The position numbers and the translations under genes were made by a program. Of a stretch of 64,000 bases of DNA, positions 1 to 64,000 are shown piece after piece. Source of the DNA: Bacteroidota bacterium. GTDB lineage: Bacteria > Bacteroidota > Bacteroidia > NS11-12g > UBA9320. Every line of letters starts with the position of its first letter. The first letter of the stretch is position 1. The stretch spans positions 1 through 64,000 of the forward strand of contig JABIUV010000027.1 in assembly GCA_018700895.1 (NCBI GenBank). Reading direction: 5' to 3'. The notes beneath the pieces are model-generated. The model had not been told where the DNA came from and did not search any database. It saw only the letters and a program-made list of their open reading frames with translations.

Positions 1-473
1 ACTCGTCCTTCCTTACCCGTGCCTGGAATAGTTTCTAGCTGCTGCATTGATATCCCTTCCGTACGAGCTATATTCATTACTAGCGGGGAGTAAAATCTAT
101 TAGTGGCAGTATTCGTTAGTGAAGGAGTGACAGACTCTTTGGCTGCGGATACTGTTTTTTCTATTTCTTGTATAGCAGGTGCTACTGCTTGCGGAGTTTC
201 GGGTGTAATTGCAGTTGGTTGGGCAGTTTCTGCATCGGTAGAGATGATAGCTATGGGTTCGCCTACTTTCACTACATCACCTTCTTCGTATAATTTTTTG
301 ACAAGGGTTCCTGCTTCTATACTAGGTACTTCGCTATCTACTTTGTCTGTAGCAATTTCAAGTACTGCTTCGTCTATCTCTATAGCATCTCCTTCGTTTT
401 TTAGCCACGAGATGATTGTTGCCTCAGCAATACTTTCGCCCATTTTAGGCATTATCAGTTTATACTCTCCCAT
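1..473 (-). CDS. 2-oxoacid dehydrogenase E2 (dihydrolipoyl acyltransferase), N-terminal part
   Basis: The gene reads leftward from an ATG at 473 and runs off the window edge, so only about 157 codons are visible. Residues 1-75 form a lipoyl domain. The motif TDKVDSEV places the lipoylated lysine at K44. A Pro/Ala/Thr-rich linker follows, and from about residue 130 a peripheral subunit-binding domain starts (SPLVMNIARTEG, then a GTGKEGR turn). The protein is the swinging-arm acyltransferase of a pyruvate, 2-oxoglutarate or branched-chain dehydrogenase complex in the cytoplasm. The catalytic domain that would separate these options lies outside the window. A TACTTTTG box at 490-497 is a likely promoter. 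Confidence 0.93.
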   Translation of the reverse strand, partial: MGEYKLIMPKMGESIAEATIISWLKNEGDAIEIDEAVLEIATDKVDSEVPSIEAGTLVKKLYEEGDVVKVGEPIAIISTDAETAQPTAITPETPQAVAPAIQEIEKTVSAAKESVTPSLTNTATNRFYSPLVMNIARTEGISMQQLETIPGTGKEGR

Positions 474-489
474 ACCTTATTATAAGGTG

Positions 490-497
490 CAAAAGTA
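490..497 (-). promoter_or_regulatory. -7 promoter box for the E2 gene
   Basis: TACTTTTG on the minus strand is a full match to the Bacteroidota -7 consensus TAnnTTTG, 16 nt upstream of the E2 start. No clear -33 TTG partner is seen. The motif is short, so a chance match is possible. Confidence 0.5.
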
Positions 498-638
498 CAA
501 TTTTTGGCCGTCTCATTTCTATTTTGAAGATTGTTGAACGGATATATGCTTTGTTTAGACCAATGACGAATTATTCAATTTTGTATTTTTTGCTTAACTA
601 CAGTGTTGTGTGTATTTTGCACCCTAAATATTTTTATT

Positions 639-3560
639 ATGAAGTTAAAATTCTCTTTGCTCCTGGTTTTAGCGTTTGCTTTCTTTACCTCGACTGCTCA
701 AAAAACTGCTACCACCAAGGATGCTAATGGTAATTCTTATACCTATTACTCCAACGACCCTACAAACTCACGCTGGTACACTTTAGATAATGGACTTACG
801 GTTGTTTTAGCTCAGAATAGTGCTAAACCAAGAGTGCAAACACTTATAGCTACAAAGGCTGGTAGTAGCAGTGACCCTGCTGATAATACTGGACTAGCTC
901 ACTACCTTGAGCATATGCTTTTTAAAGGCACGGATAAATACGGAAGCCTTAATTACAAGAAAGAAAAAGTATTGCTGGTCAAGATTGACAAGCTCTACGA
1001 AAAATATAATAGCACTACCGATGAGGCCCAAAGGAAAAAGATTTATCAAGAGATAGACCAAGTAAGTGGCGAAGCTGCTAAGTACGCTATCGCAAATGAA
1101 TATGATAAAATGCTGCAAGGTATTGGAGCTCAGGGGACAAATGCCTTTACTAGTTTTGAGCGTACCGTATATGTGAATGATGTACCTAGTAATCAAGTTA
1201 CTACGTGGTTGGATATAGAGGCAGAACGCTTTAGGAATCCAGTACTACGTTTGTTTCACACTGAGCTGGAGGCGGTATATGAAGAGAAAAATAGAGGCCT
1301 AGACAATGACGGCAGAATCGTATATGAAAAGTTATTTGAGGCGGCTTTCCCTAACCATAACTACGGAAGACAGACAACTATAGGTACTATCGAGCACCTC
1401 AAAAATCCTAGTTTGGTGAAAATTAGAAATTATTATAACACCTATTATGTTCCTAATAATATGGCGGTGATAATGGCAGGTGATATTGATTTGGACAAAA
1501 CATTCTTAGAAATCAAAGACAAGTTTGGCTATATGAAGTCTAAGGAGGTGCCTACAATGACCTTTAAGGATGAACAAGCATTAAAGGAGACAACACACAT
1601 AGAAGTAGTAGGTCCAAGCCAAGAAGGATTGACTATGGGATATCGTGTTCCTGACGCGATGAGCGATGAAGCAGACTTGGTGTACTTAGTAGATCTTATA
1701 TTAGCTAATTCCAGTGCAGGACTTATAGACCTGAATATGGTAAAATCTCAAAAGTGTCTTCAGGCGTATTGTTCTCCGAGTTTACTAAAAGAAAGGGGAT
1801 TACATTATTTTGCTGGCTCGCCTAACGAGGGACAAAGTCTAGAGGAATTGGAGCAGCTCTTCTATAAGCAGCTGGAATTATTAAAAAGTGGTGATTTTGA
1901 TATGGACCTTGTAAAAAGTATTGTACTAAATAAAAAGGTAGATAACATCCGTCAGTTTGATTCATATCAAGGTACGGCTTATGCACTGCTTGACGCATTT
2001 GTAATGAATAACTCTTGGGAAAAAGAGTTAGCAGTAATGGATAAAATGCTGGCTTATACTAAGGAAGATGTAGTGAACTTTGCCAAAAAGTACTACACCG
2101 ATGGTCACGTAGTAGTGTATAAACGCAAAGGAGAGCCGCAAGAACAGGTGAAGGTAGAAAAGCCTGAGATTACCAAAGTTGAGGTAAATAGAGGGAAAAC
2201 GTCTGAATTTGTTACCGATATTCTAACCAGAGAGACAGAGTCTATCACACCACAAAAACTCGATTTTGAAAAAGAAATACAATTCGGTTCGATAGGAGAT
2301 GAGGTACCTGTATGGAAAGTAACAAATGGCGACGAGCAATTATTTAATATGTATTACGTGTTGGATATGGGTTCGCGTCACGACAAAAAGCTAGCAATGG
2401 CCGTGAAGTACCTCAAATTATTAGGTACAGATAAATATTCAGCAGATGAAATAAGTACAGAGTTCTACAAGCTCGCGTGTGATTTTGGTGTGAGTACGGG
2501 TGCTGAGCAAAGTTATGTATATCTTAGTGGACTTGCTGCAAGTTTTGATGATGCTCTAGAACTATTCGAACACCTACTTGCCAATGCACAACCTGATGAT
2601 GAAAAGCTCAATCAGATGATTAGTCAGATGCTTAAGGGAAGGCAAGATGCTAAAACCAATAAGCGTGCAATACAAGGAAGACTGCGACAATACGCTCTTT
2701 ACGGAGCCGAAAATCCAAGCACAGATATTCTTAGAGAGGATCAATTACAAGAACTTTCGGGTGAGGAATTGGTGAAGTACATTCATAATCTTACCAGTTA
2801 TAAGCATAAGATTTGGTATAGCGGTCCTCTTACTATGAGTGATTTTACTACCAAAATGAAAAGCGGACACGCTCTTCCTGATGAGTTTCTTCCTACTCCA
2901 GAGCTCAAAGATTATGAAATGTTAGACAGAGAAGGCAATGAGGTGTTTTTTGCTCACTATGATATGGTGCAAGCTGAGATAATGTGGCTCAAAAAATCAA
3001 GCGAGTATGATGTCAATGAATCTGCACAAATCTCGATGTTTAATGAATATTTTGGTGGCGGTATGAGTAGTATCGTGTTTCAAGAGATTAGAGAAGCTAA
3101 GGCATTGGCGTATAGTACTTATAGTTATTATGCGGGTGCTGGAAAACTAGGTGAGCACAATACTGTAATGGCTTACGTGGGAACACAGTCTGATAAAATG
3201 AGCGAAGCCATTGAAGGAATAAATATTCTCCTTACTGACCTACCGCTTGACCAAAAAACTTTTGATAATGGTAAAAATGCTTTGGTACAAGCATTAGAAA
3301 CTAGCCGTATTCTAAAAAGCTCTATTCTCTTTAACTATGATAACATCTTGAAACTCGGACAAAAAACGGATATGCGAGTTATGAAACGTGAAAAATTGGA
3401 TGCATTAACCATTGATGATGTGACTAAGTTTCATAATGATAGAATAAAGGGTGGTTATACCTACATTGTACTTGGAGATCGATTTAAGGTAGATCTTAAC
3501 TATCTAAAGAAGTATGGAATGGTACAAGAATTATCTTTAGAAGAGCTGTTTGGTTACTAA
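639..3560 (+). CDS. secreted M16-family zinc metallopeptidase (insulinase/PqqL-like)
   Basis: A 973-residue protein with an N-terminal signal peptide (MKLKFSLLLVLAFAFFTSTA). I chose the ATG at 639 because the signal peptide begins there; an upstream in-frame GTG at 603 would put a non-signal stretch in front. The inverted zinc motif HYLEH lies at residues 88-92 (H88, E91, H92). A glutamate-rich ELEAVYEEK stretch at about 209-217 is the candidate third ligand. The two-lobed M16 layout continues, with a second, non-catalytic half after about residue 530. It probably degrades peptides in the periplasm. A TATTTTG box near 612 is one base short of the phylum -7 motif. A strong hairpin follows the stop. 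Confidence 0.93.
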   Translation: MKLKFSLLLVLAFAFFTSTAQKTATTKDANGNSYTYYSNDPTNSRWYTLDNGLTVVLAQNSAKPRVQTLIATKAGSSSDPADNTGLAHYLEHMLFKGTDKYGSLNYKKEKVLLVKIDKLYEKYNSTTDEAQRKKIYQEIDQVSGEAAKYAIANEYDKMLQGIGAQGTNAFTSFERTVYVNDVPSNQVTTWLDIEAERFRNPVLRLFHTELEAVYEEKNRGLDNDGRIVYEKLFEAAFPNHNYGRQTTIGTIEHLKNPSLVKIRNYYNTYYVPNNMAVIMAGDIDLDKTFLEIKDKFGYMKSKEVPTMTFKDEQALKETTHIEVVGPSQEGLTMGYRVPDAMSDEADLVYLVDLILANSSAGLIDLNMVKSQKCLQAYCSPSLLKERGLHYFAGSPNEGQSLEELEQLFYKQLELLKSGDFDMDLVKSIVLNKKVDNIRQFDSYQGTAYALLDAFVMNNSWEKELAVMDKMLAYTKEDVVNFAKKYYTDGHVVVYKRKGEPQEQVKVEKPEITKVEVNRGKTSEFVTDILTRETESITPQKLDFEKEIQFGSIGDEVPVWKVTNGDEQLFNMYYVLDMGSRHDKKLAMAVKYLKLLGTDKYSADEISTEFYKLACDFGVSTGAEQSYVYLSGLAASFDDALELFEHLLANAQPDDEKLNQMISQMLKGRQDAKTNKRAIQGRLRQYALYGAENPSTDILREDQLQELSGEELVKYIHNLTSYKHKIWYSGPLTMSDFTTKMKSGHALPDEFLPTPELKDYEMLDREGNEVFFAHYDMVQAEIMWLKKSSEYDVNESAQISMFNEYFGGGMSSIVFQEIREAKALAYSTYSYYAGAGKLGEHNTVMAYVGTQSDKMSEAIEGINILLTDLPLDQKTFDNGKNALVQALETSRILKSSILFNYDNILKLGQKTDMRVMKREKLDALTIDDVTKFHNDRIKGGYTYIVLGDRFKVDLNYLKKYGMVQELSLEELFGY

Positions 3561-3590
3561 AACCGCACATTCTTTTTAGCAATATAGAAC

Positions 3591-3633
3591 GTAGACCAAG
3601 TTGTAATTCAATAACTTGGTCTACTCGTTTTAG
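3591..3633 (+). terminator. intrinsic terminator of the M16 peptidase gene
   Basis: A perfect 12-bp stem (GTAGACCAAGTT at 3591-3602, AACTTGGTCTAC at 3613-3624) with a 10-nt loop is followed by TCGTTTTA. It starts about 30 nt after the M16 stop. Confidence 0.8.
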
Positions 3634-3676
3634 GCTAAATTGAGATTGAGTAAGTCGTGGGTAACTCGCAGTAGGT

Positions 3677-3862
3677 TCACAGCTTTACAGTTATTTCTCG
3701 TTGATCATACAGGTAAAGTTTTAACGATGCCAGCTGCTGATCGTATTTAACATGTAATGTATGTCCGTAAAAATCAAGGTCATTGGATAATAAAGAATTA
3801 GCGTTGATATTGACGATGAAGCTTATTAGTAATAGTGATAATGTGATTTTGATAAAATTCAT
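3677..3862 (-). CDS. small secreted protein of unknown function
   Basis: A 61-residue product from the ATG at 3862. The first 20 or so residues (MNFIKITLSLLLISFIVNIN) look like a signal peptide, leaving a mature peptide of about 40 residues with no cysteines. I do not recognise it. AAAGGAGG lies 9 nt upstream of the ATG, an unusually strong Shine-Dalgarno for this phylum, and it decides this start over an upstream in-frame one at 3904. The gene follows the broken methyltransferase reading frame by 17 nt, so the two are probably co-transcribed. It could be a spurious ORF, but signal peptide plus Shine-Dalgarno argue against that. Confidence 0.5.
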   Translation of the reverse strand: MNFIKITLSLLLISFIVNINANSLLSNDLDFYGHTLHVKYDQQLASLKLYLYDQREITVKL

Positions 3863-3879
3863 AATTGCTTCCTCCTTTC

Positions 3880-4540
3880 TTACTGAGTATAACTCAAGAG
3901 GCATCCAATTAGTATTGAATTGAGACTGAACACCTCTAATTTAAAAAATTTGTGTTGCAAAGTGATGTGCGTTAGTGATTTAAATTTTTGTGAATGAATG
4001 ACCTTAAATACCTCAGGTAAGTAAGATAGTCGATGATTTGTGGTTATTCTGAAGAATATAATAGACGCTTTTAATTGTATCTCACGCCACCAGCGGTATT
4101 TTGTTTCTGTATTTATCACAAAATCCCCCACATTCAAGGTCCACTTAGCTTGGCAGATCTTATTTAGATGATCTATCTTTTCGATAGTGTTGTTCTCCGA
4201 GAATAAATAGAAAAAGAAGGCCGCATAAACGGCACTGTATTGGTGAGGGAGCAGGAAGTTGGTCAGAGTGAATGAAGGATATACGTTGTCCTTTGGGTAT
4301 ATTGGTTTGAGCAAGTTGAATCATTTTAATGCTTGCCTCCAGATAGTCAATATGTAGATAAGGGCTATGGTTGTATATTGATTTTAGTATACCACCATTT
4401 CCTTCACCAAGTATAAGTAAATGTTCAGTCTTTGGTAGAGTTTCTACAAGTTTAAGCTGAATAGTGGCAAGACTATTGCCAAACACCAATCTTGAAAGGA
4501 TGCTATAAAACCGGACTATTGAGTTGTAGTGGTCTATCAA
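3880..4540 (-). pseudogene. class I SAM-dependent methyltransferase, frameshifted
   Basis: Two overlapping minus-strand frames together make one methyltransferase of about 219 residues. The first frame, from the ATG at 4540, carries the SAM-binding glycine motif LLILGEGNGG (residues 41-50) and a conserved start (SRLVFGNS). Homology then jumps to the other frame, with HQYSAVYAAFFFYLFSEN, GDFVINTE and FFRITTNH. The jump is at a run of three G on the plus strand (4247-4249); removing one base restores a single frame reading QLPAPHQYSAV. This is most simply a recent single-base insertion, or a sequencing error. The substrate is unknown. Confidence 0.75.
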
Positions 4541-4699
4541 TTCTTAATAATAGTAAAAGGCACAGCACCTGTAACTTAGGCCTTAGATTGGCTTTTCTAC
4601 TTTTATGTCAAGTCGAAAATGGTATTATTTTTATGCTCAATATGGTAAGACACTTATTCTGACCTTGCTATGACCGAATGGCCCTTAGTTTTGCAATTC

Positions 4700-5821
4700 C
4701 TAAGCTGTCGTGTTTGCTATCATCATTGGCATAATGAGCATGAGCAATTCTTCATCTTCTACATTAGTACTTGGGAGTATGATTCCGGCTCTACTTGGTG
4801 TAGAAAGTTCTACAATGATGTCAGGCGTATTTAGGTTTTGTAACATTTCAATCAGCAACTTAGAGTTGAATCCTATTTCCATATCCTCGCCTGCATAATC
4901 ACATCCTAATCGTTCTACGGCCTCATTGCTTAGGTCTATATCCTCTGCATAAATGGTCAATTCACTGCCTGTAATTTTTACATTTATTTGGTTTGTTGTC
5001 TTATTACCAAAAATACTAATACGTTTTACTGAATTTAAGAAATCTTGACGATTTAGCGTGAGTTTATTTGGGTTATCCGTAGGAATCACTGCATTATAAT
5101 CTGGATAACGCTCATCTATCAATCTACAGATGAGGATTACATCACCAAATGTGAAGAATGCATTGCTATCATTGAAATCTACTTTAGTCTCTGTATCATC
5201 TTGTGGTAGGTTTGCTTTAAGCAGATTCAAGGCTTTTTTCGGAAGGATGAAATTAGTTTCTACACCAGGCTTCACATCTTTATGTTCGATCTTCACCAGC
5301 CTGTTAGCATCCGTAGCTACAAATACTGCATTGTCCGGGAAAAGCTGAACATAGACACCCGTAAGACTAAGACGTAGGTCATCATTGCCTGAGGCAAAGA
5401 TTGTTTGAGCGATACTGCTGCTCAATACACCCGCTGCCATAGTGAAGCTGTTTTCTGAGGTGCTTTCGGGAACTTTAGGAAAATCATCGGCGTTTTGGCC
5501 GATTAACTTATAACGACCAAATTCAGATTTCAACTCAATAGCATTATTGTCTATAGTGAAGGTAACTGGCTGATTAGGAAGTGCCTTGAGGGTTTCCATA
5601 CACATTTTAGACGGTACTGCCACTCTGATATCTTCGTCGGCTTGCACTTCTAGTGAAGTACTCATAGAAGTCTCCAAATCTGTGCCCGTAATAGTGAGCA
5701 TATTACCTTTTATATCGAATAAAAAGTGATCAAGTATAGGAATAACAGGCTTAGAAACAATGGTACCACTTATTCCTTGTAGCTTATTAAGTAGCTGATT
5801 TGTGTTAACGATAAATTTCAT
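4700..5821 (-). CDS. dnaN: DNA polymerase III sliding clamp (beta subunit)
   Basis: 373 residues, the normal length for the beta clamp. It has the typical N-terminus (MKFIVNTNQLLNKLQGISG), three clamp-fold domains of about 120 residues each, and the conserved C-terminal LLMLIMPMM region that forms part of the clamp. As a homodimer it encircles DNA and tethers the replicative polymerase; it also recruits repair enzymes. It is intact beside the broken methyltransferase gene. A TAAATTTG box about 55 nt upstream is a plausible promoter. The downstream neighbour is not functionally related. Confidence 0.98.
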   Translation of the reverse strand: MKFIVNTNQLLNKLQGISGTIVSKPVIPILDHFLFDIKGNMLTITGTDLETSMSTSLEVQADEDIRVAVPSKMCMETLKALPNQPVTFTIDNNAIELKSEFGRYKLIGQNADDFPKVPESTSENSFTMAAGVLSSSIAQTIFASGNDDLRLSLTGVYVQLFPDNAVFVATDANRLVKIEHKDVKPGVETNFILPKKALNLLKANLPQDDTETKVDFNDSNAFFTFGDVILICRLIDERYPDYNAVIPTDNPNKLTLNRQDFLNSVKRISIFGNKTTNQINVKITGSELTIYAEDIDLSNEAVERLGCDYAGEDMEIGFNSKLLIEMLQNLNTPDIIVELSTPSRAGIILPSTNVEDEELLMLIMPMMIANTTA

Positions 5822-5876
5822 TTCAGTGTACTGATTTTAATAATTGTCAAATAAAATCTAAAACGTAGTGATTTGA

Positions 5877-5884
5877 CAAATTTA
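5877..5884 (-). promoter_or_regulatory. -7 promoter box for dnaN
   Basis: TAAATTTG on the minus strand matches TAnnTTTG exactly and would give a 5' leader of about 50 nt. A TTG about 15 nt upstream of the box is a possible but tightly spaced -33 element. Confidence 0.45.
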
Positions 5885-5950
5885 ATGTGCGAAACTTATC
5901 AATAAAGAGCGACAAATATTTTGCTTTTTTGTGGGTAACTGAGTTGTGGT

Positions 5951-6532
5951 TTACAATAATGCGGCAAATTCTGCCTTGAAAGCTTCTCCCTTATCTTTGG
6001 CGTACATGGTATGAATAGTGGTTGATATTTCAGCATATTCTAGCCCTTCTTCTTTTAATCTAGTATAGGTTTCTTGCATAAGAGCAGGACGTGGCCCCCA
6101 ATTAAACAGAACATCTTGCTCCGCATCCAATGCAATTAACTTGGGAATACTTCTGCCACCATTTGTCAAGAATTGGTCCATGATATCTAGGTTTTCATCT
6201 CGTAGTATAATTGTTAATTCAATGCCTGGATTGAGCTCAGCGAGTTTATGTATCCAAGGTAAGTTTTGAGCAGCATCTCCGCACCAGGCTTCACTTATTA
6301 CAAGCCATTTCTGAGCAGGGAGTGCTTTTACTTTGGCTAATAGCTCTTCATTTATTTTTGCTCGTTTATCCCATCGTTTCATTCGTGATACATTCATACG
6401 GGTATAGTGGATCATGTTTTCTGAATGATTGTTCCCAGTGGTTTTACCTTGTTTGAGAAGTTCGTCTGTCAAAGTTCTATACGCCTTATAGGTGTATGTA
6501 TTTCTATCATTCAGGCTTATATTAAACTTCAT
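5951..6532 (-). CDS. thioredoxin-fold family protein
   Basis: 193 residues with no signal peptide. A thioredoxin-like fold runs from about residue 70 to 165. The active-site position reads SEAWCGDA with a single cysteine, C84, and no second cysteine in CxxC spacing; C84 is the only cysteine in the protein. This matches the thioredoxin_9 type (PF14595) common in Bacteroidota. The cis-proline region GGRSIPKLI is present. With one cysteine it cannot act as a dithiol reductase on its own, so bacilliredoxin-like or non-redox roles are possible. It stands 33 nt upstream of nothing on its own strand except dnaN's distant promoter; the EamA gene lies just behind it. Confidence 0.8.
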   Translation of the reverse strand: MKFNISLNDRNTYTYKAYRTLTDELLKQGKTTGNNHSENMIHYTRMNVSRMKRWDKRAKINEELLAKVKALPAQKWLVISEAWCGDAAQNLPWIHKLAELNPGIELTIILRDENLDIMDQFLTNGGRSIPKLIALDAEQDVLFNWGPRPALMQETYTRLKEEGLEYAEISTTIHTMYAKDKGEAFKAEFAALL

Positions 6533-6565
6533 ATTGCTACTTACGTTAATGAGAGAAAATACTGA

Positions 6566-7429
6566 CTATCTATCTTTTCTAATAAGGAATATCGCGACAA
6601 GAATACAGGCTAAACCTCCTAGTTGGTAAATGGATATTGGCTCATTATCTATAACTCCCCAAAAGAGTGCTACAATAGGAATGAGATAGGTTACTGAGGT
6701 GGCAAATACCGTGTTGGTTTGCTGAATAAGTCTATTAAACATGATGAGACTAATGGAGGTGCCAAAAATGGCAAGGACTAATAAGGCCCCAATGGATTTT
6801 AGATTTTGAGTGTCTGATACATCAAAATCGACTCCAAGATAAAATAAGAGTCCTACTCCGAAAACAGAGATTATGGCAAGTGGAAATGCTGCAACTAGAA
6901 GTGGAGGATAATCGTCTAGTTTTTGCTTTATGATATTTACGTTAATGCCGTAGCAAAATGCGGCAGCAACCGCCAGTAGGGCATAAGAAGCATCAAAATC
7001 TATCTTCTTATTTGCGATTAAGAAAAATGCACCTAATAGACCGAAAACTACACCCCAAATCTTAAGTTTATTAAACCTAACACCGAGGAATAATACACCG
7101 ATGAGTAAGGCAAATAATGGTGTTAGTCCATTTATGGCTCCAGCTAATGAACTGGAAATAACAGTTTGAGCTGCGGTAAACAAAAATGCGGGTATAGCAC
7201 TACCCAAAAAACCGCTAATAATGAAGTACTTTAAATCACCTTTTCTAATTTCGAGCTTATTCCATTTAACAAATGGGAGTAAGGCGATGCCCGCAAAGGA
7301 GATACGCATAGCGGCTACCTGATAACTGGTATATACCTTGAGGCCTTCTTTCATAAGTATGAAGGAGCTTCCCCAAATGAGGGCTAGAATACCAAGAAAG
7401 AGATATGGATTAATGGGTTTGTTTTTCAT
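6566..7429 (-). CDS. EamA/DMT-family membrane transporter
   Basis: 287 residues with ten predicted membrane segments in two EamA repeats. The first begins YLFLGILALIWGSSFILMKEG, the second after about residue 145. The typical DMT motif GSSF and the paired AGxINGLTPLFA region are visible. This family exports metabolites, often amino acids, or acts as a permease; the substrate cannot be read from sequence. It sits 33 nt upstream of the thioredoxin-like gene on the same strand and may share its transcript. Confidence 0.9.
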   Translation of the reverse strand: MKNKPINPYLFLGILALIWGSSFILMKEGLKVYTSYQVAAMRISFAGIALLPFVKWNKLEIRKGDLKYFIISGFLGSAIPAFLFTAAQTVISSSLAGAINGLTPLFALLIGVLFLGVRFNKLKIWGVVFGLLGAFFLIANKKIDFDASYALLAVAAAFCYGINVNIIKQKLDDYPPLLVAAFPLAIISVFGVGLLFYLGVDFDVSDTQNLKSIGALLVLAIFGTSISLIMFNRLIQQTNTVFATSVTYLIPIVALFWGVIDNEPISIYQLGGLACILVAIFLIRKDR

Positions 7430-7501
7430 GTATGAACCTCTAGGCCTTGGAAAGGTTTGTGAGCAATGAATCGTAGGTTGATTTGAATAGAAATATTAAT
7501 G

Positions 7502-7975
7502 TTATTTCTTACGACAAGACCAAGTATAATTAAATCGAGCCACTTCTTCATTACTTTCGTTGTAGGAAATTACGGGCAGGTCTATGCTATCTCCTTCAGA
7601 CGTATTCAATACATGAGTAATGAAGGAATGAGCAGCCTCTCCTTGTTTACACTCAAATCTGATTTTGCCAACGGCTTTTTTAGAGAAACTAGCATTCGTT
7701 TTTACCAATAACATGGAAAAACGTGTTTCCTCATCCAAGTATTGAAATAATAGAAGTCCGGTTGCGAGTTCTGCAGCCATGTGCATAGCTGCAAAGTATA
7801 TCGAGCGAAATGGATTCTGATTTATCCATCCAAACTTTACACATGTTTCGGTTCCCTGTTCATCAAACTTAGTCACTTTTACACCTGCAATATAGGCAAG
7901 AGGTAATTTCTGTAAAAGGAAAAGTCGAATTGAACGAGTTAGTGCCTTTTTGCGAAAATTTACGGCGTTTTTCAT
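7502..7975 (-). CDS. DUF4442 hotdog-fold protein (putative acyl-CoA thioesterase-like)
   Basis: 157 residues matching the DUF4442 family (PF14539), a hotdog fold related to PaaI-type thioesterases. Visible family features are NQNPFRSIYFAAMHMAAEL in the middle (the region equivalent to the helix of the hotdog) and KKAVGKIRFEC in the later strands. The substrate is unknown. It lies 3 nt after the small membrane protein gene, at the end of the topoisomerase IV operon. Confidence 0.8.
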   Translation of the reverse strand: MKNAVNFRKKALTRSIRLFLLQKLPLAYIAGVKVTKFDEQGTETCVKFGWINQNPFRSIYFAAMHMAAELATGLLLFQYLDEETRFSMLLVKTNASFSKKAVGKIRFECKQGEAAHSFITHVLNTSEGDSIDLPVISYNESNEEVARFNYTWSCRKK

Positions 7976-7978
7976 TGT

Positions 7979-8452
7979 TTAATTCAATTGTTCTTTTTCT
8001 TCAGGTGATAGACCGAAGTCCCGAGCTATTTTAGTTTTTAATGGTCTGAAGTACAGGATAAAAACCCCTGCCATAAGCCCGTAAAGTAGCAGATTTAATC
8101 TGCCCGAAAGATAAAACAACACCGCCCCAAATAGTGCAGTACCTGTGAGCATAGCCCATAGTATTACCATGCCAGATTTATACGCTTCTAGTTTTACGGA
8201 GAGTTTTTCATCTTTAGCGATTTGTTTCATTCGTTTATTTATTAAGTACCGTGCACCAAAAAAAGATGCTACTCCTATGATAGGTAGAATTAACTCTAGC
8301 ACCATATAATCTAAAGAAGGGGAAAGTTGCTTCCCACTCTGTACGGTGAGCGTATATAATACTCCCATTGTAATCGCTACAATGAAGCTGATGGTAAGGT
8401 GTACAATCGTCATAGACTTGATTATACCTTTAGTTGTTACATTATTACTCAT
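7979..8452 (-). CDS. small integral membrane protein, unknown function
   Basis: 157 residues with four likely membrane helices, at about 15-33, 47-65, 95-112 and 116-135. A basic cytoplasmic loop lies between helices 2 and 3, and the tail is charged (ARDFGLSPEEKEQLN). I do not recognise a named family. Its ATG overlaps the parC stop by 4 nt, so it is translationally coupled to topoisomerase IV, and the DUF4442 gene follows within 3 nt. The coupling may be accidental operon growth. Confidence 0.75.
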   Translation of the reverse strand: MSNNVTTKGIIKSMTIVHLTISFIVAITMGVLYTLTVQSGKQLSPSLDYMVLELILPIIGVASFFGARYLINKRMKQIAKDEKLSVKLEAYKSGMVILWAMLTGTALFGAVLFYLSGRLNLLLYGLMAGVFILYFRPLKTKIARDFGLSPEEKEQLN

Positions 8453-11160
8453 AATAGACTTATTTGGTCACCTGAGGTGAAACTGTCACGGTTATCTGCT
8501 TTGTCTTTTGATGGTAATTTGGGAACTGCTTCATCTGGTATTTCCTTTAGTGAGTTGTCTGCCTCTGGAGCTGGCACATCATTGCCTGCTCCGTCGTCCT
8601 CACTTGGTGGTGTAGGTTGTGGGTCTTCATTAGGTGGAGGTGGCGGGAGTAATTTTGCTTTCACAAACTCCTTACCACATAGCTTGTTTCCGATGCTTTT
8701 CCATCCTTTGACGTCAATGAATTCCACCAAGTTTACTTCTTCCATTTTTTTTTCACCTGTTTTATTCTTGGTAGTGAGTTCTATGATAGGAGTTACTTGA
8801 GTAGTAGCAAGTATCATCTTACTACCTCGTCCTTCGGTTATGAATGAGAAACGCTTATCATTCGTAGAAGTTTCTATTTTAAAACGCTTTACGCAGTAAT
8901 TTTTATTGTTACCGTCAAAGTGCAACACACTTATACTCTTACCGAGGTCGTATTTCTCAATTATACTTATCTCCTTATTCGCATAGTGATTGGTCAGCTC
9001 GTGATTAGTAATCTCGTATTCACCGCCTTGGTATATCACGAGTATTTGATCGTCTGTTTGGAAACTGCCCAGATATTCTCCACGTTCGTGCAAATTGAGT
9101 CTACCTATACCTGGCTCGTACCATATATCTCTCCCGCCTATGGTGGATACGCCTTTTTCTTTGAGGTCAATCTTACGAACCGGGTGCTTGGACACTAAGT
9201 TTCCTTGACTGCCACGTCCTTTTATGGCAAGGTCTGCAAAGTTGTAGTCAAAGAGCTTAGTGCGTGCTTTTGCGGCAGAGTGTAAGTATACATTTACTAT
9301 CTCTGCTTCTCCATTTGGATTTGCTGTGAAATAATGCAGTTTACTACCCTCAGTTCCTTTGGTTACGTTGTATTCCTTGTCACGCGTAATACTCAGTACA
9401 TTGAAACGTTTGGCCATTGTTTTCTTACTTGCACCGTCGGTGTATATGGCGTTATAGGTGAGGCGATCATCATTCTTGCGGAATACTGCTATGTGAATAA
9501 TGTTCTTGCCAAAAAATGCCTTAGCAGAAACACGGCTTACAGAGTAAGTGCCATCTTTACGAAAAACAACAATATCGTCTATATCCGAACAATCACAGAT
9601 GTACTCTTCTTTTTTGATACCAGTGCCCACAAAGCCTTCAGCGAGGTTAGCATATAACTTCTCGTTGGCAACGGCAACTACCTTGGTATTTATTTCTTCA
9701 AAGTCCTTTATCTCTGTCTTACGCCCTTTTTCTTTACCGAATTTGTTTAACAAATCTTGGTAGTAGGCAATAGCATACTCTGTGAGGTGGTCTAGGTGAT
9801 TATTGACTTCAGCAAGAGAGTCTTCTATTCCTTTTAACAGTTCATCTGCCTTAAAGGTGTCAAACTTAGAAATACGCTTTATCTTAATTTCTGTCAAACG
9901 GATAATGTCCTCCTCAGTAACTTCTCTTTTGAGATGCTTGATGTGTGGTTTTAACCCTTTGTCTATAGCCGAAAGTACACCTTCCCACGTTTCTTCTTCC
10001 TCTATATCGCGGTATATACGTTCTTCTATGAATATTTTTTCGAGTGAACTAAAGTGCCATTTTTCTTCTAACTCACTGCGTTTGATTTCTAATTCACTTC
10101 TTAATAACTGAACGGTGTTTTCGGTGTTGACTTCTAATATTTCAGATACACCCATAAAACGCGGTTTATCATTTACGATAACACACGCATTAGGAGATAT
10201 AGAAGTTTCGCAATTGGTAAAGGCGTAAAGTGCATCGATGGTTTTGTCGGTAGAGATATTGTTGGGCAATTGAATCTCCACTTCTACATCTTTGGCAGTA
10301 TTATCTACTACCTTTTTTATCTTTATTTTACCCTTATCATTAGCTTTAAGGATACTGTCTATAAGCGAGCCGGTGGTGGTACCGTATGGCACATCGGTAA
10401 TAGCTAGGGTATTCTTATCTTTTTCTACGATGGTGGCACGCACTTTGATCCTCCCGCCTCGTCTACCGTCTTGGTAGTCAGATACATCTACTTGGCCTCC
10501 TGTTTGAAAATCTGGATAGATAATCGGTTTTTTACCTTCCAGAAGCTTAATGCTTCCCTTTACCAATTCCACAAAGTTGTGCGGCATTATCTTGGTGCTC
10601 AAACCTACGGCGATACCTTCTACCCCTTGAGCAAGTAGTAGGGGAAATTTTACAGGTAATGTGATAGGCTCATTTTTACGGCCATCATAGCTTTTTTGCC
10701 ATTCGGTGGTTTGCTTATTAAAGGCTACAGCATTGGCAAATTTGTTCAGACGAGCTTCTATATATCGCGGTGCAGCAGCACTGTCGCCAGTACGTACATC
10801 GCCCCAGTTTCCTTGGCAGTCTATGAGCAAGTCCTTTTGTCCCATGTTTATAATAGCACCGCCTATGGCAGCATCACCGTGTGGGTGATACTGCATAGTA
10901 CTACCAATTACGTTGGCTACCTTATTGTATCTGCCATCGTCCATTTCCTTCATGGCGTGCAGGAACCTCCGTTGTACAGGTTTTAGTCCATCATTAATAT
11001 GAGGCACTGCTCGCTCCAAAATCACATAACTGGCATAATCCAAAAACCAGTCTTCGTACATTCCTTTTACAGCACGTTGACCGTCTTCTAAGTCTACCTT
11101 TATGACCTTCTCCTCTGGGCTCTGTTCCAATTTATCGTCTAACTCTTCGTTCTCGTCCAT
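8449..11160 (-). CDS. parC: DNA topoisomerase IV subunit A
   Basis: 903 residues. The N-terminal breakage-reunion domain holds QYHPHGDAAIGG (residues 90-101) and the catalytic tyrosine Y133 in AAPRYIEARL. A long coiled-coil region spans about 330-470, and a beta-pinwheel-like C-terminal domain follows. The last 70 residues are acidic and proline-rich (PPPPPNEDPQP), probably disordered. With ParE it decatenates daughter chromosomes using ATP. The C-terminal domain lacks a clear GyrA-box, which favours ParC over GyrA. It lies 6 nt downstream of parE in one operon. Confidence 0.95.
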   Translation of the reverse strand: MDENEELDDKLEQSPEEKVIKVDLEDGQRAVKGMYEDWFLDYASYVILERAVPHINDGLKPVQRRFLHAMKEMDDGRYNKVANVIGSTMQYHPHGDAAIGGAIINMGQKDLLIDCQGNWGDVRTGDSAAAPRYIEARLNKFANAVAFNKQTTEWQKSYDGRKNEPITLPVKFPLLLAQGVEGIAVGLSTKIMPHNFVELVKGSIKLLEGKKPIIYPDFQTGGQVDVSDYQDGRRGGRIKVRATIVEKDKNTLAITDVPYGTTTGSLIDSILKANDKGKIKIKKVVDNTAKDVEVEIQLPNNISTDKTIDALYAFTNCETSISPNACVIVNDKPRFMGVSEILEVNTENTVQLLRSELEIKRSELEEKWHFSSLEKIFIEERIYRDIEEEETWEGVLSAIDKGLKPHIKHLKREVTEEDIIRLTEIKIKRISKFDTFKADELLKGIEDSLAEVNNHLDHLTEYAIAYYQDLLNKFGKEKGRKTEIKDFEEINTKVVAVANEKLYANLAEGFVGTGIKKEEYICDCSDIDDIVVFRKDGTYSVSRVSAKAFFGKNIIHIAVFRKNDDRLTYNAIYTDGASKKTMAKRFNVLSITRDKEYNVTKGTEGSKLHYFTANPNGEAEIVNVYLHSAAKARTKLFDYNFADLAIKGRGSQGNLVSKHPVRKIDLKEKGVSTIGGRDIWYEPGIGRLNLHERGEYLGSFQTDDQILVIYQGGEYEITNHELTNHYANKEISIIEKYDLGKSISVLHFDGNNKNYCVKRFKIETSTNDKRFSFITEGRGSKMILATTQVTPIIELTTKNKTGEKKMEEVNLVEFIDVKGWKSIGNKLCGKEFVKAKLLPPPPPNEDPQPTPPSEDDGAGNDVPAPEADNSLKEIPDEAVPKLPSKDKADNRDSFTSGDQISLL

Positions 11161-11166
11161 CTTCTA

Positions 11167-13059
11167 TTACACAGCTTCTATTTCTTCTTTTTGAGAGGCG
11201 GTTGCTAGGGCCGCTTCTTCTTCCACTTCATCTATTTCGAGTCTCAGGTTGTCAATGATAAATTCTTGACGTTGCATGGTGTTTTTGCCCATATAGTATT
11301 CCAATATTTTATTGATGCTAGAATCCTCTGTAAGGAGTACAGGCTCTAGTCTAATGTCTTCTCCTATAAATCCACCAAACTCATCAGGTGATATCTCTCC
11401 AAGTCCTTTGAATCGTGTAATCTCGGCAGTCTTACCTAGTTTCCGTATGGCATCAAAACGTTCTTGGTCGGTATAGCAATAAAGCGTCTCTTTTTTATTT
11501 CGTACTCTGAAAAGGGGTGTTTCCAAAATGTAAACGTGTCCTTTTCGCACCAAGTCTGGGAAAAACTGTAGGAAGAACGTAAGGATCAGCAATCGGATGT
11601 GCATTCCGTCTACATCGGCATCCGTAGCTATTACTATTTTGTTGTAGCGTAGGTCGTCTATGCTTTCCTCTATATTTAGAGCGTGTTGTAAAAGGTTAAA
11701 CTCTTCATTTTCATATACTATTTTCTTTTTCAACCCAAAGCTATTTAACGGTTTACCTCTCAAACTAAATACCGCCTGTGTCTGTACATCACGAGCCTTG
11801 GTTATACTTCCACTTGCCGAGTCTCCTTCGGTGATAAATAGCGTAGTTTCTAGACGATTTTCTTTTTTCTCGTCGGTAAAGTGTACTCTACAATCACGCA
11901 GTTTTTTGTTGTGAACGCTTGCTTTTTTGGCACGTTCGCGGGCAATCTTTCTAACTCCCGCCATGTCCTTACGTTCACGTTCACTTTGTTGTATTTTTCG
12001 ATGAAGGGCTTCGGCAGTTTCAGCATTTTTGTGCAGGAAATTATCCAGTTGTGATTTTACAAACTGATTAATCTCTGTTTTCAGCGAAGCTCCACCCGGA
12101 GCTATCTCCGTACTACCAAGTTTAGTCTTGGTTTGTGACTCAAATACCGGCTCTTGTATACGCACTGATATAGCGGATACGAGCGATGCTCTGATATCTG
12201 TAGGTTCATAGTTTTTGCCATAAAAGTCACGAATAGTTCGCACCAATGCCTCTTTTAAGGCTGCTACGTGTGTTCCGCCTTGTGTGGTATTTTGACCATT
12301 TACGAAGGAATAGTAATCCTCACCATAATGATTATCGTGGGTGATGGCCATTTCTATATCCCCATCCTTAAGATGAATGATCGGGTACTTTATTTCTTCT
12401 TCGTTGGTTTTTCTGTACAATAAGTCAAGTAGTCCGTTCTTACTAAAGTACTTGTTACCATTAAAATTGATAGTAAGACCTGCATTCAGATATACATAGT
12501 TCCACATTTGATTATCAATATATTCATTGATGTATTTATGGGTTTTAAAAATATCGGTATCGGCCGTGTATTCTACATAGGTTCCGTTTTTCTCATCGCT
12601 TTTTTCCCGCTTTTCGCTTACCAATACACCTCGCTCAAATACGGCCGTCATACTCTCAGCCTCCCTAAAGCTACGCACCATAAAGTAGGACGAAAGGGCA
12701 TTCACTGCCTTGGTACCCACACCATTCAGGCCAACTGACTTTTGGAAAACTTTGCTATCGTACTTAGCACCTGTATTGATTTTACTTACTACATCTACTA
12801 CTTTGCCTAGCGGTATTCCTCTTCCAAAGTCACGGACAGATACCATATTGTCGACCAGATTGATATCTATTCGTTTACCATTACCCATCATAAACTCGTC
12901 GATACAATTATCAACAACTTCCTTCATCAGAATGTAGATACCATCCTCTGCAGATGAGCCATTTCCGAGCTTACCGATATACATACCGGGGCGGAGTCGT
13001 ATGTGTTCTTTCCAGTCTAACGACCGGATACTATCTTCGTTGTATTGATTTTCAGCCAT
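11167..13059 (-). CDS. parE: DNA topoisomerase IV subunit B
   Basis: 630 residues. The GHKL ATPase domain shows [11 protein letters not shown] at about 22-32 and the ATP/Mg-binding [10 protein letters not shown] at 47-56 (E47, D50, N51). The transducer domain follows. The TOPRIM domain has [10 protein letters not shown] and the metal-binding [12 protein letters not shown]. It drives the ATP-dependent strand passage of topoisomerase IV. The short length without a GyrB-type insertion fits ParE. It is the first gene of the operon parE-parC-membrane protein-DUF4442. A TACATTTG box at 13097-13104 is the likely promoter. Confidence 0.95.
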
Positions 13060-13096
13060 TTAACTTTGGTAATATTATGGTCTATGGTGTAATGCT

Positions 13097-13104
13097 CAAA
13101 TGTA
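13097..13104 (-). promoter_or_regulatory. -7 promoter box for the parE-parC operon
   Basis: TACATTTG on the minus strand is a full TAnnTTTG match giving a leader of about 30 nt. The rest of 13105-13355 shows no recognisable gene on either strand. Confidence 0.5.
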
Positions 13105-13355
13105 GCATAGATAGTGCTTCAGCCGTAGTTTTGCTTAGGGAATTTATAAACAGGAGTGTGGATAGCGTAGGATGAAAATTAGATAGACGTAGGCATTATA
13201 TAAATCGTGAATCAAAACAAAATTGTTCCTTATTCGGTTTAGGCCTTATTATCTAGATAGAAGCTAGCCTTGTACGATTAACTTTAGTCTGTAAGTTGGG
13301 TTGCACGACAATTATTGTTATTTATCGTTATCTCTCAAATTGTGATTGTTTCATT

Positions 13356-13634
13356 AAATCCACATTACGATACTCAAAGTAGGAGAGGTGAGGTGGTATT
13401 TTTATACGCCTGTTTCTAATAGCGGTAGATTGAAGACTATTCTGTATGAACTTGCAGAAGAACAAGATTACTACTGGCAAGTGGAGTTGGTGTATAATCT
13501 TGATAAGGTATTGTCAAGTTCAGAAAATGTTGTCATATCTAGTGATGCGTTCATTCTCAATGAGTAAGCAGTGGTTAAACATAGTAGAATACATTAGAAA
13601 TGATAGCTGGTCAGTTTTTGAACTAGAGGAATGA
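13356..13634 (+). pseudogene. DUF434-family protein, C-terminal remnant
   Basis: Translation from about 13388 gives WYFYTPVSNSGRLK, ELVYNLDKVL and VVISSDAFIL, which is the conserved C-terminal half of DUF434 proteins (P-V-S-N-S-G-R and S-S-D signature). The frame hits a stop at 13565. Homology resumes in another frame as SKQWLNIVEYI and ends at a TGA at 13632-13634. So there is at least one frameshift. The N-terminal half is not recognisable in 13105-13355. The final TGA overlaps the ATG of the next broken gene (ATGA), showing that the two were once a translationally coupled pair. Confidence 0.72.
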
Positions 13635-14131
13635 ACCTAGCCATAGACATATACTAACACGAGAAAGAAACTACTTGTGTTGGATTGCTTTTTGCCCCGA
13701 TAGCTATCGGGGGGGGTAAGAAATAGTGAAGGTAATCAAAGCATACCTAAATGAGGTAGAAGAGTATGTGCCAGGAGAATTCTACAAGCTTGAGCTACCG
13801 TGTTTTATGGTGGTTATTTACCAAGTAAAGCAGTACAAAGTAGATTTCATAATATTAGATAGTCGTGTACAACTCGGAGAAGGAGAAAAAGGCTTAGGAG
13901 AATATGTGTATAAGGCTCTTGATGAAATGTATCTTATCATTGGCGTAGCCAAAAGAAGTTTTCACAGCAACGCGGAATATGTCCGAGAGGTGAGGAGAGA
14001 GTGAAAATCCGCTATATGTATCTGCCATAGGATGTGATTTGGATGAAGCTGCGGAATGCATTCGAAATATGCACGATGATTATCGTATTCCTACCATTTT
14101 AAAGGAGGTAGATAGGTTGGGCAGAGTTTAA
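13631..14131 (+). pseudogene. nfi: endonuclease V (deoxyinosine 3' endonuclease), decayed
   Basis: Three pieces in changing frames reconstruct endonuclease V. The first, from the ATG at 13631, reads MNLAIDIY, then a stop at 13655-13657, then CVGLLF. The second, from 13726, reads YLNEVEEYVPGEFYKLELP and IIGVAKRSFHSN. The third, from 14006, reads PLYVSAIGCDLDEAA and MHDDYRIPTILKEVDRLG and ends at a TAA at 14129-14131. The family nicks DNA next to deaminated adenine. The first break sits at a palindrome and an eight-G run, the second near 14000. Not translatable as one protein. Confidence 0.85.
13695..13712. repeat. 18-bp perfect palindrome CCCCGATAGCTATCGGGG
   Basis: Fully self-complementary and followed by four further G. 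It lies inside the endonuclease V pseudogene, exactly where the reading frame breaks. It may be a dispersed palindromic element or part of an indel. Confidence 0.7.
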
Positions 14132-14278
14132 GCTCAAACTTAAAAACCAAGTTCAAATTCAAATGTTTTAACCCACGGAAAAAGACTTATTTCTCTTACT
14201 TACTCAATGGTTTAAATTTTTAGAAATTAAAAAGCCGAATATTTTGTCTACACGCTGACTCTACTTAGTATGACAAAA

Positions 14279-14314
14279 TAAAAAAAACTCCCTTCGTCAG
14301 TGGCGAAAGGAGTT
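14279..14314 (-). terminator. intrinsic terminator of the sigma factor gene
   Basis: On the minus strand an AACTCC-TTTCG / CGAAG-GGAGTT stem (one mismatch) is followed by eight T. It lies 25 nt past the sigma factor stop. The rest of 14132-14338 is AT-rich and holds no gene I can support. Confidence 0.82.
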
Positions 14315-14338
14315 CCTCTGGTATTATTTATGGGTGTT

Positions 14339-14920
14339 TTACAAGGTACGTAGGGAAGTGTGCTCCATCATTTTACGCATATTGTTAAGTGCATAACGCA
14401 TACGACCGAGAGCCGTGTTTATACTTACGCCAGTCATATCGGCTATCTCCTTAAAACTAAGATCACCATAATGACGGAGGATTAGCACCTGACGTTGCTC
14501 TTCGGGCAATTGGTCTATCACTTTACGTACGATATTCTCTTTTTCGGTACGAATAAGTTGCTCTTCGCGGTTATCTACGGCAATTTTTATTTTACGAAAT
14601 ACATCTTCACCATCACTATTGGTAACGGTAGGCATACGCTTCATTTTTCGGAAATAATCAATAGCCATATTGCGAGCTATGCGTATAGCCCACGGCAAAA
14701 ACTTACCTTCCTCATTGTATTTACCTCTTTTGAGATTTCGAATGATTTTGATGAATGTTTCTTGAAACAAGTCTTCCGCTATATAGCTATCCTTTACAAT
14801 AAGAATAATAGTAGTGAAAAGTCTGTCTTTGTGACGATTGATTAACATTTCAAGACACGCCTCGTTGCCTTGTACATACTGCTTTACCAGTGCTTGATCT
14901 GAAATTTTTAATGAATGCAT
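14339..14920 (-). CDS. ECF-type RNA polymerase sigma factor
   Basis: 193 residues with the two-domain ECF layout. Sigma region 2 lies at about 25-95, with the core-binding and -10 recognition stretch DLFQETFIKIIRNL and ARNMAIDYFRKMKR. Sigma region 4 lies at about 130-185, with LPEEQRQVLILRHYGDLSFKEI and the HTH GVSINTALGRMRYAL. No anti-sigma factor gene is adjacent, so control is not evident. This form is a widely conserved RpoE-like sigma in Bacteroidota. It is followed by a clear terminator and is transcribed divergently from uvrA. Confidence 0.92.
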   Translation of the reverse strand: MHSLKISDQALVKQYVQGNEACLEMLINRHKDRLFTTIILIVKDSYIAEDLFQETFIKIIRNLKRGKYNEEGKFLPWAIRIARNMAIDYFRKMKRMPTVTNSDGEDVFRKIKIAVDNREEQLIRTEKENIVRKVIDQLPEEQRQVLILRHYGDLSFKEIADMTGVSINTALGRMRYALNNMRKMMEHTSLRTL

Positions 14921-15106
14921 AATACCTATGATTTATTAGTTGAAAAAAAATGAAATTTAACTAGTATAGGTATTTCTTATAAGCGATTCTTTTAATTAAT
15001 GTTACAACTAAGATAGAATAAAAAATCCAATCTCCCAAAATATTGTTTCCAATATGGACTATTTAAGTCAAATTTGCCTCCTTTTGGTATCCGCACAGAC
15101 ATATAC

Positions 15107-17902
15107 ATGACAAAACAGAAATACATCGACATACAAAACGCTCATTTACACAACCTAAAAAATGTAGATGTACAAATACCCCGAAATCAATTGACGGTGG
15201 TGACTGGTTTGTCGGGGAGTGGGAAGTCAAGTCTAGTGTTTAACACCCTATATGCCGAAGGTCAGAGGCGTTATGTAGAAAGCCTGAGCAGCTATGCTCG
15301 TCAGTTTCTTGGTAGGCTCGAAAAACCGATGGTTGACAATATACGTGGACTCACACCGTGCATCGCCATAGAACAAAAGGTGAACACCCGAAATCCTCGC
15401 AGTACAGTGGCGACTAGCACGGAGTTGTATGATTACCTCAAATTGCTCTGGGCTCGTGTAGGCAAAACAATGTCACCTATTAGCGGCCAGGAAGTGAAAA
15501 AACATAGTACGAGTGATGTAATCGAGTTTGTACTTGGTCTAGGTGAAGGAACACCAGTATATATATGTTATAAACCTATTGCAGATGGAGATCGAGATGT
15601 GCTAGAAGTAGCGATGCAAAAGGGCTACAATAGAATATGGAGCGATGGTGAAACACATCGGATGGAGGATGCACTGGGAGATAAGAAACCTAAGGATTTT
15701 CATGTATTGGTAGATAGACTCAAAGCTACCCAAGCCGACCAAGATTACAAAAGTAGACTGTCAGACTCCATAGAAACGGCATTTTGGGAGGGTGACGGAG
15801 AAACGACTATTATTACTGACACAGAGCAAAAGACCTTTAACAATAAATTTGAGCTGGACGGAATGAGCTTTGAGGAGCCTTCGGTCAACTTACTTAGTTT
15901 TAATAATCCCTATGGTGCATGTGGAGAGTGCGAAGGATTTGGGAGTATTATCGGTATAGACCCCGAGTTGGTCATCCCAAATCGTTCGTTATCCATATAT
16001 GAAAATGCCGTGGCTTGTTGGAAAGGAGAAACTATCAGCCAATGGAAACACCATTTTATTCAGCAAAGTGCTAAATACAACTTCCCCATACACCGAGCCA
16101 TAAGCGAACTTACTGCTAAGGAGCTTAAGTTACTGTGGAATGGAAAGAAAGATGTGGCGGGATTAGATGACTTTTTTCAGTACTTACAAGAGAATTCTTA
16201 TAAAATACAGTACCGCGTGATGCTTAGTAAGTATCGTGGTAAAACTACATGCCCAAGTTGCTTGGGAACCCGTATTCGCAAGGATGGTAGCTATGTGAAA
16301 ATTACCAATCAAGGAACCAATCCTGATTTTATGAAAGATACTAAGCTATCTTCACTCAGTGAAATATTATTGCTCAATTTAGAGCAAGCTACTGAGTTTT
16401 TTCAAAAACTAAAACTGGAAAATCAAGCGAAGGAAATTGCCAAACCTATATTGGTAGAAATCAATAATAGACTGGACTACTTAATGCGTGTAGGATTGAG
16501 CTACCTTGGCTTGAATAGATTGAGTAATTCACTCAGTGGAGGGGAGAGTCAGCGTATTAATTTGGCAACTTCCTTAGGCAGTAGCTTGGTGGGCAGTAGT
16601 TATATTCTTGATGAGCCAAGTATTGGTTTGCATAGTAAAGATACCGAACGTCTTATTTCAGTATTGCACGACCTTAAGGAAAAAGGCAATACTGTAGTAG
16701 TAGTGGAACACGATGAGGATATGATGCGTACGGCAGATTATCTTGTAGATATGGGACCAGAGGCGGGGCACTTAGGTGGTGAGATTGTTTTTGCTGGACA
16801 CTACATCGATCTCAAAGGCAAAGACACACTTACGGCCAAGTATTTGGATGACGTGGAACGCATAGAAATACCGAGCATACGCCGAAAATGGAATAATAAA
16901 ATTACACTCGTAAAGGCTGCTCAGCACAACTTGAAAGGAGTTACCGTAGACTTTCCACTCAATACACTTACGGTAGTAACAGGAGTGAGCGGGAGTGGTA
17001 AAACATCCTTGGTGAAGGGAATATTATACCCCGCAGTACTTCGCGAAACACAGCAGTATAGCACCCAACGTATAGGTGAGGTGAAGGAAATAATGGGTGA
17101 TTTCAACTCCTTTACTGCAGTGGAACTGGTAGATCAGAATCCGATAGGGAAATCGAGTAGGAGTAACCCGGTAACTTATGTAAAGGCTTATGATGCCATA
17201 CGCGAGTTGTTTAGTACCATGCCTATTGCCAAACAACGTGGTTACAAGACCAAGCACTTCTCTTTTAACGTAGACGGCGGTAGATGTGATAATTGCCAAG
17301 GTGAAGGTGAAGAGGTGGTAGAGATGCAGTTTATGGCCGATTTGCACCTGACCTGCGACGAGTGTGGTGGTAAACGTTTTAAGGAAGAGGTACTTGAGGT
17401 TGAGTTTAAGAAAAAGAACATATACGATGTACTGAACCTTACGGTAGAAGAGGCGGTTGACTTTTTTGCAGGGCAAAAGACAATAGTAAATAAACTCCTG
17501 CCACTCAAGGAAGTAGGGCTTGGATATGTGAAACTAGGACAAAGTAGCAATAGCTTAAGTGGAGGAGAAGCTCAACGTATAAAACTAGCAACCTTCTTAG
17601 CCAAATCACAGAACAAGGACAAGGTGCTCTTCATCTTTGATGAGCCTACTACGGGACTTCATTTTCACGATATTAAGAAGCTGCTTAAGTCGTTCAACGC
17701 CTTGGTAGACAAAGGGCATAGTATTGTAGTCATAGAGCACAACTTAGATGTGGTAAAATGTGCTGATTGGGTAATAGACCTGGGTCCAGAAGGAGGCGAC
17801 AGAGGCGGAGAGCTCGTGTTTACGGGTACTCCCGAGGATATGGTAAAACCTACAGCACTCAAAAAATCGGTGACCGCACAGTTTTTGAAGGAGAAGATGT
17901 AA
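15107..17902 (+). CDS. uvrA: excinuclease ABC subunit A
   Basis: 931 residues. The protein has two ABC ATPase halves: Walker A GLSGSGKSS near residue 35 and GVSGSGKTS near 630, each with a LSGGE signature (NSLSGGESQR and NSLSGGEAQR) and a Walker B DEPS/DEPT. Two CxxC-type zinc modules are visible, including CDNCQGEGE with CDECGG. UvrA finds bulky DNA lesions and loads UvrB in nucleotide excision repair. I chose the ATG at 15107, because the upstream in-frame TTG at 15074 overlaps a promoter-like CAAATTTG. It stands alone, divergent from the sigma factor gene. Confidence 0.97.
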   Translation: MTKQKYIDIQNAHLHNLKNVDVQIPRNQLTVVTGLSGSGKSSLVFNTLYAEGQRRYVESLSSYARQFLGRLEKPMVDNIRGLTPCIAIEQKVNTRNPRSTVATSTELYDYLKLLWARVGKTMSPISGQEVKKHSTSDVIEFVLGLGEGTPVYICYKPIADGDRDVLEVAMQKGYNRIWSDGETHRMEDALGDKKPKDFHVLVDRLKATQADQDYKSRLSDSIETAFWEGDGETTIITDTEQKTFNNKFELDGMSFEEPSVNLLSFNNPYGACGECEGFGSIIGIDPELVIPNRSLSIYENAVACWKGETISQWKHHFIQQSAKYNFPIHRAISELTAKELKLLWNGKKDVAGLDDFFQYLQENSYKIQYRVMLSKYRGKTTCPSCLGTRIRKDGSYVKITNQGTNPDFMKDTKLSSLSEILLLNLEQATEFFQKLKLENQAKEIAKPILVEINNRLDYLMRVGLSYLGLNRLSNSLSGGESQRINLATSLGSSLVGSSYILDEPSIGLHSKDTERLISVLHDLKEKGNTVVVVEHDEDMMRTADYLVDMGPEAGHLGGEIVFAGHYIDLKGKDTLTAKYLDDVERIEIPSIRRKWNNKITLVKAAQHNLKGVTVDFPLNTLTVVTGVSGSGKTSLVKGILYPAVLRETQQYSTQRIGEVKEIMGDFNSFTAVELVDQNPIGKSSRSNPVTYVKAYDAIRELFSTMPIAKQRGYKTKHFSFNVDGGRCDNCQGEGEEVVEMQFMADLHLTCDECGGKRFKEEVLEVEFKKKNIYDVLNLTVEEAVDFFAGQKTIVNKLLPLKEVGLGYVKLGQSSNSLSGGEAQRIKLATFLAKSQNKDKVLFIFDEPTTGLHFHDIKKLLKSFNALVDKGHSIVVIEHNLDVVKCADWVIDLGPEGGDRGGELVFTGTPEDMVKPTALKKSVTAQFLKEKM

Positions 17903-17951
17903 TTTTAATATTAGATTCTACTCCTATAACATCGTATAACTTTTTATCTAT

Positions 17952-17985
17952 ATACTCTCAATAGTTTGAGACGTATTTATCTTTT
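17952..17985 (+). terminator. possible terminator of uvrA
   Basis: An ATAC-TCTCAA / TTTGAGA-C-GTAT stem with a 3-nt loop and one bulge is followed by TTATCTTTT. It is weak but about 50 nt after the stop. Confidence 0.35.
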
Positions 17986-18023
17986 ATGCTATGCGGGGTA
18001 ACCCAAAAACAAATAATACTTAT

Positions 18024-18143
18024 CACCAGAAAACAAAACGACACTATTAAATAGCTCGAGCTAAAAGAAATTATTGCAATAACTAAATATTATACCGGGA
18101 ATTATTGCAGAGTTTCTTATGTGCTTTTTTACTTTTTCTGGTG
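18024..18143. repeat. 120-bp segment bounded by 10-bp inverted repeats
   Basis: CACCAGAAAA (18024-18033) and TTTTCTGGTG (18134-18143) are perfect inverted copies. Inside are a 12-bp palindrome TTATTGCAATAA (18071-18082) and a second ATTATTGCA copy at 18101-18109. No target duplication is evident. It may be a small non-coding mobile element or an RNA structure. Otherwise 17903-18243 has no gene. Confidence 0.35.
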
Positions 18144-18243
18144 TTGTAGATGAATAAAGAAAAAACTTTAGGTAGTCCTTTTTCGTATGTATTGTCCTAA
18201 ACTCTATCATTCTCAAATTCAATCATTCAAAATTTAAGAAACT

Positions 18244-19284
18244 TTACCTCTCTTCGTCAAACCAAAGCGTATAGTATTTACGGCCATTTTCGTCTTCTCC
18301 GCGTTCTATCTTATTACGGTCACCGTGCACGTATACGGAGAAGTTTTTGTCTAGTTTTATTACACTTTTGAAAACGCCCTTTTTCTTATTCACGGCCGTC
18401 TCATTCAGATCGAAACTTTCGGGTATACTTACTGCTCGCTCTCGTTGGTAAGACGTAGTATAATCTTGAAAGGTATCTACAATATCAGGTTGCTGCAGCA
18501 CCACATTGGCAAATTCAGATAGATCAAACTGCTCTTGTTCTTTGAAATAGTCCGCAGACTTATTGAGCATATCTGCTTGGTCTGCCTTGTCTGCCGCAAA
18601 CTCCTTAGGTAATTCCTTGGTGATAAATTCCTTAGCAAGGTTCATCACTGTTTCGGTTTGATAATAGGCGTCTTCTCGCTGTTTTACGTGTAGAAAGAGG
18701 TCAAACCAAAACTTCGCATCACCTCCTTTGTTGGTATTGTCTATCACACTTAGCGTGTAGCCTTTTTCTTTTTCGGAGTTGAATATTATGGCTCCCTTGT
18801 CTAGCTTTTTGATGTGTATGCCTTCTTGGCTGCTAATGCTGAAGCTGCCATCCTCCTGCAGCACATCTAAGAAAGTGTCTTTAACTTCCGATTTGAAAAG
18901 CCCAATAGCATCTACTGCTTCTCCTTCTAGTAGTACATCTTTGATGTAGGCGACATAAAATTCTCCACCTTTTATTTTGGGATGATTTCCTTGCTCGTAT
19001 AGGTGTTTAGCAATACTGCGGGAGTGTGCTACTAAGTCCTCTGGGTTGGTGAATATTGCTTCTGCATAGGCAAAGACTTCATTGAGGTTGATGTGAGACT
19101 CATGATGGAATCGGTAGTATTCGTTTTCCTTAAATGAAGATAGGAAGTAGGTAAGGAGGTCTTCTTCTACTTCATCGCTATATTGGAGTTTTGTGTTGCC
19201 TAGTGTGAGTAGCTCTTCGTTGAATGAGTTTCCTACGTAGTGCAGCACTACATCTTGTATTTTAGTATCTGAGTATGCGAGCAT
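18244..19284 (-). CDS. nucleoid-associated protein, NdpA/NA37 family
   Basis: 346 residues matching the 37-kDa nucleoid-associated family (E. coli YejK/NdpA). Family features include the N-terminal ILHYVGN-like strand, GGEFYVAYIKDV in the middle, KGYTLSVIDNTNKGGDAKFW, and a C-terminal DNA-binding portion with SVYVHGDRNKIERG. E. coli NdpA binds the nucleoid and has been linked to RNA polymerase or topology effects; its role is poorly defined. It starts 1 nt after the DUF3307 stop, so it is the last gene of a three-gene operon led by the SatD-family gene. The link of the three functions is inference. Confidence 0.88.
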   Translation of the reverse strand: MLAYSDTKIQDVVLHYVGNSFNEELLTLGNTKLQYSDEVEEDLLTYFLSSFKENEYYRFHHESHINLNEVFAYAEAIFTNPEDLVAHSRSIAKHLYEQGNHPKIKGGEFYVAYIKDVLLEGEAVDAIGLFKSEVKDTFLDVLQEDGSFSISSQEGIHIKKLDKGAIIFNSEKEKGYTLSVIDNTNKGGDAKFWFDLFLHVKQREDAYYQTETVMNLAKEFITKELPKEFAADKADQADMLNKSADYFKEQEQFDLSEFANVVLQQPDIVDTFQDYTTSYQRERAVSIPESFDLNETAVNKKKGVFKSVIKLDKNFSVYVHGDRNKIERGEDENGRKYYTLWFDEER

Positions 19285-19285
19285 T

Positions 19286-20008
19286 TTAGTTTATTTCTTT
19301 TAGTTTGATGTACAGTATCCCAAAGACCATAGCCAAACCAAAGCTTAGCAGCGTCCCTATGAGCATATATTCTGTTAATTTTCTGTTTTTGGCCTCTGAT
19401 AGGTCTCCAAAGCGAAAAGCTGATTTAGCGGCTATAAGTAGTCCTATAGCAGACCATTGGTTTAGTATTACAAAGGTAAATACTAATAAACGCTCTAGTA
19501 TTCCGATGAACTTGCCCGCTGACTGTAATGATTTGTTATTCTCTTTATCTATGTCCTTATCCCAGTTTTGAAGCAGTACACGCATTATAATAGAAGATAC
19601 CACGGTTGCCATGAGCGTCAGTGTCGCTAGTAGCATGTTATTCGGATTTATGATATCCGTTAGAGGAATAGCTAGTTCTGTGCAGATTATGACGAGCATG
19701 TAGAGTATAGCTATATGCAGTGCTTGGTCTACAAAAAATAGGATTTTAGCATTGCTTTTATTCTGAATATGGAGCTTGCCAAGGTCTATGAGGTAGTGTG
19801 ATATCACTATGGGAATGGTTATCCATAGGAAGCTGGACTGTAGCAGTAACAATAGCCCAAGAGTACATACCCCATGGATAGCTATATGAATGTATAAATA
19901 TTTAGACTTCTGTTTGTTGGCCTCCTTATGAGTGACCCATTTGCTAGACTGAAACACGAAATCTCCTAGTACGTGTGCCAATAGTATGGCAGTGAAGAGT
20001 CCTAACAT
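19286..20008 (-). CDS. DUF3307 polytopic membrane protein
   Basis: 240 residues with about seven membrane helices. The N-terminus reads LLAHVLGDFVFQ (H12, D16, Q20), a DUF3307 hallmark. H41 and H45 and the motif HYLIDLGKLH (H71, D75, K78) follow. Such conserved His/Asp residues inside membrane helices suggest a metal-dependent membrane enzyme or channel, but no activity is known to me. Its start overlaps the satD stop by 7 nt and its stop abuts ndpA, so it is translationally coupled to both. Confidence 0.85.
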   Translation of the reverse strand: MLGLFTAILLAHVLGDFVFQSSKWVTHKEANKQKSKYLYIHIAIHGVCTLGLLLLLQSSFLWITIPIVISHYLIDLGKLHIQNKSNAKILFFVDQALHIAILYMLVIICTELAIPLTDIINPNNMLLATLTLMATVVSSIIMRVLLQNWDKDIDKENNKSLQSAGKFIGILERLLVFTFVILNQWSAIGLLIAAKSAFRFGDLSEAKNRKLTEYMLIGTLLSFGLAMVFGILYIKLKEIN

Positions 20009-20607
20009 CTTTCGGTTATTCTATATTCAAAATGACGGATTAACTTCATAAGCTCTTGGTATCCAGATCTTTTGAGTCCAGCACTTATATTGCTTTGTGA
20101 TTTTTTTATTTTTTTAGCCAGTTCTAGCTGACTCATATCTTGATTTTGAAGTGCTGTCTTAAAGATAAAAGCATTGGTAGCACTCCAACTATCAGCGGTG
20201 AGTAGGCCTAGTCCTATAGCCATATTAATCTCATTATCTAGCTCCGCCCACGGGCTTTTTACCTCTAGAGTGCTTTTTAGAGTATTGAAACAATCTCCAG
20301 AATTTTCAAATGCCGTGCCGTTGGATTCTGTAATTTTGGGAGCAGCATACGTTTTATCTCCTATGCCTATAGCTATGCGTACATCCAGTTCTCTGTGCTG
20401 CTTTATCTCTGATTTTATAAATAGAGCAGCGTGTAATGCTGCTTTAGCATCTACTTCTAGCTGAAAACTATCGCCTCGGTATATCTCCCATGTTTTAGGC
20501 GATTTACCAAATGTGTTGAGTGTCTTCTTCAGTGTTTTTACCCATTCAGATGCATCTACACTTCGTGAATTTACAATGTCACCCGATAGTATTGCTGTTA
20601 CATCCAT
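20002..20607 (-). CDS. SatD-family protein: cyclase-like domain plus helix-turn-helix
   Basis: 201 residues. Residues 1-140 match the SatD family, named from the streptococcal acid-tolerance locus. I also see a pattern like class III nucleotide cyclases: LSGDIVNS (D10), YRGDSF (D46), VRIAIGIGD, and FENSGDCFN (E101, N108), matching the spacing of the two metal aspartates and the base/transition-state residues. The usual arginine after N108 is absent; K111 is nearby. Residues 155-195 form a helix-turn-helix (QLELAKKIKKSQSNISAGLK). It heads an operon with DUF3307 and ndpA. Three operator-like repeats and a -7 box only 5-6 nt before the ATG suggest autoregulation and a leaderless mRNA. The cyclase reading is my inference. 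Confidence 0.78.
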   Translation of the reverse strand: MDVTAILSGDIVNSRSVDASEWVKTLKKTLNTFGKSPKTWEIYRGDSFQLEVDAKAALHAALFIKSEIKQHRELDVRIAIGIGDKTYAAPKITESNGTAFENSGDCFNTLKSTLEVKSPWAELDNEINMAIGLGLLTADSWSATNAFIFKTALQNQDMSQLELAKKIKKSQSNISAGLKRSGYQELMKLIRHFEYRITERC

Positions 20608-20612
20608 TCCTA

Positions 20613-20620
20613 CAAATGTA
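20613..20620 (-). promoter_or_regulatory. -7 promoter box for the satD operon
   Basis: TACATTTG on the minus strand is a full consensus match. Only 5 nt separate it from the ATG at 20607, so transcription should start at or very near the start codon. The nearest repeat begins 4 nt upstream of it. Confidence 0.6.
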
Positions 20621-20624
20621 TTTA

Positions 20625-20702
20625 ATTATATGCGAAAAAGCAGATATTATTGATTATATGCGAAAAAGCAGATATTTTGAATTATATGCGAAAAAGCAGA
20701 TA
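20625..20702. promoter_or_regulatory. three phased operator-like direct repeats upstream of satD
   Basis: Three identical 22-bp copies lie at 20625-20646, 20653-20674 and 20681-20702, with an exact 28-bp period and 6-bp spacers of different sequence. Each contains the near-palindrome ATATGCGAAAAAGCAGAT, with half-sites ATATGC and GCAGAT around a GAAAAA centre. They cover the -33 region of the satD promoter. They look like binding sites for a dimeric regulator; SatD's own HTH is the obvious candidate. Confidence 0.85.
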
Positions 20703-20842
20703 ATTAGGTTTTGGGTGACTACGGACTCAATATGCTTTACTGCATGTTAATTATCTGATTTTTAGGTCGTATTTTGATTTGTTTAATCAATTTTTATTTA
20801 ACCCGGATTTAGAGGAATTTATTGAAATTTACGTACCCACAT

Positions 20843-20879
20843 AAAACAAAATGCCCCAAACTAAAGCTTGAGGGCATAA
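20843..20879 (-). terminator. terminator of pckA
   Basis: On the minus strand ATGCCC ... GGGCAT (20872-20877 with 20851-20856) is followed by TTTTGTTTTATG. It lies 22 nt past the pckA stop. The remaining 20703-20842 is AT-rich and holds no gene. Confidence 0.65.
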
Positions 20880-20900
20880 TGGGGGATAATACTGCTCTAA

Positions 20901-22493
20901 TTAAAGAGAGGCAGAAGCCTTAGGTGCAGCATCAAGGATATCTTGACTCACACCTTCAGCAAAATCTTCAAAATTTTTGTTGAACAAACTTGCAAGGTAA
21001 TTGGCTTTAGTATCATAAGCGGCTGCGTCGGCCCATGTGTTTCTTGGGTTTAGCAACTCTGTAGGCACACCTGGTACTTCTTGAGGCATAGCCACACCAA
21101 ATACAGGGTGATTTTCGTATGATACGTCATCTAGTTTACCATCTAACGCTGCATTGAGCATTGCTCTGGTGTACTTTAGTTTCATACGGCTGCCGGTGCC
21201 ATAAGCACCTCCGCTCCAGCCTGTATTTACGAGCCATACATTTACATTATTTTCGGTCATCTTAGCAGCTAGCATCTCAGCATACTTACCAGGGTGTAGC
21301 GGGATGAATGCCGCACCAAAACACGCTGAGAAAGTAGCTTGCGGTTCATTCACACCTTCCTCAGTACCTGCTACCTTAGCCGTATAGCCGCTTATAAAGT
21401 GATACCCAGCCTGACCAGGAGTAAGTTTAGCAATCGGGGGTAATACTCCAAATGCATCTGCAGTTAGAAAAAATATATTCTTAGGTTGTGGTCCCACACT
21501 GGGCACGGATATGTTGTCTATATAGTCTATTGGGTACGCACATCGGGTGTTTTGCGTTACGCTTACATCATTGTAGTTCACTACATCAGAATCAGGAAAG
21601 AAACGTACGTTTTCTACCAATGCACCCTCGCGTATAGCATTCCATATCGTTGGTTCATTTTCTTGCGTGAGGTTTATAGTCTTGGCATAGCATCCTCCCT
21701 CAAAGTTAAAGATACCATTTTCGCTCCATCCGTGCTCGTCGTCACCTATAAGTTTGCGGTCTGGGTCGGCAGATAGCGTGGTTTTACCTGTGCCTGATAG
21801 GCCAAAAAACACAGCAGAATCCCCTCCCTTACCTATGTTGGCTGAGCAATGCATACTGAGCACATCATGCTCAACCGGCAGTGTGAAGTTAAGCACGGAG
21901 AATATCCCTTTTTTAATTTCGCCTGTATACCCGCTACCGCCTATGATGTATATTTTCTTGGTGAAATTGATAATGGAGAAATTTTCTTGGCGAGTGCCGT
22001 CTCTATCAGGAACGGCCATATAGCTGGGGGCTGCTAGTATGACCCAGTCGGGGCTTATAGTGTGTAGTTCGTTCTCATCTGGTCGTATGAACATATGATG
22101 AACAAAAAGATTTTGATAGGCAGTTTCAGTAACTACACGCACTTTCAGACGATAATCTGTATCGGCACATGCGTAGGCATCACGCACAAATATTTCTTTG
22201 TCTTGGTAATGGTTGATCACGCGTTCAAGTAGAGCATCAAATTTTTCGCTGTCAAATGGCTGATTGATATCTCCCCACCAAACGCGATTCTTGGTGGTGT
22301 CATCTAGTACGGTGAACTTATCTTTGGGTGATCGGCCAGTGAATTTACCAGTGTCTCCTGCTAGAGCACCTGTGCTTGTTATTTTACCTTCACCACTTTC
22401 TAACGCTGCATGGAGTAACTCATTTAAGGTGATGTTTTTGTTGATTTTGGAGGCTAAACTAAAAACCCGGTCAGTAATAATATGTGACTTCAT
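20901..22493 (-). CDS. pckA: phosphoenolpyruvate carboxykinase (ATP)
   Basis: 530 residues, normal for the ATP-dependent enzyme. Visible are the oxaloacetate-binding region GRSPKDKF, the P-loop-like kinase motif GLSGTGKTTLS, the metal-binding IGDDEHGW, and NTGWSGGAYGTGSRMKLKYTR near the C-terminus (adenine binding). It converts oxaloacetate and ATP to phosphoenolpyruvate, CO2 and ADP, the first committed step of gluconeogenesis in the cytoplasm. It is monocistronic, with its own terminator. A TACTTTCG box (22512-22519), one base off consensus, lies 18 nt upstream. Confidence 0.98.
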   Translation of the reverse strand: MKSHIITDRVFSLASKINKNITLNELLHAALESGEGKITSTGALAGDTGKFTGRSPKDKFTVLDDTTKNRVWWGDINQPFDSEKFDALLERVINHYQDKEIFVRDAYACADTDYRLKVRVVTETAYQNLFVHHMFIRPDENELHTISPDWVILAAPSYMAVPDRDGTRQENFSIINFTKKIYIIGGSGYTGEIKKGIFSVLNFTLPVEHDVLSMHCSANIGKGGDSAVFFGLSGTGKTTLSADPDRKLIGDDEHGWSENGIFNFEGGCYAKTINLTQENEPTIWNAIREGALVENVRFFPDSDVVNYNDVSVTQNTRCAYPIDYIDNISVPSVGPQPKNIFFLTADAFGVLPPIAKLTPGQAGYHFISGYTAKVAGTEEGVNEPQATFSACFGAAFIPLHPGKYAEMLAAKMTENNVNVWLVNTGWSGGAYGTGSRMKLKYTRAMLNAALDGKLDDVSYENHPVFGVAMPQEVPGVPTELLNPRNTWADAAAYDTKANYLASLFNKNFEDFAEGVSQDILDAAPKASASL

Positions 22494-22661
22494 TTCTTAA
22501 TTATTTCGCACGAAAGTAAGGGAGACAATAAGCTATGATTTTTTATAAGGGGGGCTTTATTAATATTTTAGACTTATTTAGACCCATAATAATTTCGGCT
22601 CTGGTGTTATGGTATTAGGTACTATAAGGAGTTTAATAACTCAATATAAGAGAGTTGCGGA

Positions 22662-22669
22662 TATATTTG
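22662..22669 (+). promoter_or_regulatory. orphan plus-strand -7 box
   Basis: TATATTTG is a full consensus match, but it points into the 3' end of the minus-strand SUI1 gene and no plus-strand gene follows. It could be a chance match or drive an antisense RNA. The rest of 22494-22706 shows no gene. Confidence 0.2.
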
Positions 22670-22706
22670 TATTAAAATAAGACTAAGCAGGGTTTACGAG
22701 AATGAA

Positions 22707-22722
22707 AATTGGTTAGCCAATT
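22707..22722 (-). terminator. weak terminator after the SUI1 gene
   Basis: AATTGG-TTAG-CCAATT forms a perfect 6-bp stem directly at the SUI1 stop and is followed on the minus strand by TTTTCATT. Short, so uncertain. Confidence 0.35.
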
Positions 22723-23092
22723 ACATCGTCGTTTTTTTAGCATTATAGCCTTCTTTTATCAAAATTTTGACCACTTGGTCTGCTTTATTGCCTTGTATGA
22801 TGAATGTTTTTCGGTCTACACTGCCACCCACACCACATTGCTGTTTTACTTTTTTGCATAGAGCTTCTAAGGTTTGTGGGTTGCCTTGATATCCTTCTAT
22901 TACGGTCACGGTTTTGCCTCCGCGGCCTTTCTTCTCTTTCCTTACGCTCAGTTTTTGAGCATTGGCGGGTAAGTTCACCGTGGGTTTTTCTTTAGCTCCG
23001 TCGTTGTCTGATAATACTATAAATCCGTCATCTTCTTGTTGATTTACAAAGAAGGTAGACAAGTCTAGTTTTTGCATTTTCTTTTTGCTCAT
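22721..23092 (-). CDS. SUI1/eIF1-like translation initiation factor (YciH family)
   Basis: 123 residues. The C-terminal 75 residues form a SUI1 domain with VRKEKKGRGGKTVTVIEGY and KKVKQQCGVGGSV, followed by QGNKADQVVKILIKEGY. Bacterial YciH proteins resemble eIF1 and may affect start-site fidelity on the 30S subunit. The N-terminal 45 residues are charged and probably flexible. It overlaps the lipid kinase stop by 4 nt and is the last gene of the transketolase operon. Confidence 0.92.
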   Translation of the reverse strand: MSKKKMQKLDLSTFFVNQQEDDGFIVLSDNDGAKEKPTVNLPANAQKLSVRKEKKGRGGKTVTVIEGYQGNPQTLEALCKKVKQQCGVGGSVDRKTFIIQGNKADQVVKILIKEGYNAKKTTM

Positions 23093-23934
23093 AAGGGTAC
23101 CACTATTTTAAGGCTCCTAGGATGAATTTTAATATACTTTTTGTTCTTTAAAATGACCGGTTCTCCATCTATGTGCCACTGCTTTCCACTTCGCTTTATA
23201 TCTATTTTCGAGGCTTTGTAATAACTTAAGAAGGCATTGTTTTCTTGTTTTTTGCTTTTCAGAAATCGAATAAGTCCTATTACTCGTAGCCACTTGGGCT
23301 TACGCATCACGGCTACTTCTAGTAATCCGTCTTGTATATCGGCTGCACTGGCAATTTCAAAATTATTACCCCACTGTGCACCATTAGCAATACTCAGACT
23401 AAAAAATGGGAGAGTAGTCTTTACCCCGTCTAAGGTAAGGGTTACCTCTTTTTCGGTTCTATCACCAAATGATTCGAGTATCGTTTTGGCATAACCTCTC
23501 AACCCACGGATACCTCCTGCACCAAATTTGTGAGCTACTTCCGCTTCAAATCCAGCTCCGGCTACATTGATAAAAAAATGGCCATCGACTTCGGCCGTGT
23601 CTATGTACACTACCTTGCCATTCATAGCAATGTCTACAGCAGCATTAATATTTCTCGGAATATTCAGAAAGCGAGCTAGTCCATCGCCTGATCCTTTAGG
23701 GATTACGGCAAGTATCTTATTCTGCTCATTAGCTCTTTTTGCAACGGTATTTACCGTGCCGTCTCCTCCTATAGCTACTAGTTTGTCAAAGGAAGTGGTA
23801 TCATAATCATCAAATTCGCGTATATCAACAAAAAAGAAGTCTATGCCTTGAGGTATGAGTTCGGTTATTTGATTGACGACCAAGGGCTCAAATTTCTTTC
23901 CTGCTTTTTTGTTGTATACGAAGAGGATATTCAT
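23089..23934 (-). CDS. diacylglycerol kinase-family lipid kinase (YegS/BmrU type)
   Basis: 281 residues from the ATG at 23934; an upstream in-frame extension to 24000 lacks family features. The DAGK catalytic signature GGDGTVN lies at about residues 58-64 and PKGSGDGLARFL follows. The C-terminal beta-sandwich contains NVAGAGFEAEV and ends with a DGEPV element. Such cytoplasmic or membrane-peripheral enzymes phosphorylate lipids such as diacylglycerol; the substrate here is unknown. Its ATG overlaps the preceding gene's stop by 4 nt, and its own stop overlaps the SUI1 start. Confidence 0.92.
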   Translation of the reverse strand: MNILFVYNKKAGKKFEPLVVNQITELIPQGIDFFFVDIREFDDYDTTSFDKLVAIGGDGTVNTVAKRANEQNKILAVIPKGSGDGLARFLNIPRNINAAVDIAMNGKVVYIDTAEVDGHFFINVAGAGFEAEVAHKFGAGGIRGLRGYAKTILESFGDRTEKEVTLTLDGVKTTLPFFSLSIANGAQWGNNFEIASAADIQDGLLEVAVMRKPKWLRVIGLIRFLKSKKQENNAFLSYYKASKIDIKRSGKQWHIDGEPVILKNKKYIKIHPRSLKIVVPL

Positions 23935-24398
23935 GATCGTGATTGTTCTGCCGATGCTATCATTTGTTCTATCCCTGGTAAATTTACTGCATTCAAACAA
24001 GAAATATTTATTCGCTTCATTTCTTCAAGCTTGCTTTGATTCTTACTTTCAGATGAAACAGAATAGTTAAACCACTTGAGTACTATTTGAACAACAATGC
24101 CCAATAAATCTTCTGAACCAAAGTTTGAACTGTGATTGTTTTCTTCAATCGCTATTAGATGTTCTATTTCACTAGATGTAAAATCTGGGTATTCAGCTAA
24201 TAACTTATTGTAATAGTAGGTCTCCCTTTTTTTGCCGATTTCAAGAATAGATGATTTAACGCTATTTAGTATATCCATAAAATCGGAGCCTTTGTTAAGA
24301 TAACGCTGACCATCGGCAAAATCATTTAGATCGTTAACGCCCCGTCTTACTACTTTTTCATCAGAAAGACTCAAACTTCTACTTTCGTGCAATAGCAT
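23931..24398 (-). CDS. hypothetical protein
   Basis: About 155 residues, largely helical, charged, with no signal peptide. I do not recognise a family. Possible starts are 24410 and 24398; I prefer 24398 because it reduces the overlap with the upstream transketolase gene to 20 nt. A hydrophobic stretch [13 protein letters not shown] near residue 100 could be a short amphipathic helix. The stop overlaps the lipid kinase ATG (ATGA), so it is translationally coupled. Confidence 0.6.
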
Positions 24399-25311
24399 GT
24401 TTTGCTGCAACTATTACATCTTTTACACCTAGGCCGTATTTTTCTAATAGTTCTTCTGGCTTACCACTTTCTCCAAAACTGTCATTCACTGCAACCATCT
24501 CTACTGGAAGTGGCGTATGACGAGCGAGTAGCTGACATATACTATCTCCTAGGCCACCGTTCATTTGATGTTCTTCAGCAGTTACAGCACATTTAGTGTT
24601 GGCTACGGCATCTAGTATCGCTTTATTGTCTAAAGGCTTTATCGTATGAATATTAATCACTTCGGCTGAGATACCCTCTTCAGCCAATGCCTTGGCTGCT
24701 TCTAGTGAGTTCCATACGAGATGTCCCGTTGCAAATATGGTAACATCTGTACCTGGCCTCATATGCAAAGCCTTACCGATTTCGAAGCTACCAGTCTCCG
24801 TAAATATGGGCCATTTTGGTCTTCCAAATCGGAGATAAACAGGTCCTTGGTGGTCTGCTATTTTTATCGTTGCTTCTTTCGTTTGGTTGTAGTCACACGG
24901 ATTGATAACGGTCATTCCTGGTAGCATTTTCATCAGACCAATGTCTTCTAATATTTGATGTGTAGCACCATCCTCACCTAAGGTTAGACCTGCGTGTGAA
25001 GCACATATTTTTACATTTTTATCACTGTAAGCGACAGACTGACGAATTTGGTCATATACTCTACCCGTAGAAAAATTGGCAAATGTTCCGGTATAAGGGA
25101 TTTTACCTGCCGTAGCTAGACCAGCTGCCATGCTGATCATATTGGCTTCAGCAATACCTACCTGGAAAAAACGCTCAGGATGAGCATCCTGAAATTTGTT
25201 CATTTTGAGCGAACCTGTAAGGTCTGCACACAAACCAACTACGTTATTGTTTTTTTGTGCTACCTCGTATAGGCCATCTCCAAATCCTGATCGTGTATCT
25301 TTCTTTTCCAT
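24379..25311 (-). CDS. transketolase, C-terminal subunit
   Basis: 310 residues holding the pyrimidine-binding and C-terminal domains of a split transketolase. Features include the catalytic-glutamate stretch [36 protein letters not shown], and the C-terminal domain from about residue 190 ([12 protein letters not shown]). It needs the N-terminal subunit at 26748-27596 to bind thiamine diphosphate and transfer two-carbon units in the pentose phosphate pathway. Unusually, a VWA protein gene lies between the two subunit genes. Confidence 0.95.
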
Positions 25312-25347
25312 ATGGGTTAGGTGTATTGTTTTAGTTCTTTTTTTGAA

Positions 25348-26712
25348 TTATCTGAGTGTTATATGTTTCATTTCACCAGATTTTATGGTGAAGTTGGTTG
25401 TTTTTGTGCTTAAAGTTTCTTTAGTAGCCGTAGCTCTGTATATCAACTGGTAATGTCCGGGTTGAAGTACAGTTACATTTTTCTGGAGACCTAACTTCAA
25501 GACTTTGACCAATTCTGTTTCTCCTTTGTGGATACGGAAGATTCCTATTTCATATTTGCCACGAGTTATTACGTTCAGCTTACCCGGTTGTTGTACTTGT
25601 AGGGTGGTAGCCTTATCTTGGACTATACTTATGCTTTCTTGCGTAATACGTGGTAGAGTTAGTAGTTCTAGCTTATAGTCCCCCACAATATACTTTTGCT
25701 CGTAGTTAAATTCTTGCACATTGATGATAGCCCCTGTTTTTTTGTCAATAATCAATCCTTGTAGTTTGTTGTAATTGGTAACACCATTTATTTCAAATTT
25801 GAGCTTACCTTGTGGAGCATCTATGGCGATGGTATTGTGTTTTCCGGCTGTAAGTTCTATATCTTTTTTTACAACAGGTGGGACTGTATGCACGGTGATG
25901 TTATACTTGTAGCTAGGGTCTATATATAGCGTATCAGGATTGCCTCTATAATCAAGAGTGTGAAAATAGTTATAAATCACCCTATCCGTAGCCGCGTCTG
26001 TAAACGTCATATTTACATCGGTCTCGGTGGGTTTTCCGTAGCTATCGAGTAAGTTTACTTGAGTACTTGTATTATTAATTGCCTGACTGATTACTACATT
26101 GAGAACCTCGCTAAAATCCTCTTCCGTCTCCGCTTCGAAATATCGTCCTACACAATCAAACTGAGCCTTGAATTCTACACTCAACCCAATCCCAATAACG
26201 AACGGTCTCAGTATTACACCTTGCTTTTGCAGTGCTAGTGATACTGCACACGGGTCACCATCACATTCTTCTATACCATCGGTTATGAGAATAATAATGT
26301 TTCTAACTCCGGAAGTTTTCGGGAAATCATAAGCAGCTTCTTGCAGTGAGTAAGCTATGAGGGTTGTTCCTTTTGGTCTTATACTTTTTATACGTTCTTT
26401 TATATCGCTATGATTATTAGGACTAAAAGGAACTTCTAACTTGGTGTCTTTGCAGTTGTGTTCCGTTTTTTGGCTCTGGTGACCGTACACCCGCAAGGCA
26501 ATTTCCAAGTCTTCTTGATACTGCAAGCTGTCCACCATTCTGCTTAGCATTCTTTTAGCAACTGTGATGCGATTATCTTTACCCATTTTGGCGTACATAC
26601 TACCACTCGCGTCTAGTACGAAGAGAATCCTTGTCTTGGGTGGTTGAGCATAACCATTAGCTGCAACAAGAAGAATGAGAAGAATACTTGCTATGTTAAA
26701 AAATCTAGGCAT
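25348..26712 (-). CDS. secreted von Willebrand factor A domain protein
   Basis: 454 residues with an N-terminal signal peptide (FNIASILLILLVAANGYAQ). The VWA domain spans about 28-200 with a complete MIDAS: DASGSM (D34, S36, S38), the threonine in KGTTLIAY, and ITDGIEECDGD. Three beta-rich repeats follow, each ending in a QxGK or AGK turn, resembling PEGA or carboxypeptidase-like modules. It is probably periplasmic or surface-exposed and binds a ligand through a divalent metal. It sits between the two transketolase subunit genes with 35-nt gaps on both sides and the same strand, so it is in the operon without an obvious metabolic link. Confidence 0.85.
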   Translation of the reverse strand: MPRFFNIASILLILLVAANGYAQPPKTRILFVLDASGSMYAKMGKDNRITVAKRMLSRMVDSLQYQEDLEIALRVYGHQSQKTEHNCKDTKLEVPFSPNNHSDIKERIKSIRPKGTTLIAYSLQEAAYDFPKTSGVRNIIILITDGIEECDGDPCAVSLALQKQGVILRPFVIGIGLSVEFKAQFDCVGRYFEAETEEDFSEVLNVVISQAINNTSTQVNLLDSYGKPTETDVNMTFTDAATDRVIYNYFHTLDYRGNPDTLYIDPSYKYNITVHTVPPVVKKDIELTAGKHNTIAIDAPQGKLKFEINGVTNYNKLQGLIIDKKTGAIINVQEFNYEQKYIVGDYKLELLTLPRITQESISIVQDKATTLQVQQPGKLNVITRGKYEIGIFRIHKGETELVKVLKLGLQKNVTVLQPGHYQLIYRATATKETLSTKTTNFTIKSGEMKHITLR

Positions 26713-26747
26713 AATGCTAAGCTTGCGTCAAAAATCGTGCTATGCTT

Positions 26748-27596
26748 TTAGTAATCGCCTATAGTAGAAGGGTTTTGAGCTAAGGCACTTTCTAGTTGTT
26801 CATCATTAGGGGCTATGCCATGCCATTTGTGACTTCCCATCATAAAGTCTATTCCGTTACCCATTTCTGTTTCCATTAATATACAGATTGGTTTGCCATT
26901 GCCACTGAGTACCCCAGCTTTGCTTAAGGTTTCTTCTACGTCATTGAGGTCATTTCCGTTCATAGAGATGACATTCCATCCGAACGCTTCAAATTTTGAG
27001 CGGAGTTCTACAAAACCCATAATATCCTTTGTATCTCCGTCTATCTGTCTTCCGTTTACATCCACAGTAGCTATAAGATTGTCTACTTTTTTGTGAGCTG
27101 CGTACATTATAGCTTCCCATATTTGTCCTTCTTGTAGCTCTCCATCACCCATTAGTACATAAACGAGCTTATTATCTTTATCTAGTTTTTTAGCTTGAGC
27201 TACTCCTGCCGCTACAGATAATCCTTGGCCAAGCGAGCCACTGGCTACTCGCACACCAGGTAATCCTTCGTGAGTAGTAGGGTGACCTTGTAATCGTGTA
27301 TCTAGCTTTCTAAAAGAGCCCAATTCGGAAACAGGAAAATAGCCACTATGGGCCAGTGCACTATAGTATACAGGAGATATATGCCCGTTTGACAGTATGA
27401 ATATATCTTCATCTTTGCCATCCATCTGAAAATCAGTAGGATTATGTCTCAAAACATTTTGGTACAGTACCGTAAAAAACTCAGCACAGCCAAGTGAGCC
27501 TCCGGGGTGTCCAGATTGTACACCGTGTACCATTCTTACTATATCTCTGCGGGTTTGAGCAACGTGATTTTCGAGCTCCGTTATTGATTTTGGCAT
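26748..27596 (-). CDS. transketolase, N-terminal subunit
   Basis: 282 residues covering the diphosphate-binding domain. Visible are the substrate/cofactor histidine region SGHPGGSLGCAE, GSLGQGLSVAAG, and the ThDP motif GDGELQEGQIWEA followed by TVDVNGRQIDG. It pairs with the C-terminal subunit encoded two genes downstream. First gene of a six-gene minus-strand operon. CACCTTTG (27608-27615), one base off the -7 consensus, lies 11 nt upstream of the ATG. Confidence 0.95.
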   Translation of the reverse strand: MPKSITELENHVAQTRRDIVRMVHGVQSGHPGGSLGCAEFFTVLYQNVLRHNPTDFQMDGKDEDIFILSNGHISPVYYSALAHSGYFPVSELGSFRKLDTRLQGHPTTHEGLPGVRVASGSLGQGLSVAAGVAQAKKLDKDNKLVYVLMGDGELQEGQIWEAIMYAAHKKVDNLIATVDVNGRQIDGDTKDIMGFVELRSKFEAFGWNVISMNGNDLNDVEETLSKAGVLSGNGKPICILMETEMGNGIDFMMGSHKWHGIAPNDEQLESALAQNPSTIGDY

Positions 27597-27641
27597 ATTA
27601 ATTTCATCAAAGGTGGGTTAAATTCAGTTTTTATAAAATCT

Positions 27642-29210
27642 TTGTGGAAACTTCTTGGAAAAGTAACCGTGGCGAGAGAAATAATAGAGATAGGGGTATC
27701 CATAGAGGAATATCATCAACACACTGATAATCTGAATGATTGGCTACAAAAAAAACTCGAACTAAAGACTCATAATCTTAACGATATAATGATTCTAAAA
27801 AAGTCTATGGACGCTCGTAAGTCTCAAATTAAATACAATCTTAGACTAGAGGTATTTACAGGCGGAGATTTTCCAGATTCGATTACTCCTCCTCATTACA
27901 AAGAGGTAAATGAAAATAAGACCGTACATATTATAGGTTTTGGACCAGCGGGTATTTTTGCAGCATTACAATGTTTGCAATATGGTGTGAAGCCCATTGT
28001 TATAGAGCGAGGAAAGGCGGTTAAAGAGCGAAGAAGAGATGTGGCTGAGCTCAATCGCGAAGGGGTAATGAATCCAGAGTCAAATTACTGCTATGGCGAG
28101 GGAGGAGCAGGTACTTTTTCCGATGGAAAGCTCTATACACGTTCATTGAAAAGAGGGAAGATTAAAGAAATATTAGAGCTATTTGTTATGCACGGTGCCA
28201 ATGAGAATATTCTTTATGAAGCTCACCCTCATATTGGTACGAATAAGTTGCCAGGTATCATAGAGCGGCTCAGAACTACGATCTTAGAAAAAGGGGGAGA
28301 GGTTCGTTTTGAGAGTAAACTAACAGACATAGAGCACAATGGTTCTCAGGTTACTCAAATTGCCGTAAATGGACATTGGGAAAAGTGTCAAAATGTGATT
28401 CTAGCTACGGGGCATTCAGCTCGTGATATTTATGAACTATTAGATAAGAGAGAGATAACAATAGAGGCCAAGCCCTTTGCCATGGGTTATCGCATAGAAC
28501 ATCCGCAAAGGCTCATAAATCATATACAATATCACAATGATCGAAATGTTTCCCTGCTGCCGCCAGCTAGTTACAGTCTAGTGGCTCAAGTAAAGGGCAA
28601 GGGAGCATTTTCGTTTTGTATGTGTCCCGGAGGGATAATAGCACCTGCGGCTACTTCGGATGGCGAAGTAGTAGTGAATGGTTGGAGCCCGAGTAAGCGA
28701 AACGGTAAATTTGCAAACAGTGGGTGGGTAACAGAGATAGGAGAAGAGGAGTGGCTAGCGTACAAATCGCATGGTGCGTTAGCAGGTCTTGCTTTTCAGA
28801 AAGACATTGAGCATAAGGCATTTGAAATGGGAGGTGGTGATTTTAAAGTTCCCGCCCAAAATTTAACAGATTTGTTAGCTAATAAGAAGAGCGAGCAGTT
28901 GAATTCTTGTAGCTATCACCCCGGACTTACCAGTGTCAATCTAAATACACTTTATCCCGAAACAGTGTCGCACAGATTACGAGAGGGGCTGCGAGCAATG
29001 ACCAAAAAACTGAAAGGTTTTGATAGTGATATGGCTATAATTACGGCCCCAGAGAGTAGGACAAGTGCTCCTGTCCGAATTCCAAGAACTAAGGAAATGT
29101 GCCACGTGCAATTGTCTAATTTATATCCTTGTGGTGAAGGGGCAGGTTATGCAGGTGGTATTATAAGTGCAGCTTTGGACGGAGTAAGAGTAGTGAAAGC
29201 TATACACTGA
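27642..29210 (+). CDS. NAD(P)/FAD-dependent dehydrogenase (uncharacterised family)
   Basis: About 520 residues. After a 90-residue N-terminal domain, a Rossmann FAD-binding motif IIGFGPAGIFAA appears near residue 95, followed by IERGKAVKERRRD and a second GEGGAGTFSDGKLYTR motif typical of this family of uncharacterised FAD-dependent dehydrogenases. ATGHSARDIYELL and the C-terminal GEGAGYAGGI complete the fold. Start choice is uncertain: TTG at 27642 or GTG at 27669; there is no ATG before residue 50, and AATCTTTG just upstream may be the -7 box, which would favour 27669. The substrate is unknown. Confidence 0.88.
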   Translation: MWKLLGKVTVAREIIEIGVSIEEYHQHTDNLNDWLQKKLELKTHNLNDIMILKKSMDARKSQIKYNLRLEVFTGGDFPDSITPPHYKEVNENKTVHIIGFGPAGIFAALQCLQYGVKPIVIERGKAVKERRRDVAELNREGVMNPESNYCYGEGGAGTFSDGKLYTRSLKRGKIKEILELFVMHGANENILYEAHPHIGTNKLPGIIERLRTTILEKGGEVRFESKLTDIEHNGSQVTQIAVNGHWEKCQNVILATGHSARDIYELLDKREITIEAKPFAMGYRIEHPQRLINHIQYHNDRNVSLLPPASYSLVAQVKGKGAFSFCMCPGGIIAPAATSDGEVVVNGWSPSKRNGKFANSGWVTEIGEEEWLAYKSHGALAGLAFQKDIEHKAFEMGGGDFKVPAQNLTDLLANKKSEQLNSCSYHPGLTSVNLNTLYPETVSHRLREGLRAMTKKLKGFDSDMAIITAPESRTSAPVRIPRTKEMCHVQLSNLYPCGEGAGYAGGIISAALDGVRVVKAIH

Positions 29211-29366
29211 TTAGTGAAAGCGTGATAACATAGTGGTGGGATTGCCTAGAAGTACAAATAAAATTGTGTAAATTTAGATCGAAATTTATAATCAATTGAA
29301 GACTACCCTTTAGTGGTATACGTGTGATTTTTTTTTAAACTTCCCATAGCTTTCTAGGATTGAGGA

Positions 29367-29654
29367 CTAACAATTAGTCAGGGCTGATTCGACGGTAGAA
29401 GAGTCACTTTGTATAGCTTTGACTCCTTGGTAGACATCAATATGTTTGCGACGTGAAGCTTTAAAGCTCAATGGTGTTCAACCTCCAAATGATTGATGAG
29501 GGTGTCCACTATTTTATTGTTTTTGCCATTTATTACTTTTAATCTTCAACTGTGAGAAGTTCTCGAAAACATATGCATCAAGCACATCTTCTCTAAAGGT
29601 GCGATTAAATTGTTCTATATATCCATTCTGATAGGGCTTCCCAGGCTTTTCGTT
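29367..29654 (-). mobile_element. IS3-family transposase (OrfB) remnant
   Basis: The minus strand reads KPGKPYQNGYIEQFNRTFRE then DVLDAYVFENFSQ, the conserved C-terminal part of the IS3/IS150 integrase with the last catalytic glutamate (E of IEQFNR). The frame then breaks. HPHQSFGG and LSFKASRRKHIDVYQGVKA continue in other frames to a stop at 29367-29369. No N-terminal part, OrfA or terminal repeats are seen. It is a dead fragment. The flanking 29211-29366 has no recognisable gene. Confidence 0.85.
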
Positions 29655-29674
29655 TGGCAGAAGGCCTACTGCCA
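29655..29674. repeat. 20-bp near-palindrome at the edge of the IS3 remnant
   Basis: TGGCAGAAGGCCTACTGCCA is self-complementary apart from one mismatched pair. It lies exactly where the transposase homology ends. It may be part of an element terminus or a separate palindromic repeat. 29675-29767 holds nothing I recognise. Confidence 0.5.
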
Positions 29675-29767
29675 ACTTGGGCGAGGACTACATTTGTACA
29701 GCCAGAGTATTGCCCCCAAGAAAAGAAACCAAAGCAAGGTAATAAATTGCCACAAGAATTATTGCTC

Positions 29768-30354
29768 CTATCTATACCGGTCGTTCAATCCTTTGCCTTC
29801 TAAAATCATTGGGACAATTTTATCTAGTCGTTTTTGCTTAGTAGCTGGTTGCTTGGCGGAAGAGATATGATTGGCGTATTCTTTTTGTTTGCCAGGAGTG
29901 AGGTTTAAAAGGCTTTGCCCAAATCGGTATGTGTAGCGAGTAGTTCCTTGAGCTCTGTGGGTAACGCATAACTGGTGTTTCGCTCTACCTTTAATTCTAA
30001 TCCTGCTTTTTGATTATCGATAGCCTCTAGCACGTAGGTTTTAACTAGGTCTGCGTCTATATGAGGTGCTGTAAATTTCCAGTGCCTCATCGCCTTGGTT
30101 TTTCCCTCTTGAGCATTACTCAGCACACTCGCTTCGTCTCGTAGAAATACTCCTTGAAAAAACCAAATGGCATAGTGCTCCTTGAACGATCCTAGAGCAA
30201 CTACATTCTTACCACCCAAGGTATAAGTGGGGAAGGCCCACTTAAAAGTCTCGGTAAGTCCACAGCTCATTATGATGGTTCTTAGTGTATTCAGTTGAGC
30301 TTTGTGATGGGCGTTTACTTCCCAAAACTCATCGAGTGATTTTGACATCTTCAT
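29768..30354 (-). pseudogene. YdeI/OmpD-associated DUF1801-family protein, frameshifted
   Basis: The frame from the ATG at 30354 encodes a DUF1801 domain (GLTETFKWAFPTYTLGGKNV, IWFFQGVFL, MRHWKFT) and stops early at 29905, after DLGKAF. The next frame continues with the expected family C-terminus LTPGKQKEYANHISSAK, then RLDKIVPMILEGKGLNDRYR, to a TAG at 29768-29770. One base is missing around the TTTTAA at 29904-29910. The intact protein would have about 195 residues. The family has no firm function. The lesion may be a true mutation or an assembly error; the truncated ORF could still fold. Confidence 0.8.
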
Positions 30355-30366
30355 GTGCCAAATATA

Positions 30367-31296
30367 TTAAAAATGAATCCAGTGAGCTCTTATACCCTCA
30401 TTGGTATGATACTCTAAGGCGGGCATAGGGAATTTGATACAGTTGGCAACTACCAGCAGTGCTCGCACACCTTTTCGTTTGGTTTTGATGCGTGTTAAGT
30501 CAATGTCGGGCGAGAGGTAAAACTGCCTGCTACGCTTGAAAATAGACCTATAGTCATATTCTATATCATCACTGATAAATGTATTATCTGTACCACCTAC
30601 CATACCATCTGCTCCGTATCCTGCGGCTACATTGAGCCACGCGGGCCATTTGCTATCCTTTTTCATAAAAGACTTCACATTAGCACTTAGCCAATAGGTT
30701 TGTGCATTGTAATCTTTGAGCATACGCTCGGGCAGGTTGCTGCCAAGTGCATTGGGACGGTGCTGCGGATATTGAGATGCGGAGTAGTAGTATTTCATCC
30801 ATATACGTTGCTCATCCCACAATAAGCTTTGAGATATGGCTAATCCAGAACCGACAGTATTGGCGGCTATATCACCATGACTAGCTCCCCATCCGGTGGA
30901 GAAACCATCTAGAACTTCTACCCCTGTTTGTATCAGAAAGCCGAATGACCCACCGATGATGGAGTATTGTTTTTTGGAGTATCCTGCCCATTTCATCATT
31001 TCGATACCTGCAACTCCTTCATAGTAACAAGAGAAAGAATGACCCACTTTGTCCATTTGTAACCACTGCTTGTTGTCATTAAAAAAATGAAATTTTTCGA
31101 AAGGGTAGTCCTTATACCACAAGGAGTAAAGCCCAATCATAGTGCCACTGTAGGCTGCTACGTTTCCGCCTACAACTATTTGTTTCCTGAGTTTGTAATC
31201 TATGGTACTAGAATCTTGAGCACTGCATATAGATACAATGACCAAACATAAGACAGTTAAGACCTGATTACGCCAATATGGTATTTTTGGTAGCAT
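30367..31296 (-). CDS. DUF2279 (YfiM-like) outer-membrane or periplasmic protein
   Basis: 309 residues. An N-terminal signal peptide (VLTVLCLVIVSICSAQ) follows a short basic stretch. The DUF2279 features are WLQMDKVGHSFSCYYEG and GFLIQTGVEVLDGFSTGWGASHGDI, with the conserved D/H pairs of this family. Function unknown; a lipoprotein-like envelope role is usual. Its start overlaps the phosphohexomutase 3' end by 29 nt, so the ATG at 31296 or a slightly later start may be used. It probably belongs to the gcdH-lipoprotein-mutase operon. Confidence 0.82.
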   Translation of the reverse strand: MLPKIPYWRNQVLTVLCLVIVSICSAQDSSTIDYKLRKQIVVGGNVAAYSGTMIGLYSLWYKDYPFEKFHFFNDNKQWLQMDKVGHSFSCYYEGVAGIEMMKWAGYSKKQYSIIGGSFGFLIQTGVEVLDGFSTGWGASHGDIAANTVGSGLAISQSLLWDEQRIWMKYYYSASQYPQHRPNALGSNLPERMLKDYNAQTYWLSANVKSFMKKDSKWPAWLNVAAGYGADGMVGGTDNTFISDDIEYDYRSIFKRSRQFYLSPDIDLTRIKTKRKGVRALLVVANCIKFPMPALEYHTNEGIRAHWIHF

Positions 31297-32665
31297 CTAG
31301 TATAGCAATAGTATCGGCAGGAGTGGCAGCTTGAGCATATACGCGTAGTAAAGGCTCTGTACCACTCGGGCGTATCATTACCCAGCTATCATCACTCAAG
31401 ATGAATTTGTAACCATCTACTGTCTCAGTACCCGTCACGCCGTAAGACCCAAATTGCGTGTAGCCAGCAACTTTACATTTATCTATGATGGCAACTTTTT
31501 GCTCCTCGGGCATACGCAAGTCGTATCTCTCCATAGCAAACGAACCAATGAGGTCATAAATTTCTTGAATTAGCTCATCCAGGCTCTTACCAGTTTTGGC
31601 CATGTATTCCCATATGATAAGGCCCATCCATATACCGTCACGCTCAGGAATATGGGTACTTACAGCAATACCACCGCTTTCTTCACCACCAAGTAGACTT
31701 TCGTTTTCTATCATCTCCTTGCAGATGTACTTGAAACCAATTTTGGTGACGTGATTGTCTATCCCGTAATGGTCACATAGGTTTTTAATCTTAGATGTAC
31801 AGCTAAAACTGTTGTACACGGCTCCTTTTACGCCCTTGTGCTCTACAAGGTAACGTATCAAAAGAAGTATGATATGATGTGAATCTACAAATTCACCTTT
31901 GGCATTGAATAGGCCAATACGGTCAGCATCACCATCAGTAGCAAGGCCACAGTCTATGTCGGAATTGGCAATAAGCTCTGCAAATGGCTTTAGGTTACGA
32001 GCGATAGGCTCCGGAGCTTGTCCCATAAAACTAGGATTGTACTCGGCGTTTAATAAGGTAGCATCAGGAAAAAGACGACGTACCACATTTTGTCCGGCAC
32101 CATACATCGCGTCATAACCTAACTTGATACCGCTGTTTTTAATTCCTTCTATATCAAAGTTGGCGTATACGTGATCTATATACTCTTGTTCCATATCAAT
32201 CAGCTCCACCATGGCGTGATTTTTCAGGGTATCGAATGGGATATGTTCAAAACTGTGACTTTCGGGTATTAATGCTTCTACGGCATCTATTTCTGCTTGT
32301 ACGGCAGGGCCACCGTAGTGTGCTTTTATTTTGAAGCCGTTGTATGATGGTGGATTGTGACTTGCTGTTATCACTATACCTGTATAGGCATTATGAGTAA
32401 GCGATGATAAGGAAACCATTGGTGTAGACACGAATCCATCTGAGGTATAGACTTTGATACCTTGAGCAACGAGTACAGAAATAGTTACTTCAGTAAATAA
32501 TTCACCCCCAAATCGGCAGTCGTATCCAACTACTGCGGTATGATTGTCTCCTTTGCTTTTTATCCAAGCAGCTGTAGCAAAAGCCACACGAGCTACGTTA
32601 TCGGTTGTATATTCCTGAGCTATGATTGCTCTCCATCCATCTGTTCCAAATTTTATTGTTGTCAT
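31268..32665 (-). CDS. phosphoglucomutase/phosphomannomutase family protein
   Basis: 465 residues. The active-site phosphoserine loop TASHNPPSYNG places the serine at S102. The metal-binding loop ATDGDADRIG and the sugar-binding loop GGEESGG follow, and the C-terminal phosphate-binding RPSGTEPLLRVY is intact. It interconverts hexose 1- and 6-phosphates; glucose or mannose specificity cannot be told. A second, different hexomutase (glmM) lies at 41443. The ATG shares one base with the preceding lipoprotein stop (TAATG). Confidence 0.93.
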   Translation of the reverse strand: MTTIKFGTDGWRAIIAQEYTTDNVARVAFATAAWIKSKGDNHTAVVGYDCRFGGELFTEVTISVLVAQGIKVYTSDGFVSTPMVSLSSLTHNAYTGIVITASHNPPSYNGFKIKAHYGGPAVQAEIDAVEALIPESHSFEHIPFDTLKNHAMVELIDMEQEYIDHVYANFDIEGIKNSGIKLGYDAMYGAGQNVVRRLFPDATLLNAEYNPSFMGQAPEPIARNLKPFAELIANSDIDCGLATDGDADRIGLFNAKGEFVDSHHIILLLIRYLVEHKGVKGAVYNSFSCTSKIKNLCDHYGIDNHVTKIGFKYICKEMIENESLLGGEESGGIAVSTHIPERDGIWMGLIIWEYMAKTGKSLDELIQEIYDLIGSFAMERYDLRMPEEQKVAIIDKCKVAGYTQFGSYGVTGTETVDGYKFILSDDSWVMIRPSGTEPLLRVYAQAATPADTIAILDATKNTILA

Positions 32666-33765
32666 TATTCGTTTATTTTATTCCACGGCTTGGTGAGTAA
32701 TGCATTGTAAAACTCTTCTGACCGCGGTGGTTCTATTTCTTGGCTATTTATTTTTTCGAGTACAAAGTCAAAGCGTTTTTCGCTCAGATACTCTTGTAAT
32801 CCTCTGAAGTTAATTTTCATGTCTAGTTCATCAAGTTCATTTTCTGAAAGGATTATACTGTGCCTATCTATGAACAGTTCTATCCCCTTTACTGATTGTA
32901 AGGGAATAGAGTTGGTTTTTTGCCATTGTTCTATGATGGTAATATTATCTATGGACCATGGTTCTAATGCAATGTGACTGAAATGTTTGTCACTATCTGC
33001 GTTTAGTATAATTTGTTTGTTGCTATTTACATACCGTTGAAGAGATTTGTAAAAGACGGCGTTTTCCGTGTTGCTATTGATAGTAGGAGGAAGAATCCTA
33101 TAAGCGATTTGCTTATTTGTAGTTGGTTTGTAAAACTCTCTGAAAACGCGGGATTGGAATAGAGCTTGCTGCTGGATATCATTTAGTAGTCGTCTGTTGC
33201 TGTGGTAGTTAGATTCATCCCAATGTACTAAGTTGAAGCCAAACTGTTTACTCTGTAAAGCATTCCAATAGGTTAGGTCATCGCCTCCATTTGCGTTGGT
33301 AGCAATTTTCTCCGTTCTAAGCAAGACTATAACGTCTTGCACATCTATAAAACCAAAGGTTAACAAGGTTCCATCATTAGCATTGCCTGTGAACGAAAAT
33401 CCAGATATATCAAAGGTAAAGTGTCGTTGCAGCAGTTGCCACTCCTCGTGAATGAATAAATTGGAACCAACAACAAACGGACTTTTAGATTTTTTTTCTA
33501 GCTCTATAAATGCTTGCCCGCCGAGAACCTTTTCTTTTTTCTCATTTTCCCAAATGGGGACATCACCAGTCACGATACGCGGGTACAAAAGCTCAGACAA
33601 ACCAGTTACAATATTAAATCCTATACTGTCTGTTTGCATCGCACTAGTCGCGTATAATAATGCTTTGTTCGTACCGTAACTATTAGGTGCGATACTTTTT
33701 GGGGAAGAGCCACACCCATAGACTATAAGAAGGCAGAGAATGGATAAAAATTTAAGTAAACGCAT
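32665..33765 (-). CDS. lipoprotein of unknown function
   Basis: 366 residues with a lipoprotein signal peptide ending in the lipobox VYGC (C18). The mature part has no repeat or catalytic motif that I recognise; it is mixed alpha/beta with many aromatic residues. Being a lipoprotein it should sit in the inner or outer membrane facing the periplasm. It overlaps the gcdH 3' end by 14 nt and the hexomutase start by 1 nt, so it is coupled to both. Confidence 0.7.
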   Translation of the reverse strand: MRLLKFLSILCLLIVYGCGSSPKSIAPNSYGTNKALLYATSAMQTDSIGFNIVTGLSELLYPRIVTGDVPIWENEKKEKVLGGQAFIELEKKSKSPFVVGSNLFIHEEWQLLQRHFTFDISGFSFTGNANDGTLLTFGFIDVQDVIVLLRTEKIATNANGGDDLTYWNALQSKQFGFNLVHWDESNYHSNRRLLNDIQQQALFQSRVFREFYKPTTNKQIAYRILPPTINSNTENAVFYKSLQRYVNSNKQIILNADSDKHFSHIALEPWSIDNITIIEQWQKTNSIPLQSVKGIELFIDRHSIILSENELDELDMKINFRGLQEYLSEKRFDFVLEKINSQEIEPPRSEEFYNALLTKPWNKINE

Positions 33766-34969
33766 TCTCGCGGGTTATTTCCATTCCAAGTATAAGTAAG
33801 TGTATGTCGTGTGTACCTTCATAAGTCACCACGCTTTCCAGGTTCATCATATGTCTCATCATAGGGTATTCACCCGTGATGCCCATGCCACCGTGCATTT
33901 GTCGTGCTTCTCTTGCTATATTCATAGCTATCTCTACGTTGTTTCGTTTTGCAAGAGATATTTGAGCGGGAGTTGCTTTACCGTTATTCATCAGATGGCC
34001 TAGTCGCCAGCATACAAGTTGTGCTTTGGTAATTTCGGTAAGCATTTCGGCTAATTTCTTTTGTTGTAGCTGAAAACCACCTATTGGTTTACCAAATTGA
34101 TGCCTCTCCGCAGCATAATTTTTGGCACTTTCGTAGCAATCCATTGCTGCACCCAGAGCACCCCAACTTATTCCGTATCTAGCGGAATTAAGGCACGTAA
34201 GTGGCCCTTTTAATCCAGATACCCCTGGGAGAATATTTGATTTTGGTACACGTACATTATTGAACACAAGCTCACCAGTGCAACTAGCTCTCAGGCTCCA
34301 TTTACCGTGTGTTTCGGGCGTGGTAAAACCTTCCATACCACGTTCTACGATAACGCCGTGTACGATACCCTCTGGATTTTTGGCCCACACTACAGCTACA
34401 TCTGCTTGAGGAGCGTTGCTTATCCAAAGTTTGGCTCCGTTTAAAATGATATCATCTCCATCTTCTGTATACCGCGTTGTCATTCCGTTGGGATTACTAC
34501 CGTGATCGGGTTCAGTAAGGCCAAAACAGCCCAACATCTCTCCACTGCCTAATTTTGGTAAGAATTTACGCTTTTGTTCTTCGCTACCAAACTTATGAAG
34601 AGGATACATTACTAGAGAACCTTGCACGCTAGCAGTAGAGCGAATACCGCTATCGCAGCGTTCTAACTCTTGCATGGCGAGTCCATAACTGATGTAATCC
34701 AATCCGCCTCCGCCGTACTCTGAGGGTATCTGAGGACCAAAGCATCCTACTTCGCCCAATTGCTTTACGATGTGTGATGGGAAGTAATTATTTTGAGCAC
34801 AAGACTCGATGATAGGCGATAATTCTTTTTTCACATAAGAGCGTACACTATCACGCACCATTTTATGTTCTTCCGTCAGAAGATCATCTATTTCATAAAA
34901 GTCAGGATGAGAGAAAGTATCTCTTCCTTTATTTTCTTCCCTTAAAGCGTTTAATTCTTCCGTTGTCAT
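33752..34969 (-). CDS. gcdH: acyl-CoA dehydrogenase, probably glutaryl-CoA dehydrogenase
   Basis: 405 residues from the ATG at 34969; the longer frame to 35014 adds nothing family-like and would start upstream of the predicted transcript start. Features are PSEYGGGGLDYISYG, RCDSGIRSTASVQGSLVM (typical of glutaryl-CoA dehydrogenase), CFGLTEPDHGSNP, and the catalytic base in VTYEGTHDIH (about E384). The enzyme oxidises and decarboxylates glutaryl-CoA to crotonyl-CoA in lysine and tryptophan breakdown, using FAD. The 3-hydroxybutyryl-CoA dehydrogenase at 63142 could act later in the same route. Confidence 0.9.
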   Translation of the reverse strand: MTTEELNALREENKGRDTFSHPDFYEIDDLLTEEHKMVRDSVRSYVKKELSPIIESCAQNNYFPSHIVKQLGEVGCFGPQIPSEYGGGGLDYISYGLAMQELERCDSGIRSTASVQGSLVMYPLHKFGSEEQKRKFLPKLGSGEMLGCFGLTEPDHGSNPNGMTTRYTEDGDDIILNGAKLWISNAPQADVAVVWAKNPEGIVHGVIVERGMEGFTTPETHGKWSLRASCTGELVFNNVRVPKSNILPGVSGLKGPLTCLNSARYGISWGALGAAMDCYESAKNYAAERHQFGKPIGGFQLQQKKLAEMLTEITKAQLVCWRLGHLMNNGKATPAQISLAKRNNVEIAMNIAREARQMHGGMGITGEYPMMRHMMNLESVVTYEGTHDIHLLILGMEITRENAFT

Positions 34970-34981
34970 TGCAATATTTGA

Positions 34982-34997
34982 TAACTTTGCAAATGTA
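34982..34997. promoter_or_regulatory. back-to-back -7 boxes of folB and gcdH
   Basis: TAACTTTG (34982-34989, plus) directly abuts CAAATGTA (34990-34997), the complement of TACATTTG on the minus strand. Both are full consensus matches and share a TTTGCAAA centre. Transcription would go right into folB (leader about 28 nt) and left into gcdH (about 14 nt). Confidence 0.7.
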
Positions 34998-35023
34998 AAA
35001 TTAATAACGAACATCAGGGAGTA

Positions 35024-35383
35024 ATGAGTGACAGTTTAGAAACTATACTATCTATAGAGGATATACGCATTAAGGCATATCACGGGTGGTACGCGGCAGA
35101 GCGAAAGATAGGAGGAATGTATCGTATTTCTGTTAGAATTTATTCTCAATGTACGTTATCTGAAAACTTTGACGACATAGAGGATAGTATAAACTATGAA
35201 GATATACATGCGATAATCATTCGACAGATGAAGCAAGAGTTTAGGCTCATAGAGACGTGTTGCAAGACATTGTGGAATGAACTAAAACAGCTCTCGCCTT
35301 ATGATAAATGGGAGGTGAGTCTTGTAAAAGAAGACGTTCCTATAAAACACGTAGGTAGCACTACCTTCTGTATAAAAGGTTAG
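35024..35383 (+). CDS. folB: dihydroneopterin aldolase
   Basis: 119 residues, the normal length. The N-terminal strand ILSIEDIRIKAYHGWYAAER carries the substrate-binding glutamate (E26) and is followed by KIGGMY. The motif SINYEDIHAII and the C-terminal VSLVKEDVPIKHVG with the catalytic lysine are present. It cleaves dihydroneopterin to 6-hydroxymethyl-dihydropterin in folate synthesis, as an octamer in the cytoplasm. It is divergent from gcdH. 35384-35508 holds no gene. Confidence 0.95.
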   Translation: MSDSLETILSIEDIRIKAYHGWYAAERKIGGMYRISVRIYSQCTLSENFDDIEDSINYEDIHAIIIRQMKQEFRLIETCCKTLWNELKQLSPYDKWEVSLVKEDVPIKHVGSTTFCIKG

Positions 35384-35508
35384 TATGATGAGTGTTTTAA
35401 CTATTTGTTTAAATTCTTCATCATTTTCAAGTTTAGTGAAGGTATGAATTCTCCATAAATGGCTACTTTCGTGGGCTTAATTAAAGTATTATAGTTTAAA
35501 AAAATACA

Positions 35509-36867
35509 ATGGGAACATTAATAATGGCAGGCCAGCTTATCTTGGCCCTAGCAATATTAGTATCACTTCACGAGTGGGGGCATTATATCGCTTCTCGTAG
35601 TTTTGGTATTCGCGTAGAAAAATTCTTTATCTTTTTTGATGCGTGGGGAATCAAGCTATTTAGTAAAAAAATAGGGGATACCGAGTGGGGTATAGGATGG
35701 CTTCCATTAGGCGGTTATGTGAAAATAAGTGGAATGATAGACGAGAGTTTGGATGAAGAGCAACTGGCATCTGAGCCAGAAGACCACGAGTTTAGAAGCA
35801 AACCAGCTTGGCAGCGACTTATCGTGATGATAGGCGGTGTTACAGTTAACTTCATTTTGGGTATTCTCATTTTTGCAGGGTCTCTTTTTTACTATGGTGA
35901 GGTGAAATTACCAAACGCAGCAGTACTTGAAAAAGGTGGAGTATATGTATACGGTGTAGGAGAGAGCACAGGTATGAAGACTGGTGACAGAATAGTTGCA
36001 GTAAATGGTACCAGGGCAGAAAACTTTTTAGATCTATTTGATCCTATCAATTATATTCGAGAAGGTTTAACATATACGGTGCTGAGAGATGGAACCGAAG
36101 TGGAATTGACTATAGCAGATAGTACCCGAAAGAAAATATTAGAAAGTAGAGGAAGCCTACGTTTATTCGATTTTAGAAAAACGGCAAGAGTAGGCGATTT
36201 TGACATGTTCGATGATCCGGAAGAGAGTAATGCTTTCAAAGCAGGATTGTTGCAAAATGATGTCATTGTTGCTATAGATAGCACACCACTCAAGTATTAT
36301 GATGAATTGAGTGCATTGCTTGCACCATACAAAAGCAAAATAGCACCTATTGTAGTAGAGAGGGATGGGGCTAAACAGACTTTAAGAGTAGAGGTAGATA
36401 GTACAGGAAGAATAAGTGTTCCTCCTTCTGCTTTTGCACAGTATACGGCAGATACAGTCCACCTTAGTTATGGATTTTTCGAGTCTTTTCCCAAAGGATC
36501 CAGAAAAGGAACCAATGCTTTGTGGGTGAATATTGTTGCCTTTGGCGAAATGTTCAAAGGAAAACTGAACCCCGTGAATTCTGTGAGTGGCCCTATCGGT
36601 ATTGCTAAGATTTTTGGTCCTACGTGGAACTGGCAACGCTTCTGGGAGATTACGGGAATGTTATCATTCATACTTGCATTTATGAATTTATTGCCTATTC
36701 CAGCTTTAGATGGTGGTCACGTACTTTTCTTGCTTATTGAGATTGTAAGACGCAAGCCATTGCCTGAAAAAGTGATGTATTACTTCCAAGTAGTAGGAAT
36801 GGTTATGCTATTTGCACTTATGGCATTCATTATTTTTATCGATTTCTTTAATGCACTCTTTCGTTAG
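35509..36867 (+). CDS. rseP: RIP site-2 metalloprotease
   Basis: 452 residues. The intramembrane zinc motif HEWGH is at residues 21-25 in the first membrane helix. WLPLGGYVKISGM follows, a long PDZ-containing periplasmic region spans about 115-320, and the second metal motif NLLPIPALDGGH lies near residue 400 before the last helices. It cleaves membrane-bound anti-sigma factors and remnant signal peptides. No anti-sigma gene is adjacent, though an ECF sigma lies at 14339. It is 5 nt upstream of hscB. Confidence 0.95.
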   Translation: MGTLIMAGQLILALAILVSLHEWGHYIASRSFGIRVEKFFIFFDAWGIKLFSKKIGDTEWGIGWLPLGGYVKISGMIDESLDEEQLASEPEDHEFRSKPAWQRLIVMIGGVTVNFILGILIFAGSLFYYGEVKLPNAAVLEKGGVYVYGVGESTGMKTGDRIVAVNGTRAENFLDLFDPINYIREGLTYTVLRDGTEVELTIADSTRKKILESRGSLRLFDFRKTARVGDFDMFDDPEESNAFKAGLLQNDVIVAIDSTPLKYYDELSALLAPYKSKIAPIVVERDGAKQTLRVEVDSTGRISVPPSAFAQYTADTVHLSYGFFESFPKGSRKGTNALWVNIVAFGEMFKGKLNPVNSVSGPIGIAKIFGPTWNWQRFWEITGMLSFILAFMNLLPIPALDGGHVLFLLIEIVRRKPLPEKVMYYFQVVGMVMLFALMAFIIFIDFFNALFR

Positions 36868-36872
36868 GGAAA

Positions 36873-37403
36873 GTGAGTACAAGCTATTTCGAGTTTTATA
36901 ACCTAGAGGAGCAATTCTTCATTGATGAATCATCGCTCAAGCAGACGTATCTGAAGCTGAGCAAAGAACATCATCCCGATTTTTATATTGATGATGAAGA
37001 AAAGTATGATGCGGCATTAGAACTTACGAGTACCAATAACATGGCGTTCAAAGTACTCAAATCATTAGATAATCGCATACCTTACATCTTAAGATTAAAT
37101 AATACATTAACGGATAAGGATAATAATCTTCCGTCTGAGTTTCTAATGGAAATGATGGATGTAAATGAGGAGATAATGGACTTGAAAATGGATTTTGATG
37201 CTGATAAACTCCGAAGGGTGAAAAATCAAGTTGATGGATTAAGCCAAGAGTGGAATCAAAAAATTAAGTCATTGGCAAAGCTGGCCGATTCACAAAAAGG
37301 GGAGGAGAGAGGTTATACTCTTAAAAAGATTAAAGAATTTTATTTAAAACGAAAGTATGTGTTGCGATTAATCGAAAGTCTGAATACTTTCGCACCGCAT
37401 TAG
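36873..37403 (+). CDS. hscB: Fe-S cluster assembly co-chaperone HscB
   Basis: 176 residues with a GTG start 5 nt after rseP. The N-terminal J-domain carries the HPD motif at residues 34-36 (KEHHPDFYID). The C-terminal three-helix HscB domain (LPSEFLMEMMDVNEEIMDLK) binds the IscU scaffold. It delivers IscU to the HscA chaperone and stimulates its ATPase. The isc or suf genes are not nearby. Confidence 0.92.
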   Translation: MSTSYFEFYNLEEQFFIDESSLKQTYLKLSKEHHPDFYIDDEEKYDAALELTSTNNMAFKVLKSLDNRIPYILRLNNTLTDKDNNLPSEFLMEMMDVNEEIMDLKMDFDADKLRRVKNQVDGLSQEWNQKIKSLAKLADSQKGEERGYTLKKIKEFYLKRKYVLRLIESLNTFAPH

Positions 37404-37415
37404 TCCAATACACAT

Positions 37416-37497
37416 GCCCAGATGGCGGAATTGGTAGACGCGTCGGTCTCAAACACCGATGCCGCAAGGCGTGCCGGTTCGACCCCGGCTCTGGGTA
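37416..37497 (+). tRNA. tRNA-Leu (anticodon CAA)
   Basis: A complete 82-nt class II tRNA. The acceptor stem is GCCCAGA / TCTGGGT. The anticodon stem-loop TCGGT-CTCAAAC-ACCGA gives anticodon CAA. A long variable arm (TGCCGCAAGGCG region) follows, then the T-arm with GGTTCGACCCC. The discriminator is A97; CCA is not encoded. A terminator follows at once. Confidence 0.96.
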
Positions 37498-37498
37498 C

Positions 37499-37531
37499 AA
37501 AACCTCTCGATTTTTTCGGGAGGTTTTTTTT
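37499..37531. terminator. terminator after tRNA-Leu, shared with the tsaC gene
   Basis: AACCTCTCGA / TCGGGAGGTT form a 10-bp stem with one G-T pair, followed by a run of eight T on the plus strand. The tsaC stop codon (complement at 37530-37532) touches it, and T residues on the other side allow use in both directions. Confidence 0.88.
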
Positions 37532-38468
37532 ATGTCGTGGCTGCCCTATTTAGTCTGTCAGCAATTGCCCTGCCTATGCCTTCTAGCTTTACGTGTTCTA
37601 TGAGAATTACATCAACATCACTCTTATCAGCTTCTCGCATCGTATAGAATAGATTAGTGGCAATCTCCGATAAATTATAGTTGTTAGATAAAAGTAAAAA
37701 TGGACAATCTACGGGTTTATGCTCATACAATAGGGCAATAGCGTTATCGTTCCTATTCTTGCTCAGCCATTCATTAATGGAGTTCACGACTAAGAGCTTT
37801 TTTGAAGTAGCATAGTGCTTTTTGAGTTGTCCTGGTGACTGTACTTCCTTATTCGTATTACGCCGCACCGCTAAACCTATTCCGCTAATGTCTTCACGAG
37901 TTATACCTCCTTCTCGCAAGAGAACAACACTAGAATCCTGAATAGCGACGATGGTACTTTCTACACCTATATGGCATCTTCCACCATCTAGTACGTAGTC
38001 TATTTCGTTGCCTATGGTAGACTCTACGTGCAAGGCAGTAGTTGGGCTCACCGTGTTTGATATATTAGCACTTGGAGCGGCGAGTGGGAAATCAAGACTT
38101 TGCAGTAAGGATAACGTAAGTGGGTGATTAGGCACACGTACAACAACCATATCGGATCCAGCGGTTATAATATCGGGGACAAGGCTACTTTTAGGTAAAA
38201 GTACGCTCATACTCCCAGGCCAAAAGGTTTGAGCTAGCTTATCTGCAAGAGAAGGCCAAACGCTTATGTATTTTTTCGCTTGCTCTATACTCGCACAATG
38301 TAAGATAAGCGGATTGAACGTTGGCCTATTTTTTACGCGGTATATTTCTGCTACAGCTTCTGGATTTAGTGCATTTGCCGCTAGTCCGTATACCGTTTCT
38401 GTAGGTATACCTACTAACTTGCCTTTTTGTAATAGTGATGCAGCACGTGCAACATCAGTTCCTATCAT
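37530..38468 (-). CDS. L-threonylcarbamoyladenylate synthase (Sua5/TsaC type)
   Basis: 312 residues: an N-terminal YrdC domain (GIPTETVYGLAANA, AAPSANISNTVSPTTA, YVLDGGRCHIGVESTIV) and a C-terminal Sua5 domain from about residue 200 (SPGQLKKHYATSK). The length with both domains identifies the Sua5 form rather than the short TsaC. It makes threonylcarbamoyl-AMP for the t6A37 modification of ANN-decoding tRNAs. Its start overlaps the stop of the NtrC-type regulator by 4 nt. Confidence 0.94.
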   Translation of the reverse strand: MIGTDVARAASLLQKGKLVGIPTETVYGLAANALNPEAVAEIYRVKNRPTFNPLILHCASIEQAKKYISVWPSLADKLAQTFWPGSMSVLLPKSSLVPDIITAGSDMVVVRVPNHPLTLSLLQSLDFPLAAPSANISNTVSPTTALHVESTIGNEIDYVLDGGRCHIGVESTIVAIQDSSVVLLREGGITREDISGIGLAVRRNTNKEVQSPGQLKKHYATSKKLLVVNSINEWLSKNRNDNAIALLYEHKPVDCPFLLLSNNYNLSEIATNLFYTMREADKSDVDVILIEHVKLEGIGRAIADRLNRAATT

Positions 38469-39826
38469 TTCTTATCTCGTTTCAGATCAAACTTATCTAT
38501 CTTGTTGTACAAGTGACTTCGCTGTATCTCTATCTCTGCTGCGGTTTTTGCCACGTTCCAGTTGTTTTTCTTCAGCTTAGCATCGATAAACATCTTCTCC
38601 GCGTAATCTTTGAAGTCTTGGAAACGACTAAACTCAGTTACGGCATCTATCGTACCCGGTTTTTTCTTGCCATTATTGGCATACATCTGCACATCGTCCT
38701 CTGTGATTTTTTGGTCGCATAGTATGATGAGTCGTTCTATAATATTACGTAGTTCTCTAATGTTACCACTCCAGTATATGTTTTTGAGGGCGTCCATTGC
38801 CCCAGCGGTAATTTGTTTTTTGTTTACGCCATTATCTTGGCATATTTCTTCCATAAACTTCTCAGCCAAGGTTGGGATATCGCTTACACGCTCATTCAGG
38901 GTCGGTACGTGAATTACAATTACGGAGATACGGTGGTACAAGTCTTCGCGGAAGTTGCCGTCGGCTATTTCCTGCATAAGGTTCTTGTTGGTAGCGGCCA
39001 CTATTCTTACATCTACAGTTATGTCCTTCTCGCCACCTACTCTGTTTATTTTATTCTCTTGCAAGGCACGCAGTACCTTAGCCTGGGCGGAGAGAGACAT
39101 GTCTCCAATTTCGTCTAAGAAGAGTGTTCCACCGTTGGCTTTTTCAAATTTCCCGAGTTTTTGCTTGTGAGCGGAAGTAAATGAGCCTTTCTCATGACCG
39201 AATAGTTCACTCTCTATCAGCTCGCTAGGTATTGCCGCACAGTTTACTTCTATGAGTGGTTTGTCCGCTCTATTGCTTTTTTCATGTAACCATCTTGCTA
39301 CGAGTTCTTTACCTGTGCCATTTTCTCCCGTAATCATCACTCGAGCATCGGTAGGAGCTACCTTTTCTATGGTCTTCTTTATTTTCTTAATACTTGGAGC
39401 ATCACCTACTATTTCACGTGTTTTGGTTATTTTACGCTTAAGTACTTTGGTTTCTATCACCAGACTATTTTTGTCTACAGCATTTCTTACTGTGATAAGT
39501 AGTTTGTTGAGGTCTGGTGGTTTATTGATAAAATCAAAGGCTCCTTTCTTGGTAGCTTCTACAGCAGTTTCGGTAGTACCGTGACCACTTATCATAATAA
39601 ACGGAAGCTCCGGAGCGATTTCTTTGGCTTTTTCTAGTAGCTCTAGCCCATCCAGCTTAGGCATTTTGATGTCGGCTAATACCGCATCGTAATTAAACTT
39701 TTTGATTAAATCAAAAGCTTTTTCACCATCTTGAGCTTCCTCTATCTCATACCCTTCATATTCTAAGATTTCTCTTAGCGTTTCGCGTATGCTTTGTTCG
39801 TCGTCTACAATTAAAATTCTTGCCAT
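38465..39826 (-). CDS. sigma-54-dependent response regulator (NtrC family)
   Basis: 453 residues from the ATG at 39826. The receiver domain has acidic residues D8/D9 and the phosphorylation site D52 in ADIKMP. The AAA+ domain carries Walker A GENGTGKE, a GSFTSA loop in place of GAFTGA (a common variant in this phylum), Walker B TLFLDEIGDM and an arginine finger region. The C-terminus is a Fis-type HTH (NNWNVAKTAAEIEIQRSHL). It activates sigma-54 promoters after phosphorylation. No histidine kinase gene is adjacent. Confidence 0.94.
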   Translation of the reverse strand: MARILIVDDEQSIRETLREILEYEGYEIEEAQDGEKAFDLIKKFNYDAVLADIKMPKLDGLELLEKAKEIAPELPFIMISGHGTTETAVEATKKGAFDFINKPPDLNKLLITVRNAVDKNSLVIETKVLKRKITKTREIVGDAPSIKKIKKTIEKVAPTDARVMITGENGTGKELVARWLHEKSNRADKPLIEVNCAAIPSELIESELFGHEKGSFTSAHKQKLGKFEKANGGTLFLDEIGDMSLSAQAKVLRALQENKINRVGGEKDITVDVRIVAATNKNLMQEIADGNFREDLYHRISVIVIHVPTLNERVSDIPTLAEKFMEEICQDNGVNKKQITAGAMDALKNIYWSGNIRELRNIIERLIILCDQKITEDDVQMYANNGKKKPGTIDAVTEFSRFQDFKDYAEKMFIDAKLKKNNWNVAKTAAEIEIQRSHLYNKIDKFDLKRDKK

Positions 39827-39867
39827 ACCAATTATTTCTAAATAAGTTAAACTAAAAAAATGCAAAA

Positions 39868-40221
39868 CTATAAGCCGGGTTCTGTCTACTCACCGAGGTG
39901 AGGAGCTTATCATTTATCTACGCTACCTACCCTCTATAGTCTCTAGCAAGCCAGAGTCGGACGAGTAGCCCTCAACCTATAGTTTACTTGGTATTACAAC
40001 GTGCAAGGTTTGTACCAAACGAATGTTACCACCCGAGCGTGTGAGCTCTTACCTCACTTTTTCACCCTTACCTCAAAAAAAATGAGGCGGTTATTTTCTG
40101 CTACCCTTTCTGTTACAGTGGCATTCCTGCCGCTGTACCCTCTGTTTCTAGAGGTGCACTACTCTATGTTGCCCGGACTTTCCTCCCTCCCGATAAATCA
40201 GGACAGCGATAAGCCGTTTTG
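39868..40221 (-). ncRNA. rnpB: RNase P RNA, bacterial class A
   Basis: About 354 nt on the minus strand. The 5' part carries the conserved GGGAGGGAGGAAAGTCCGGG element (P3/P4 region) and the 3' end carries ACAGAACCCGGCTTATA, which pairs to close P4. It is the catalytic RNA that trims tRNA 5' leaders. The 5' end is set by a TACATTTG box 6 nt upstream. It lies between the NtrC-type gene and the secreted nuclease-fold gene. Confidence 0.95.
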
Positions 40222-40226
40222 CAGCA

Positions 40227-40234
40227 CAAATGTA
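40227..40234 (-). promoter_or_regulatory. -7 promoter box of rnpB
   Basis: TACATTTG on the minus strand, full consensus, 6 nt before the predicted 5' end of the RNase P RNA. This RNA gene gives an independent check that the motif marks transcription starts here. Confidence 0.7.
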
Positions 40235-40300
40235 CAATATTTTGAACGGTATTATGTATAAGCGTTTATTAACGGGATATGAACAGGCAAAAATGTGCGG

Positions 40301-41311
40301 CTACAGCTCCAAAGAAATATACACAGGAAAATGGTCGCTATAACCACCTAGGTATTTTCTGCCTCCAAAGGTACGTAGGGGAGAACCTTCGTACTTGTTG
40401 CCGTGCTGCTCAAGCCAGTATTCATTTTTGATGCTAGCAGAATTATGCTGGTAGTGAAGACCAGTAGTATCTGCTACCAAGGCGTTAGATATCATAATCT
40501 GATCTAACATGTCCCAATAACTGCGATACTTATAGCTCCCAAAATCTTGTTGTTCTAGCTCACAAAAAGCATTGAAGAGCTGTGTAGCTTTTACGCTATT
40601 CACATCACAACTTACGGCGAGTGTATTGGAGATACTCTTATTGCTCGGTTCATCATTGAAATCACCCATCACAATTATTTTAGCTTGCGGATCTTCTCTT
40701 AATATTGTGGTGTAAATTTCTTTTAACTTTTCTGCAGCGAGAATACGTTTAGGTTCACTCTTGCGTAGCCCTTCGCCTCTGCTAGGCCAGTGGTTTACAA
40801 TAAAATGCATAGACTCGCCGCTGGCTATCTTCCCTTCTACGTGCAAAATGTCTCGTGTTTTATCATCAAAGGCACTTAGGTCGGGTTGATGAGCATCGAT
40901 ATCTGTGACTTTAAATAATTTTTCTTGATATAAAAATGCCACATCTATTCCTCGCTCATCAGGGGATTCTATATGAGCAATTTTGTATTCAAATGGCTCT
41001 AGGGCTTTCGTAGCTATAAGATCCTCAAGTACTTCTCTATTTTCGACCTCGCATAATCCTAGAAATTCTGGTGCTTGGTCATTGTTCAGCTGGCTTATCA
41101 CCTTTGCTAAGTTGGTAAGTTTAGTTTGGTACTTCTCCTCATTCCATCGTCTATCGCTACTAGGAGTGTATTGTTCATCGTACTTTGTAGGATCATCTAT
41201 GGTGTCAAATAGATTCTCTACGTTATAAAAACCAACAGTTACACCCGAAACTTCTGACTCATTGCAGGCAAATACCAATAACATCACGAAAACTAAGCAT
41301 ATCCATTTCAT
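40301..41311 (-). CDS. lipoprotein with endonuclease/exonuclease/phosphatase fold
   Basis: 336 residues. A signal peptide ends in a lipobox VFAC (C16), so the mature protein should be membrane-anchored outside the cytoplasm. The EEP fold shows VGFYNVENLFDT, FLGLCEVENREVL (metal-binding glutamate), HFIVNHWPSR, IVMGDFNDEPSN and a C-terminal YSDHFPVY. It hydrolyses phosphodiesters, perhaps extracellular DNA or a phospholipid head group; the substrate is not readable. The -7 box TAAATTTG lies 5 nt before its ATG. Confidence 0.88.
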   Translation of the reverse strand: MKWICLVFVMLLVFACNESEVSGVTVGFYNVENLFDTIDDPTKYDEQYTPSSDRRWNEEKYQTKLTNLAKVISQLNNDQAPEFLGLCEVENREVLEDLIATKALEPFEYKIAHIESPDERGIDVAFLYQEKLFKVTDIDAHQPDLSAFDDKTRDILHVEGKIASGESMHFIVNHWPSRGEGLRKSEPKRILAAEKLKEIYTTILREDPQAKIIVMGDFNDEPSNKSISNTLAVSCDVNSVKATQLFNAFCELEQQDFGSYKYRSYWDMLDQIMISNALVADTTGLHYQHNSASIKNEYWLEQHGNKYEGSPLRTFGGRKYLGGYSDHFPVYISLEL

Positions 41312-41316
41312 TAGTA

Positions 41317-41324
41317 CAAATTTA
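41317..41324 (-). promoter_or_regulatory. -7 promoter box of the EEP-fold lipoprotein gene
   Basis: TAAATTTG on the minus strand ends 5 nt before the ATG at 41311, implying a leaderless or nearly leaderless mRNA. Confidence 0.5.
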
Positions 41325-41442
41325 TTTCAAATATTGAGGGTGTAGAGAATAAAAGATATTCCACATTTGATTGGGAATAGATAATTTGCAGAAAAATAGT
41401 CTTACGTGTAAAATTGAGCTTTTTTTGCGATCAATTTAAACG

Positions 41443-42822
41443 ATGACACTAATAAAGTCAATTTCTGGCATACGCGGAACAATAGGTGGAGTAGAAGATA
41501 AGTCTCTTACGCCAATAGATGTAGTGAAATATACAACTGCTTTTGCTGATGTAATAGCATCAGGAGATAATAAAAAAATAGTAGTAGGAAGAGATGCAAG
41601 GATTTCAGGCTTCATGATCAATCAGTTGGTTTGTGCTACTTTGGTAAGTAAGGGAGTAGATGTAGTAGACCTTGACTTAAGCACCACACCTACTGTGGAA
41701 ATGGCTGTGGTGAATGAGCATGCCGCGGGTGGCATTATCCTTACGGCTAGTCACAATCCAAAGCAGTGGAACGCACTCAAATTATTAAATGCGAAAGGGG
41801 AGTTTATTTCTGCCGAACTTGGAGAAGATATCATAAATAGAGTTAAAACTTCGGCTTTCAGTTATAACGAAATAGACCACATTGGTTCTTATAGCTTGAA
41901 AGAAGGCTATATTGATTGGCATATTGATGAAATACTGAAACTTGACATGGTAGATGTAGAAGCTATCAGAAAACGCAACTTTACGGTAGCAGTAGATGCG
42001 GTAAACTCTACAGGTGGAATTGCTGTGCCAGCCTTACTAAAAAAAATAGGCGTAAATAATGTCATTGAGCTATACTGTGACCCAACTGGCCATTTCCCGC
42101 ATAACCCAGAGCCACTTCCAGAGCATCTCACAGACTTGAGTGATGCAGTGAAAAAAAATGACGCCGACCTTGGTATAATCGTTGACCCAGATGTGGATCG
42201 ATTGGCATTTGTAAACGAGGATGGTGAAATGTTTGGTGAGGAGTATACACTAGTTGCCGTAGCAGATTACGTATTGAGCCAAAAGAAAGGGAATACCGTA
42301 TCTAATCTGAGTAGTACGCGAGCTCTAAGAGACGTGACTGAAAAACACGGAAACAGCTACAGTGCAAGTGCTGTAGGAGAGGTGAACGTAGTAAAAATGA
42401 TGAAAGAAACCGATGCGGTAATTGGTGGTGAGGGTAATGGTGGTATAATACTTCCTGAACTTCATTACGGACGTGATTCGTTGGTGGGCATAGCCTTGTT
42501 TCTATCACATTTAGCCAAAAGTAGGAAGCCGATGAGTCACCTAAAAGCTAGTTACCCAAGCTATATCATCAGTAAAAACAAGATAGAGCTAACTCCAGAA
42601 ATAGACGTTGACTTTATCCTTGAAAAAGTTCAAGAGAAGTATAAAAACCATCCTGTAAATACGATAGATGGTGTGAAAATTGAATTTGATAAGGAATGGG
42701 TGCACCTCCGAAAATCAAATACTGAACCCATTATTAGAATATATGCTGAAGGTAGCACAATGAGTGTGGCTAATAGTTTGGCTAATAAAATTAAGTCTGA
42801 CATCAAGGAGCTGTTGGCTTAG
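41443..42822 (+). CDS. glmM: phosphoglucosamine mutase
   Basis: 459 residues of the alpha-D-phosphohexomutase family. The active-site loop TASHNPKQWNALK places the phosphoserine at S103; the metal loop reads DPDVDRLAF and the substrate loop GGEGNGG; the C-terminal phosphate loop is RKSNTEPIIRIY. The GEGNGG and KSNTEP forms fit the GlmM-like group common in Bacteroidota. It converts glucosamine-6-phosphate to glucosamine-1-phosphate for peptidoglycan and LPS precursors. It is divergent from the EEP-fold gene. Confidence 0.9.
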   Translation: MTLIKSISGIRGTIGGVEDKSLTPIDVVKYTTAFADVIASGDNKKIVVGRDARISGFMINQLVCATLVSKGVDVVDLDLSTTPTVEMAVVNEHAAGGIILTASHNPKQWNALKLLNAKGEFISAELGEDIINRVKTSAFSYNEIDHIGSYSLKEGYIDWHIDEILKLDMVDVEAIRKRNFTVAVDAVNSTGGIAVPALLKKIGVNNVIELYCDPTGHFPHNPEPLPEHLTDLSDAVKKNDADLGIIVDPDVDRLAFVNEDGEMFGEEYTLVAVADYVLSQKKGNTVSNLSSTRALRDVTEKHGNSYSASAVGEVNVVKMMKETDAVIGGEGNGGIILPELHYGRDSLVGIALFLSHLAKSRKPMSHLKASYPSYIISKNKIELTPEIDVDFILEKVQEKYKNHPVNTIDGVKIEFDKEWVHLRKSNTEPIIRIYAEGSTMSVANSLANKIKSDIKELLA

Positions 42823-42923
42823 TATGCTTACTATTTTACGAATAAATTCCATACCATCCGTACACTATCTGGGATGGTAAATAGAGATGACACTTATAGT
42901 ATAATTCACTATAACTATTATCT

Positions 42924-42931
42924 TATATTTG
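42924..42931 (+). promoter_or_regulatory. -7 promoter box of the lectin-type T9SS gene
   Basis: TATATTTG, full consensus, 16 nt before the TTG start at 42948. It supports that unusual start codon. Confidence 0.55.
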
Positions 42932-42947
42932 TATTTTGATTTAGTAT

Positions 42948-44993
42948 TTGAAACACTTATTTAATTTTATTGCTCTCTTAGCTATTATTATTATATCCTC
43001 AAATATAGCGTATAGTCAGAGTTACTTTGCCAATGGTAATGCACGTGCTATAGGAGGTAGTTGTTATCAACTCACAGGAGCTTCTAACTGGCAACTTGGA
43101 TCTGTATGGTATGCAGATAAGCTTGACCTCTCAGAGGATTTTGACTTAGAATTTGAACTCAACTTTGGTAATAATGATGGTGGAGCAGATGGAATAGTCT
43201 TCGTTCTTCAAACAGTGGGTAATAGGGCCATTGGATTGCAGGGAGGAGGAATTGGCTTTGAGGGGTTCTCTCCGAGTCTAGGTATAGAATTTGATAGCTG
43301 GAATAACACTAGCTTAGGGGATTTGTCTAGTGACCATATTGCCGTGTTCAAGAACGGAAGTGTGGATCACACAAGCAGTAATGCTATTACATCTCCGGTT
43401 TCGGCCCTCACAACCTCTGGCAATATAGAAGATGGACAAAATCATCTGGTACGAATTACCTGGGATGCCTCTACGCAGCAACTTGAAGTTTGGTTTGATT
43501 GCTATAAGCGTCAAAGTACCTACATCGATATTGTAAATACTATATTCAATGGCGAAAAACAAGTGTTTTGGGGATTTACATCAGCTACAGGAGGAGCAAA
43601 TAATACCCACATAGCATGTCTGAGGGATGACATTCTATTGCAAGATACATTTGCAATATGTAAAGGAGACAAAACGTTGCTAAATGCTAAAGAGAGTTTC
43701 GATAATAGCTACTCTTGGACTCCTACTAATTTTTTGGATAATCCCACCATACGTACACCTGAATGCTCAAGCGAAATTCCATATACCTACTACGTAGAGT
43801 ACAAAGACCGTTGTAATAATACGGTGAAAGATACCGTGCACATAGACATAGACCAACCGTTTACTATAGACGAAGGTCAGGATACATTATTATGTGATGG
43901 TCGTGCCTATGCTTTTGATTTAAGAGGGAGCTATGATAGTATATTATGGAATAATGGTTTAAACGTTGAGCGAATATCTTGGTTTACAGAGGGCTTTTAT
44001 AAACTTAGGGTTTGGCGAGGTGTATGTTTCGACGACGATTCCTTCAATATCTTAACGGATGTATCACCAGCAATTAGCATTTCTGGAGATTCTATATTTT
44101 GTGAAGATGGTTCTACAGAAATTACGACCCTTGTTACTCCTACCTCGGCTTCCTTCATATGGCAAGATGGAAGTACCTCTGATATGCGTACTTTTGACGA
44201 AACTACTCCGCTATCTGTTGAAGCTACGAATGCTTGTGGTACCGCGGACGAAAAATATTATGTAAGGGAAATTATATTACCTGCTTTAGATCTAGGTATA
44301 GACTCAACTCTTTGCGAAGGTGATACCATTTGGCTAGAAGGACCGATACAACCGAATTTACAATACGCTTGGAGTTTGGGCGAAACTCAACAAACTATTG
44401 CGGTAACAGAGCCTGGTGAATACTCTCTTATCATAAGTGAGGCGGACTTATGTTTTGATTACGATTCGGTTAGCTTTGATGGTGTTTCTTTTCCCGTTAT
44501 TGGCTTGTTATCAGATGTATTGCTCTGCAAAAATGAGGAAATAACCTTAACGGTAGATGCACAGTACGGTGAAGTTATTTGGGATAATAGCCTTAGGGGA
44601 GAACAATATGTATTGAAGAACAGAGAAGGTACCCTGAAGGTAAAGGCCGTTAATCAATGTGGTGCGGATAGCACAGAACTCAATGTAAGCCTGATAGATT
44701 GTTATTGCAGAGTTTGGTTGCCCAATGCAATTACGGTAAATAGGGATGGACTTAATGAGGCATTACGTCCTACGTTAGATTGCCCAAAACTTAGAACATA
44801 CTCACTGGAGGTCTATAATCGATGGGGTGAGCGTTTATGGCAAAGTCGCGATAGCGATGCCCAGTGGGATGCTACTTACAAAGGCAGAGATGTGCAACAA
44901 GGTGTCTATTTTTGGATAGCTCGCTGGTCAGGTGTACAGAATGGCATTGTAGAACGATTTACAGACAGGGGCGTCCTACACGTCATACGCTAA
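42948..44993 (+). CDS. T9SS-secreted protein with L-type lectin domain and CHU_C tail
   Basis: 681 residues with a TTG start, supported by a signal peptide (HLFNFIALLAIIIISSNIAYS) and a -7 box. Residues 25-230 form an L-type lectin fold (FELNFGNNDGGADGIVFVLQ, GGIGFEGFSPSLGIEFDSW). Several Ig-like or PKD-like segments follow, each with paired cysteines. The last 95 residues are a type B T9SS sorting domain (LPNAITVNRDGLNEALRP, VYNRWGERLWQS, YKGRDVQQGVYFW). It is probably carried through the outer membrane and bound at the surface, binding sugars. Its stop overlaps the converging metallophosphoesterase stop. Confidence 0.9.
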   Translation: MKHLFNFIALLAIIIISSNIAYSQSYFANGNARAIGGSCYQLTGASNWQLGSVWYADKLDLSEDFDLEFELNFGNNDGGADGIVFVLQTVGNRAIGLQGGGIGFEGFSPSLGIEFDSWNNTSLGDLSSDHIAVFKNGSVDHTSSNAITSPVSALTTSGNIEDGQNHLVRITWDASTQQLEVWFDCYKRQSTYIDIVNTIFNGEKQVFWGFTSATGGANNTHIACLRDDILLQDTFAICKGDKTLLNAKESFDNSYSWTPTNFLDNPTIRTPECSSEIPYTYYVEYKDRCNNTVKDTVHIDIDQPFTIDEGQDTLLCDGRAYAFDLRGSYDSILWNNGLNVERISWFTEGFYKLRVWRGVCFDDDSFNILTDVSPAISISGDSIFCEDGSTEITTLVTPTSASFIWQDGSTSDMRTFDETTPLSVEATNACGTADEKYYVREIILPALDLGIDSTLCEGDTIWLEGPIQPNLQYAWSLGETQQTIAVTEPGEYSLIISEADLCFDYDSVSFDGVSFPVIGLLSDVLLCKNEEITLTVDAQYGEVIWDNSLRGEQYVLKNREGTLKVKAVNQCGADSTELNVSLIDCYCRVWLPNAITVNRDGLNEALRPTLDCPKLRTYSLEVYNRWGERLWQSRDSDAQWDATYKGRDVQQGVYFWIARWSGVQNGIVERFTDRGVLHVIR

Positions 44994-46006
44994 TGGTTCA
45001 GACTAAAGAGTTGCATATATATATAGGTCAGCTTCTCCTTGCTTATAATCCATTTTTGATTGTCTTTCCACTTGATTAAGCGAATTTCACCGTTGCTCAG
45101 TTCTATACCGATGATATCTCCATCGGCAAATGAACAACATCCAGTATTAAAGTAACAAGGTTGTGAATCGGCTACCAAAGTACCTATTGCTGTTGTCTTC
45201 TTCTCTAGCGCTTTAATACGGCGTTCAATAGTCTCACATCTTTCGCTCGATTGGTCTCCCTTGGCGATTAGTTTGGCCCTTTCTTTTTCTAGAATATCTA
45301 AATGATTTTTACTCATAAACACGGGCTGATGCGTATGACCAAATATTACGAGTTGTTTTGATTTTTGCTTAGCCCATGTGTGCATAGCAATATCGTGTTT
45401 ATCTTTTAGCTCTTTACTTTTAGCAGGAGTACTCAGATGTATTTTAAAGATCCGTTGGAAATTTCGCCAAAATACACGTACAAACCACTTACTTATTCCC
45501 GCAAATTTATCACTAGCTCCACTCTCTTGGTGTCCATGTACAAGTAGCATTTTTCCAAGCACACGGCCTTCTTGAGCTACCTCAAAAAGGATGGACTCGT
45601 GAGTTACTATATTGGCAAAAAATGGGAAGAGGTATTTGCGTACTTGCTGTAGATGATTCCAAGCATCATCGTGATTTCCCCATACTTTAAGCAGTTTACT
45701 TTGCTCATAAAATTCCTTTTCTGCTTGCAGGACATCTGCATACTTCGTGACGACACTTTTGAGCGTATTTTCCCAAAATTCCTCTACAACACCGAGTAGA
45801 ATAAGTCCGAAACCTTGTTTAGAGTAATGATTTAAGGCACTGAGGTAGGTTTCTTTACATGGAGCAAAATCATCTGCACCGTCACCTACACCTCTATGGT
45901 GGTCGCTAAAAATAATCCAACTATCTTGCTCAATATCTAGCCACCTCGTGCTTGTGTTCTTATTTAGATAATCAAGACTCTTATGTATACGTTTTATGGA
46001 GGCCAC
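44990..46006 (-). CDS. metallophosphoesterase
   Basis: 338 residues, no signal peptide. Calcineurin-type metal motifs are in order: IFSDHHRGVGDGADDF near residue 32, LGVVEEFWE (in place of a GDxxE motif), VWGNHDDAW near 112, VHGHQ near 157, and FGHTHQ near 220. It is a cytoplasmic phosphoesterase of unknown substrate. The middle contains a basic, helical insert (residues 235-275). It converges with the lectin gene and overlaps it by 4 nt. Confidence 0.86.
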   Translation of the reverse strand: MASIKRIHKSLDYLNKNTSTRWLDIEQDSWIIFSDHHRGVGDGADDFAPCKETYLSALNHYSKQGFGLILLGVVEEFWENTLKSVVTKYADVLQAEKEFYEQSKLLKVWGNHDDAWNHLQQVRKYLFPFFANIVTHESILFEVAQEGRVLGKMLLVHGHQESGASDKFAGISKWFVRVFWRNFQRIFKIHLSTPAKSKELKDKHDIAMHTWAKQKSKQLVIFGHTHQPVFMSKNHLDILEKERAKLIAKGDQSSERCETIERRIKALEKKTTAIGTLVADSQPCYFNTGCCSFADGDIIGIELSNGEIRLIKWKDNQKWIISKEKLTYIYMQLFSLNH

Positions 46007-46083
46007 TTAGTGTATCTCTTTCGTTTAGATTAAACATAGGTCTTTCTAACCTATTGTCGCTCAAAAAAGTAGAAGGGAAGCAC

Positions 46084-46113
46084 AAAAAAGCCTGCATCGC
46101 TGCAGGCTTTTAA
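46084..46113. terminator. bidirectional intrinsic terminator
   Basis: A 10-bp perfect stem AAAGCCTGCA / TGCAGGCTTT with loop TCGC, flanked by A-run and T-run, so usable in both directions. It would end the transcript of the small basic protein gene and its decayed tail on the minus strand. Confidence 0.88.
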
Positions 46114-46139
46114 TATTGTTATAGATTAGATTATTTTCC

Positions 46140-46369
46140 TCAGTCTAACTCGTCATGCCATTTTTTAAGCTCGTCCCACTTACCTTCAGCAGCCATTTTA
46201 GCTTGCTCAGGCCAAGTGCTTGGATAGTGTGCTGCAAAATTTCCTTCTGCTGCATCTAATATTTCTCTAAGGTCTTAAGGAATTTTTACTGATGATGCTC
46301 GAAAAGTAGTGGTTCCTGCATCGTTAAAAACGCAAGCATCTAAGGGCCTATTCCTTCTATTTTGGTAAG
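46140..46369 (-). pseudogene. decayed helix-hairpin-helix tail of the small basic protein
   Basis: Directly after the stop of the small basic protein gene, the same minus strand still encodes LTKIEGIGP (HhH motif), then, after a frameshift, NDAGTTTFRASSV, and then EILDAAEGNFAAHYPSTWPEQAKMAAEGKWDELKKWHDELD in pieces up to a TGA at 46140-46142. Two in-frame TAG codons, a TAA and a frameshift interrupt it. This HhH plus W-P-x-Q-A-x-M-A domain is a known C-terminal extension on small proteins in this phylum. Here it has been lost from the upstream protein. Confidence 0.8.
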
Positions 46370-46597
46370 CTAATCTGCTGCTGCTTCTTTGGCAGGAGCT
46401 GCTTTTTTAGCTTTGGAAGCAGGCTTACTGTGTGTACTTGCTAGTACATCAGCTACATCTCCTACGATAACGCCAGACTCTTCTTTATATGGAGATTCCA
46501 CCGTTATTTTAGTTTTTAGGCGTTTTATAGTAGCTACTCTTACTTTAGCTACTGTTTTATTTTTTCTTCCTTTTCGTTCTAATCTTGTTACTCCCAT
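46370..46597 (-). CDS. small basic protein, probably truncated by loss of its HhH tail
   Basis: 75 residues starting at ATG 46597 (MGVTRLERKGRKNKTVAKVR). I reject the in-frame TTG at 46615 because it lies inside the -7 box TATTTTTG. The N-terminal 30 residues are strongly basic; the end is Ala/Lys-rich (KPASKAKKAAPAKEAAAD). Relatives carry a helix-hairpin-helix domain after such a linker, and its ruins follow here at once. The basic part suggests nucleic-acid or ribosome binding, but the function is unknown. Confidence 0.72.
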   Translation of the reverse strand: MGVTRLERKGRKNKTVAKVRVATIKRLKTKITVESPYKEESGVIVGDVADVLASTHSKPASKAKKAAPAKEAAAD

Positions 46598-46612
46598 TGC
46601 TAAAAATTTTTG

Positions 46613-46620
46613 CAAAAATA
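46613..46620 (-). promoter_or_regulatory. -7 promoter box of the small basic protein gene
   Basis: TATTTTTG on the minus strand, full consensus. On the plus strand AATTTTTG (46606-46613 region) overlaps it around a TTTTTGCAAAAA centre, and could serve the divergent gene at 46646 with one mismatch. Confidence 0.5.
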
Positions 46621-46645
46621 ATACTTTTACCGTTCAATAAAGGAT

Positions 46646-47230
46646 ATGATAAGAAAATATTTACACGATGGAATCCCGACGTTTTTTTTCAATTACGATA
46701 CAGGTGCTCCGTTTACTCGTTGTACATTTTGTGATGGTAAATTAGATGCTTATAATAAGTACATGGTGGAGAAGCATATTCGTCAAAACACGGTTCTGCA
46801 CAGCAGGGAAATTGTATACGAATACGCTCTGTGTTGGGGTTGTGCTTCTAACATGGGGTCCGAGATAAGTGATGACAGCAAGCAAGCTATACAGCAACTG
46901 TTTGCCGCTCACGGAGAAACATTGATGCGTAAGGTCGATTATCTTCACACAACTAAACAATATACACTTGATAGTTGGATGGAACGGTGTTCACTCACAG
47001 GCAAGGAGATTAGATTATGCAGCGAGTTTTCGGCTAGTGCTCTTGTGGAAGATGGGAACTTGGTATTTGAGCAAACCCCCTTGGTGATTTCAGATGAGTT
47101 TATGGAGAAAATGCAAGGAGTATTGTCCAAAGAAACAAAAGAAGGTTTTGACGGACTGCGTGATAAGATAATGGACGGATCACCTTCCGTAGAAGATTTG
47201 GTATACGGCCCTGTACCTGGTTTGCTCTAG
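46646..47230 (+). CDS. hypothetical protein with two CxxC pairs
   Basis: 194 residues, no signal peptide. CTFC (C26, C29) and CWGC (C63, C66) are spaced like a zinc ribbon, and C115 and C125 lie further on. The rest is mixed, with an acidic C-terminus (PSVEDLVYGPVPGLL). I do not recognise a named family. A structural zinc-binding role is the likely reading. It is divergent from the small basic protein gene and ends in a strong terminator. Confidence 0.72.
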   Translation: MIRKYLHDGIPTFFFNYDTGAPFTRCTFCDGKLDAYNKYMVEKHIRQNTVLHSREIVYEYALCWGCASNMGSEISDDSKQAIQQLFAAHGETLMRKVDYLHTTKQYTLDSWMERCSLTGKEIRLCSEFSASALVEDGNLVFEQTPLVISDEFMEKMQGVLSKETKEGFDGLRDKIMDGSPSVEDLVYGPVPGLL

Positions 47231-47252
47231 GTTAATAGCGTAGCTATCGGCC

Positions 47253-47289
47253 AAAAAAAAGCTCTGAATCGAAAGATTCAGAGCTTTTT
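47253..47289. terminator. strong bidirectional terminator
   Basis: AAAGCTCTGAATC / GATTCAGAGCTTT with a GAAA loop gives a 13-bp perfect stem between A8 and T5 runs. It separates the converging genes ending at 47230 and 47309. Confidence 0.95.
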
Positions 47290-47308
47290 GTATTTATAAA
47301 CTAGGTAA

Positions 47309-48631
47309 CTAGTCCATTATAGTAACTTTTTTAGATGCTACAGAGTTACCAGCTTTGATAGAGTAAACGTACATACCTGGCGTAAGGTCTGCAATATTTA
47401 CATCTACTTTGTGCTCGCCACTTGCAAAGTATCCGTTTGTTACTTCTTTCACTTTATTACCAAGTAAATCAAATAATTCAATAGTAACATCAGTTGCGTT
47501 TACTAGGTTGAAATCGGCTTTAAGCGTTTGGTTTTTAGAAACTGGATTAGGGTATACACCGAATGTAACATTCTTATCCAACTCATCAGTACCTAATGTA
47601 GATGTTGTGATGTGGAAACCATAGTTTACATATCTATCATCAAAATATGCGTTACCTGGGATACTGTTTTCCCATCCGTTTTGCTCACCAGTATAAAGAA
47701 CATCACTTGGCACCCACCAAGAGTTATTGATGTATGCAGTTTGCTTTACTTCTACAGACTCATTGATAAACATTGAGTGACCGAAGTAGTTGATTTTGTT
47801 AGTGATAGAAGAACCATCTCTTGTTTCCATAGTATCACCAAAGTTGTAAGGCACCATAGTTTTGAAAGACATACTGAAACCTACAGCATTTGTGAATTGT
47901 AAATCAGTTTGTGCGGCATCTGAAGCGATGTCAAATCCGGCTGGTAAAGGAATGATTCTTGCTCCAGTACTCCATCCTTCTGCAGTTGGTCTCGCAGTAC
48001 TGTCTTCTGCAGTTAATGGAATTCTCATCTCATAAGCTACATTGTTAGATCCTAAGATATTAGCATCAAAGTTATCTGGCTTCATGAATCTCTCAGTCTC
48101 ACTTCCTGCTGGAGTAAATGATCCAGAAGCTAATTGGTCAGACTTAAAAAATTGTATGATAAGTGTATCTACTACTGGAACCATAGCTCCTTCTACTTCA
48201 ATCTCATCGATGTATCTTACATATAAGTATGGGAAGTAAAGTGAGTCAACCGTATACTCATTGTATCTGCTAAGCTTTGTGAAATCATCAGTAAGCTCTA
48301 TGTTTTCATCATTAGGAGTAAAAACAGCTCCTACTGAGTGCCAAGGATTATGACCAGGTTGTCCGTCTCCGTACACAAAAACTACCGAAGAGTCTTGGAA
48401 CATAAAGTTTACGTATCTTGTTAAGCTTGTAAGTTGCTCGATAGCAGTTACAGGTAATTTCCAGTTGCTATAGTTCGCTTTCATTTTAAGGTTAGTAGCA
48501 AGTTGAGCATCACTAATTACCTCTTCACCTAAAAAGCCTTCTGCCTTCACTTGTCCTTGTGCCTTTGCCTGCATAGCAAATCCTGCTATTAGCAATGATG
48601 CAACTGCAAATCGTTGTAATTGTTTTTTCAT
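47309..48631 (-). CDS. T9SS-secreted protein (type A sorting domain), unknown function
   Basis: 440 residues. The signal peptide is MKKQLQRFAVASLLIAGFAM. A beta-rich body of about 330 residues follows with no recognised domain. The last 85 residues are a type A T9SS sorting domain (FGVYPNPVSKNQTLKADF, IELFDLLGNKVKEV, LTPGMYVYSIKAG, SKKVTIMD). It should be exported to the surface or medium. Codon choice looks more uniform than in the neighbours, possibly because it is highly expressed. A TACTTTTG box lies 26 nt upstream. Confidence 0.88.
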   Translation of the reverse strand: MKKQLQRFAVASLLIAGFAMQAKAQGQVKAEGFLGEEVISDAQLATNLKMKANYSNWKLPVTAIEQLTSLTRYVNFMFQDSSVVFVYGDGQPGHNPWHSVGAVFTPNDENIELTDDFTKLSRYNEYTVDSLYFPYLYVRYIDEIEVEGAMVPVVDTLIIQFFKSDQLASGSFTPAGSETERFMKPDNFDANILGSNNVAYEMRIPLTAEDSTARPTAEGWSTGARIIPLPAGFDIASDAAQTDLQFTNAVGFSMSFKTMVPYNFGDTMETRDGSSITNKINYFGHSMFINESVEVKQTAYINNSWWVPSDVLYTGEQNGWENSIPGNAYFDDRYVNYGFHITTSTLGTDELDKNVTFGVYPNPVSKNQTLKADFNLVNATDVTIELFDLLGNKVKEVTNGYFASGEHKVDVNIADLTPGMYVYSIKAGNSVASKKVTIMD

Positions 48632-48657
48632 TTGTTGTGTTTTTCTTAAATTTTTGC

Positions 48658-48665
48658 CAAAAGTA
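48658..48665 (-). promoter_or_regulatory. -7 promoter box of the T9SS gene
   Basis: TACTTTTG on the minus strand, full consensus, giving a leader of about 20 nt. Confidence 0.55.
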
Positions 48666-48728
48666 AATTATTAGTTCAAATTTACAGAAGATAATATTCA
48701 CATATTGTCAGTAAACCGCAAGAATAAA

Positions 48729-49406
48729 CTACGTAATGTCCCCATCTATTGGCCTCACTACTATCTCCTCCATTACGGTACTATCGGGTAATTGGTAAGC
48801 GGCCCATATCAGTTGAGCAACGGACTGCGGTTGGCTAAATCTTTCCGCTGGCAAATCAGTTCCTGCCCAAGAATTAGTCAATGTAGCACCCGGCATTACG
48901 GCACTTACTTTTATCTTTTCTGATTTCAACTCTTCTCTTAGTACTTTGGTAAAGCCTAATTGGGCGTACTTACTGATGCAATATGAACCACCGTTCATAT
49001 AAGGAGTGATGCTTGCTGTAGAACAAATATTGAAGATGTACGGACGCTTCGAATTTCTTATGTGACTTATTACAGCTCGAGTGAGATGATAGGTACTTGC
49101 CAAATTGGTATTTATCTGCGTCTCAAAACTTCCTTCTTCTTCGTCTATTAGGCTACCAGGCATAAAGACCCCAACATTATTTACCAATACATCTATGTTA
49201 TTCTCCTCTGCCAATACCGATTGTGCAAATGCAATGACACCATTCCTTGTAGCTAAGTCAGCCTCATATTGCACTAAGTTTCGGTGTACAAAGTCTGCAT
49301 CAGTGGATCGAGCAGATATATATACTCTAAAATTTTTCTCCAAGAATAGTTCGGCAATGGCCCTTCCTATACCTTTAGTACCTCCACTTATTACTGCTAC
49401 TTTCAT
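48729..49406 (-). CDS. short-chain dehydrogenase/reductase
   Basis: 225 residues from the ATG at 49406. Family motifs are the cofactor loop SGGTKGIG (residues 7-14), NNVG, the catalytic serine region ICSTASI and YCISKYAQLG with the Y-x-x-x-K pair. The R in SARS after strand 2 favours NADP(H). The substrate is unknown. A TACTTTTG box 6 nt before the ATG suggests a leaderless mRNA. Confidence 0.9.
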   Translation of the reverse strand: MKVAVISGGTKGIGRAIAELFLEKNFRVYISARSTDADFVHRNLVQYEADLATRNGVIAFAQSVLAEENNIDVLVNNVGVFMPGSLIDEEEGSFETQINTNLASTYHLTRAVISHIRNSKRPYIFNICSTASITPYMNGGSYCISKYAQLGFTKVLREELKSEKIKVSAVMPGATLTNSWAGTDLPAERFSQPQSVAQLIWAAYQLPDSTVMEEIVVRPIDGDIT

Positions 49407-49412
49407 CGCATA

Positions 49413-49420
49413 CAAAAGTA
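49413..49420 (-). promoter_or_regulatory. -7 promoter box of the SDR gene
   Basis: TACTTTTG on the minus strand ends 6 nt before the ATG at 49406, leaving no room for a leader. Confidence 0.5.
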
Positions 49421-49521
49421 CGTGGTACACGGCTAAGCTCCTCTGATTTTTAGGTTTTTTTGATAAGCTTTGAATTTTTTATTTAGTGTACTTTGCAGAT
49501 GGCATTATCTTTACCGCCGAT

Positions 49522-50259
49522 ATGACGTTTTTCTATCAATTCGGAAAATATCTGCTCTTTCTCAAAGGAATGTTTAGCAAACCTGAGAAATTAAGCGTGT
49601 ATATAGACCGTACCATTACCGAAATGAATAATATAGGCGTTGGTTCGTTAGCCATCGTTGTAATTATCGCTATTTTTCAAGGAGCCGTTACTACGTTGCA
49701 AATAGCATATCAGTTGATATCGCCGCTTATCGCTAAACCTGTAATAGGTAGTATAGTAAGTGATAGTAGTATGTTGGAGTTAGCTCCCACTATAACATGT
49801 CTTGTATTGGCAGGTAAAGTAGGCTCGCATATTGCATCGGAAATAGGTTCTATGAAAGTACGTGAGCAGGTAGATGCCCTAGAGGTTATGGGAATCAACT
49901 CAAGCGGTTATCTCGCACTGCCCAAGATAGTAGGAGGGCTTATTATGATTCCACTACTTGTGGTTATCTCCATATTTTTAAGTAATCTCGGTGGAGTAAT
50001 AGCTGGTGAAGCTTCAGGTATTCTTACATCGGAAGAGTATTTACAGGGTGCACGTGAGTCATTTTTACCATATAATTTATTTTTCGCTTTGGTTAAAGCG
50101 GTAACTTATGCGTTTATCATTACGTCGGTAAGTGCCTACCAAGGATATACCACAGAAGGTGGAGCCTTAGAAGTAGGAGCTAGCAGTACACGTGCGGTAG
50201 TATATAGTGCAGTTGCTATTCTATTTTCAGATTATCTCTTAGCCCAGTTGATGTTATGA
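49522..50259 (+). CDS. MlaE-type ABC transporter permease
   Basis: 245 residues from the ATG at 49522. An in-frame GTG at 49486 exists, but a TACTTTG promoter-like box at 49488-49494 lies within that extension. The MlaE/YrbE fold shows six membrane segments, with the motif EIGSMKVREQVDALEVMGINSS typical of the coupling region and ALPKIVGGLIMIPLL. With the ATPase behind it, it should move phospholipids or other lipids between membranes. No MCE-domain (MlaD) gene follows, which is unusual. Confidence 0.92.
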   Translation: MTFFYQFGKYLLFLKGMFSKPEKLSVYIDRTITEMNNIGVGSLAIVVIIAIFQGAVTTLQIAYQLISPLIAKPVIGSIVSDSSMLELAPTITCLVLAGKVGSHIASEIGSMKVREQVDALEVMGINSSGYLALPKIVGGLIMIPLLVVISIFLSNLGGVIAGEASGILTSEEYLQGARESFLPYNLFFALVKAVTYAFIITSVSAYQGYTTEGGALEVGASSTRAVVYSAVAILFSDYLLAQLML

Positions 50260-50987
50260 TAGAACTAAAAGACGTTAGAAAATCATTTGATGGGGTGGAG
50301 GTACTGAAAGGGATTTCTACCAAATTTGAAACAGGAAAGGTAAACCTTGTAATAGGCAGCAGTGGACACGGCAAGAGTGTGATGATGAAATGTATGGTTG
50401 GATTGCTGAATCCTACATCTGGCAATGTATTTTATGACGATAGAGATTTTACCAATTTGGAATATTCCGAACTGAGAGCAGTTCGAAGAGAAATTGGAAT
50501 GCTTTTTCAGGGAACTGCCTTGTTTGACTCGCTTACTATTGAAGAAAACGTGGAGTTTACACTCAAAATGTTTACCAAAATGACAAAGGCCGAAAGAAAC
50601 GATAGAGTAAATTTCTGTCTGGAGCAAGTAGACATGCCAGGTATCAACGATAAGTATCCTGCTGAGATAAGTGGCGGTATGCAAAAGCGGGTAGGCATAG
50701 CAAGAGCTATAGCTCTTGATATCAAATACCTTTTTTGTGATGAGCCAAATTCGGGCCTCGATCCAGTAACTAGTCGCCTTATTGACGAATTACTCCATCA
50801 GATTACTGATGAGTTCAATATTACAACCATTATAAATACGCACGACATGAAAACCGTTTTTGATATTGGTGATGAGGTGATATTTATATACAAAGGAACT
50901 AACGAGTGGAGTGGCAAAGTGAGTGATATACGCAGCAGCGGTAATGAGATGCTCACTAATTTTATCAAAGCTTCTTTTTTTGAATAA
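50256..50987 (+). CDS. MlaF-type ABC transporter ATP-binding protein
   Basis: 243 residues overlapping the permease by 4 nt (ATGA). Walker A is GSSGHGKS (residues 35-42), the Q-loop LFQGTALFDSL, the signature ISGGMQKRV, Walker B YLFCDEPNSGLDP and the H-loop NTHDM. It energises the MlaE-like permease. The next gene, an S46 peptidase, starts 16 nt downstream and may be on the same transcript. Confidence 0.94.
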   Translation: MIELKDVRKSFDGVEVLKGISTKFETGKVNLVIGSSGHGKSVMMKCMVGLLNPTSGNVFYDDRDFTNLEYSELRAVRREIGMLFQGTALFDSLTIEENVEFTLKMFTKMTKAERNDRVNFCLEQVDMPGINDKYPAEISGGMQKRVGIARAIALDIKYLFCDEPNSGLDPVTSRLIDELLHQITDEFNITTIINTHDMKTVFDIGDEVIFIYKGTNEWSGKVSDIRSSGNEMLTNFIKASFFE

Positions 50988-51003
50988 GACAATACATTAA
51001 CTA

Positions 51004-53121
51004 ATGAAAAAAGTGATATTTTTAATGCTCGTAACGGGCTTATTATTTTCGTTTAAAAATACAAGCGATGAAGAAGGGATGTTCACAATGAGCGACCTAT
51101 CCAAGTTAGACTTAGCCAAAGCTGGACTTGAAATCCCAGTAGATGCCATATATAATGAGAACAAGCCTGCATTGGTAAACGCCCTTGTTAGACTAGGAGG
51201 ATGTACGGGCTCATTCATTTCTGAAACAGGGCTTATCATTACTAATCATCACTGCGTATTTAGTCAGGTCGCTGCCGCAAGTAGCTCTGAGAATAATTAT
51301 TTAGAAAATGGTTTCTATGCGGAGAATGAAGGCAACGAGATAAAAACAAGTCTTCCTTGCAAGATTACACAATCCTATACCGATGTATCTGCTCGTGTAC
51401 TCGAAGGCACAGTTGCAGGAATGGATGCTTTAGAAAGAAAGGAAACTATCAAGAAAAATATTGCTGAGATAGAAGACCAGGAGCAGAACAAAAATCCAAA
51501 GCTATTGGTAGAAATATCTGAGATGCTCGTGGGTAAGAAATATACGCTCTTTCGTTACAAAACATTAGATGACGTACGTCTCGTTTATGTTCCGCCTAAG
51601 AACATTGGAAAATTCGGAGGTGAAACAGATAATTGGGAATGGCCGAGGCATAATGCTGATTTTTCGGTAGTGAGAGCTTATGAAAACGGAATTCCTTATA
51701 CGCCAGAAGCTCACTTAGAAGTAAACCCTAGCGGTACTAAAGAAGGTGATTTTGCTTTTATACTGGGTTACCCTGGAAGAACTTACAGAAATCAAACCGC
51801 ACAATTCTTAGATTATCAAAACAACTATGTTTTGCCAATAATAGCGGATTGGTTTGATTATCAAATAGATGCAACAAATACTTTTACGGGAGACGATGTT
51901 GATTTACAATTGGCATACAGCGGTAGATTAGCTAGCTTGAATAATACAGCCAAAAATTTTAAAGGTAAAATGCAAGGATTGCAACGTACTGATGTAATTG
52001 CTCAGACGTACAAAGATCAAGAGTACCTAGAGCAATATGCATTACGCAACCCAAGCCTTGCGAGTTATGTGCCTCTTTTTGAGGAAAATAAGAAATTATA
52101 TGACCGCAAGTTCGAATTAAGTACAGATTATATCTACCTTAATCAATTGTATCGAAATGGTATTTTTAGTGGTGGAGCATATATAGCGTTATATGCTGAT
52201 AGAGCGGCACAATCTAAAGATAGCAAAGCCTATATCTCAGAGAACAAGGCTGCGATTATTAAAACCATGGGTGCTTACCGTAGCGTCGTGAACAAAGAAT
52301 CTCTCGAAAAAAATCTATTTGCAGAATTGTATTATCGCCTATCACAGAGCAATTTACAAGAAGTACGCGAAGTATTCCTGCTGCCTGTAATGGGTCAGGA
52401 TAAAGCAGGGATTAAAGCTTATGCGAACGAACTGTGGGAAGACTCTAAGATGCAAAATGTTGCTAAGAATGATAGCTTACTGCATCAAAAAACTGCTAAG
52501 TTTTTGAAGACTAAAGACAAATTGGTAAAGCTTGGTTCTGATGTAAACGCCATATTCTCGAGTATGCAAACGGAAATGACTCAAATCAACGCAGAAATTG
52601 ATGCAATCATTCCTCGCTTCAATGATTTAGAAATGGAACTAAACGAAGGGAAGTTTATACCAGATGCGAACGGCACACTTCGTTTCACATACGGTTATAT
52701 TAAAGGATATGAACCAGAGGACGCTGTAATTTTAGAACCTTTTACAACCATTCAAGGGATCATAGAAAAAGCAGAAGGTACAGACAATCCAGACTACTAT
52801 TTGCAGCAAGAATACATAGACAAAATGAAAGAAATAGAGCCGGCTGATGTGTTGAAACACCCTGAGAATGGAGAGGTTGTTGCTGGATTACTCTATAATA
52901 TGGATACAACAGGAGGTAATAGCGGCAGTCCAATTATGGATAGCAAAGGCCGCATAGTAGGGGTAAACTTTGACCGTGCATATACCGCTACTATAAATGA
53001 TTACGCTTGGAACGAAAGTTACAGTCGCTCTATTGGAGTAGATATTCGATATGTGCTCTATGTAATGAAATACTTTGGTGGAGCTAACAAAGTGCTCGGT
53101 GAAATGGGAGTAGAGCTTTAA
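51004..53121 (+). CDS. S46 dipeptidyl peptidase, DPP11-like
   Basis: 705 residues with a signal peptide. The chymotrypsin-like catalytic domain carries the histidine in LIITNHHCVFSQ (H82 or H83), WPRHNADFSVVRAY (aspartate region), and the nucleophile S640 in TTGGNSGSPIMD. A helical regulatory domain is inserted between about 270 and 560. R658, 18 residues after the serine, corresponds to R673 of Porphyromonas DPP11, which gives Asp/Glu specificity at P1; DPP7 has glycine. It should release acidic dipeptides from peptides in the periplasm. It lies behind mlaE/mlaF-like genes. Confidence 0.92.
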   Translation: MKKVIFLMLVTGLLFSFKNTSDEEGMFTMSDLSKLDLAKAGLEIPVDAIYNENKPALVNALVRLGGCTGSFISETGLIITNHHCVFSQVAAASSSENNYLENGFYAENEGNEIKTSLPCKITQSYTDVSARVLEGTVAGMDALERKETIKKNIAEIEDQEQNKNPKLLVEISEMLVGKKYTLFRYKTLDDVRLVYVPPKNIGKFGGETDNWEWPRHNADFSVVRAYENGIPYTPEAHLEVNPSGTKEGDFAFILGYPGRTYRNQTAQFLDYQNNYVLPIIADWFDYQIDATNTFTGDDVDLQLAYSGRLASLNNTAKNFKGKMQGLQRTDVIAQTYKDQEYLEQYALRNPSLASYVPLFEENKKLYDRKFELSTDYIYLNQLYRNGIFSGGAYIALYADRAAQSKDSKAYISENKAAIIKTMGAYRSVVNKESLEKNLFAELYYRLSQSNLQEVREVFLLPVMGQDKAGIKAYANELWEDSKMQNVAKNDSLLHQKTAKFLKTKDKLVKLGSDVNAIFSSMQTEMTQINAEIDAIIPRFNDLEMELNEGKFIPDANGTLRFTYGYIKGYEPEDAVILEPFTTIQGIIEKAEGTDNPDYYLQQEYIDKMKEIEPADVLKHPENGEVVAGLLYNMDTTGGNSGSPIMDSKGRIVGVNFDRAYTATINDYAWNESYSRSIGVDIRYVLYVMKYFGGANKVLGEMGVEL

Positions 53122-53180
53122 TTGAGCTTGAGTTCATTGATATCCATCTGAACATCCAACAGATGTTTTCGTCTGTCATA

Positions 53181-53237
53181 AAAAAAGTCTTGTTTCAACA
53201 CTCTAAGCGATACGTTGATAACAAGACTTTTTATTTT
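53181..53237. terminator. terminator after the S46 peptidase and fabI
   Basis: AAAGTCTTGTT / AACAAGACTTT is an 11-bp stem with a 24-nt loop flanked by an A-run and TTTTTATTTT. It lies between converging genes and can serve both. Confidence 0.85.
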
Positions 53238-53257
53238 AATCTGTTGTTATTGTTATA

Positions 53258-54058
53258 TTAACGGAGAACATCATTGCTTACTCCCGTAAAGCTAAATCCA
53301 CCGTCGTGAAACAAGTTTTGCATGGTCACCATACGCGTGTGGTCTGAGAACATAGATATGCAATAGTCCGCACAAGATTCTGCATCGGCATTACCCAAAG
53401 GACTCATTTTGGCCGCAAAGCTTATGAAGTCATCAAAACCTTTAACACCACTACCTGCTGTAGTTACTGTAGGTGATTGTGATATAGTATTCACACGAAC
53501 TTTAGATTTTTTACCGTAGTGGTAACCAAAGCTGCGGGCAATACTTTCTAGTATAGCCTTACTTTCGGCCATTTCGCTATAATCTGGGAAGGTACGTTGT
53601 GCAGCTATATAGGTAAGCCCTAGTACTGAGCCCCAATCGTTAAGAGCGTCTGCTTGGTAGCACGCCTGTAGCATTTTATGAAAAGATAATGCCGAAATAT
53701 CATACGTTTTGTGCGTCCAGTCATATTTTAGGTTAGTATATTCTCGTCCTTTACGCACATTTAGGCTCATACCAATACTATGTAGTAAGAAGTCAAATTT
53801 TCCACCAAAATGTTCTTGTGATTTTGCGATAAGATCAATTACTTGGTCATTATCTGTCACATCACACGGTATGATAGGAGCATTGAGCTGTTCACTTAGT
53901 TCATTTATAGCACCCATTCGCATAGCGATAGGAGCGTTGGTAAGTACTATTTCTGCACCTTGTTCTACACACTTTTCTGCTACTTTCCACGCTATAGAGT
54001 TGCTATCTAAAGCACCAGAAATAATTCCTTTTTTTCCTTTTAGAAGATTGTTTGACAT
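53258..54058 (-). CDS. fabI: enoyl-ACP reductase (NADH)
   Basis: 266 residues from the ATG at 54058; the longer frame to 54100 overlaps the promoter region. FabI features are GALDSNSIAWKVAEKC, the HSIG motif, and the catalytic pair Y160/K167 (DYSEMAESK, Y-x6-K) with Y150 upstream. It reduces trans-2-enoyl-ACP in fatty acid elongation. CAATGTTA at 54079-54086 (complement of TAACATTG) is a one-mismatch -7 box. Confidence 0.96.
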   Translation of the reverse strand: MSNNLLKGKKGIISGALDSNSIAWKVAEKCVEQGAEIVLTNAPIAMRMGAINELSEQLNAPIIPCDVTDNDQVIDLIAKSQEHFGGKFDFLLHSIGMSLNVRKGREYTNLKYDWTHKTYDISALSFHKMLQACYQADALNDWGSVLGLTYIAAQRTFPDYSEMAESKAILESIARSFGYHYGKKSKVRVNTISQSPTVTTAGSGVKGFDDFISFAAKMSPLGNADAESCADYCISMFSDHTRMVTMQNLFHDGGFSFTGVSNDVLR

Positions 54059-54070
54059 AAATGTTTCTTT

Positions 54071-54086
54071 AAACTTTGCAATGTTA
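54071..54086. promoter_or_regulatory. abutting -7-like boxes between fabI and the hydrolase gene
   Basis: AAACTTTG (54071-54078... plus) abuts CAATGTTA (minus). Each is one base off TAnnTTTG. A further CACTTTTG at 54098-54105, 7 nt before the ATG at 54113, is an alternative for the plus gene. Confidence 0.4.
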
Positions 54087-54112
54087 GAAAAATAAAACAC
54101 TTTTGACCGAGT

Positions 54113-54889
54113 ATGAACAAGGTTTTTTATTCGATATCATTACTGTTATTGTTGACAGCAGCTTGCACTTCTTCTACAGACAATGGAGTCATAGCCGAAG
54201 CTGGCAGTGGACTCGACGATGGTAAGTCTGGAACGTTTACATTTTTGTCTAAGGATAGTCTGCCTATTACGGCTGATTACTATCCATGTGAAGATGCTAC
54301 TAAATTAATTATCTTGATGCATCAAGCCGGTTTTAGTAGAGCAGAGTACATGGATATTGCTCCTCGTTTGGTAGATAGTGGTTTTGCTTGTGTAGCTATT
54401 GACTTAAGAAGCGGTAAACTAGTGAATGAAGTTTTTAATGAGACGGCCAGAGAAGCAGAAAGGCGTAACTTAAAAACGGGATATATTGATGCTAAACAAG
54501 ATGTTGAAGCAGCGGTTCAGTACATTTCAGCACATACAGACAAGGAAATCATATTGTGGGGAAGCTCTTATTCTGCTTCTCTTGCCCTTATGGTAGGTGC
54601 CAAAATGATTGAGGTAAGTAAAGTAGTGGCATTTAGCCCAGGGGAGTATTTAAGTAACCAAAGTACCGTGCGTAGTGCAGTCATTAATCTAAACAAACCA
54701 GTTTATATAACTGGAGCTGCAGCAGAATACGATATGATTGTACGACCTATTATTGGAGCTTTAATCAAAGCTCAACTGACCGAATATAAGCCTCAAGGTC
54801 AATCAGATCACGGATCCAAAACGTTGTGGCAACCTGGCAAAGCAACTCAAACGCAGTATAATAAAATTACCACCTTCTTGCGGTTTTAA
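54113..54889 (+). CDS. alpha/beta-hydrolase lipoprotein
   Basis: 258 residues. The signal peptide ends in a lipobox LTAAC (C18). The alpha/beta-hydrolase core shows LIILMHQAGFSRAEY (oxyanion region), LWGSSYSASLAL with the nucleophile serine in G-x-S-x-S form, and a C-terminal histidine in QSDHGSKTL. It resembles dienelactone-hydrolase-like esterases. It should act at the membrane surface outside the cytoplasm. The substrate is unknown. Confidence 0.82.
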   Translation: MNKVFYSISLLLLLTAACTSSTDNGVIAEAGSGLDDGKSGTFTFLSKDSLPITADYYPCEDATKLIILMHQAGFSRAEYMDIAPRLVDSGFACVAIDLRSGKLVNEVFNETAREAERRNLKTGYIDAKQDVEAAVQYISAHTDKEIILWGSSYSASLALMVGAKMIEVSKVVAFSPGEYLSNQSTVRSAVINLNKPVYITGAAAEYDMIVRPIIGALIKAQLTEYKPQGQSDHGSKTLWQPGKATQTQYNKITTFLRF

Positions 54890-54890
54890 T

Positions 54891-55499
54891 CTAAATTTGG
54901 AGAAGAGTCATTTTGCCTCTAAAGCTGATAATGCCATTAGAGTGCAACTGATAATAGTATATTCCGCCAGGTAGACGTTGGTCACCGATATTGATTTGAT
55001 TGTCAGTCGTTTTTATTTTTAAAATTTCTTTTCTGGAGCTATTGTACAGCTTGAAAACATACTCTTCTTGTAGCCTATTTTCGAAGTGAATTACCGACTT
55101 GCTATTGATAGGATGGGGTAAGATGAGCATTTCGCTTTTGGTTTTTATAAAAGGTAAACTGACGGGGTCAGAAAACCCTATTGTTCCTCACTCCAGGCGA
55201 ATGAAGTTCAACCTGTTGGGTATGGGTTCTTCCAAAACATAGGAATAGTCTTTTTCACTAGCATCACCGCATACGCCAAAGTATGTTCCTTTTTTTTCGT
55301 ACCCATCTAAGCTATCTGTTGATACTAGAATATGAATGTCTTGACACGTGAACCCAGCTCTCGTAGTCCAGTTCAAATAAACCTTGCCGTCTATTGCTTC
55401 AGCGGTGAAGGACTTTACATAAGGGTTATCACCTTGTGCAGAGCTATTAACCGCAAGGGAAAAGAGCAAAAGAGCGAATATGCCTATGTGTTTCTGCAT
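54891..55499 (-). pseudogene. small T9SS-secreted protein interrupted by one in-frame TGA
   Basis: From the ATG at 55499 the frame gives a signal peptide (KHIGIFALLLFSLAVNSSAQ), a fibronectin-like strand region (AIDGKVYLNWTTRAG) and stops at a TGA (55188-55190). The same frame then continues without any shift through GTIGFSDPVSLPFIKTKSE and a C-terminal sorting-like region (ILPHPINSKSVIHFENRLQ, GGIYYYQLHSN) to 54891. So a single nonsense codon splits a protein of about 203 residues. TGA used as a stop elsewhere here argues against recoding. Confidence 0.75.
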
Positions 55500-55510
55500 T
55501 TTTATATAGT

Positions 55511-55518
55511 TACCTTTG
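55511..55518 (+). promoter_or_regulatory. -7 promoter box of kdsA
   Basis: TACCTTTG, full consensus, 12 nt before the ATG at 55531. Confidence 0.55.
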
Positions 55519-55530
55519 TGCCACTTTATA

Positions 55531-56346
55531 ATGATGAATAATATCAAATCAACCATTAGTGATATTCTGCTCGGAGACAAATTATTTCTCTTAGCAGGCC
55601 CTTGTGCCGTTGAGAGTGAGAAAATAACACTCGAAACTGCCGAATATCTAACAAAGTTAACGGATAAGCTAGGTATACCTTACGTATTTAAATCATCTTA
55701 CCGTAAAGCTAATAGAACAAAATCTAACTCATTCACAGGAATAGGCGATGAGAAAGCACTAAAACTTCTAGGAAAAGTAAGATCAGAATTTAGCGTGCCT
55801 ACGGTAACAGATATACACGAAAGTCACGAGGCAGCTATGGCGGCAGAATATGTAGACGTGTTGCAAATACCTGCGTTCTTGTTTAGGCAAACAGAATTGC
55901 TCCAAGCAGCAGGACGCACTGGAAAGGTGGTGAATATCAAAAAAGGGCAATTTGCTGCAGCAGAAGCGATGGCATTTGCAGCAGCCAAAGTACAAGAAAC
56001 AGGTAATGACAAGATTCTATTAACTGAGCGTGGTAATATGTTTGGGTACGAAGATATGATAGTAGACTACCGCAACTTGGTGTGGATGGGTGATATGGGG
56101 CATCCTACAGTAATGGACGTCACTCACTCACTACAGCAGCCTAATAACGGAAGCGGTGTTACTGGTGGACTACCTCAACTCATAGAACCTATGGCCAAGG
56201 CAGCAGTGGCAGTAGGAGTGAGTGGACTTTTCATAGAGACGCATCCAGACCCTTCTGCTGCTCTAAGCGACGGAGCTAATATGTTGCCATTGCACAAAAT
56301 GGAAGGTTTACTCACTAAACTTATTCGACTAAGAGAAAGTTTATAG
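55531..56346 (+). CDS. kdsA: 3-deoxy-8-phosphooctulonate synthase
   Basis: 271 residues from ATG 55531 (a second ATG follows at once at 55534). KDO8P-synthase motifs are LLAGPCAVES, FKSSYRKANRTKSNSF, DVLQIPAFLFRQT, and the C-terminal IETHPDPSAALSDGANM. It condenses phosphoenolpyruvate with arabinose-5-phosphate to make the KDO precursor of lipopolysaccharide. This shows the organism makes an LPS-type outer membrane. A GAGAGAGGG / CCCTCTCT hairpin at about 56367-56395 follows but lacks a T-run. Confidence 0.97.
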   Translation: MMNNIKSTISDILLGDKLFLLAGPCAVESEKITLETAEYLTKLTDKLGIPYVFKSSYRKANRTKSNSFTGIGDEKALKLLGKVRSEFSVPTVTDIHESHEAAMAAEYVDVLQIPAFLFRQTELLQAAGRTGKVVNIKKGQFAAAEAMAFAAAKVQETGNDKILLTERGNMFGYEDMIVDYRNLVWMGDMGHPTVMDVTHSLQQPNNGSGVTGGLPQLIEPMAKAAVAVGVSGLFIETHPDPSAALSDGANMLPLHKMEGLLTKLIRLRESL

Positions 56347-56462
56347 CAGGTGACAAAAATGAGAGAGGGCAACTAGTTTCCTAATCACCCTCTCTACTAA
56401 CTAACCAATTAAATCAAATTTACCCACGTATAAAACGCCAAGTTAGGGTAAATGTTATCCGC

Positions 56463-57305
56463 TTAATATATTTTATTGTTATTGGCGTTTACTACTTCGT
56501 AATTATCACCAACTTTTTTCCATACGTTTGTGGTAGCAAATAGATTGTTGATCTTCCAGTTTTGGTCTACATCAAACGATAGTTCTTTCTCTATCTCTGT
56601 ACCATAGGTCAGGTCTTCTGAAGTTAATTTAGTACCAAAAGCATCATCGTTGGACGTTCTGATTACATAATTATTCTCAAATGGATTACTCGCTGCACTA
56701 CTTTGGGTATAAAGGAGCATATCTTCCATTATATAAACAGCAACGCTGTAGTCTCCTTCTAAATTCTGTAACATCTTAGTTTAGTATCTGATTTTCAGAT
56801 GATTATCATCAGCTATACTTGACACACCAAGTGCCATTTGAGCACTACTTTCTTTTATTAAATTAATATCGCTGTTCAGTTTATTGATACTTTCCACACC
56901 ATCTATTCGACCTCCATTTAGGATAACTCCATTAGTGTTATTTATCCAAAGCTGAGGTGTGAAACGCTGCCCAACACGATTATCTGCAATCTCATTGCTA
57001 ATATCCGTAATCATAGGGTCACCGTATTTAATATGAACTGCTAACGGAACAATATCATTCTTTAGCTCGTCAGCTATCCCTTTGAAAGTAGGTGCTCCCC
57101 AACTCCCGCATCCCGGACAACCTGTACTCGTGTACTTAAATAAAACAGGTTTGTTTACTTCTGTAAGTTCTACATCTGGTGCTACCAGGTTTGAAGTTTC
57201 TTCTTGTTTAGTCTCATTTGGAATAGTAGGATTTGTCTCGGTTACTTTCTCATTACATCCCCAAAGAGCGAAGGCAAACGTGATAATTAAAATTGTGTAC
57301 TTTAT
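56463..57305 (-). pseudogene. Omp28-related lipoprotein with a lost start and an in-frame stop
   Basis: One continuous minus frame encodes a lipoprotein: signal YTILIITFAFALWGC, then a thioredoxin-like TSTGCPGCGSWGAPT, PLAVHIKYGDP, and RFTPQLWINNTNGVILNGGRI, as in Omp28-related proteins. Where an ATG is expected (57303-57305) there is ATA. At 56778-56780 a TAA interrupts the frame; translation then resumes in the same frame with LQNLEGDYSVAVYIMEDML to 56463. Either ATA/ATT or an unseen upstream start is used, or the gene is dead. The TAA makes decay the better reading. Confidence 0.7.
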
Positions 57306-57414
57306 AATAATGTGTTATAAATATAATAGTCTGTACTAAATTTGATTTAATCCTTACACGCTATGTGGTATAAATAAATATTTTCGCACTCTTATTAAAC
57401 TTATTGACAATAGC

Positions 57415-57966
57415 ATGGCATTATACCTTTCAGAAATAGTTTCAGTAGCTGGCAAACCAGGACTTCAAAAATTAATTGGTAATAGATCTAATGGTCTTAT
57501 CGTAGAGTCACTTGATGGCTCAGGAAAAAGATTTCCAACTACACTAAATCAGAAAGTTTCCTTCCTTAGTGATATTTCAATGTATACATATGATGGAGAT
57601 GAGAAACTTGATGTTATCCTGCAAAAACTTCATACGGCTGCCGAAGGAGGTCTAGAGCTGGTCACTAAGAAAAGTAATGGTGCTGATATTCAAGTTTTTT
57701 TCAGAAAAGTGATAGAAAACTTTGATGAAGATCAAGTATATAACTCAGATATCTTAAAACTTGTAAGCTGGTACAAGATATTAAAAGATAAAGTGAATTT
57801 TGCTCAACTTACTGAGCCTGAGTATACTGAAGAGGATAAATCTGCTGCCACAAAGAAAAAAGCATCCAAAAAACCTACAACTAAGGCTACACCAAAAAGT
57901 GCACCAAAAGCTCAAAGTAAAGCTAAAGGTGGCGTGAAAAAATCGGGTAACCTTAAGGCAGGTTAG
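57415..57966 (+). CDS. DUF5606 protein
   Basis: 183 residues. The N-terminal 130 residues match the DUF5606 family known from Bacteroidota (LSEIVSVAGKPGLQKLIGNR, FLSDISMYTYDGDEKL). The last 45 residues are Lys/Ala/Pro-rich (ATKKKASKKPTTKATPKSAP), a likely nucleic-acid-binding tail. Function unknown. TATTTTCG, one base off the -7 consensus, lies about 20 nt upstream. It converges with the membrane protein gene, 1 nt apart. Confidence 0.85.
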   Translation: MALYLSEIVSVAGKPGLQKLIGNRSNGLIVESLDGSGKRFPTTLNQKVSFLSDISMYTYDGDEKLDVILQKLHTAAEGGLELVTKKSNGADIQVFFRKVIENFDEDQVYNSDILKLVSWYKILKDKVNFAQLTEPEYTEEDKSAATKKKASKKPTTKATPKSAPKAQSKAKGGVKKSGNLKAG

Positions 57967-57967
57967 A

Positions 57968-58372
57968 CTATTTGGCTAGTTTATAGCCGAACCAAGCAAA
58001 TGGGACGTATGCAAACACTAGATCTACGAGGGTAGGTAAGAACGGTATGCTAAACATTACAGCCGCTGTTATTCCTCCTACTAAAAAGAATATACCTGGA
58101 AATATTCCAACAAATAATTTTCTTCTTATAGCAAGTTTTACAGCCACGAATGCTGCTAGCAATGTACCCAATGCGTGAGCCAAAAATGGCTCAAGGTAGT
58201 GTTTAGCCTCAAAAAGATGAATGTGTTCTTTGAGGGATTGTTCATTCCCTGGGATGTAACCTTCGGGCAGCGGAATTAGAAATCCACTGTTATTCACTAT
58301 AAACATATTGAGTGCACTTCCTGCTATTAGACCTGCGAGTATTGCCAAAAAATTTCTTAATCCTGGTTTCAT
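57968..58372 (-). CDS. membrane protein of unknown function
   Basis: 134 residues from ATG 58372 (MKPGLRNFLAILAGLIAGSA). Four membrane helices are visible at about 8-26, 60-78, 84-102 and 108-126. I do not recognise a named family, though similar short membrane proteins are common in this phylum. It lies 34 nt past the peptide-binding protein gene on the same strand. Confidence 0.72.
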   Translation of the reverse strand: MKPGLRNFLAILAGLIAGSALNMFIVNNSGFLIPLPEGYIPGNEQSLKEHIHLFEAKHYLEPFLAHALGTLLAAFVAVKLAIRRKLFVGIFPGIFFLVGGITAAVMFSIPFLPTLVDLVFAYVPFAWFGYKLAK

Positions 58373-58406
58373 TTTTAATTGATTTGGTTCTTCCGAATAT
58401 ATAATA

Positions 58407-60035
58407 TTACTTCTCAATTGTCACATAACGTAAGTCTAAGTGATTGAGAGCGTTCACTTTAAAATGTTTTGTTGTCTTGCTTCTTAACCAAATACTTTCA
58501 TCATAAAACAAGAGGGCATAGGGTTGCTCTACCTCAAGTATTCGCTGCATAGCTGCAAATAATGCCATTCGCTTGGCAGGTATATTCTCAGTGAGTAGTT
58601 GCTCATACCAACTATCGAAATCAGCATTATCAAAACGTGTATAATTCGGTCCATTTGGGGCTTTATTGGGTCCATAGAAGCACGCCATATAGTTTTCACC
58701 ATCAGGGTAATCAGCAATCCAACTACTTCTGAAAAAAGCCAAATCACCAGATGATTTCCGTTGCTTGAGCAAACTGGATGGCACAACGTCTATCTTGATG
58801 GGTATTCCTATTTCGGCACAGTTTTCTTGTACGAGTATGCACAAGTCTAGATAGTTGCTCGTAGTGGTAAGGGTAAGTGGCTCTGCAGGCGGAGATGCTA
58901 CTTTTTGCAAGTAATCCTTTGCTAATACTAAGTCATACGGTTTGTCCCACGCTATAGTATAGGAAGGCAATCCTTTGGGGCAAAAGCCACCTTCGGCAGG
59001 AATCCCGACACCGTTTCTTAAGTACTTAATCATCGCTTCACGATCTATACAGTGATGTATTGCTTTCCTTAGGTTTACATCTGCTATAGGCGACTCAGCG
59101 TCGTCCATATTAAATGCGAGATACTCCGTATTCAAAAACGGGCTTTTTTTAAGTACGAATGCTTCGCGATATTTAGGCGTCAGCGTCCCATCAGCGGTGA
59201 GGATCTCATCTTTGAATGAGCTCTCAATACCCGTAAATAAGTCCAGCTTTCCCTGGGTAAATTCGAGTAACTCTGTTTGTTTACTTTGAATAAATGATAC
59301 TGAAATAGCATCAATACCTGGAATAGAAGTGCTGCTGGTGGATTCAAAGTAATTTTCGTTCTTAATCAGATTCAGTTTTATACCATCGGCCCAATTGGCA
59401 AATCGGAAAGGCCCAGTGCCTACGGGGTTCTTGCCAAAATTCTGCCCTAATTTTTGCACTACTTCTTGCGGTACGACATAGCAATACGCCATAGTAAGCA
59501 TACTCAGTAAGGGGGCAAATGGTTTGTTGAGTCGGAGTTGAAATGTCGTGTCGTTTAGAGCTACAAATGGTTTGCTTTCGTCTACAATGCCATTGAATAT
59601 CCATGCTCCATCAGATGCAGTAGTGGGGTCAATAATTCGCTCAAAGGAGTACACAAAATCGTAGGCGTTTACTTCTCGTTTTTCACCTTCCCAAAGTGGG
59701 TGATTGTGGAAAAGTACTCCTTTGTTGAGTATAAAAGTGTACAACTTGCCGTCGCCACTTACGGTCCATTTTTTAGCAATACTCGGAGCTACGTTCAAGT
59801 TGCTATCAAGTTGAACTAGTCCGTTAAATAGCTGATTTACAGTGCGTATATTTTCTTGTGTTCGGGCAAATGCCGGGTCGAGCGAAGTGATTCCAGTAGC
59901 GCTATTAAATCGTAAGATGGATTTTTCCGTGTTTTGATTCCCGTTTTTACAAGAAATCAACATAAAAGTGATGTGTATAACTACTAAAAACCTGTTAATT
60001 ATCCCTTTTTTTATCGTCTTAGATTTGACATTCAA
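58407..60035 (-). CDS. oligopeptide/dipeptide ABC transporter substrate-binding lipoprotein
   Basis: About 542 residues matching SBP_bac_5 (PF00496): SATGITSLDPAFARTQENIR, YDFVYSFERIIDPTT, GTGPFRFANWADG, and the C-terminal FFRSSWIADYPDGENY. A lipobox FMLISC lies near residue 28. The start is uncertain: I give the TTG at 60035, but a -7 box at 60033-60040 overlaps it; no ATG lies before the lipobox. No permease or ATPase genes are adjacent, so it is an orphan binding protein that probably works with a transporter encoded elsewhere, or in signalling. Confidence 0.85.
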   Translation of the reverse strand: MNVKSKTIKKGIINRFLVVIHITFMLISCKNGNQNTEKSILRFNSATGITSLDPAFARTQENIRTVNQLFNGLVQLDSNLNVAPSIAKKWTVSGDGKLYTFILNKGVLFHNHPLWEGEKREVNAYDFVYSFERIIDPTTASDGAWIFNGIVDESKPFVALNDTTFQLRLNKPFAPLLSMLTMAYCYVVPQEVVQKLGQNFGKNPVGTGPFRFANWADGIKLNLIKNENYFESTSSTSIPGIDAISVSFIQSKQTELLEFTQGKLDLFTGIESSFKDEILTADGTLTPKYREAFVLKKSPFLNTEYLAFNMDDAESPIADVNLRKAIHHCIDREAMIKYLRNGVGIPAEGGFCPKGLPSYTIAWDKPYDLVLAKDYLQKVASPPAEPLTLTTTSNYLDLCILVQENCAEIGIPIKIDVVPSSLLKQRKSSGDLAFFRSSWIADYPDGENYMACFYGPNKAPNGPNYTRFDNADFDSWYEQLLTENIPAKRMALFAAMQRILEVEQPYALLFYDESIWLRSKTTKHFKVNALNHLDLRYVTIEK

Positions 60036-60040
60036 ACATA
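60020..60040. promoter_or_regulatory. facing -7 boxes between the peptide-binding and MBL-fold genes
   Basis: TAGATTTG (60020-60027, plus) and CAAACATA (60033-60040, complement of TATGTTTG, minus) are both full consensus matches 5 nt apart. The plus box gives a leader of about 14 nt for the GTG at 60048. Confidence 0.55.
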
Positions 60041-60047
60041 GATAACG

Positions 60048-60734
60048 GTGCGACCACAGCTTATATATTACGGACATTCTTGTTTTTCGGTTCTAATTGG
60101 CGGTAAAAATATACTGTTAGATCCATTTATCACCCCCAATCCCCAAGCAAGTATGGTAGATGTATCCACAATTAAGCCTGATGTAATGCTCATTACCCAC
60201 GGACACGGAGATCACGTGGCAGACGCCGTTGCCATAGCCAAACAAAGTAATTGCAGTGTAATCGCCGTATACGAGGTAGCTGAGTGGCTTACAAATCAAG
60301 GTGTTGAAAATTGTATCCCAATGAATACCGGTGGGAGTATTAACCTTGGTTTTTGTACCGTAAAAATGGTGCGAGCTGAACATAGTAGCTCCTTTCCTGA
60401 TGGTAGCTATGCAGGCAATGCTGTTGGATTTGTAGTGAGCAGCCAGGATACAACCTTTTACTATGCAGGAGATACTGCACTTACACTTGATATGCAACTT
60501 ATTCCGCTTAGTCATACGTTAGACTTTGCGTTTTTACCCATTGGTGATAATTTCACGATGGGAATAGAAGATGCTTGCAAAGCAGCTAAACTTATAGAAT
60601 GTAAAGAAGTGGTAGGAATGCACTTTGATACATTTCCACCAATAGAGATTAACCATAAAGAGGCCATAGAAACATTCAAAAAGAACGATGTCCACTTGAC
60701 CTTACCAGTTATAAATCAAACCATAGCACTGTAA
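60048..60734 (+). CDS. metallo-beta-lactamase-fold hydrolase (UPF0173 family)
   Basis: 228 residues with a GTG start at 60048. Motifs are IYYGHSCFSVLIGGKNILLD, the metal-binding THGHGDHV, the histidine in VRAEHSSSFP, the AGDTAL aspartate and the final H in VVGMHFDTFP. It matches the UPF0173 metal-dependent hydrolases; the substrate is unknown. It lies 9 nt upstream of parA and is probably the first gene of the parA-parB-DUF5683 operon. Confidence 0.9.
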   Translation: MRPQLIYYGHSCFSVLIGGKNILLDPFITPNPQASMVDVSTIKPDVMLITHGHGDHVADAVAIAKQSNCSVIAVYEVAEWLTNQGVENCIPMNTGGSINLGFCTVKMVRAEHSSSFPDGSYAGNAVGFVVSSQDTTFYYAGDTALTLDMQLIPLSHTLDFAFLPIGDNFTMGIEDACKAAKLIECKEVVGMHFDTFPPIEINHKEAIETFKKNDVHLTLPVINQTIAL

Positions 60735-60743
60735 TAGAATAAT

Positions 60744-61541
60744 ATGTCGAAAATAATTTGCGTAGCCAACCAAAAAGGAGGAGTGGGAAAAACAACCACA
60801 GCAACCAACCTGGCGTATAGCCTTGCTGTTCTAGAGAATCGTGTACTCTTAGTAGATGCTGATCCACAAGCCAATTCCACGTCTCACTTAGGATTGGATC
60901 CCAAAAATGTAAGATTAGGCCTCTATGAACTAATGGTTCAAGATCTTAACCCAACGGATGCCATTTTGGATACAAAATATGATTATCTTCAGATATTACC
61001 TGCCAATATTGACCTTGTAGGAGCTGAAATTGAGATGATTGATTTGCCTAATCGTGAAAAGATTATGAGCAAGCTCCTTGATAAGGTGAAAGATTCATAC
61101 GACTTTATTATCATTGATTGCTCACCATCACTGGGGCTTATTACTACCAATGCTCTAGGAGCTTCGGACTCTGTAATTATACCCGTACAATGCGAATATT
61201 TTGCTTTAGAAGGTCTTGGTAAACTACTGAATACCATTAAAATAGTGCAACGTAGCATTAATACGCGATTAGAGATAGAAGGGCTTTTGCTTACGATGTA
61301 TGATGCCAGACTACGACTGAGCAATCAGGTTGTAGATGAGGTTAAACTTCATTTTCAGCAGTTGGTATTTGATACCATTATCAAGCGTAACACAACACTA
61401 AGTGAGGCACCGAGTTTTGGTGTACCTGTACTCGAGTTTGATGCAACTGCACCAGGAAGTGTGGGTTACCTCAATCTTGCAAGGGAGGTATTGCAAAAAA
61501 ATGGAATGACAAAAATTAGCGAGGAAGAAAGAGTATTATAA
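60744..61541 (+). CDS. parA: chromosome partitioning ATPase ParA (Soj)
   Basis: 265 residues. The deviant Walker A motif QKGGVGKTTTATNLA is at residues 10-24, with DADPQANST and the Walker B IIIDCSPSLG. It is a nucleoid-bound ATPase that, with ParB on parS sites, segregates replication origins. It is followed 3 nt later by parB. dnaN lies over 55 kb away, so this locus does not itself mark an origin. I found no parS-like TGTTTCACGTGAAACA in the window. Confidence 0.97.
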   Translation: MSKIICVANQKGGVGKTTTATNLAYSLAVLENRVLLVDADPQANSTSHLGLDPKNVRLGLYELMVQDLNPTDAILDTKYDYLQILPANIDLVGAEIEMIDLPNREKIMSKLLDKVKDSYDFIIIDCSPSLGLITTNALGASDSVIIPVQCEYFALEGLGKLLNTIKIVQRSINTRLEIEGLLLTMYDARLRLSNQVVDEVKLHFQQLVFDTIIKRNTTLSEAPSFGVPVLEFDATAPGSVGYLNLAREVLQKNGMTKISEEERVL

Positions 61542-61544
61542 GCC

Positions 61545-62426
61545 ATGAGTAAAAAAGTATTAGGAAGAGGGCTAAGTGCACTGCTAGAGAATGCAGATAC
61601 GGATATCACTAGCATAGAGCCTAAGGCACTGAATAGTATTGCGGCTATTCAGATTAGTCAGATAATAGCAAATCCTTTTCAACCACGAACAGAGTTTGAT
61701 GATGAGGCACTGCAAGAATTATCGGAGTCTATAAAAATACACGGAGTAATACAGCCTATTACCGTTAGAAAAGTAGGGTATGGGAAGTATGAACTCATAA
61801 GTGGTGAACGACGTACACGTGCCTCTATACTCGCTGGAATGAGCGAAATACCAGCGTATATCCGCCTGGCTGATGATCAACAAATGCTAGAGATGGCATT
61901 GATAGAAAACATTCAGCGTGAAAACTTAAACGCAATAGAGATAGCCTTGTCTTACAAGCGATTGCTCGATGAGTGTGAACTCAAGCAAGAGCAACTGGGA
62001 GACCGCGTTGGAAAGAAACGAAGTACGGTGAATAACTACTTGCGTTTACTTCGCTTGCCCGAAGAAATACAATTATCTATCAAGGATAATGAACTTAAAA
62101 TGGGGCACGCCCGTGCATTGGTGAATGTGGAAGATGCTGAACTTAAATTGGCTATATTCAGAGCCGCTGTAAATGGTAACCTCAGTGTAAGACAGGTAGA
62201 AGAACTTGTCAGAAATGAGAAAGAATCTACAGCTGCCAATAGCACCAAGGGTAAATCTAAAACTAAGTTTTTTGATTTTACGAAATACATGAACCGAAAG
62301 GAGAAAATAGAAAAGAGTCTAGGAACAAGCGTTCAGTTCAAATCTAAAGCAGAAGAAAATGGGACAATCATCATCAGTTTTTCGTCTAAGAAACAGCTAG
62401 AGGATATCCTAAATAAAATGGAGTAG
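61545..62426 (+). CDS. parB: chromosome partitioning protein ParB (Spo0J)
   Basis: 293 residues. The CTP-binding ParB/Srx domain shows FQPRTEFDDEALQELSESI, GVIQPITVR and GERRTRASILAG. The HTH domain follows (LKQEQLGDRVGKKRSTVNNYLRLL), then a C-terminal dimerisation part after a lysine-rich linker. It binds parS and spreads as a CTP-loaded clamp. It is coupled to parA and followed by DUF5683. Confidence 0.97.
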   Translation: MSKKVLGRGLSALLENADTDITSIEPKALNSIAAIQISQIIANPFQPRTEFDDEALQELSESIKIHGVIQPITVRKVGYGKYELISGERRTRASILAGMSEIPAYIRLADDQQMLEMALIENIQRENLNAIEIALSYKRLLDECELKQEQLGDRVGKKRSTVNNYLRLLRLPEEIQLSIKDNELKMGHARALVNVEDAELKLAIFRAAVNGNLSVRQVEELVRNEKESTAANSTKGKSKTKFFDFTKYMNRKEKIEKSLGTSVQFKSKAEENGTIIISFSSKKQLEDILNKME

Positions 62427-62439
62427 TATCTTTGATGCA

Positions 62440-63033
62440 ATGAAAAAATGGTTGGTATTCGTGTGTTTTTGTGGAGCGGCAATTTGCTGCAACGCTCAAG
62501 CACCGTATAGTGACGATTATAAAAAGGATAGTGTCGATACCAAATCAATCAAATTTAGCTTACTAAAAGACACAACAGAGTGGGGTAGGCCCAAGAAAGC
62601 CACGTTTTTGGCCGTGGCCATACCCGGAGCTGGCCAGATATACAACAGGAAATACTGGAAAGCGGGATTAGTGTATTCAGGGATAGGAGGGCTCATTTAT
62701 AGTTTAAATTTAAGTAAAGATAGTCTTGCACGTTATCAAAGCATATTGGTAAGTAAAATAGATGGCGATACTAGTACAATAGATTATTATCCTCAACTTA
62801 CCACTGCTGGTGTGACAAGCAGTCGCGATTTTTATCGTAGGAATCGAGATGTTACCATCATTGGTTTTGTAGCGCTGTATGCTTTCCAAATCATAGATGC
62901 TAATGTAGATGCACATCTCAAAGAGTTTGACTTGAATGATGATCTGGCACTACATATATCACCAGATATAATGAGGCGGAGGGCTGGCATAGGAACATAC
63001 ACCGGTCTCACCTTGACTTTGAGAATCAAGTAG
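62440..63033 (+). CDS. DUF5683 membrane-associated protein
   Basis: 197 residues with a signal peptide (MKKWLVFVCFCGAAICCNAQ). The DUF5683 core reads PKKATFLAVAIPGAGQIYNRKYWKAGLVY with two membrane segments, and ends HISPDIMRRRAG and TLTLRIK. This family regularly follows parA-parB in Bacteroidota; the function is unknown. It lies 13 nt behind parB. Confidence 0.9.
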   Translation: MKKWLVFVCFCGAAICCNAQAPYSDDYKKDSVDTKSIKFSLLKDTTEWGRPKKATFLAVAIPGAGQIYNRKYWKAGLVYSGIGGLIYSLNLSKDSLARYQSILVSKIDGDTSTIDYYPQLTTAGVTSSRDFYRRNRDVTIIGFVALYAFQIIDANVDAHLKEFDLNDDLALHISPDIMRRRAGIGTYTGLTLTLRIK

Positions 63034-63110
63034 GGCCTAGTTTACATTTTTTATGATTCTAAAATAGCCTGAGGACCTATATCTGGTAGGGCTGTGAGTC
63101 TTATTTTTTT

Positions 63111-63118
63111 TACCTTTG
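63111..63118 (+). promoter_or_regulatory. -7 promoter box of the 3-hydroxybutyryl-CoA dehydrogenase gene
   Basis: TACCTTTG, full consensus, 23 nt before the ATG at 63142. Confidence 0.55.
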
Positions 63119-63141
63119 TAAGTCATATAACATAAAAACAA

Positions 63142-64000
63142 ATGCAACACATCTCGGTAATAGGATCAGGAACCATGGGCAACGGAATAGCTCACGTATT
63201 TGCCCAAAATGGATACACCGTATCACTTATTGACATTAACGCCGCCGCTCTAGAAAAGGCAATGGCTACAATAAGCAAAAACTTAGATAGGATGGTTGCT
63301 AAAGAAAAGATCACTGCGGAGGATAAAGCGAGTACACTAGCAAATATCACTACCTATACAGAGCTATCCGAAGGGGTTGAGTCGGCACAACTCATTGTAG
63401 AAGCTGCTACAGAAAATAAAGAGCTTAAATTTAAGATTTTTAAGGATATGGATGCTGCTGCACCAGCAGGTTGTATTTTAGCGTCTAATACGTCTTCCAT
63501 TAGCATTACAGAACTCGCTGCACAAACGAGCAGACCGGAGTTAGTTATCGGGATGCACTTTATGAATCCTGTGCCCATAATGAAATTGGTAGAGATAATA
63601 AATGGCTACAATACTTCCAAAGAAGTGACAGCTACCATAGAATCACTCAGTAAAAAAATAGGTAAAGTGCCTGCTATGGCGAATGATTATCCCGGGTTCA
63701 TTGCCAATAGAATACTTATGCCAATGATAAACGAGGCAATATGGACCTTGCACGAAGGAGTAGGAGAGGTGACGAGTATAGATACAGTAATGAAACTCGG
63801 TATGGCTCACCCTATGGGGCCTTTACAATTGGCTGACTTTATTGGTTTGGATGTATGTTTGGCTATTCTCAATGTATTGCACGATGGATTTGGTAATCCG
63901 AAATACGCACCTTGTCCACTGTTGGTAAATATGGTAAATGCGGGTAAAAAAGGTGTAAAATCAGGTGAAGGGTTCTATTCTTGGACCCACGGCACCAAAG
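63142..64000 (+). CDS. 3-hydroxybutyryl-CoA dehydrogenase, 3' end beyond the window
   Basis: At least 286 residues; the frame is open at the edge, and the family is usually about 282-296 residues, so little is missing. The NAD-binding loop IGSGTMGNGIAH is at 7-18. ASNTSSISIT, the catalytic H139 in GMHFMNPVP and the C-terminal domain (DYPGFIANRILMPMINEA, KLGMAHPMGPLQLADFIGLD) are intact. It oxidises or forms (S)-3-hydroxybutyryl-CoA in butanoate or amino acid breakdown, and could link to glutaryl-CoA dehydrogenase (33752). Confidence 0.95.
   Translation, partial: MQHISVIGSGTMGNGIAHVFAQNGYTVSLIDINAAALEKAMATISKNLDRMVAKEKITAEDKASTLANITTYTELSEGVESAQLIVEAATENKELKFKIFKDMDAAAPAGCILASNTSSISITELAAQTSRPELVIGMHFMNPVPIMKLVEIINGYNTSKEVTATIESLSKKIGKVPAMANDYPGFIANRILMPMINEAIWTLHEGVGEVTSIDTVMKLGMAHPMGPLQLADFIGLDVCLAILNVLHDGFGNPKYAPCPLLVNMVNAGKKGVKSGEGFYSWTHGTK

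Follow-up and report, generated by a model that had tools for sequence, protein, structure and literature searches.

In the Panoptes system (optSE), a minimal palm cyclase (mCpol) restrains a membrane effector (S-2TM-beta), and loss of the cyclase is lethal (PMC12657218, PMC12657230). The Pycsar system (PycC plus PycTM) likewise has a class III cyclase-type palm beside a membrane protein, and type II toxin-antitoxin modules provide a further template in which the regulator gene comes first and its product recognises palindromic operators in its own promoter. The SatD family (PF16264) takes its name from acid tolerance in S. mutans (cited in PMC11323703). A pangenome study of Tn-seq data from S. 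pyogenes reports a single accessory gene, satD (178 of 249 genomes), within the top quarter of essentiality scores, and it ranked with the most essential genes in every strain tested (PMC11323703); pneumococcal genes that are accessory and yet essential commonly encode antitoxins or phage repressors (PMC9519441). Our literature searches found nothing on SatD function beyond the sat naming and this essentiality in S. pyogenes, and found DUF3307 named only in a phage annotation table; a term search of PMC12657218, on Panoptes, gave no hit for SatD or DUF3307.

The gene pair considered here, satD-DUF3307, was examined starting from the window, the whole 64,000-nucleotide stretch of Bacteroidota DNA that was analysed, and by analogy its logic appears closest to that of Panoptes or of a type II toxin-antitoxin module. 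Like Panoptes, it is a sporadic, mobile two-gene operon encoding a small palm protein with two catalytic-type aspartates and then a membrane protein, and loss of its first gene is predicted to be harmful; unlike Panoptes, it combines a helix-turn-helix (HTH) domain and an operator array for SatD with a polytopic helical partner that has no nucleotide-binding soluble domain, and the cyclic dinucleotide synthesis performed by the Panoptes palm is for SatD a possibility that we infer. The likeness to Pycsar lies in the class III cyclase-type palm beside a membrane protein, whereas the PycC and PycTM models are unmatched and SatD is predicted to be an autoregulator. With type II toxin-antitoxin modules the pair shares a leading regulator gene, overlapping genes, accessory and plasmid-borne occurrence, a regulator that is essential where present (from the literature) and, as computed from arrays and covariation, palindromic operators at the regulator's own promoter, but the regulator domain of SatD is a predicted nucleotidyl-cyclase palm and the partner is a putatively toxic polytopic membrane protein. 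With the S. mutans sat genes it shares the family and its acid-tolerance naming, although the window SatD falls in an RGDSFQ branch and not in the GDEFQ branch of PF16264 proper. Because SatD carries an HTH with an operator array and DUF3307 lacks a nucleotide-binding domain, membership of the pair in Panoptes or Pycsar is not claimed.

An earlier note on this DNA had described three closely spaced minus-strand genes between uvrA and pckA, and the open reading frames of the window bear out their order, both flanks, the 7-nt overlap between satD and DUF3307 and the 1-nt gap between DUF3307 and the NA37 gene (Table 1). Its family assignments also hold for the latter two products, with firm Pfam matches for DUF3307 (E=6e-29, 101 bits, above the 23-bit cut-off) and for NA37 (E=1e-36, 127 bits). 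The window SatD scores 23.9 bits against PF16264 (E=3.8e-5), below the curated cut-off of 29 bits; this model matches at E<=1 in 13 of 26 diverse relatives and gives 110.9 bits with a haloarchaeal homologue. The window protein has the GD(I/L)..S and (R/L)GD(S/E)FQ motifs together with a C-terminal HTH, and is a diverged branch of PF16264 in which motif, architecture and partner are all retained. The HTH, which the note had also proposed, gives weak single-sequence matches at about residues 150-180 and is clear in the predicted structure and in relatives. Searched with the PADLOC 2023 defence models, the three window proteins gave no match beyond weak HTH ones, and none to PycC or PycTM.

Table 1. 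Features of the satD-DUF3307 locus (positions in the window)
Feature	Positions	Strand	Description
NA37/NdpA-like gene	18244..19284	-	346 aa; resident neighbour, outside the conserved unit
DUF3307 (PF11750)	19286..20008	-	240 aa; polytopic all-helical membrane protein
satD	20002..20607	-	201 aa; palm domain and C-terminal HTH
Inserted DNA, approximate extent	19285..20900	-	bounds from congener homology
Bacteroidota-type -7 box TACATTTG (TAnnTTTG)	20613..20620	-	window sequence; array/box geometry kept in relatives
Proximal operator	20627..20646	.	-7 box follows 6 nt after its end
Middle operator	20655..20674	.	28 bp from next
Distal operator	20683..20702	.	20-bp imperfect palindrome; minus strand TATCTGC-N6-GCATATA

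The conserved module consists of two genes, satD and DUF3307, and excludes NA37. Counting of neighbours, which the note had proposed as a check, showed that the two families do co-occur: DUF3307 lies directly downstream of satD in 104 of 109 SatD loci, most commonly with a 4-nt overlap, and a separate scan found the same adjacency in 80/80 further named genomes, a few of which may duplicate organisms of the 109-locus set. The order is also preserved in all 12 loci opened from a plasmid collection, with satD upstream of DUF3307 in Proteobacteria, Bacteroidota, Fusobacteria and Haloarchaea.

With high confidence, SatD is predicted to be a palm of the nucleotidyl-cyclase/GGDEF/Cas10 type fused to an HTH. 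The AlphaFold2 model (71 sequences; pLDDT 96.9) shows the beta-alpha-beta-beta-alpha-beta order of the palm fold, and its top Foldseek matches in the PDB (E down to 2e-4) are Cas10/Csm1, adenylate cyclases and GGDEF proteins, with cUMP synthases lower. In VIA-align, Z scores of 8-9 are reached by GTP cyclohydrolase III, adenylate/guanylate cyclases, GGDEF domains and Cas10, and the Y-family polymerase palm comes just below. A sequence-level PDB search returned no match for the palm and only weak ones for the HTH. Two aspartates form the expected metal-binding pair, D10 lying on strand 1 of the model and D46 in its strand 2-3 hairpin; they are conserved in 97% and 99% of 109 SatD sequences, respectively. 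In the sequence alignments, no conserved Asn/Arg pair corresponding to the class III transition-state residues is seen in the G97-G104 region; as these residues are not recognisable, catalysis by SatD may be absent. The Pycsar analogy drawn in the note thus gains a structural basis from the predicted cyclase palm of SatD.

The DUF3307 protein is modelled (pLDDT 91.8) as roughly nine bundled helices without a soluble domain, which agrees with its earlier description as a polytopic membrane protein. A nucleotide-binding beta-barrel, a CARF domain or a SAVED domain with 2TM was sought in this model and not found, and a PDB fold search returned nothing above noise. Near-invariant residues are distributed over both halves of the protein, with the polar positions H12, D16, Q20, H41, H71, D75, D94, Q95 and H98 in the first half and E172, R173, K195, R199 and E213 in the second; such a protein might act as an enzyme within the membrane or as a channel.

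Upstream of satD, the repeats that the note had seen at the promoter constitute an array of three 20-bp imperfect palindromes with a 28-nt period. Equivalent arrays precede satD in 161 of 192 loci as compared with 1% of shuffled sequences, so the window repeats are not a chance occurrence. Three copies with a period of 28 or 29 bp are usual, and the arrays extend to proteobacterial and haloarchaeal plasmids, with examples from E. coli pEC34A, Enterobacter, Pseudoalteromonas, Vibrio, Agrobacterium and Haloplanus; the palindrome sequence varies between loci while the spacing is constant. One locus has a long array of about seven palindromes with a 29-bp period (L106:7752-8000, before satD at 8001).

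Variation of the palindromes follows variation of the protein. In a set of 80 non-redundant loci, the strongest coupling to base 4 of the half-site is that of SatD residue 176 (z 13.8), and base 5 is coupled to residue 173 (z 12.6). These two positions, which belong to the predicted recognition helix (171-181), give the top signal among all columns, as against a maximum z of about 5 for the palm-domain columns that served as a control for relatedness. E176 is paired with C4 in 32/33 loci and other residues in 9/38, and among loci below 50% identity the corresponding counts are 4/4 and 4/21. This covariation of operator bases with the recognition helix makes binding of SatD to its own promoter very probable. 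In 34 loci the end of the array abuts or overlaps a TAnnTTTG box at two fixed offsets, compared with one match in an equal upstream stretch; in the window, 6 nt separate the array from the box and the satD start codon follows 5 nt after the box, and the satD mRNA is likely to be leaderless or near-leaderless. Judged from this array/promoter geometry, SatD most likely acts as a repressor. All three zero-mismatch operators in the 2.4-Mb genome are at satD, and there is a high probability that SatD is a dedicated regulator of its own operon. A wider SatD regulon in this genome was considered and rejected, one- and two-mismatch sites occurring at background level.

The pair is a horizontally mobile accessory module of bacteria and archaea. 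Within the Bacteroidota, satD or DUF3307 occurs in about a quarter of the sampled genomes (SatD in 98 of 395 by a profile built from six SatD proteins, DUF3307 in 95 of the same 395). The accessory status that the note had assigned to the block is confirmed for the pair, which one genome among the 19 in the genus carries, as do 3 of the 38 in the family. Its flanks comprise 334 neighbours in 184 families, and its genomic position is stable inside some genera. It is carried on plasmids of Vibrio, Segatella, Enterobacter, Pseudomonas, Sphingomonas, Agrobacterium and Salinivibrio, on a haloarchaeal plasmid, and on large Pseudoalteromonas and Fusobacterium replicons recorded as plasmids. ColE1-like plasmids of 3.8 and 4.4 kb in E. 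coli and Klebsiella (L144, L145) have the pair as their main cargo and would be useful natural test constructs. When the Enterobacter version was used as a DNA query, no pair was found in complete E. coli genomes. A phage origin was considered and set aside, as 50,697 phage records contain no match to SatD or DUF3307 and only five relatives occur in viral contigs; no SatD relatives of the GDEFQ branch were found in viral contigs.

Whether these genes lie in defence islands, as the note had suggested might be asked, receives a divided answer. On some plasmids the pair adjoins defence genes: one copy is directly beside a Pycsar operon (PycC 4e-183 plus a TM effector), and Gabija (GajA 3e-131, GajB 1e-232) and a ThsB-like (Thoeris-like) TIR gene are also among the plasmid neighbours. 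The immediate chromosomal neighbours in Bacteroidota, however, are not enriched in defence families: 4/103 match E1-E2 models and probably represent ThiF-like housekeeping genes, and 2/96 controls match other families.

Copies that have lost their partner tend to be altered, in counts that are small (three SatD orphans, and six solo DUF3307 genes of which three come from one clade). D10 is lost in two of the three clear SatD orphans, whereas paired SatD proteins keep it except in one misread frame; in both cases (L101:7980-8594 and L111:7980-8606) it is replaced by H or K while the HTH is kept, and the L111 protein also has D46 changed to N. A second SatD in a genome with a paired copy (L098:7989-8633) retains both aspartates and has no DUF3307 neighbour. 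Of the six solo DUF3307 genes, two are truncated and the others carry changes at positions that paired relatives retain, among them G165 and S196, or the K195/R199/E213 set. Four near-full-length DUF3307 genes lack SatD, and three of these (L260, L261 and L265) belong to one related clade, share G165E and S196A at intact length, and lie beside a ThiF-like gene and a thiazole-synthase-like sequence; their sequences are compatible with possible detoxification of DUF3307 after loss of SatD.

The reading that we favour, with a little better than even confidence, is that satD-DUF3307 works like a toxin-antitoxin or Panoptes-like guard module. SatD dimers would bind the 20-bp operators of the promoter-overlapping array through the C-terminal HTH and repress their own operon, while the N-terminal palm would bind metal and nucleotide and might make, hydrolyse or sense the nucleotide. 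DUF3307, as a membrane effector, would harm the cell unless restrained by SatD, either directly or via a nucleotide product, and would be freed once SatD or the nucleotide is lost or titrated, for example by phage infection or plasmid loss. What computation shows is the pairing of the genes, the insertion site, the accessory distribution, the palm fold, the operator array and the covariation with the recognition helix; the toxicity of DUF3307, nucleotide binding or synthesis, repression, and a role in defence or addiction are what we infer. The essentiality of satD in S. pyogenes, the patchy occurrence of the pair, its carriage on tiny plasmids and the decay of lone partners together suggest that SatD restrains a harmful partner. 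Against this reading stand the chromosomal neighbours, which are not enriched for defence, the persistence of near-full-length solo DUF3307 genes, the lack of recognisable class III transition-state residues in SatD, and a DUF3307 without a nucleotide-binding soluble domain or PDB match; the stable context within some genera is also compatible with a physiological function, for instance the acid tolerance reported for the S. mutans sat genes. More tentatively, and short of even confidence, the pair may represent a distinct and so far undescribed kind of defence or addiction system in bacteria and archaea, in which one palm-HTH protein reading a fixed 28/29-bp array couples nucleotide state and transcription to the freeing of a novel membrane effector.

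Toxin-antitoxin or guard behaviour of this kind would turn two widespread families lacking known function into one testable system. It offers a possible explanation of the S. pyogenes puzzle that satD is essential in every tested strain and missing from about 29% of genomes. Should the palm make a nucleotide, the pair would add to the Pycsar/CBASS/Panoptes group a class whose synthase is also a transcriptional repressor. The putative operator code, in which residue 173 reads base 5 and residue 176 base 4, would make binding sites predictable from protein sequence.

A one-component stress regulator, rather unlikely in our judgement, is the alternative that fares best. SatD would then be a repressor that senses nucleotide, a degenerate cyclase able to bind it and unable to make it, and would control DUF3307 as an ordinary, non-toxic membrane enzyme or transporter in acid or membrane stress. 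This accords with the S. mutans naming as cited in PMC11323703, with conserved intramembrane His, Asp and Gln residues in DUF3307 that are typical of an enzyme, with the transition-state residues not evident in SatD, and with a chromosomal position that is stable within genera and not among defence genes. However, a conditionally useful enzyme should not make its repressor essential in all carrier strains, and the 3.8-4.4-kb plasmids, the adjacency to Pycsar and Gabija and the decay of lone partners fit addiction or defence better.

A true Panoptes-like guard, in which SatD constitutively makes a specific cyclic nucleotide that holds DUF3307 shut until phage sponges or phosphodiesterases release it, is a narrower form of the favoured explanation and is unlikely. 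The two metal-type aspartates of the palm resemble D6/D57 of mCpol, the loss of D10 in orphans and the plasmid copy beside a Pycsar operon are in keeping with such a guard, and the essentiality of satD mirrors the need for OptS/mCpol. Yet DUF3307 has none of the beta-barrel, CARF or SAVED sensors of Panoptes effectors, the invariant SatD residues include no recognisable set for base selectivity or the transition state, and SatD has a DNA-binding domain, for which Panoptes has no need.

Finally, the three-gene stress or signalling module of the note, with the NA37 nucleoid protein as effector, is highly improbable and is rejected: for all the tight spacing and probable co-transcription in this genome, NA37 follows the pair in only 1 of 109 loci (that of the window itself) and in 0/80 further genomes, and congeners carry it alone at the same site. 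In four of these, the order pckA-NA37-uvrA is preserved without satD or DUF3307 in between, and homology to them ends at the 3' end of pckA and restarts at the NA37 start codon; in four other congeners pckA adjoins uvrA directly, with both NA37 and satD-DUF3307 missing. As NA37 occurs alone at this site in congeners, the sequence comparison indicates that the pair entered upstream of an already resident NA37, which may now be co-transcribed with it by accident. In the pair-less congener G019, the interval between pckA and NA37 contains AATAATCTGCTTTTTTGC (L252:1705-1722), which resembles one of the window operators at 16 of 18 bases and is possibly a relic of a cassette lost from the same site, though the resemblance could be due to chance.
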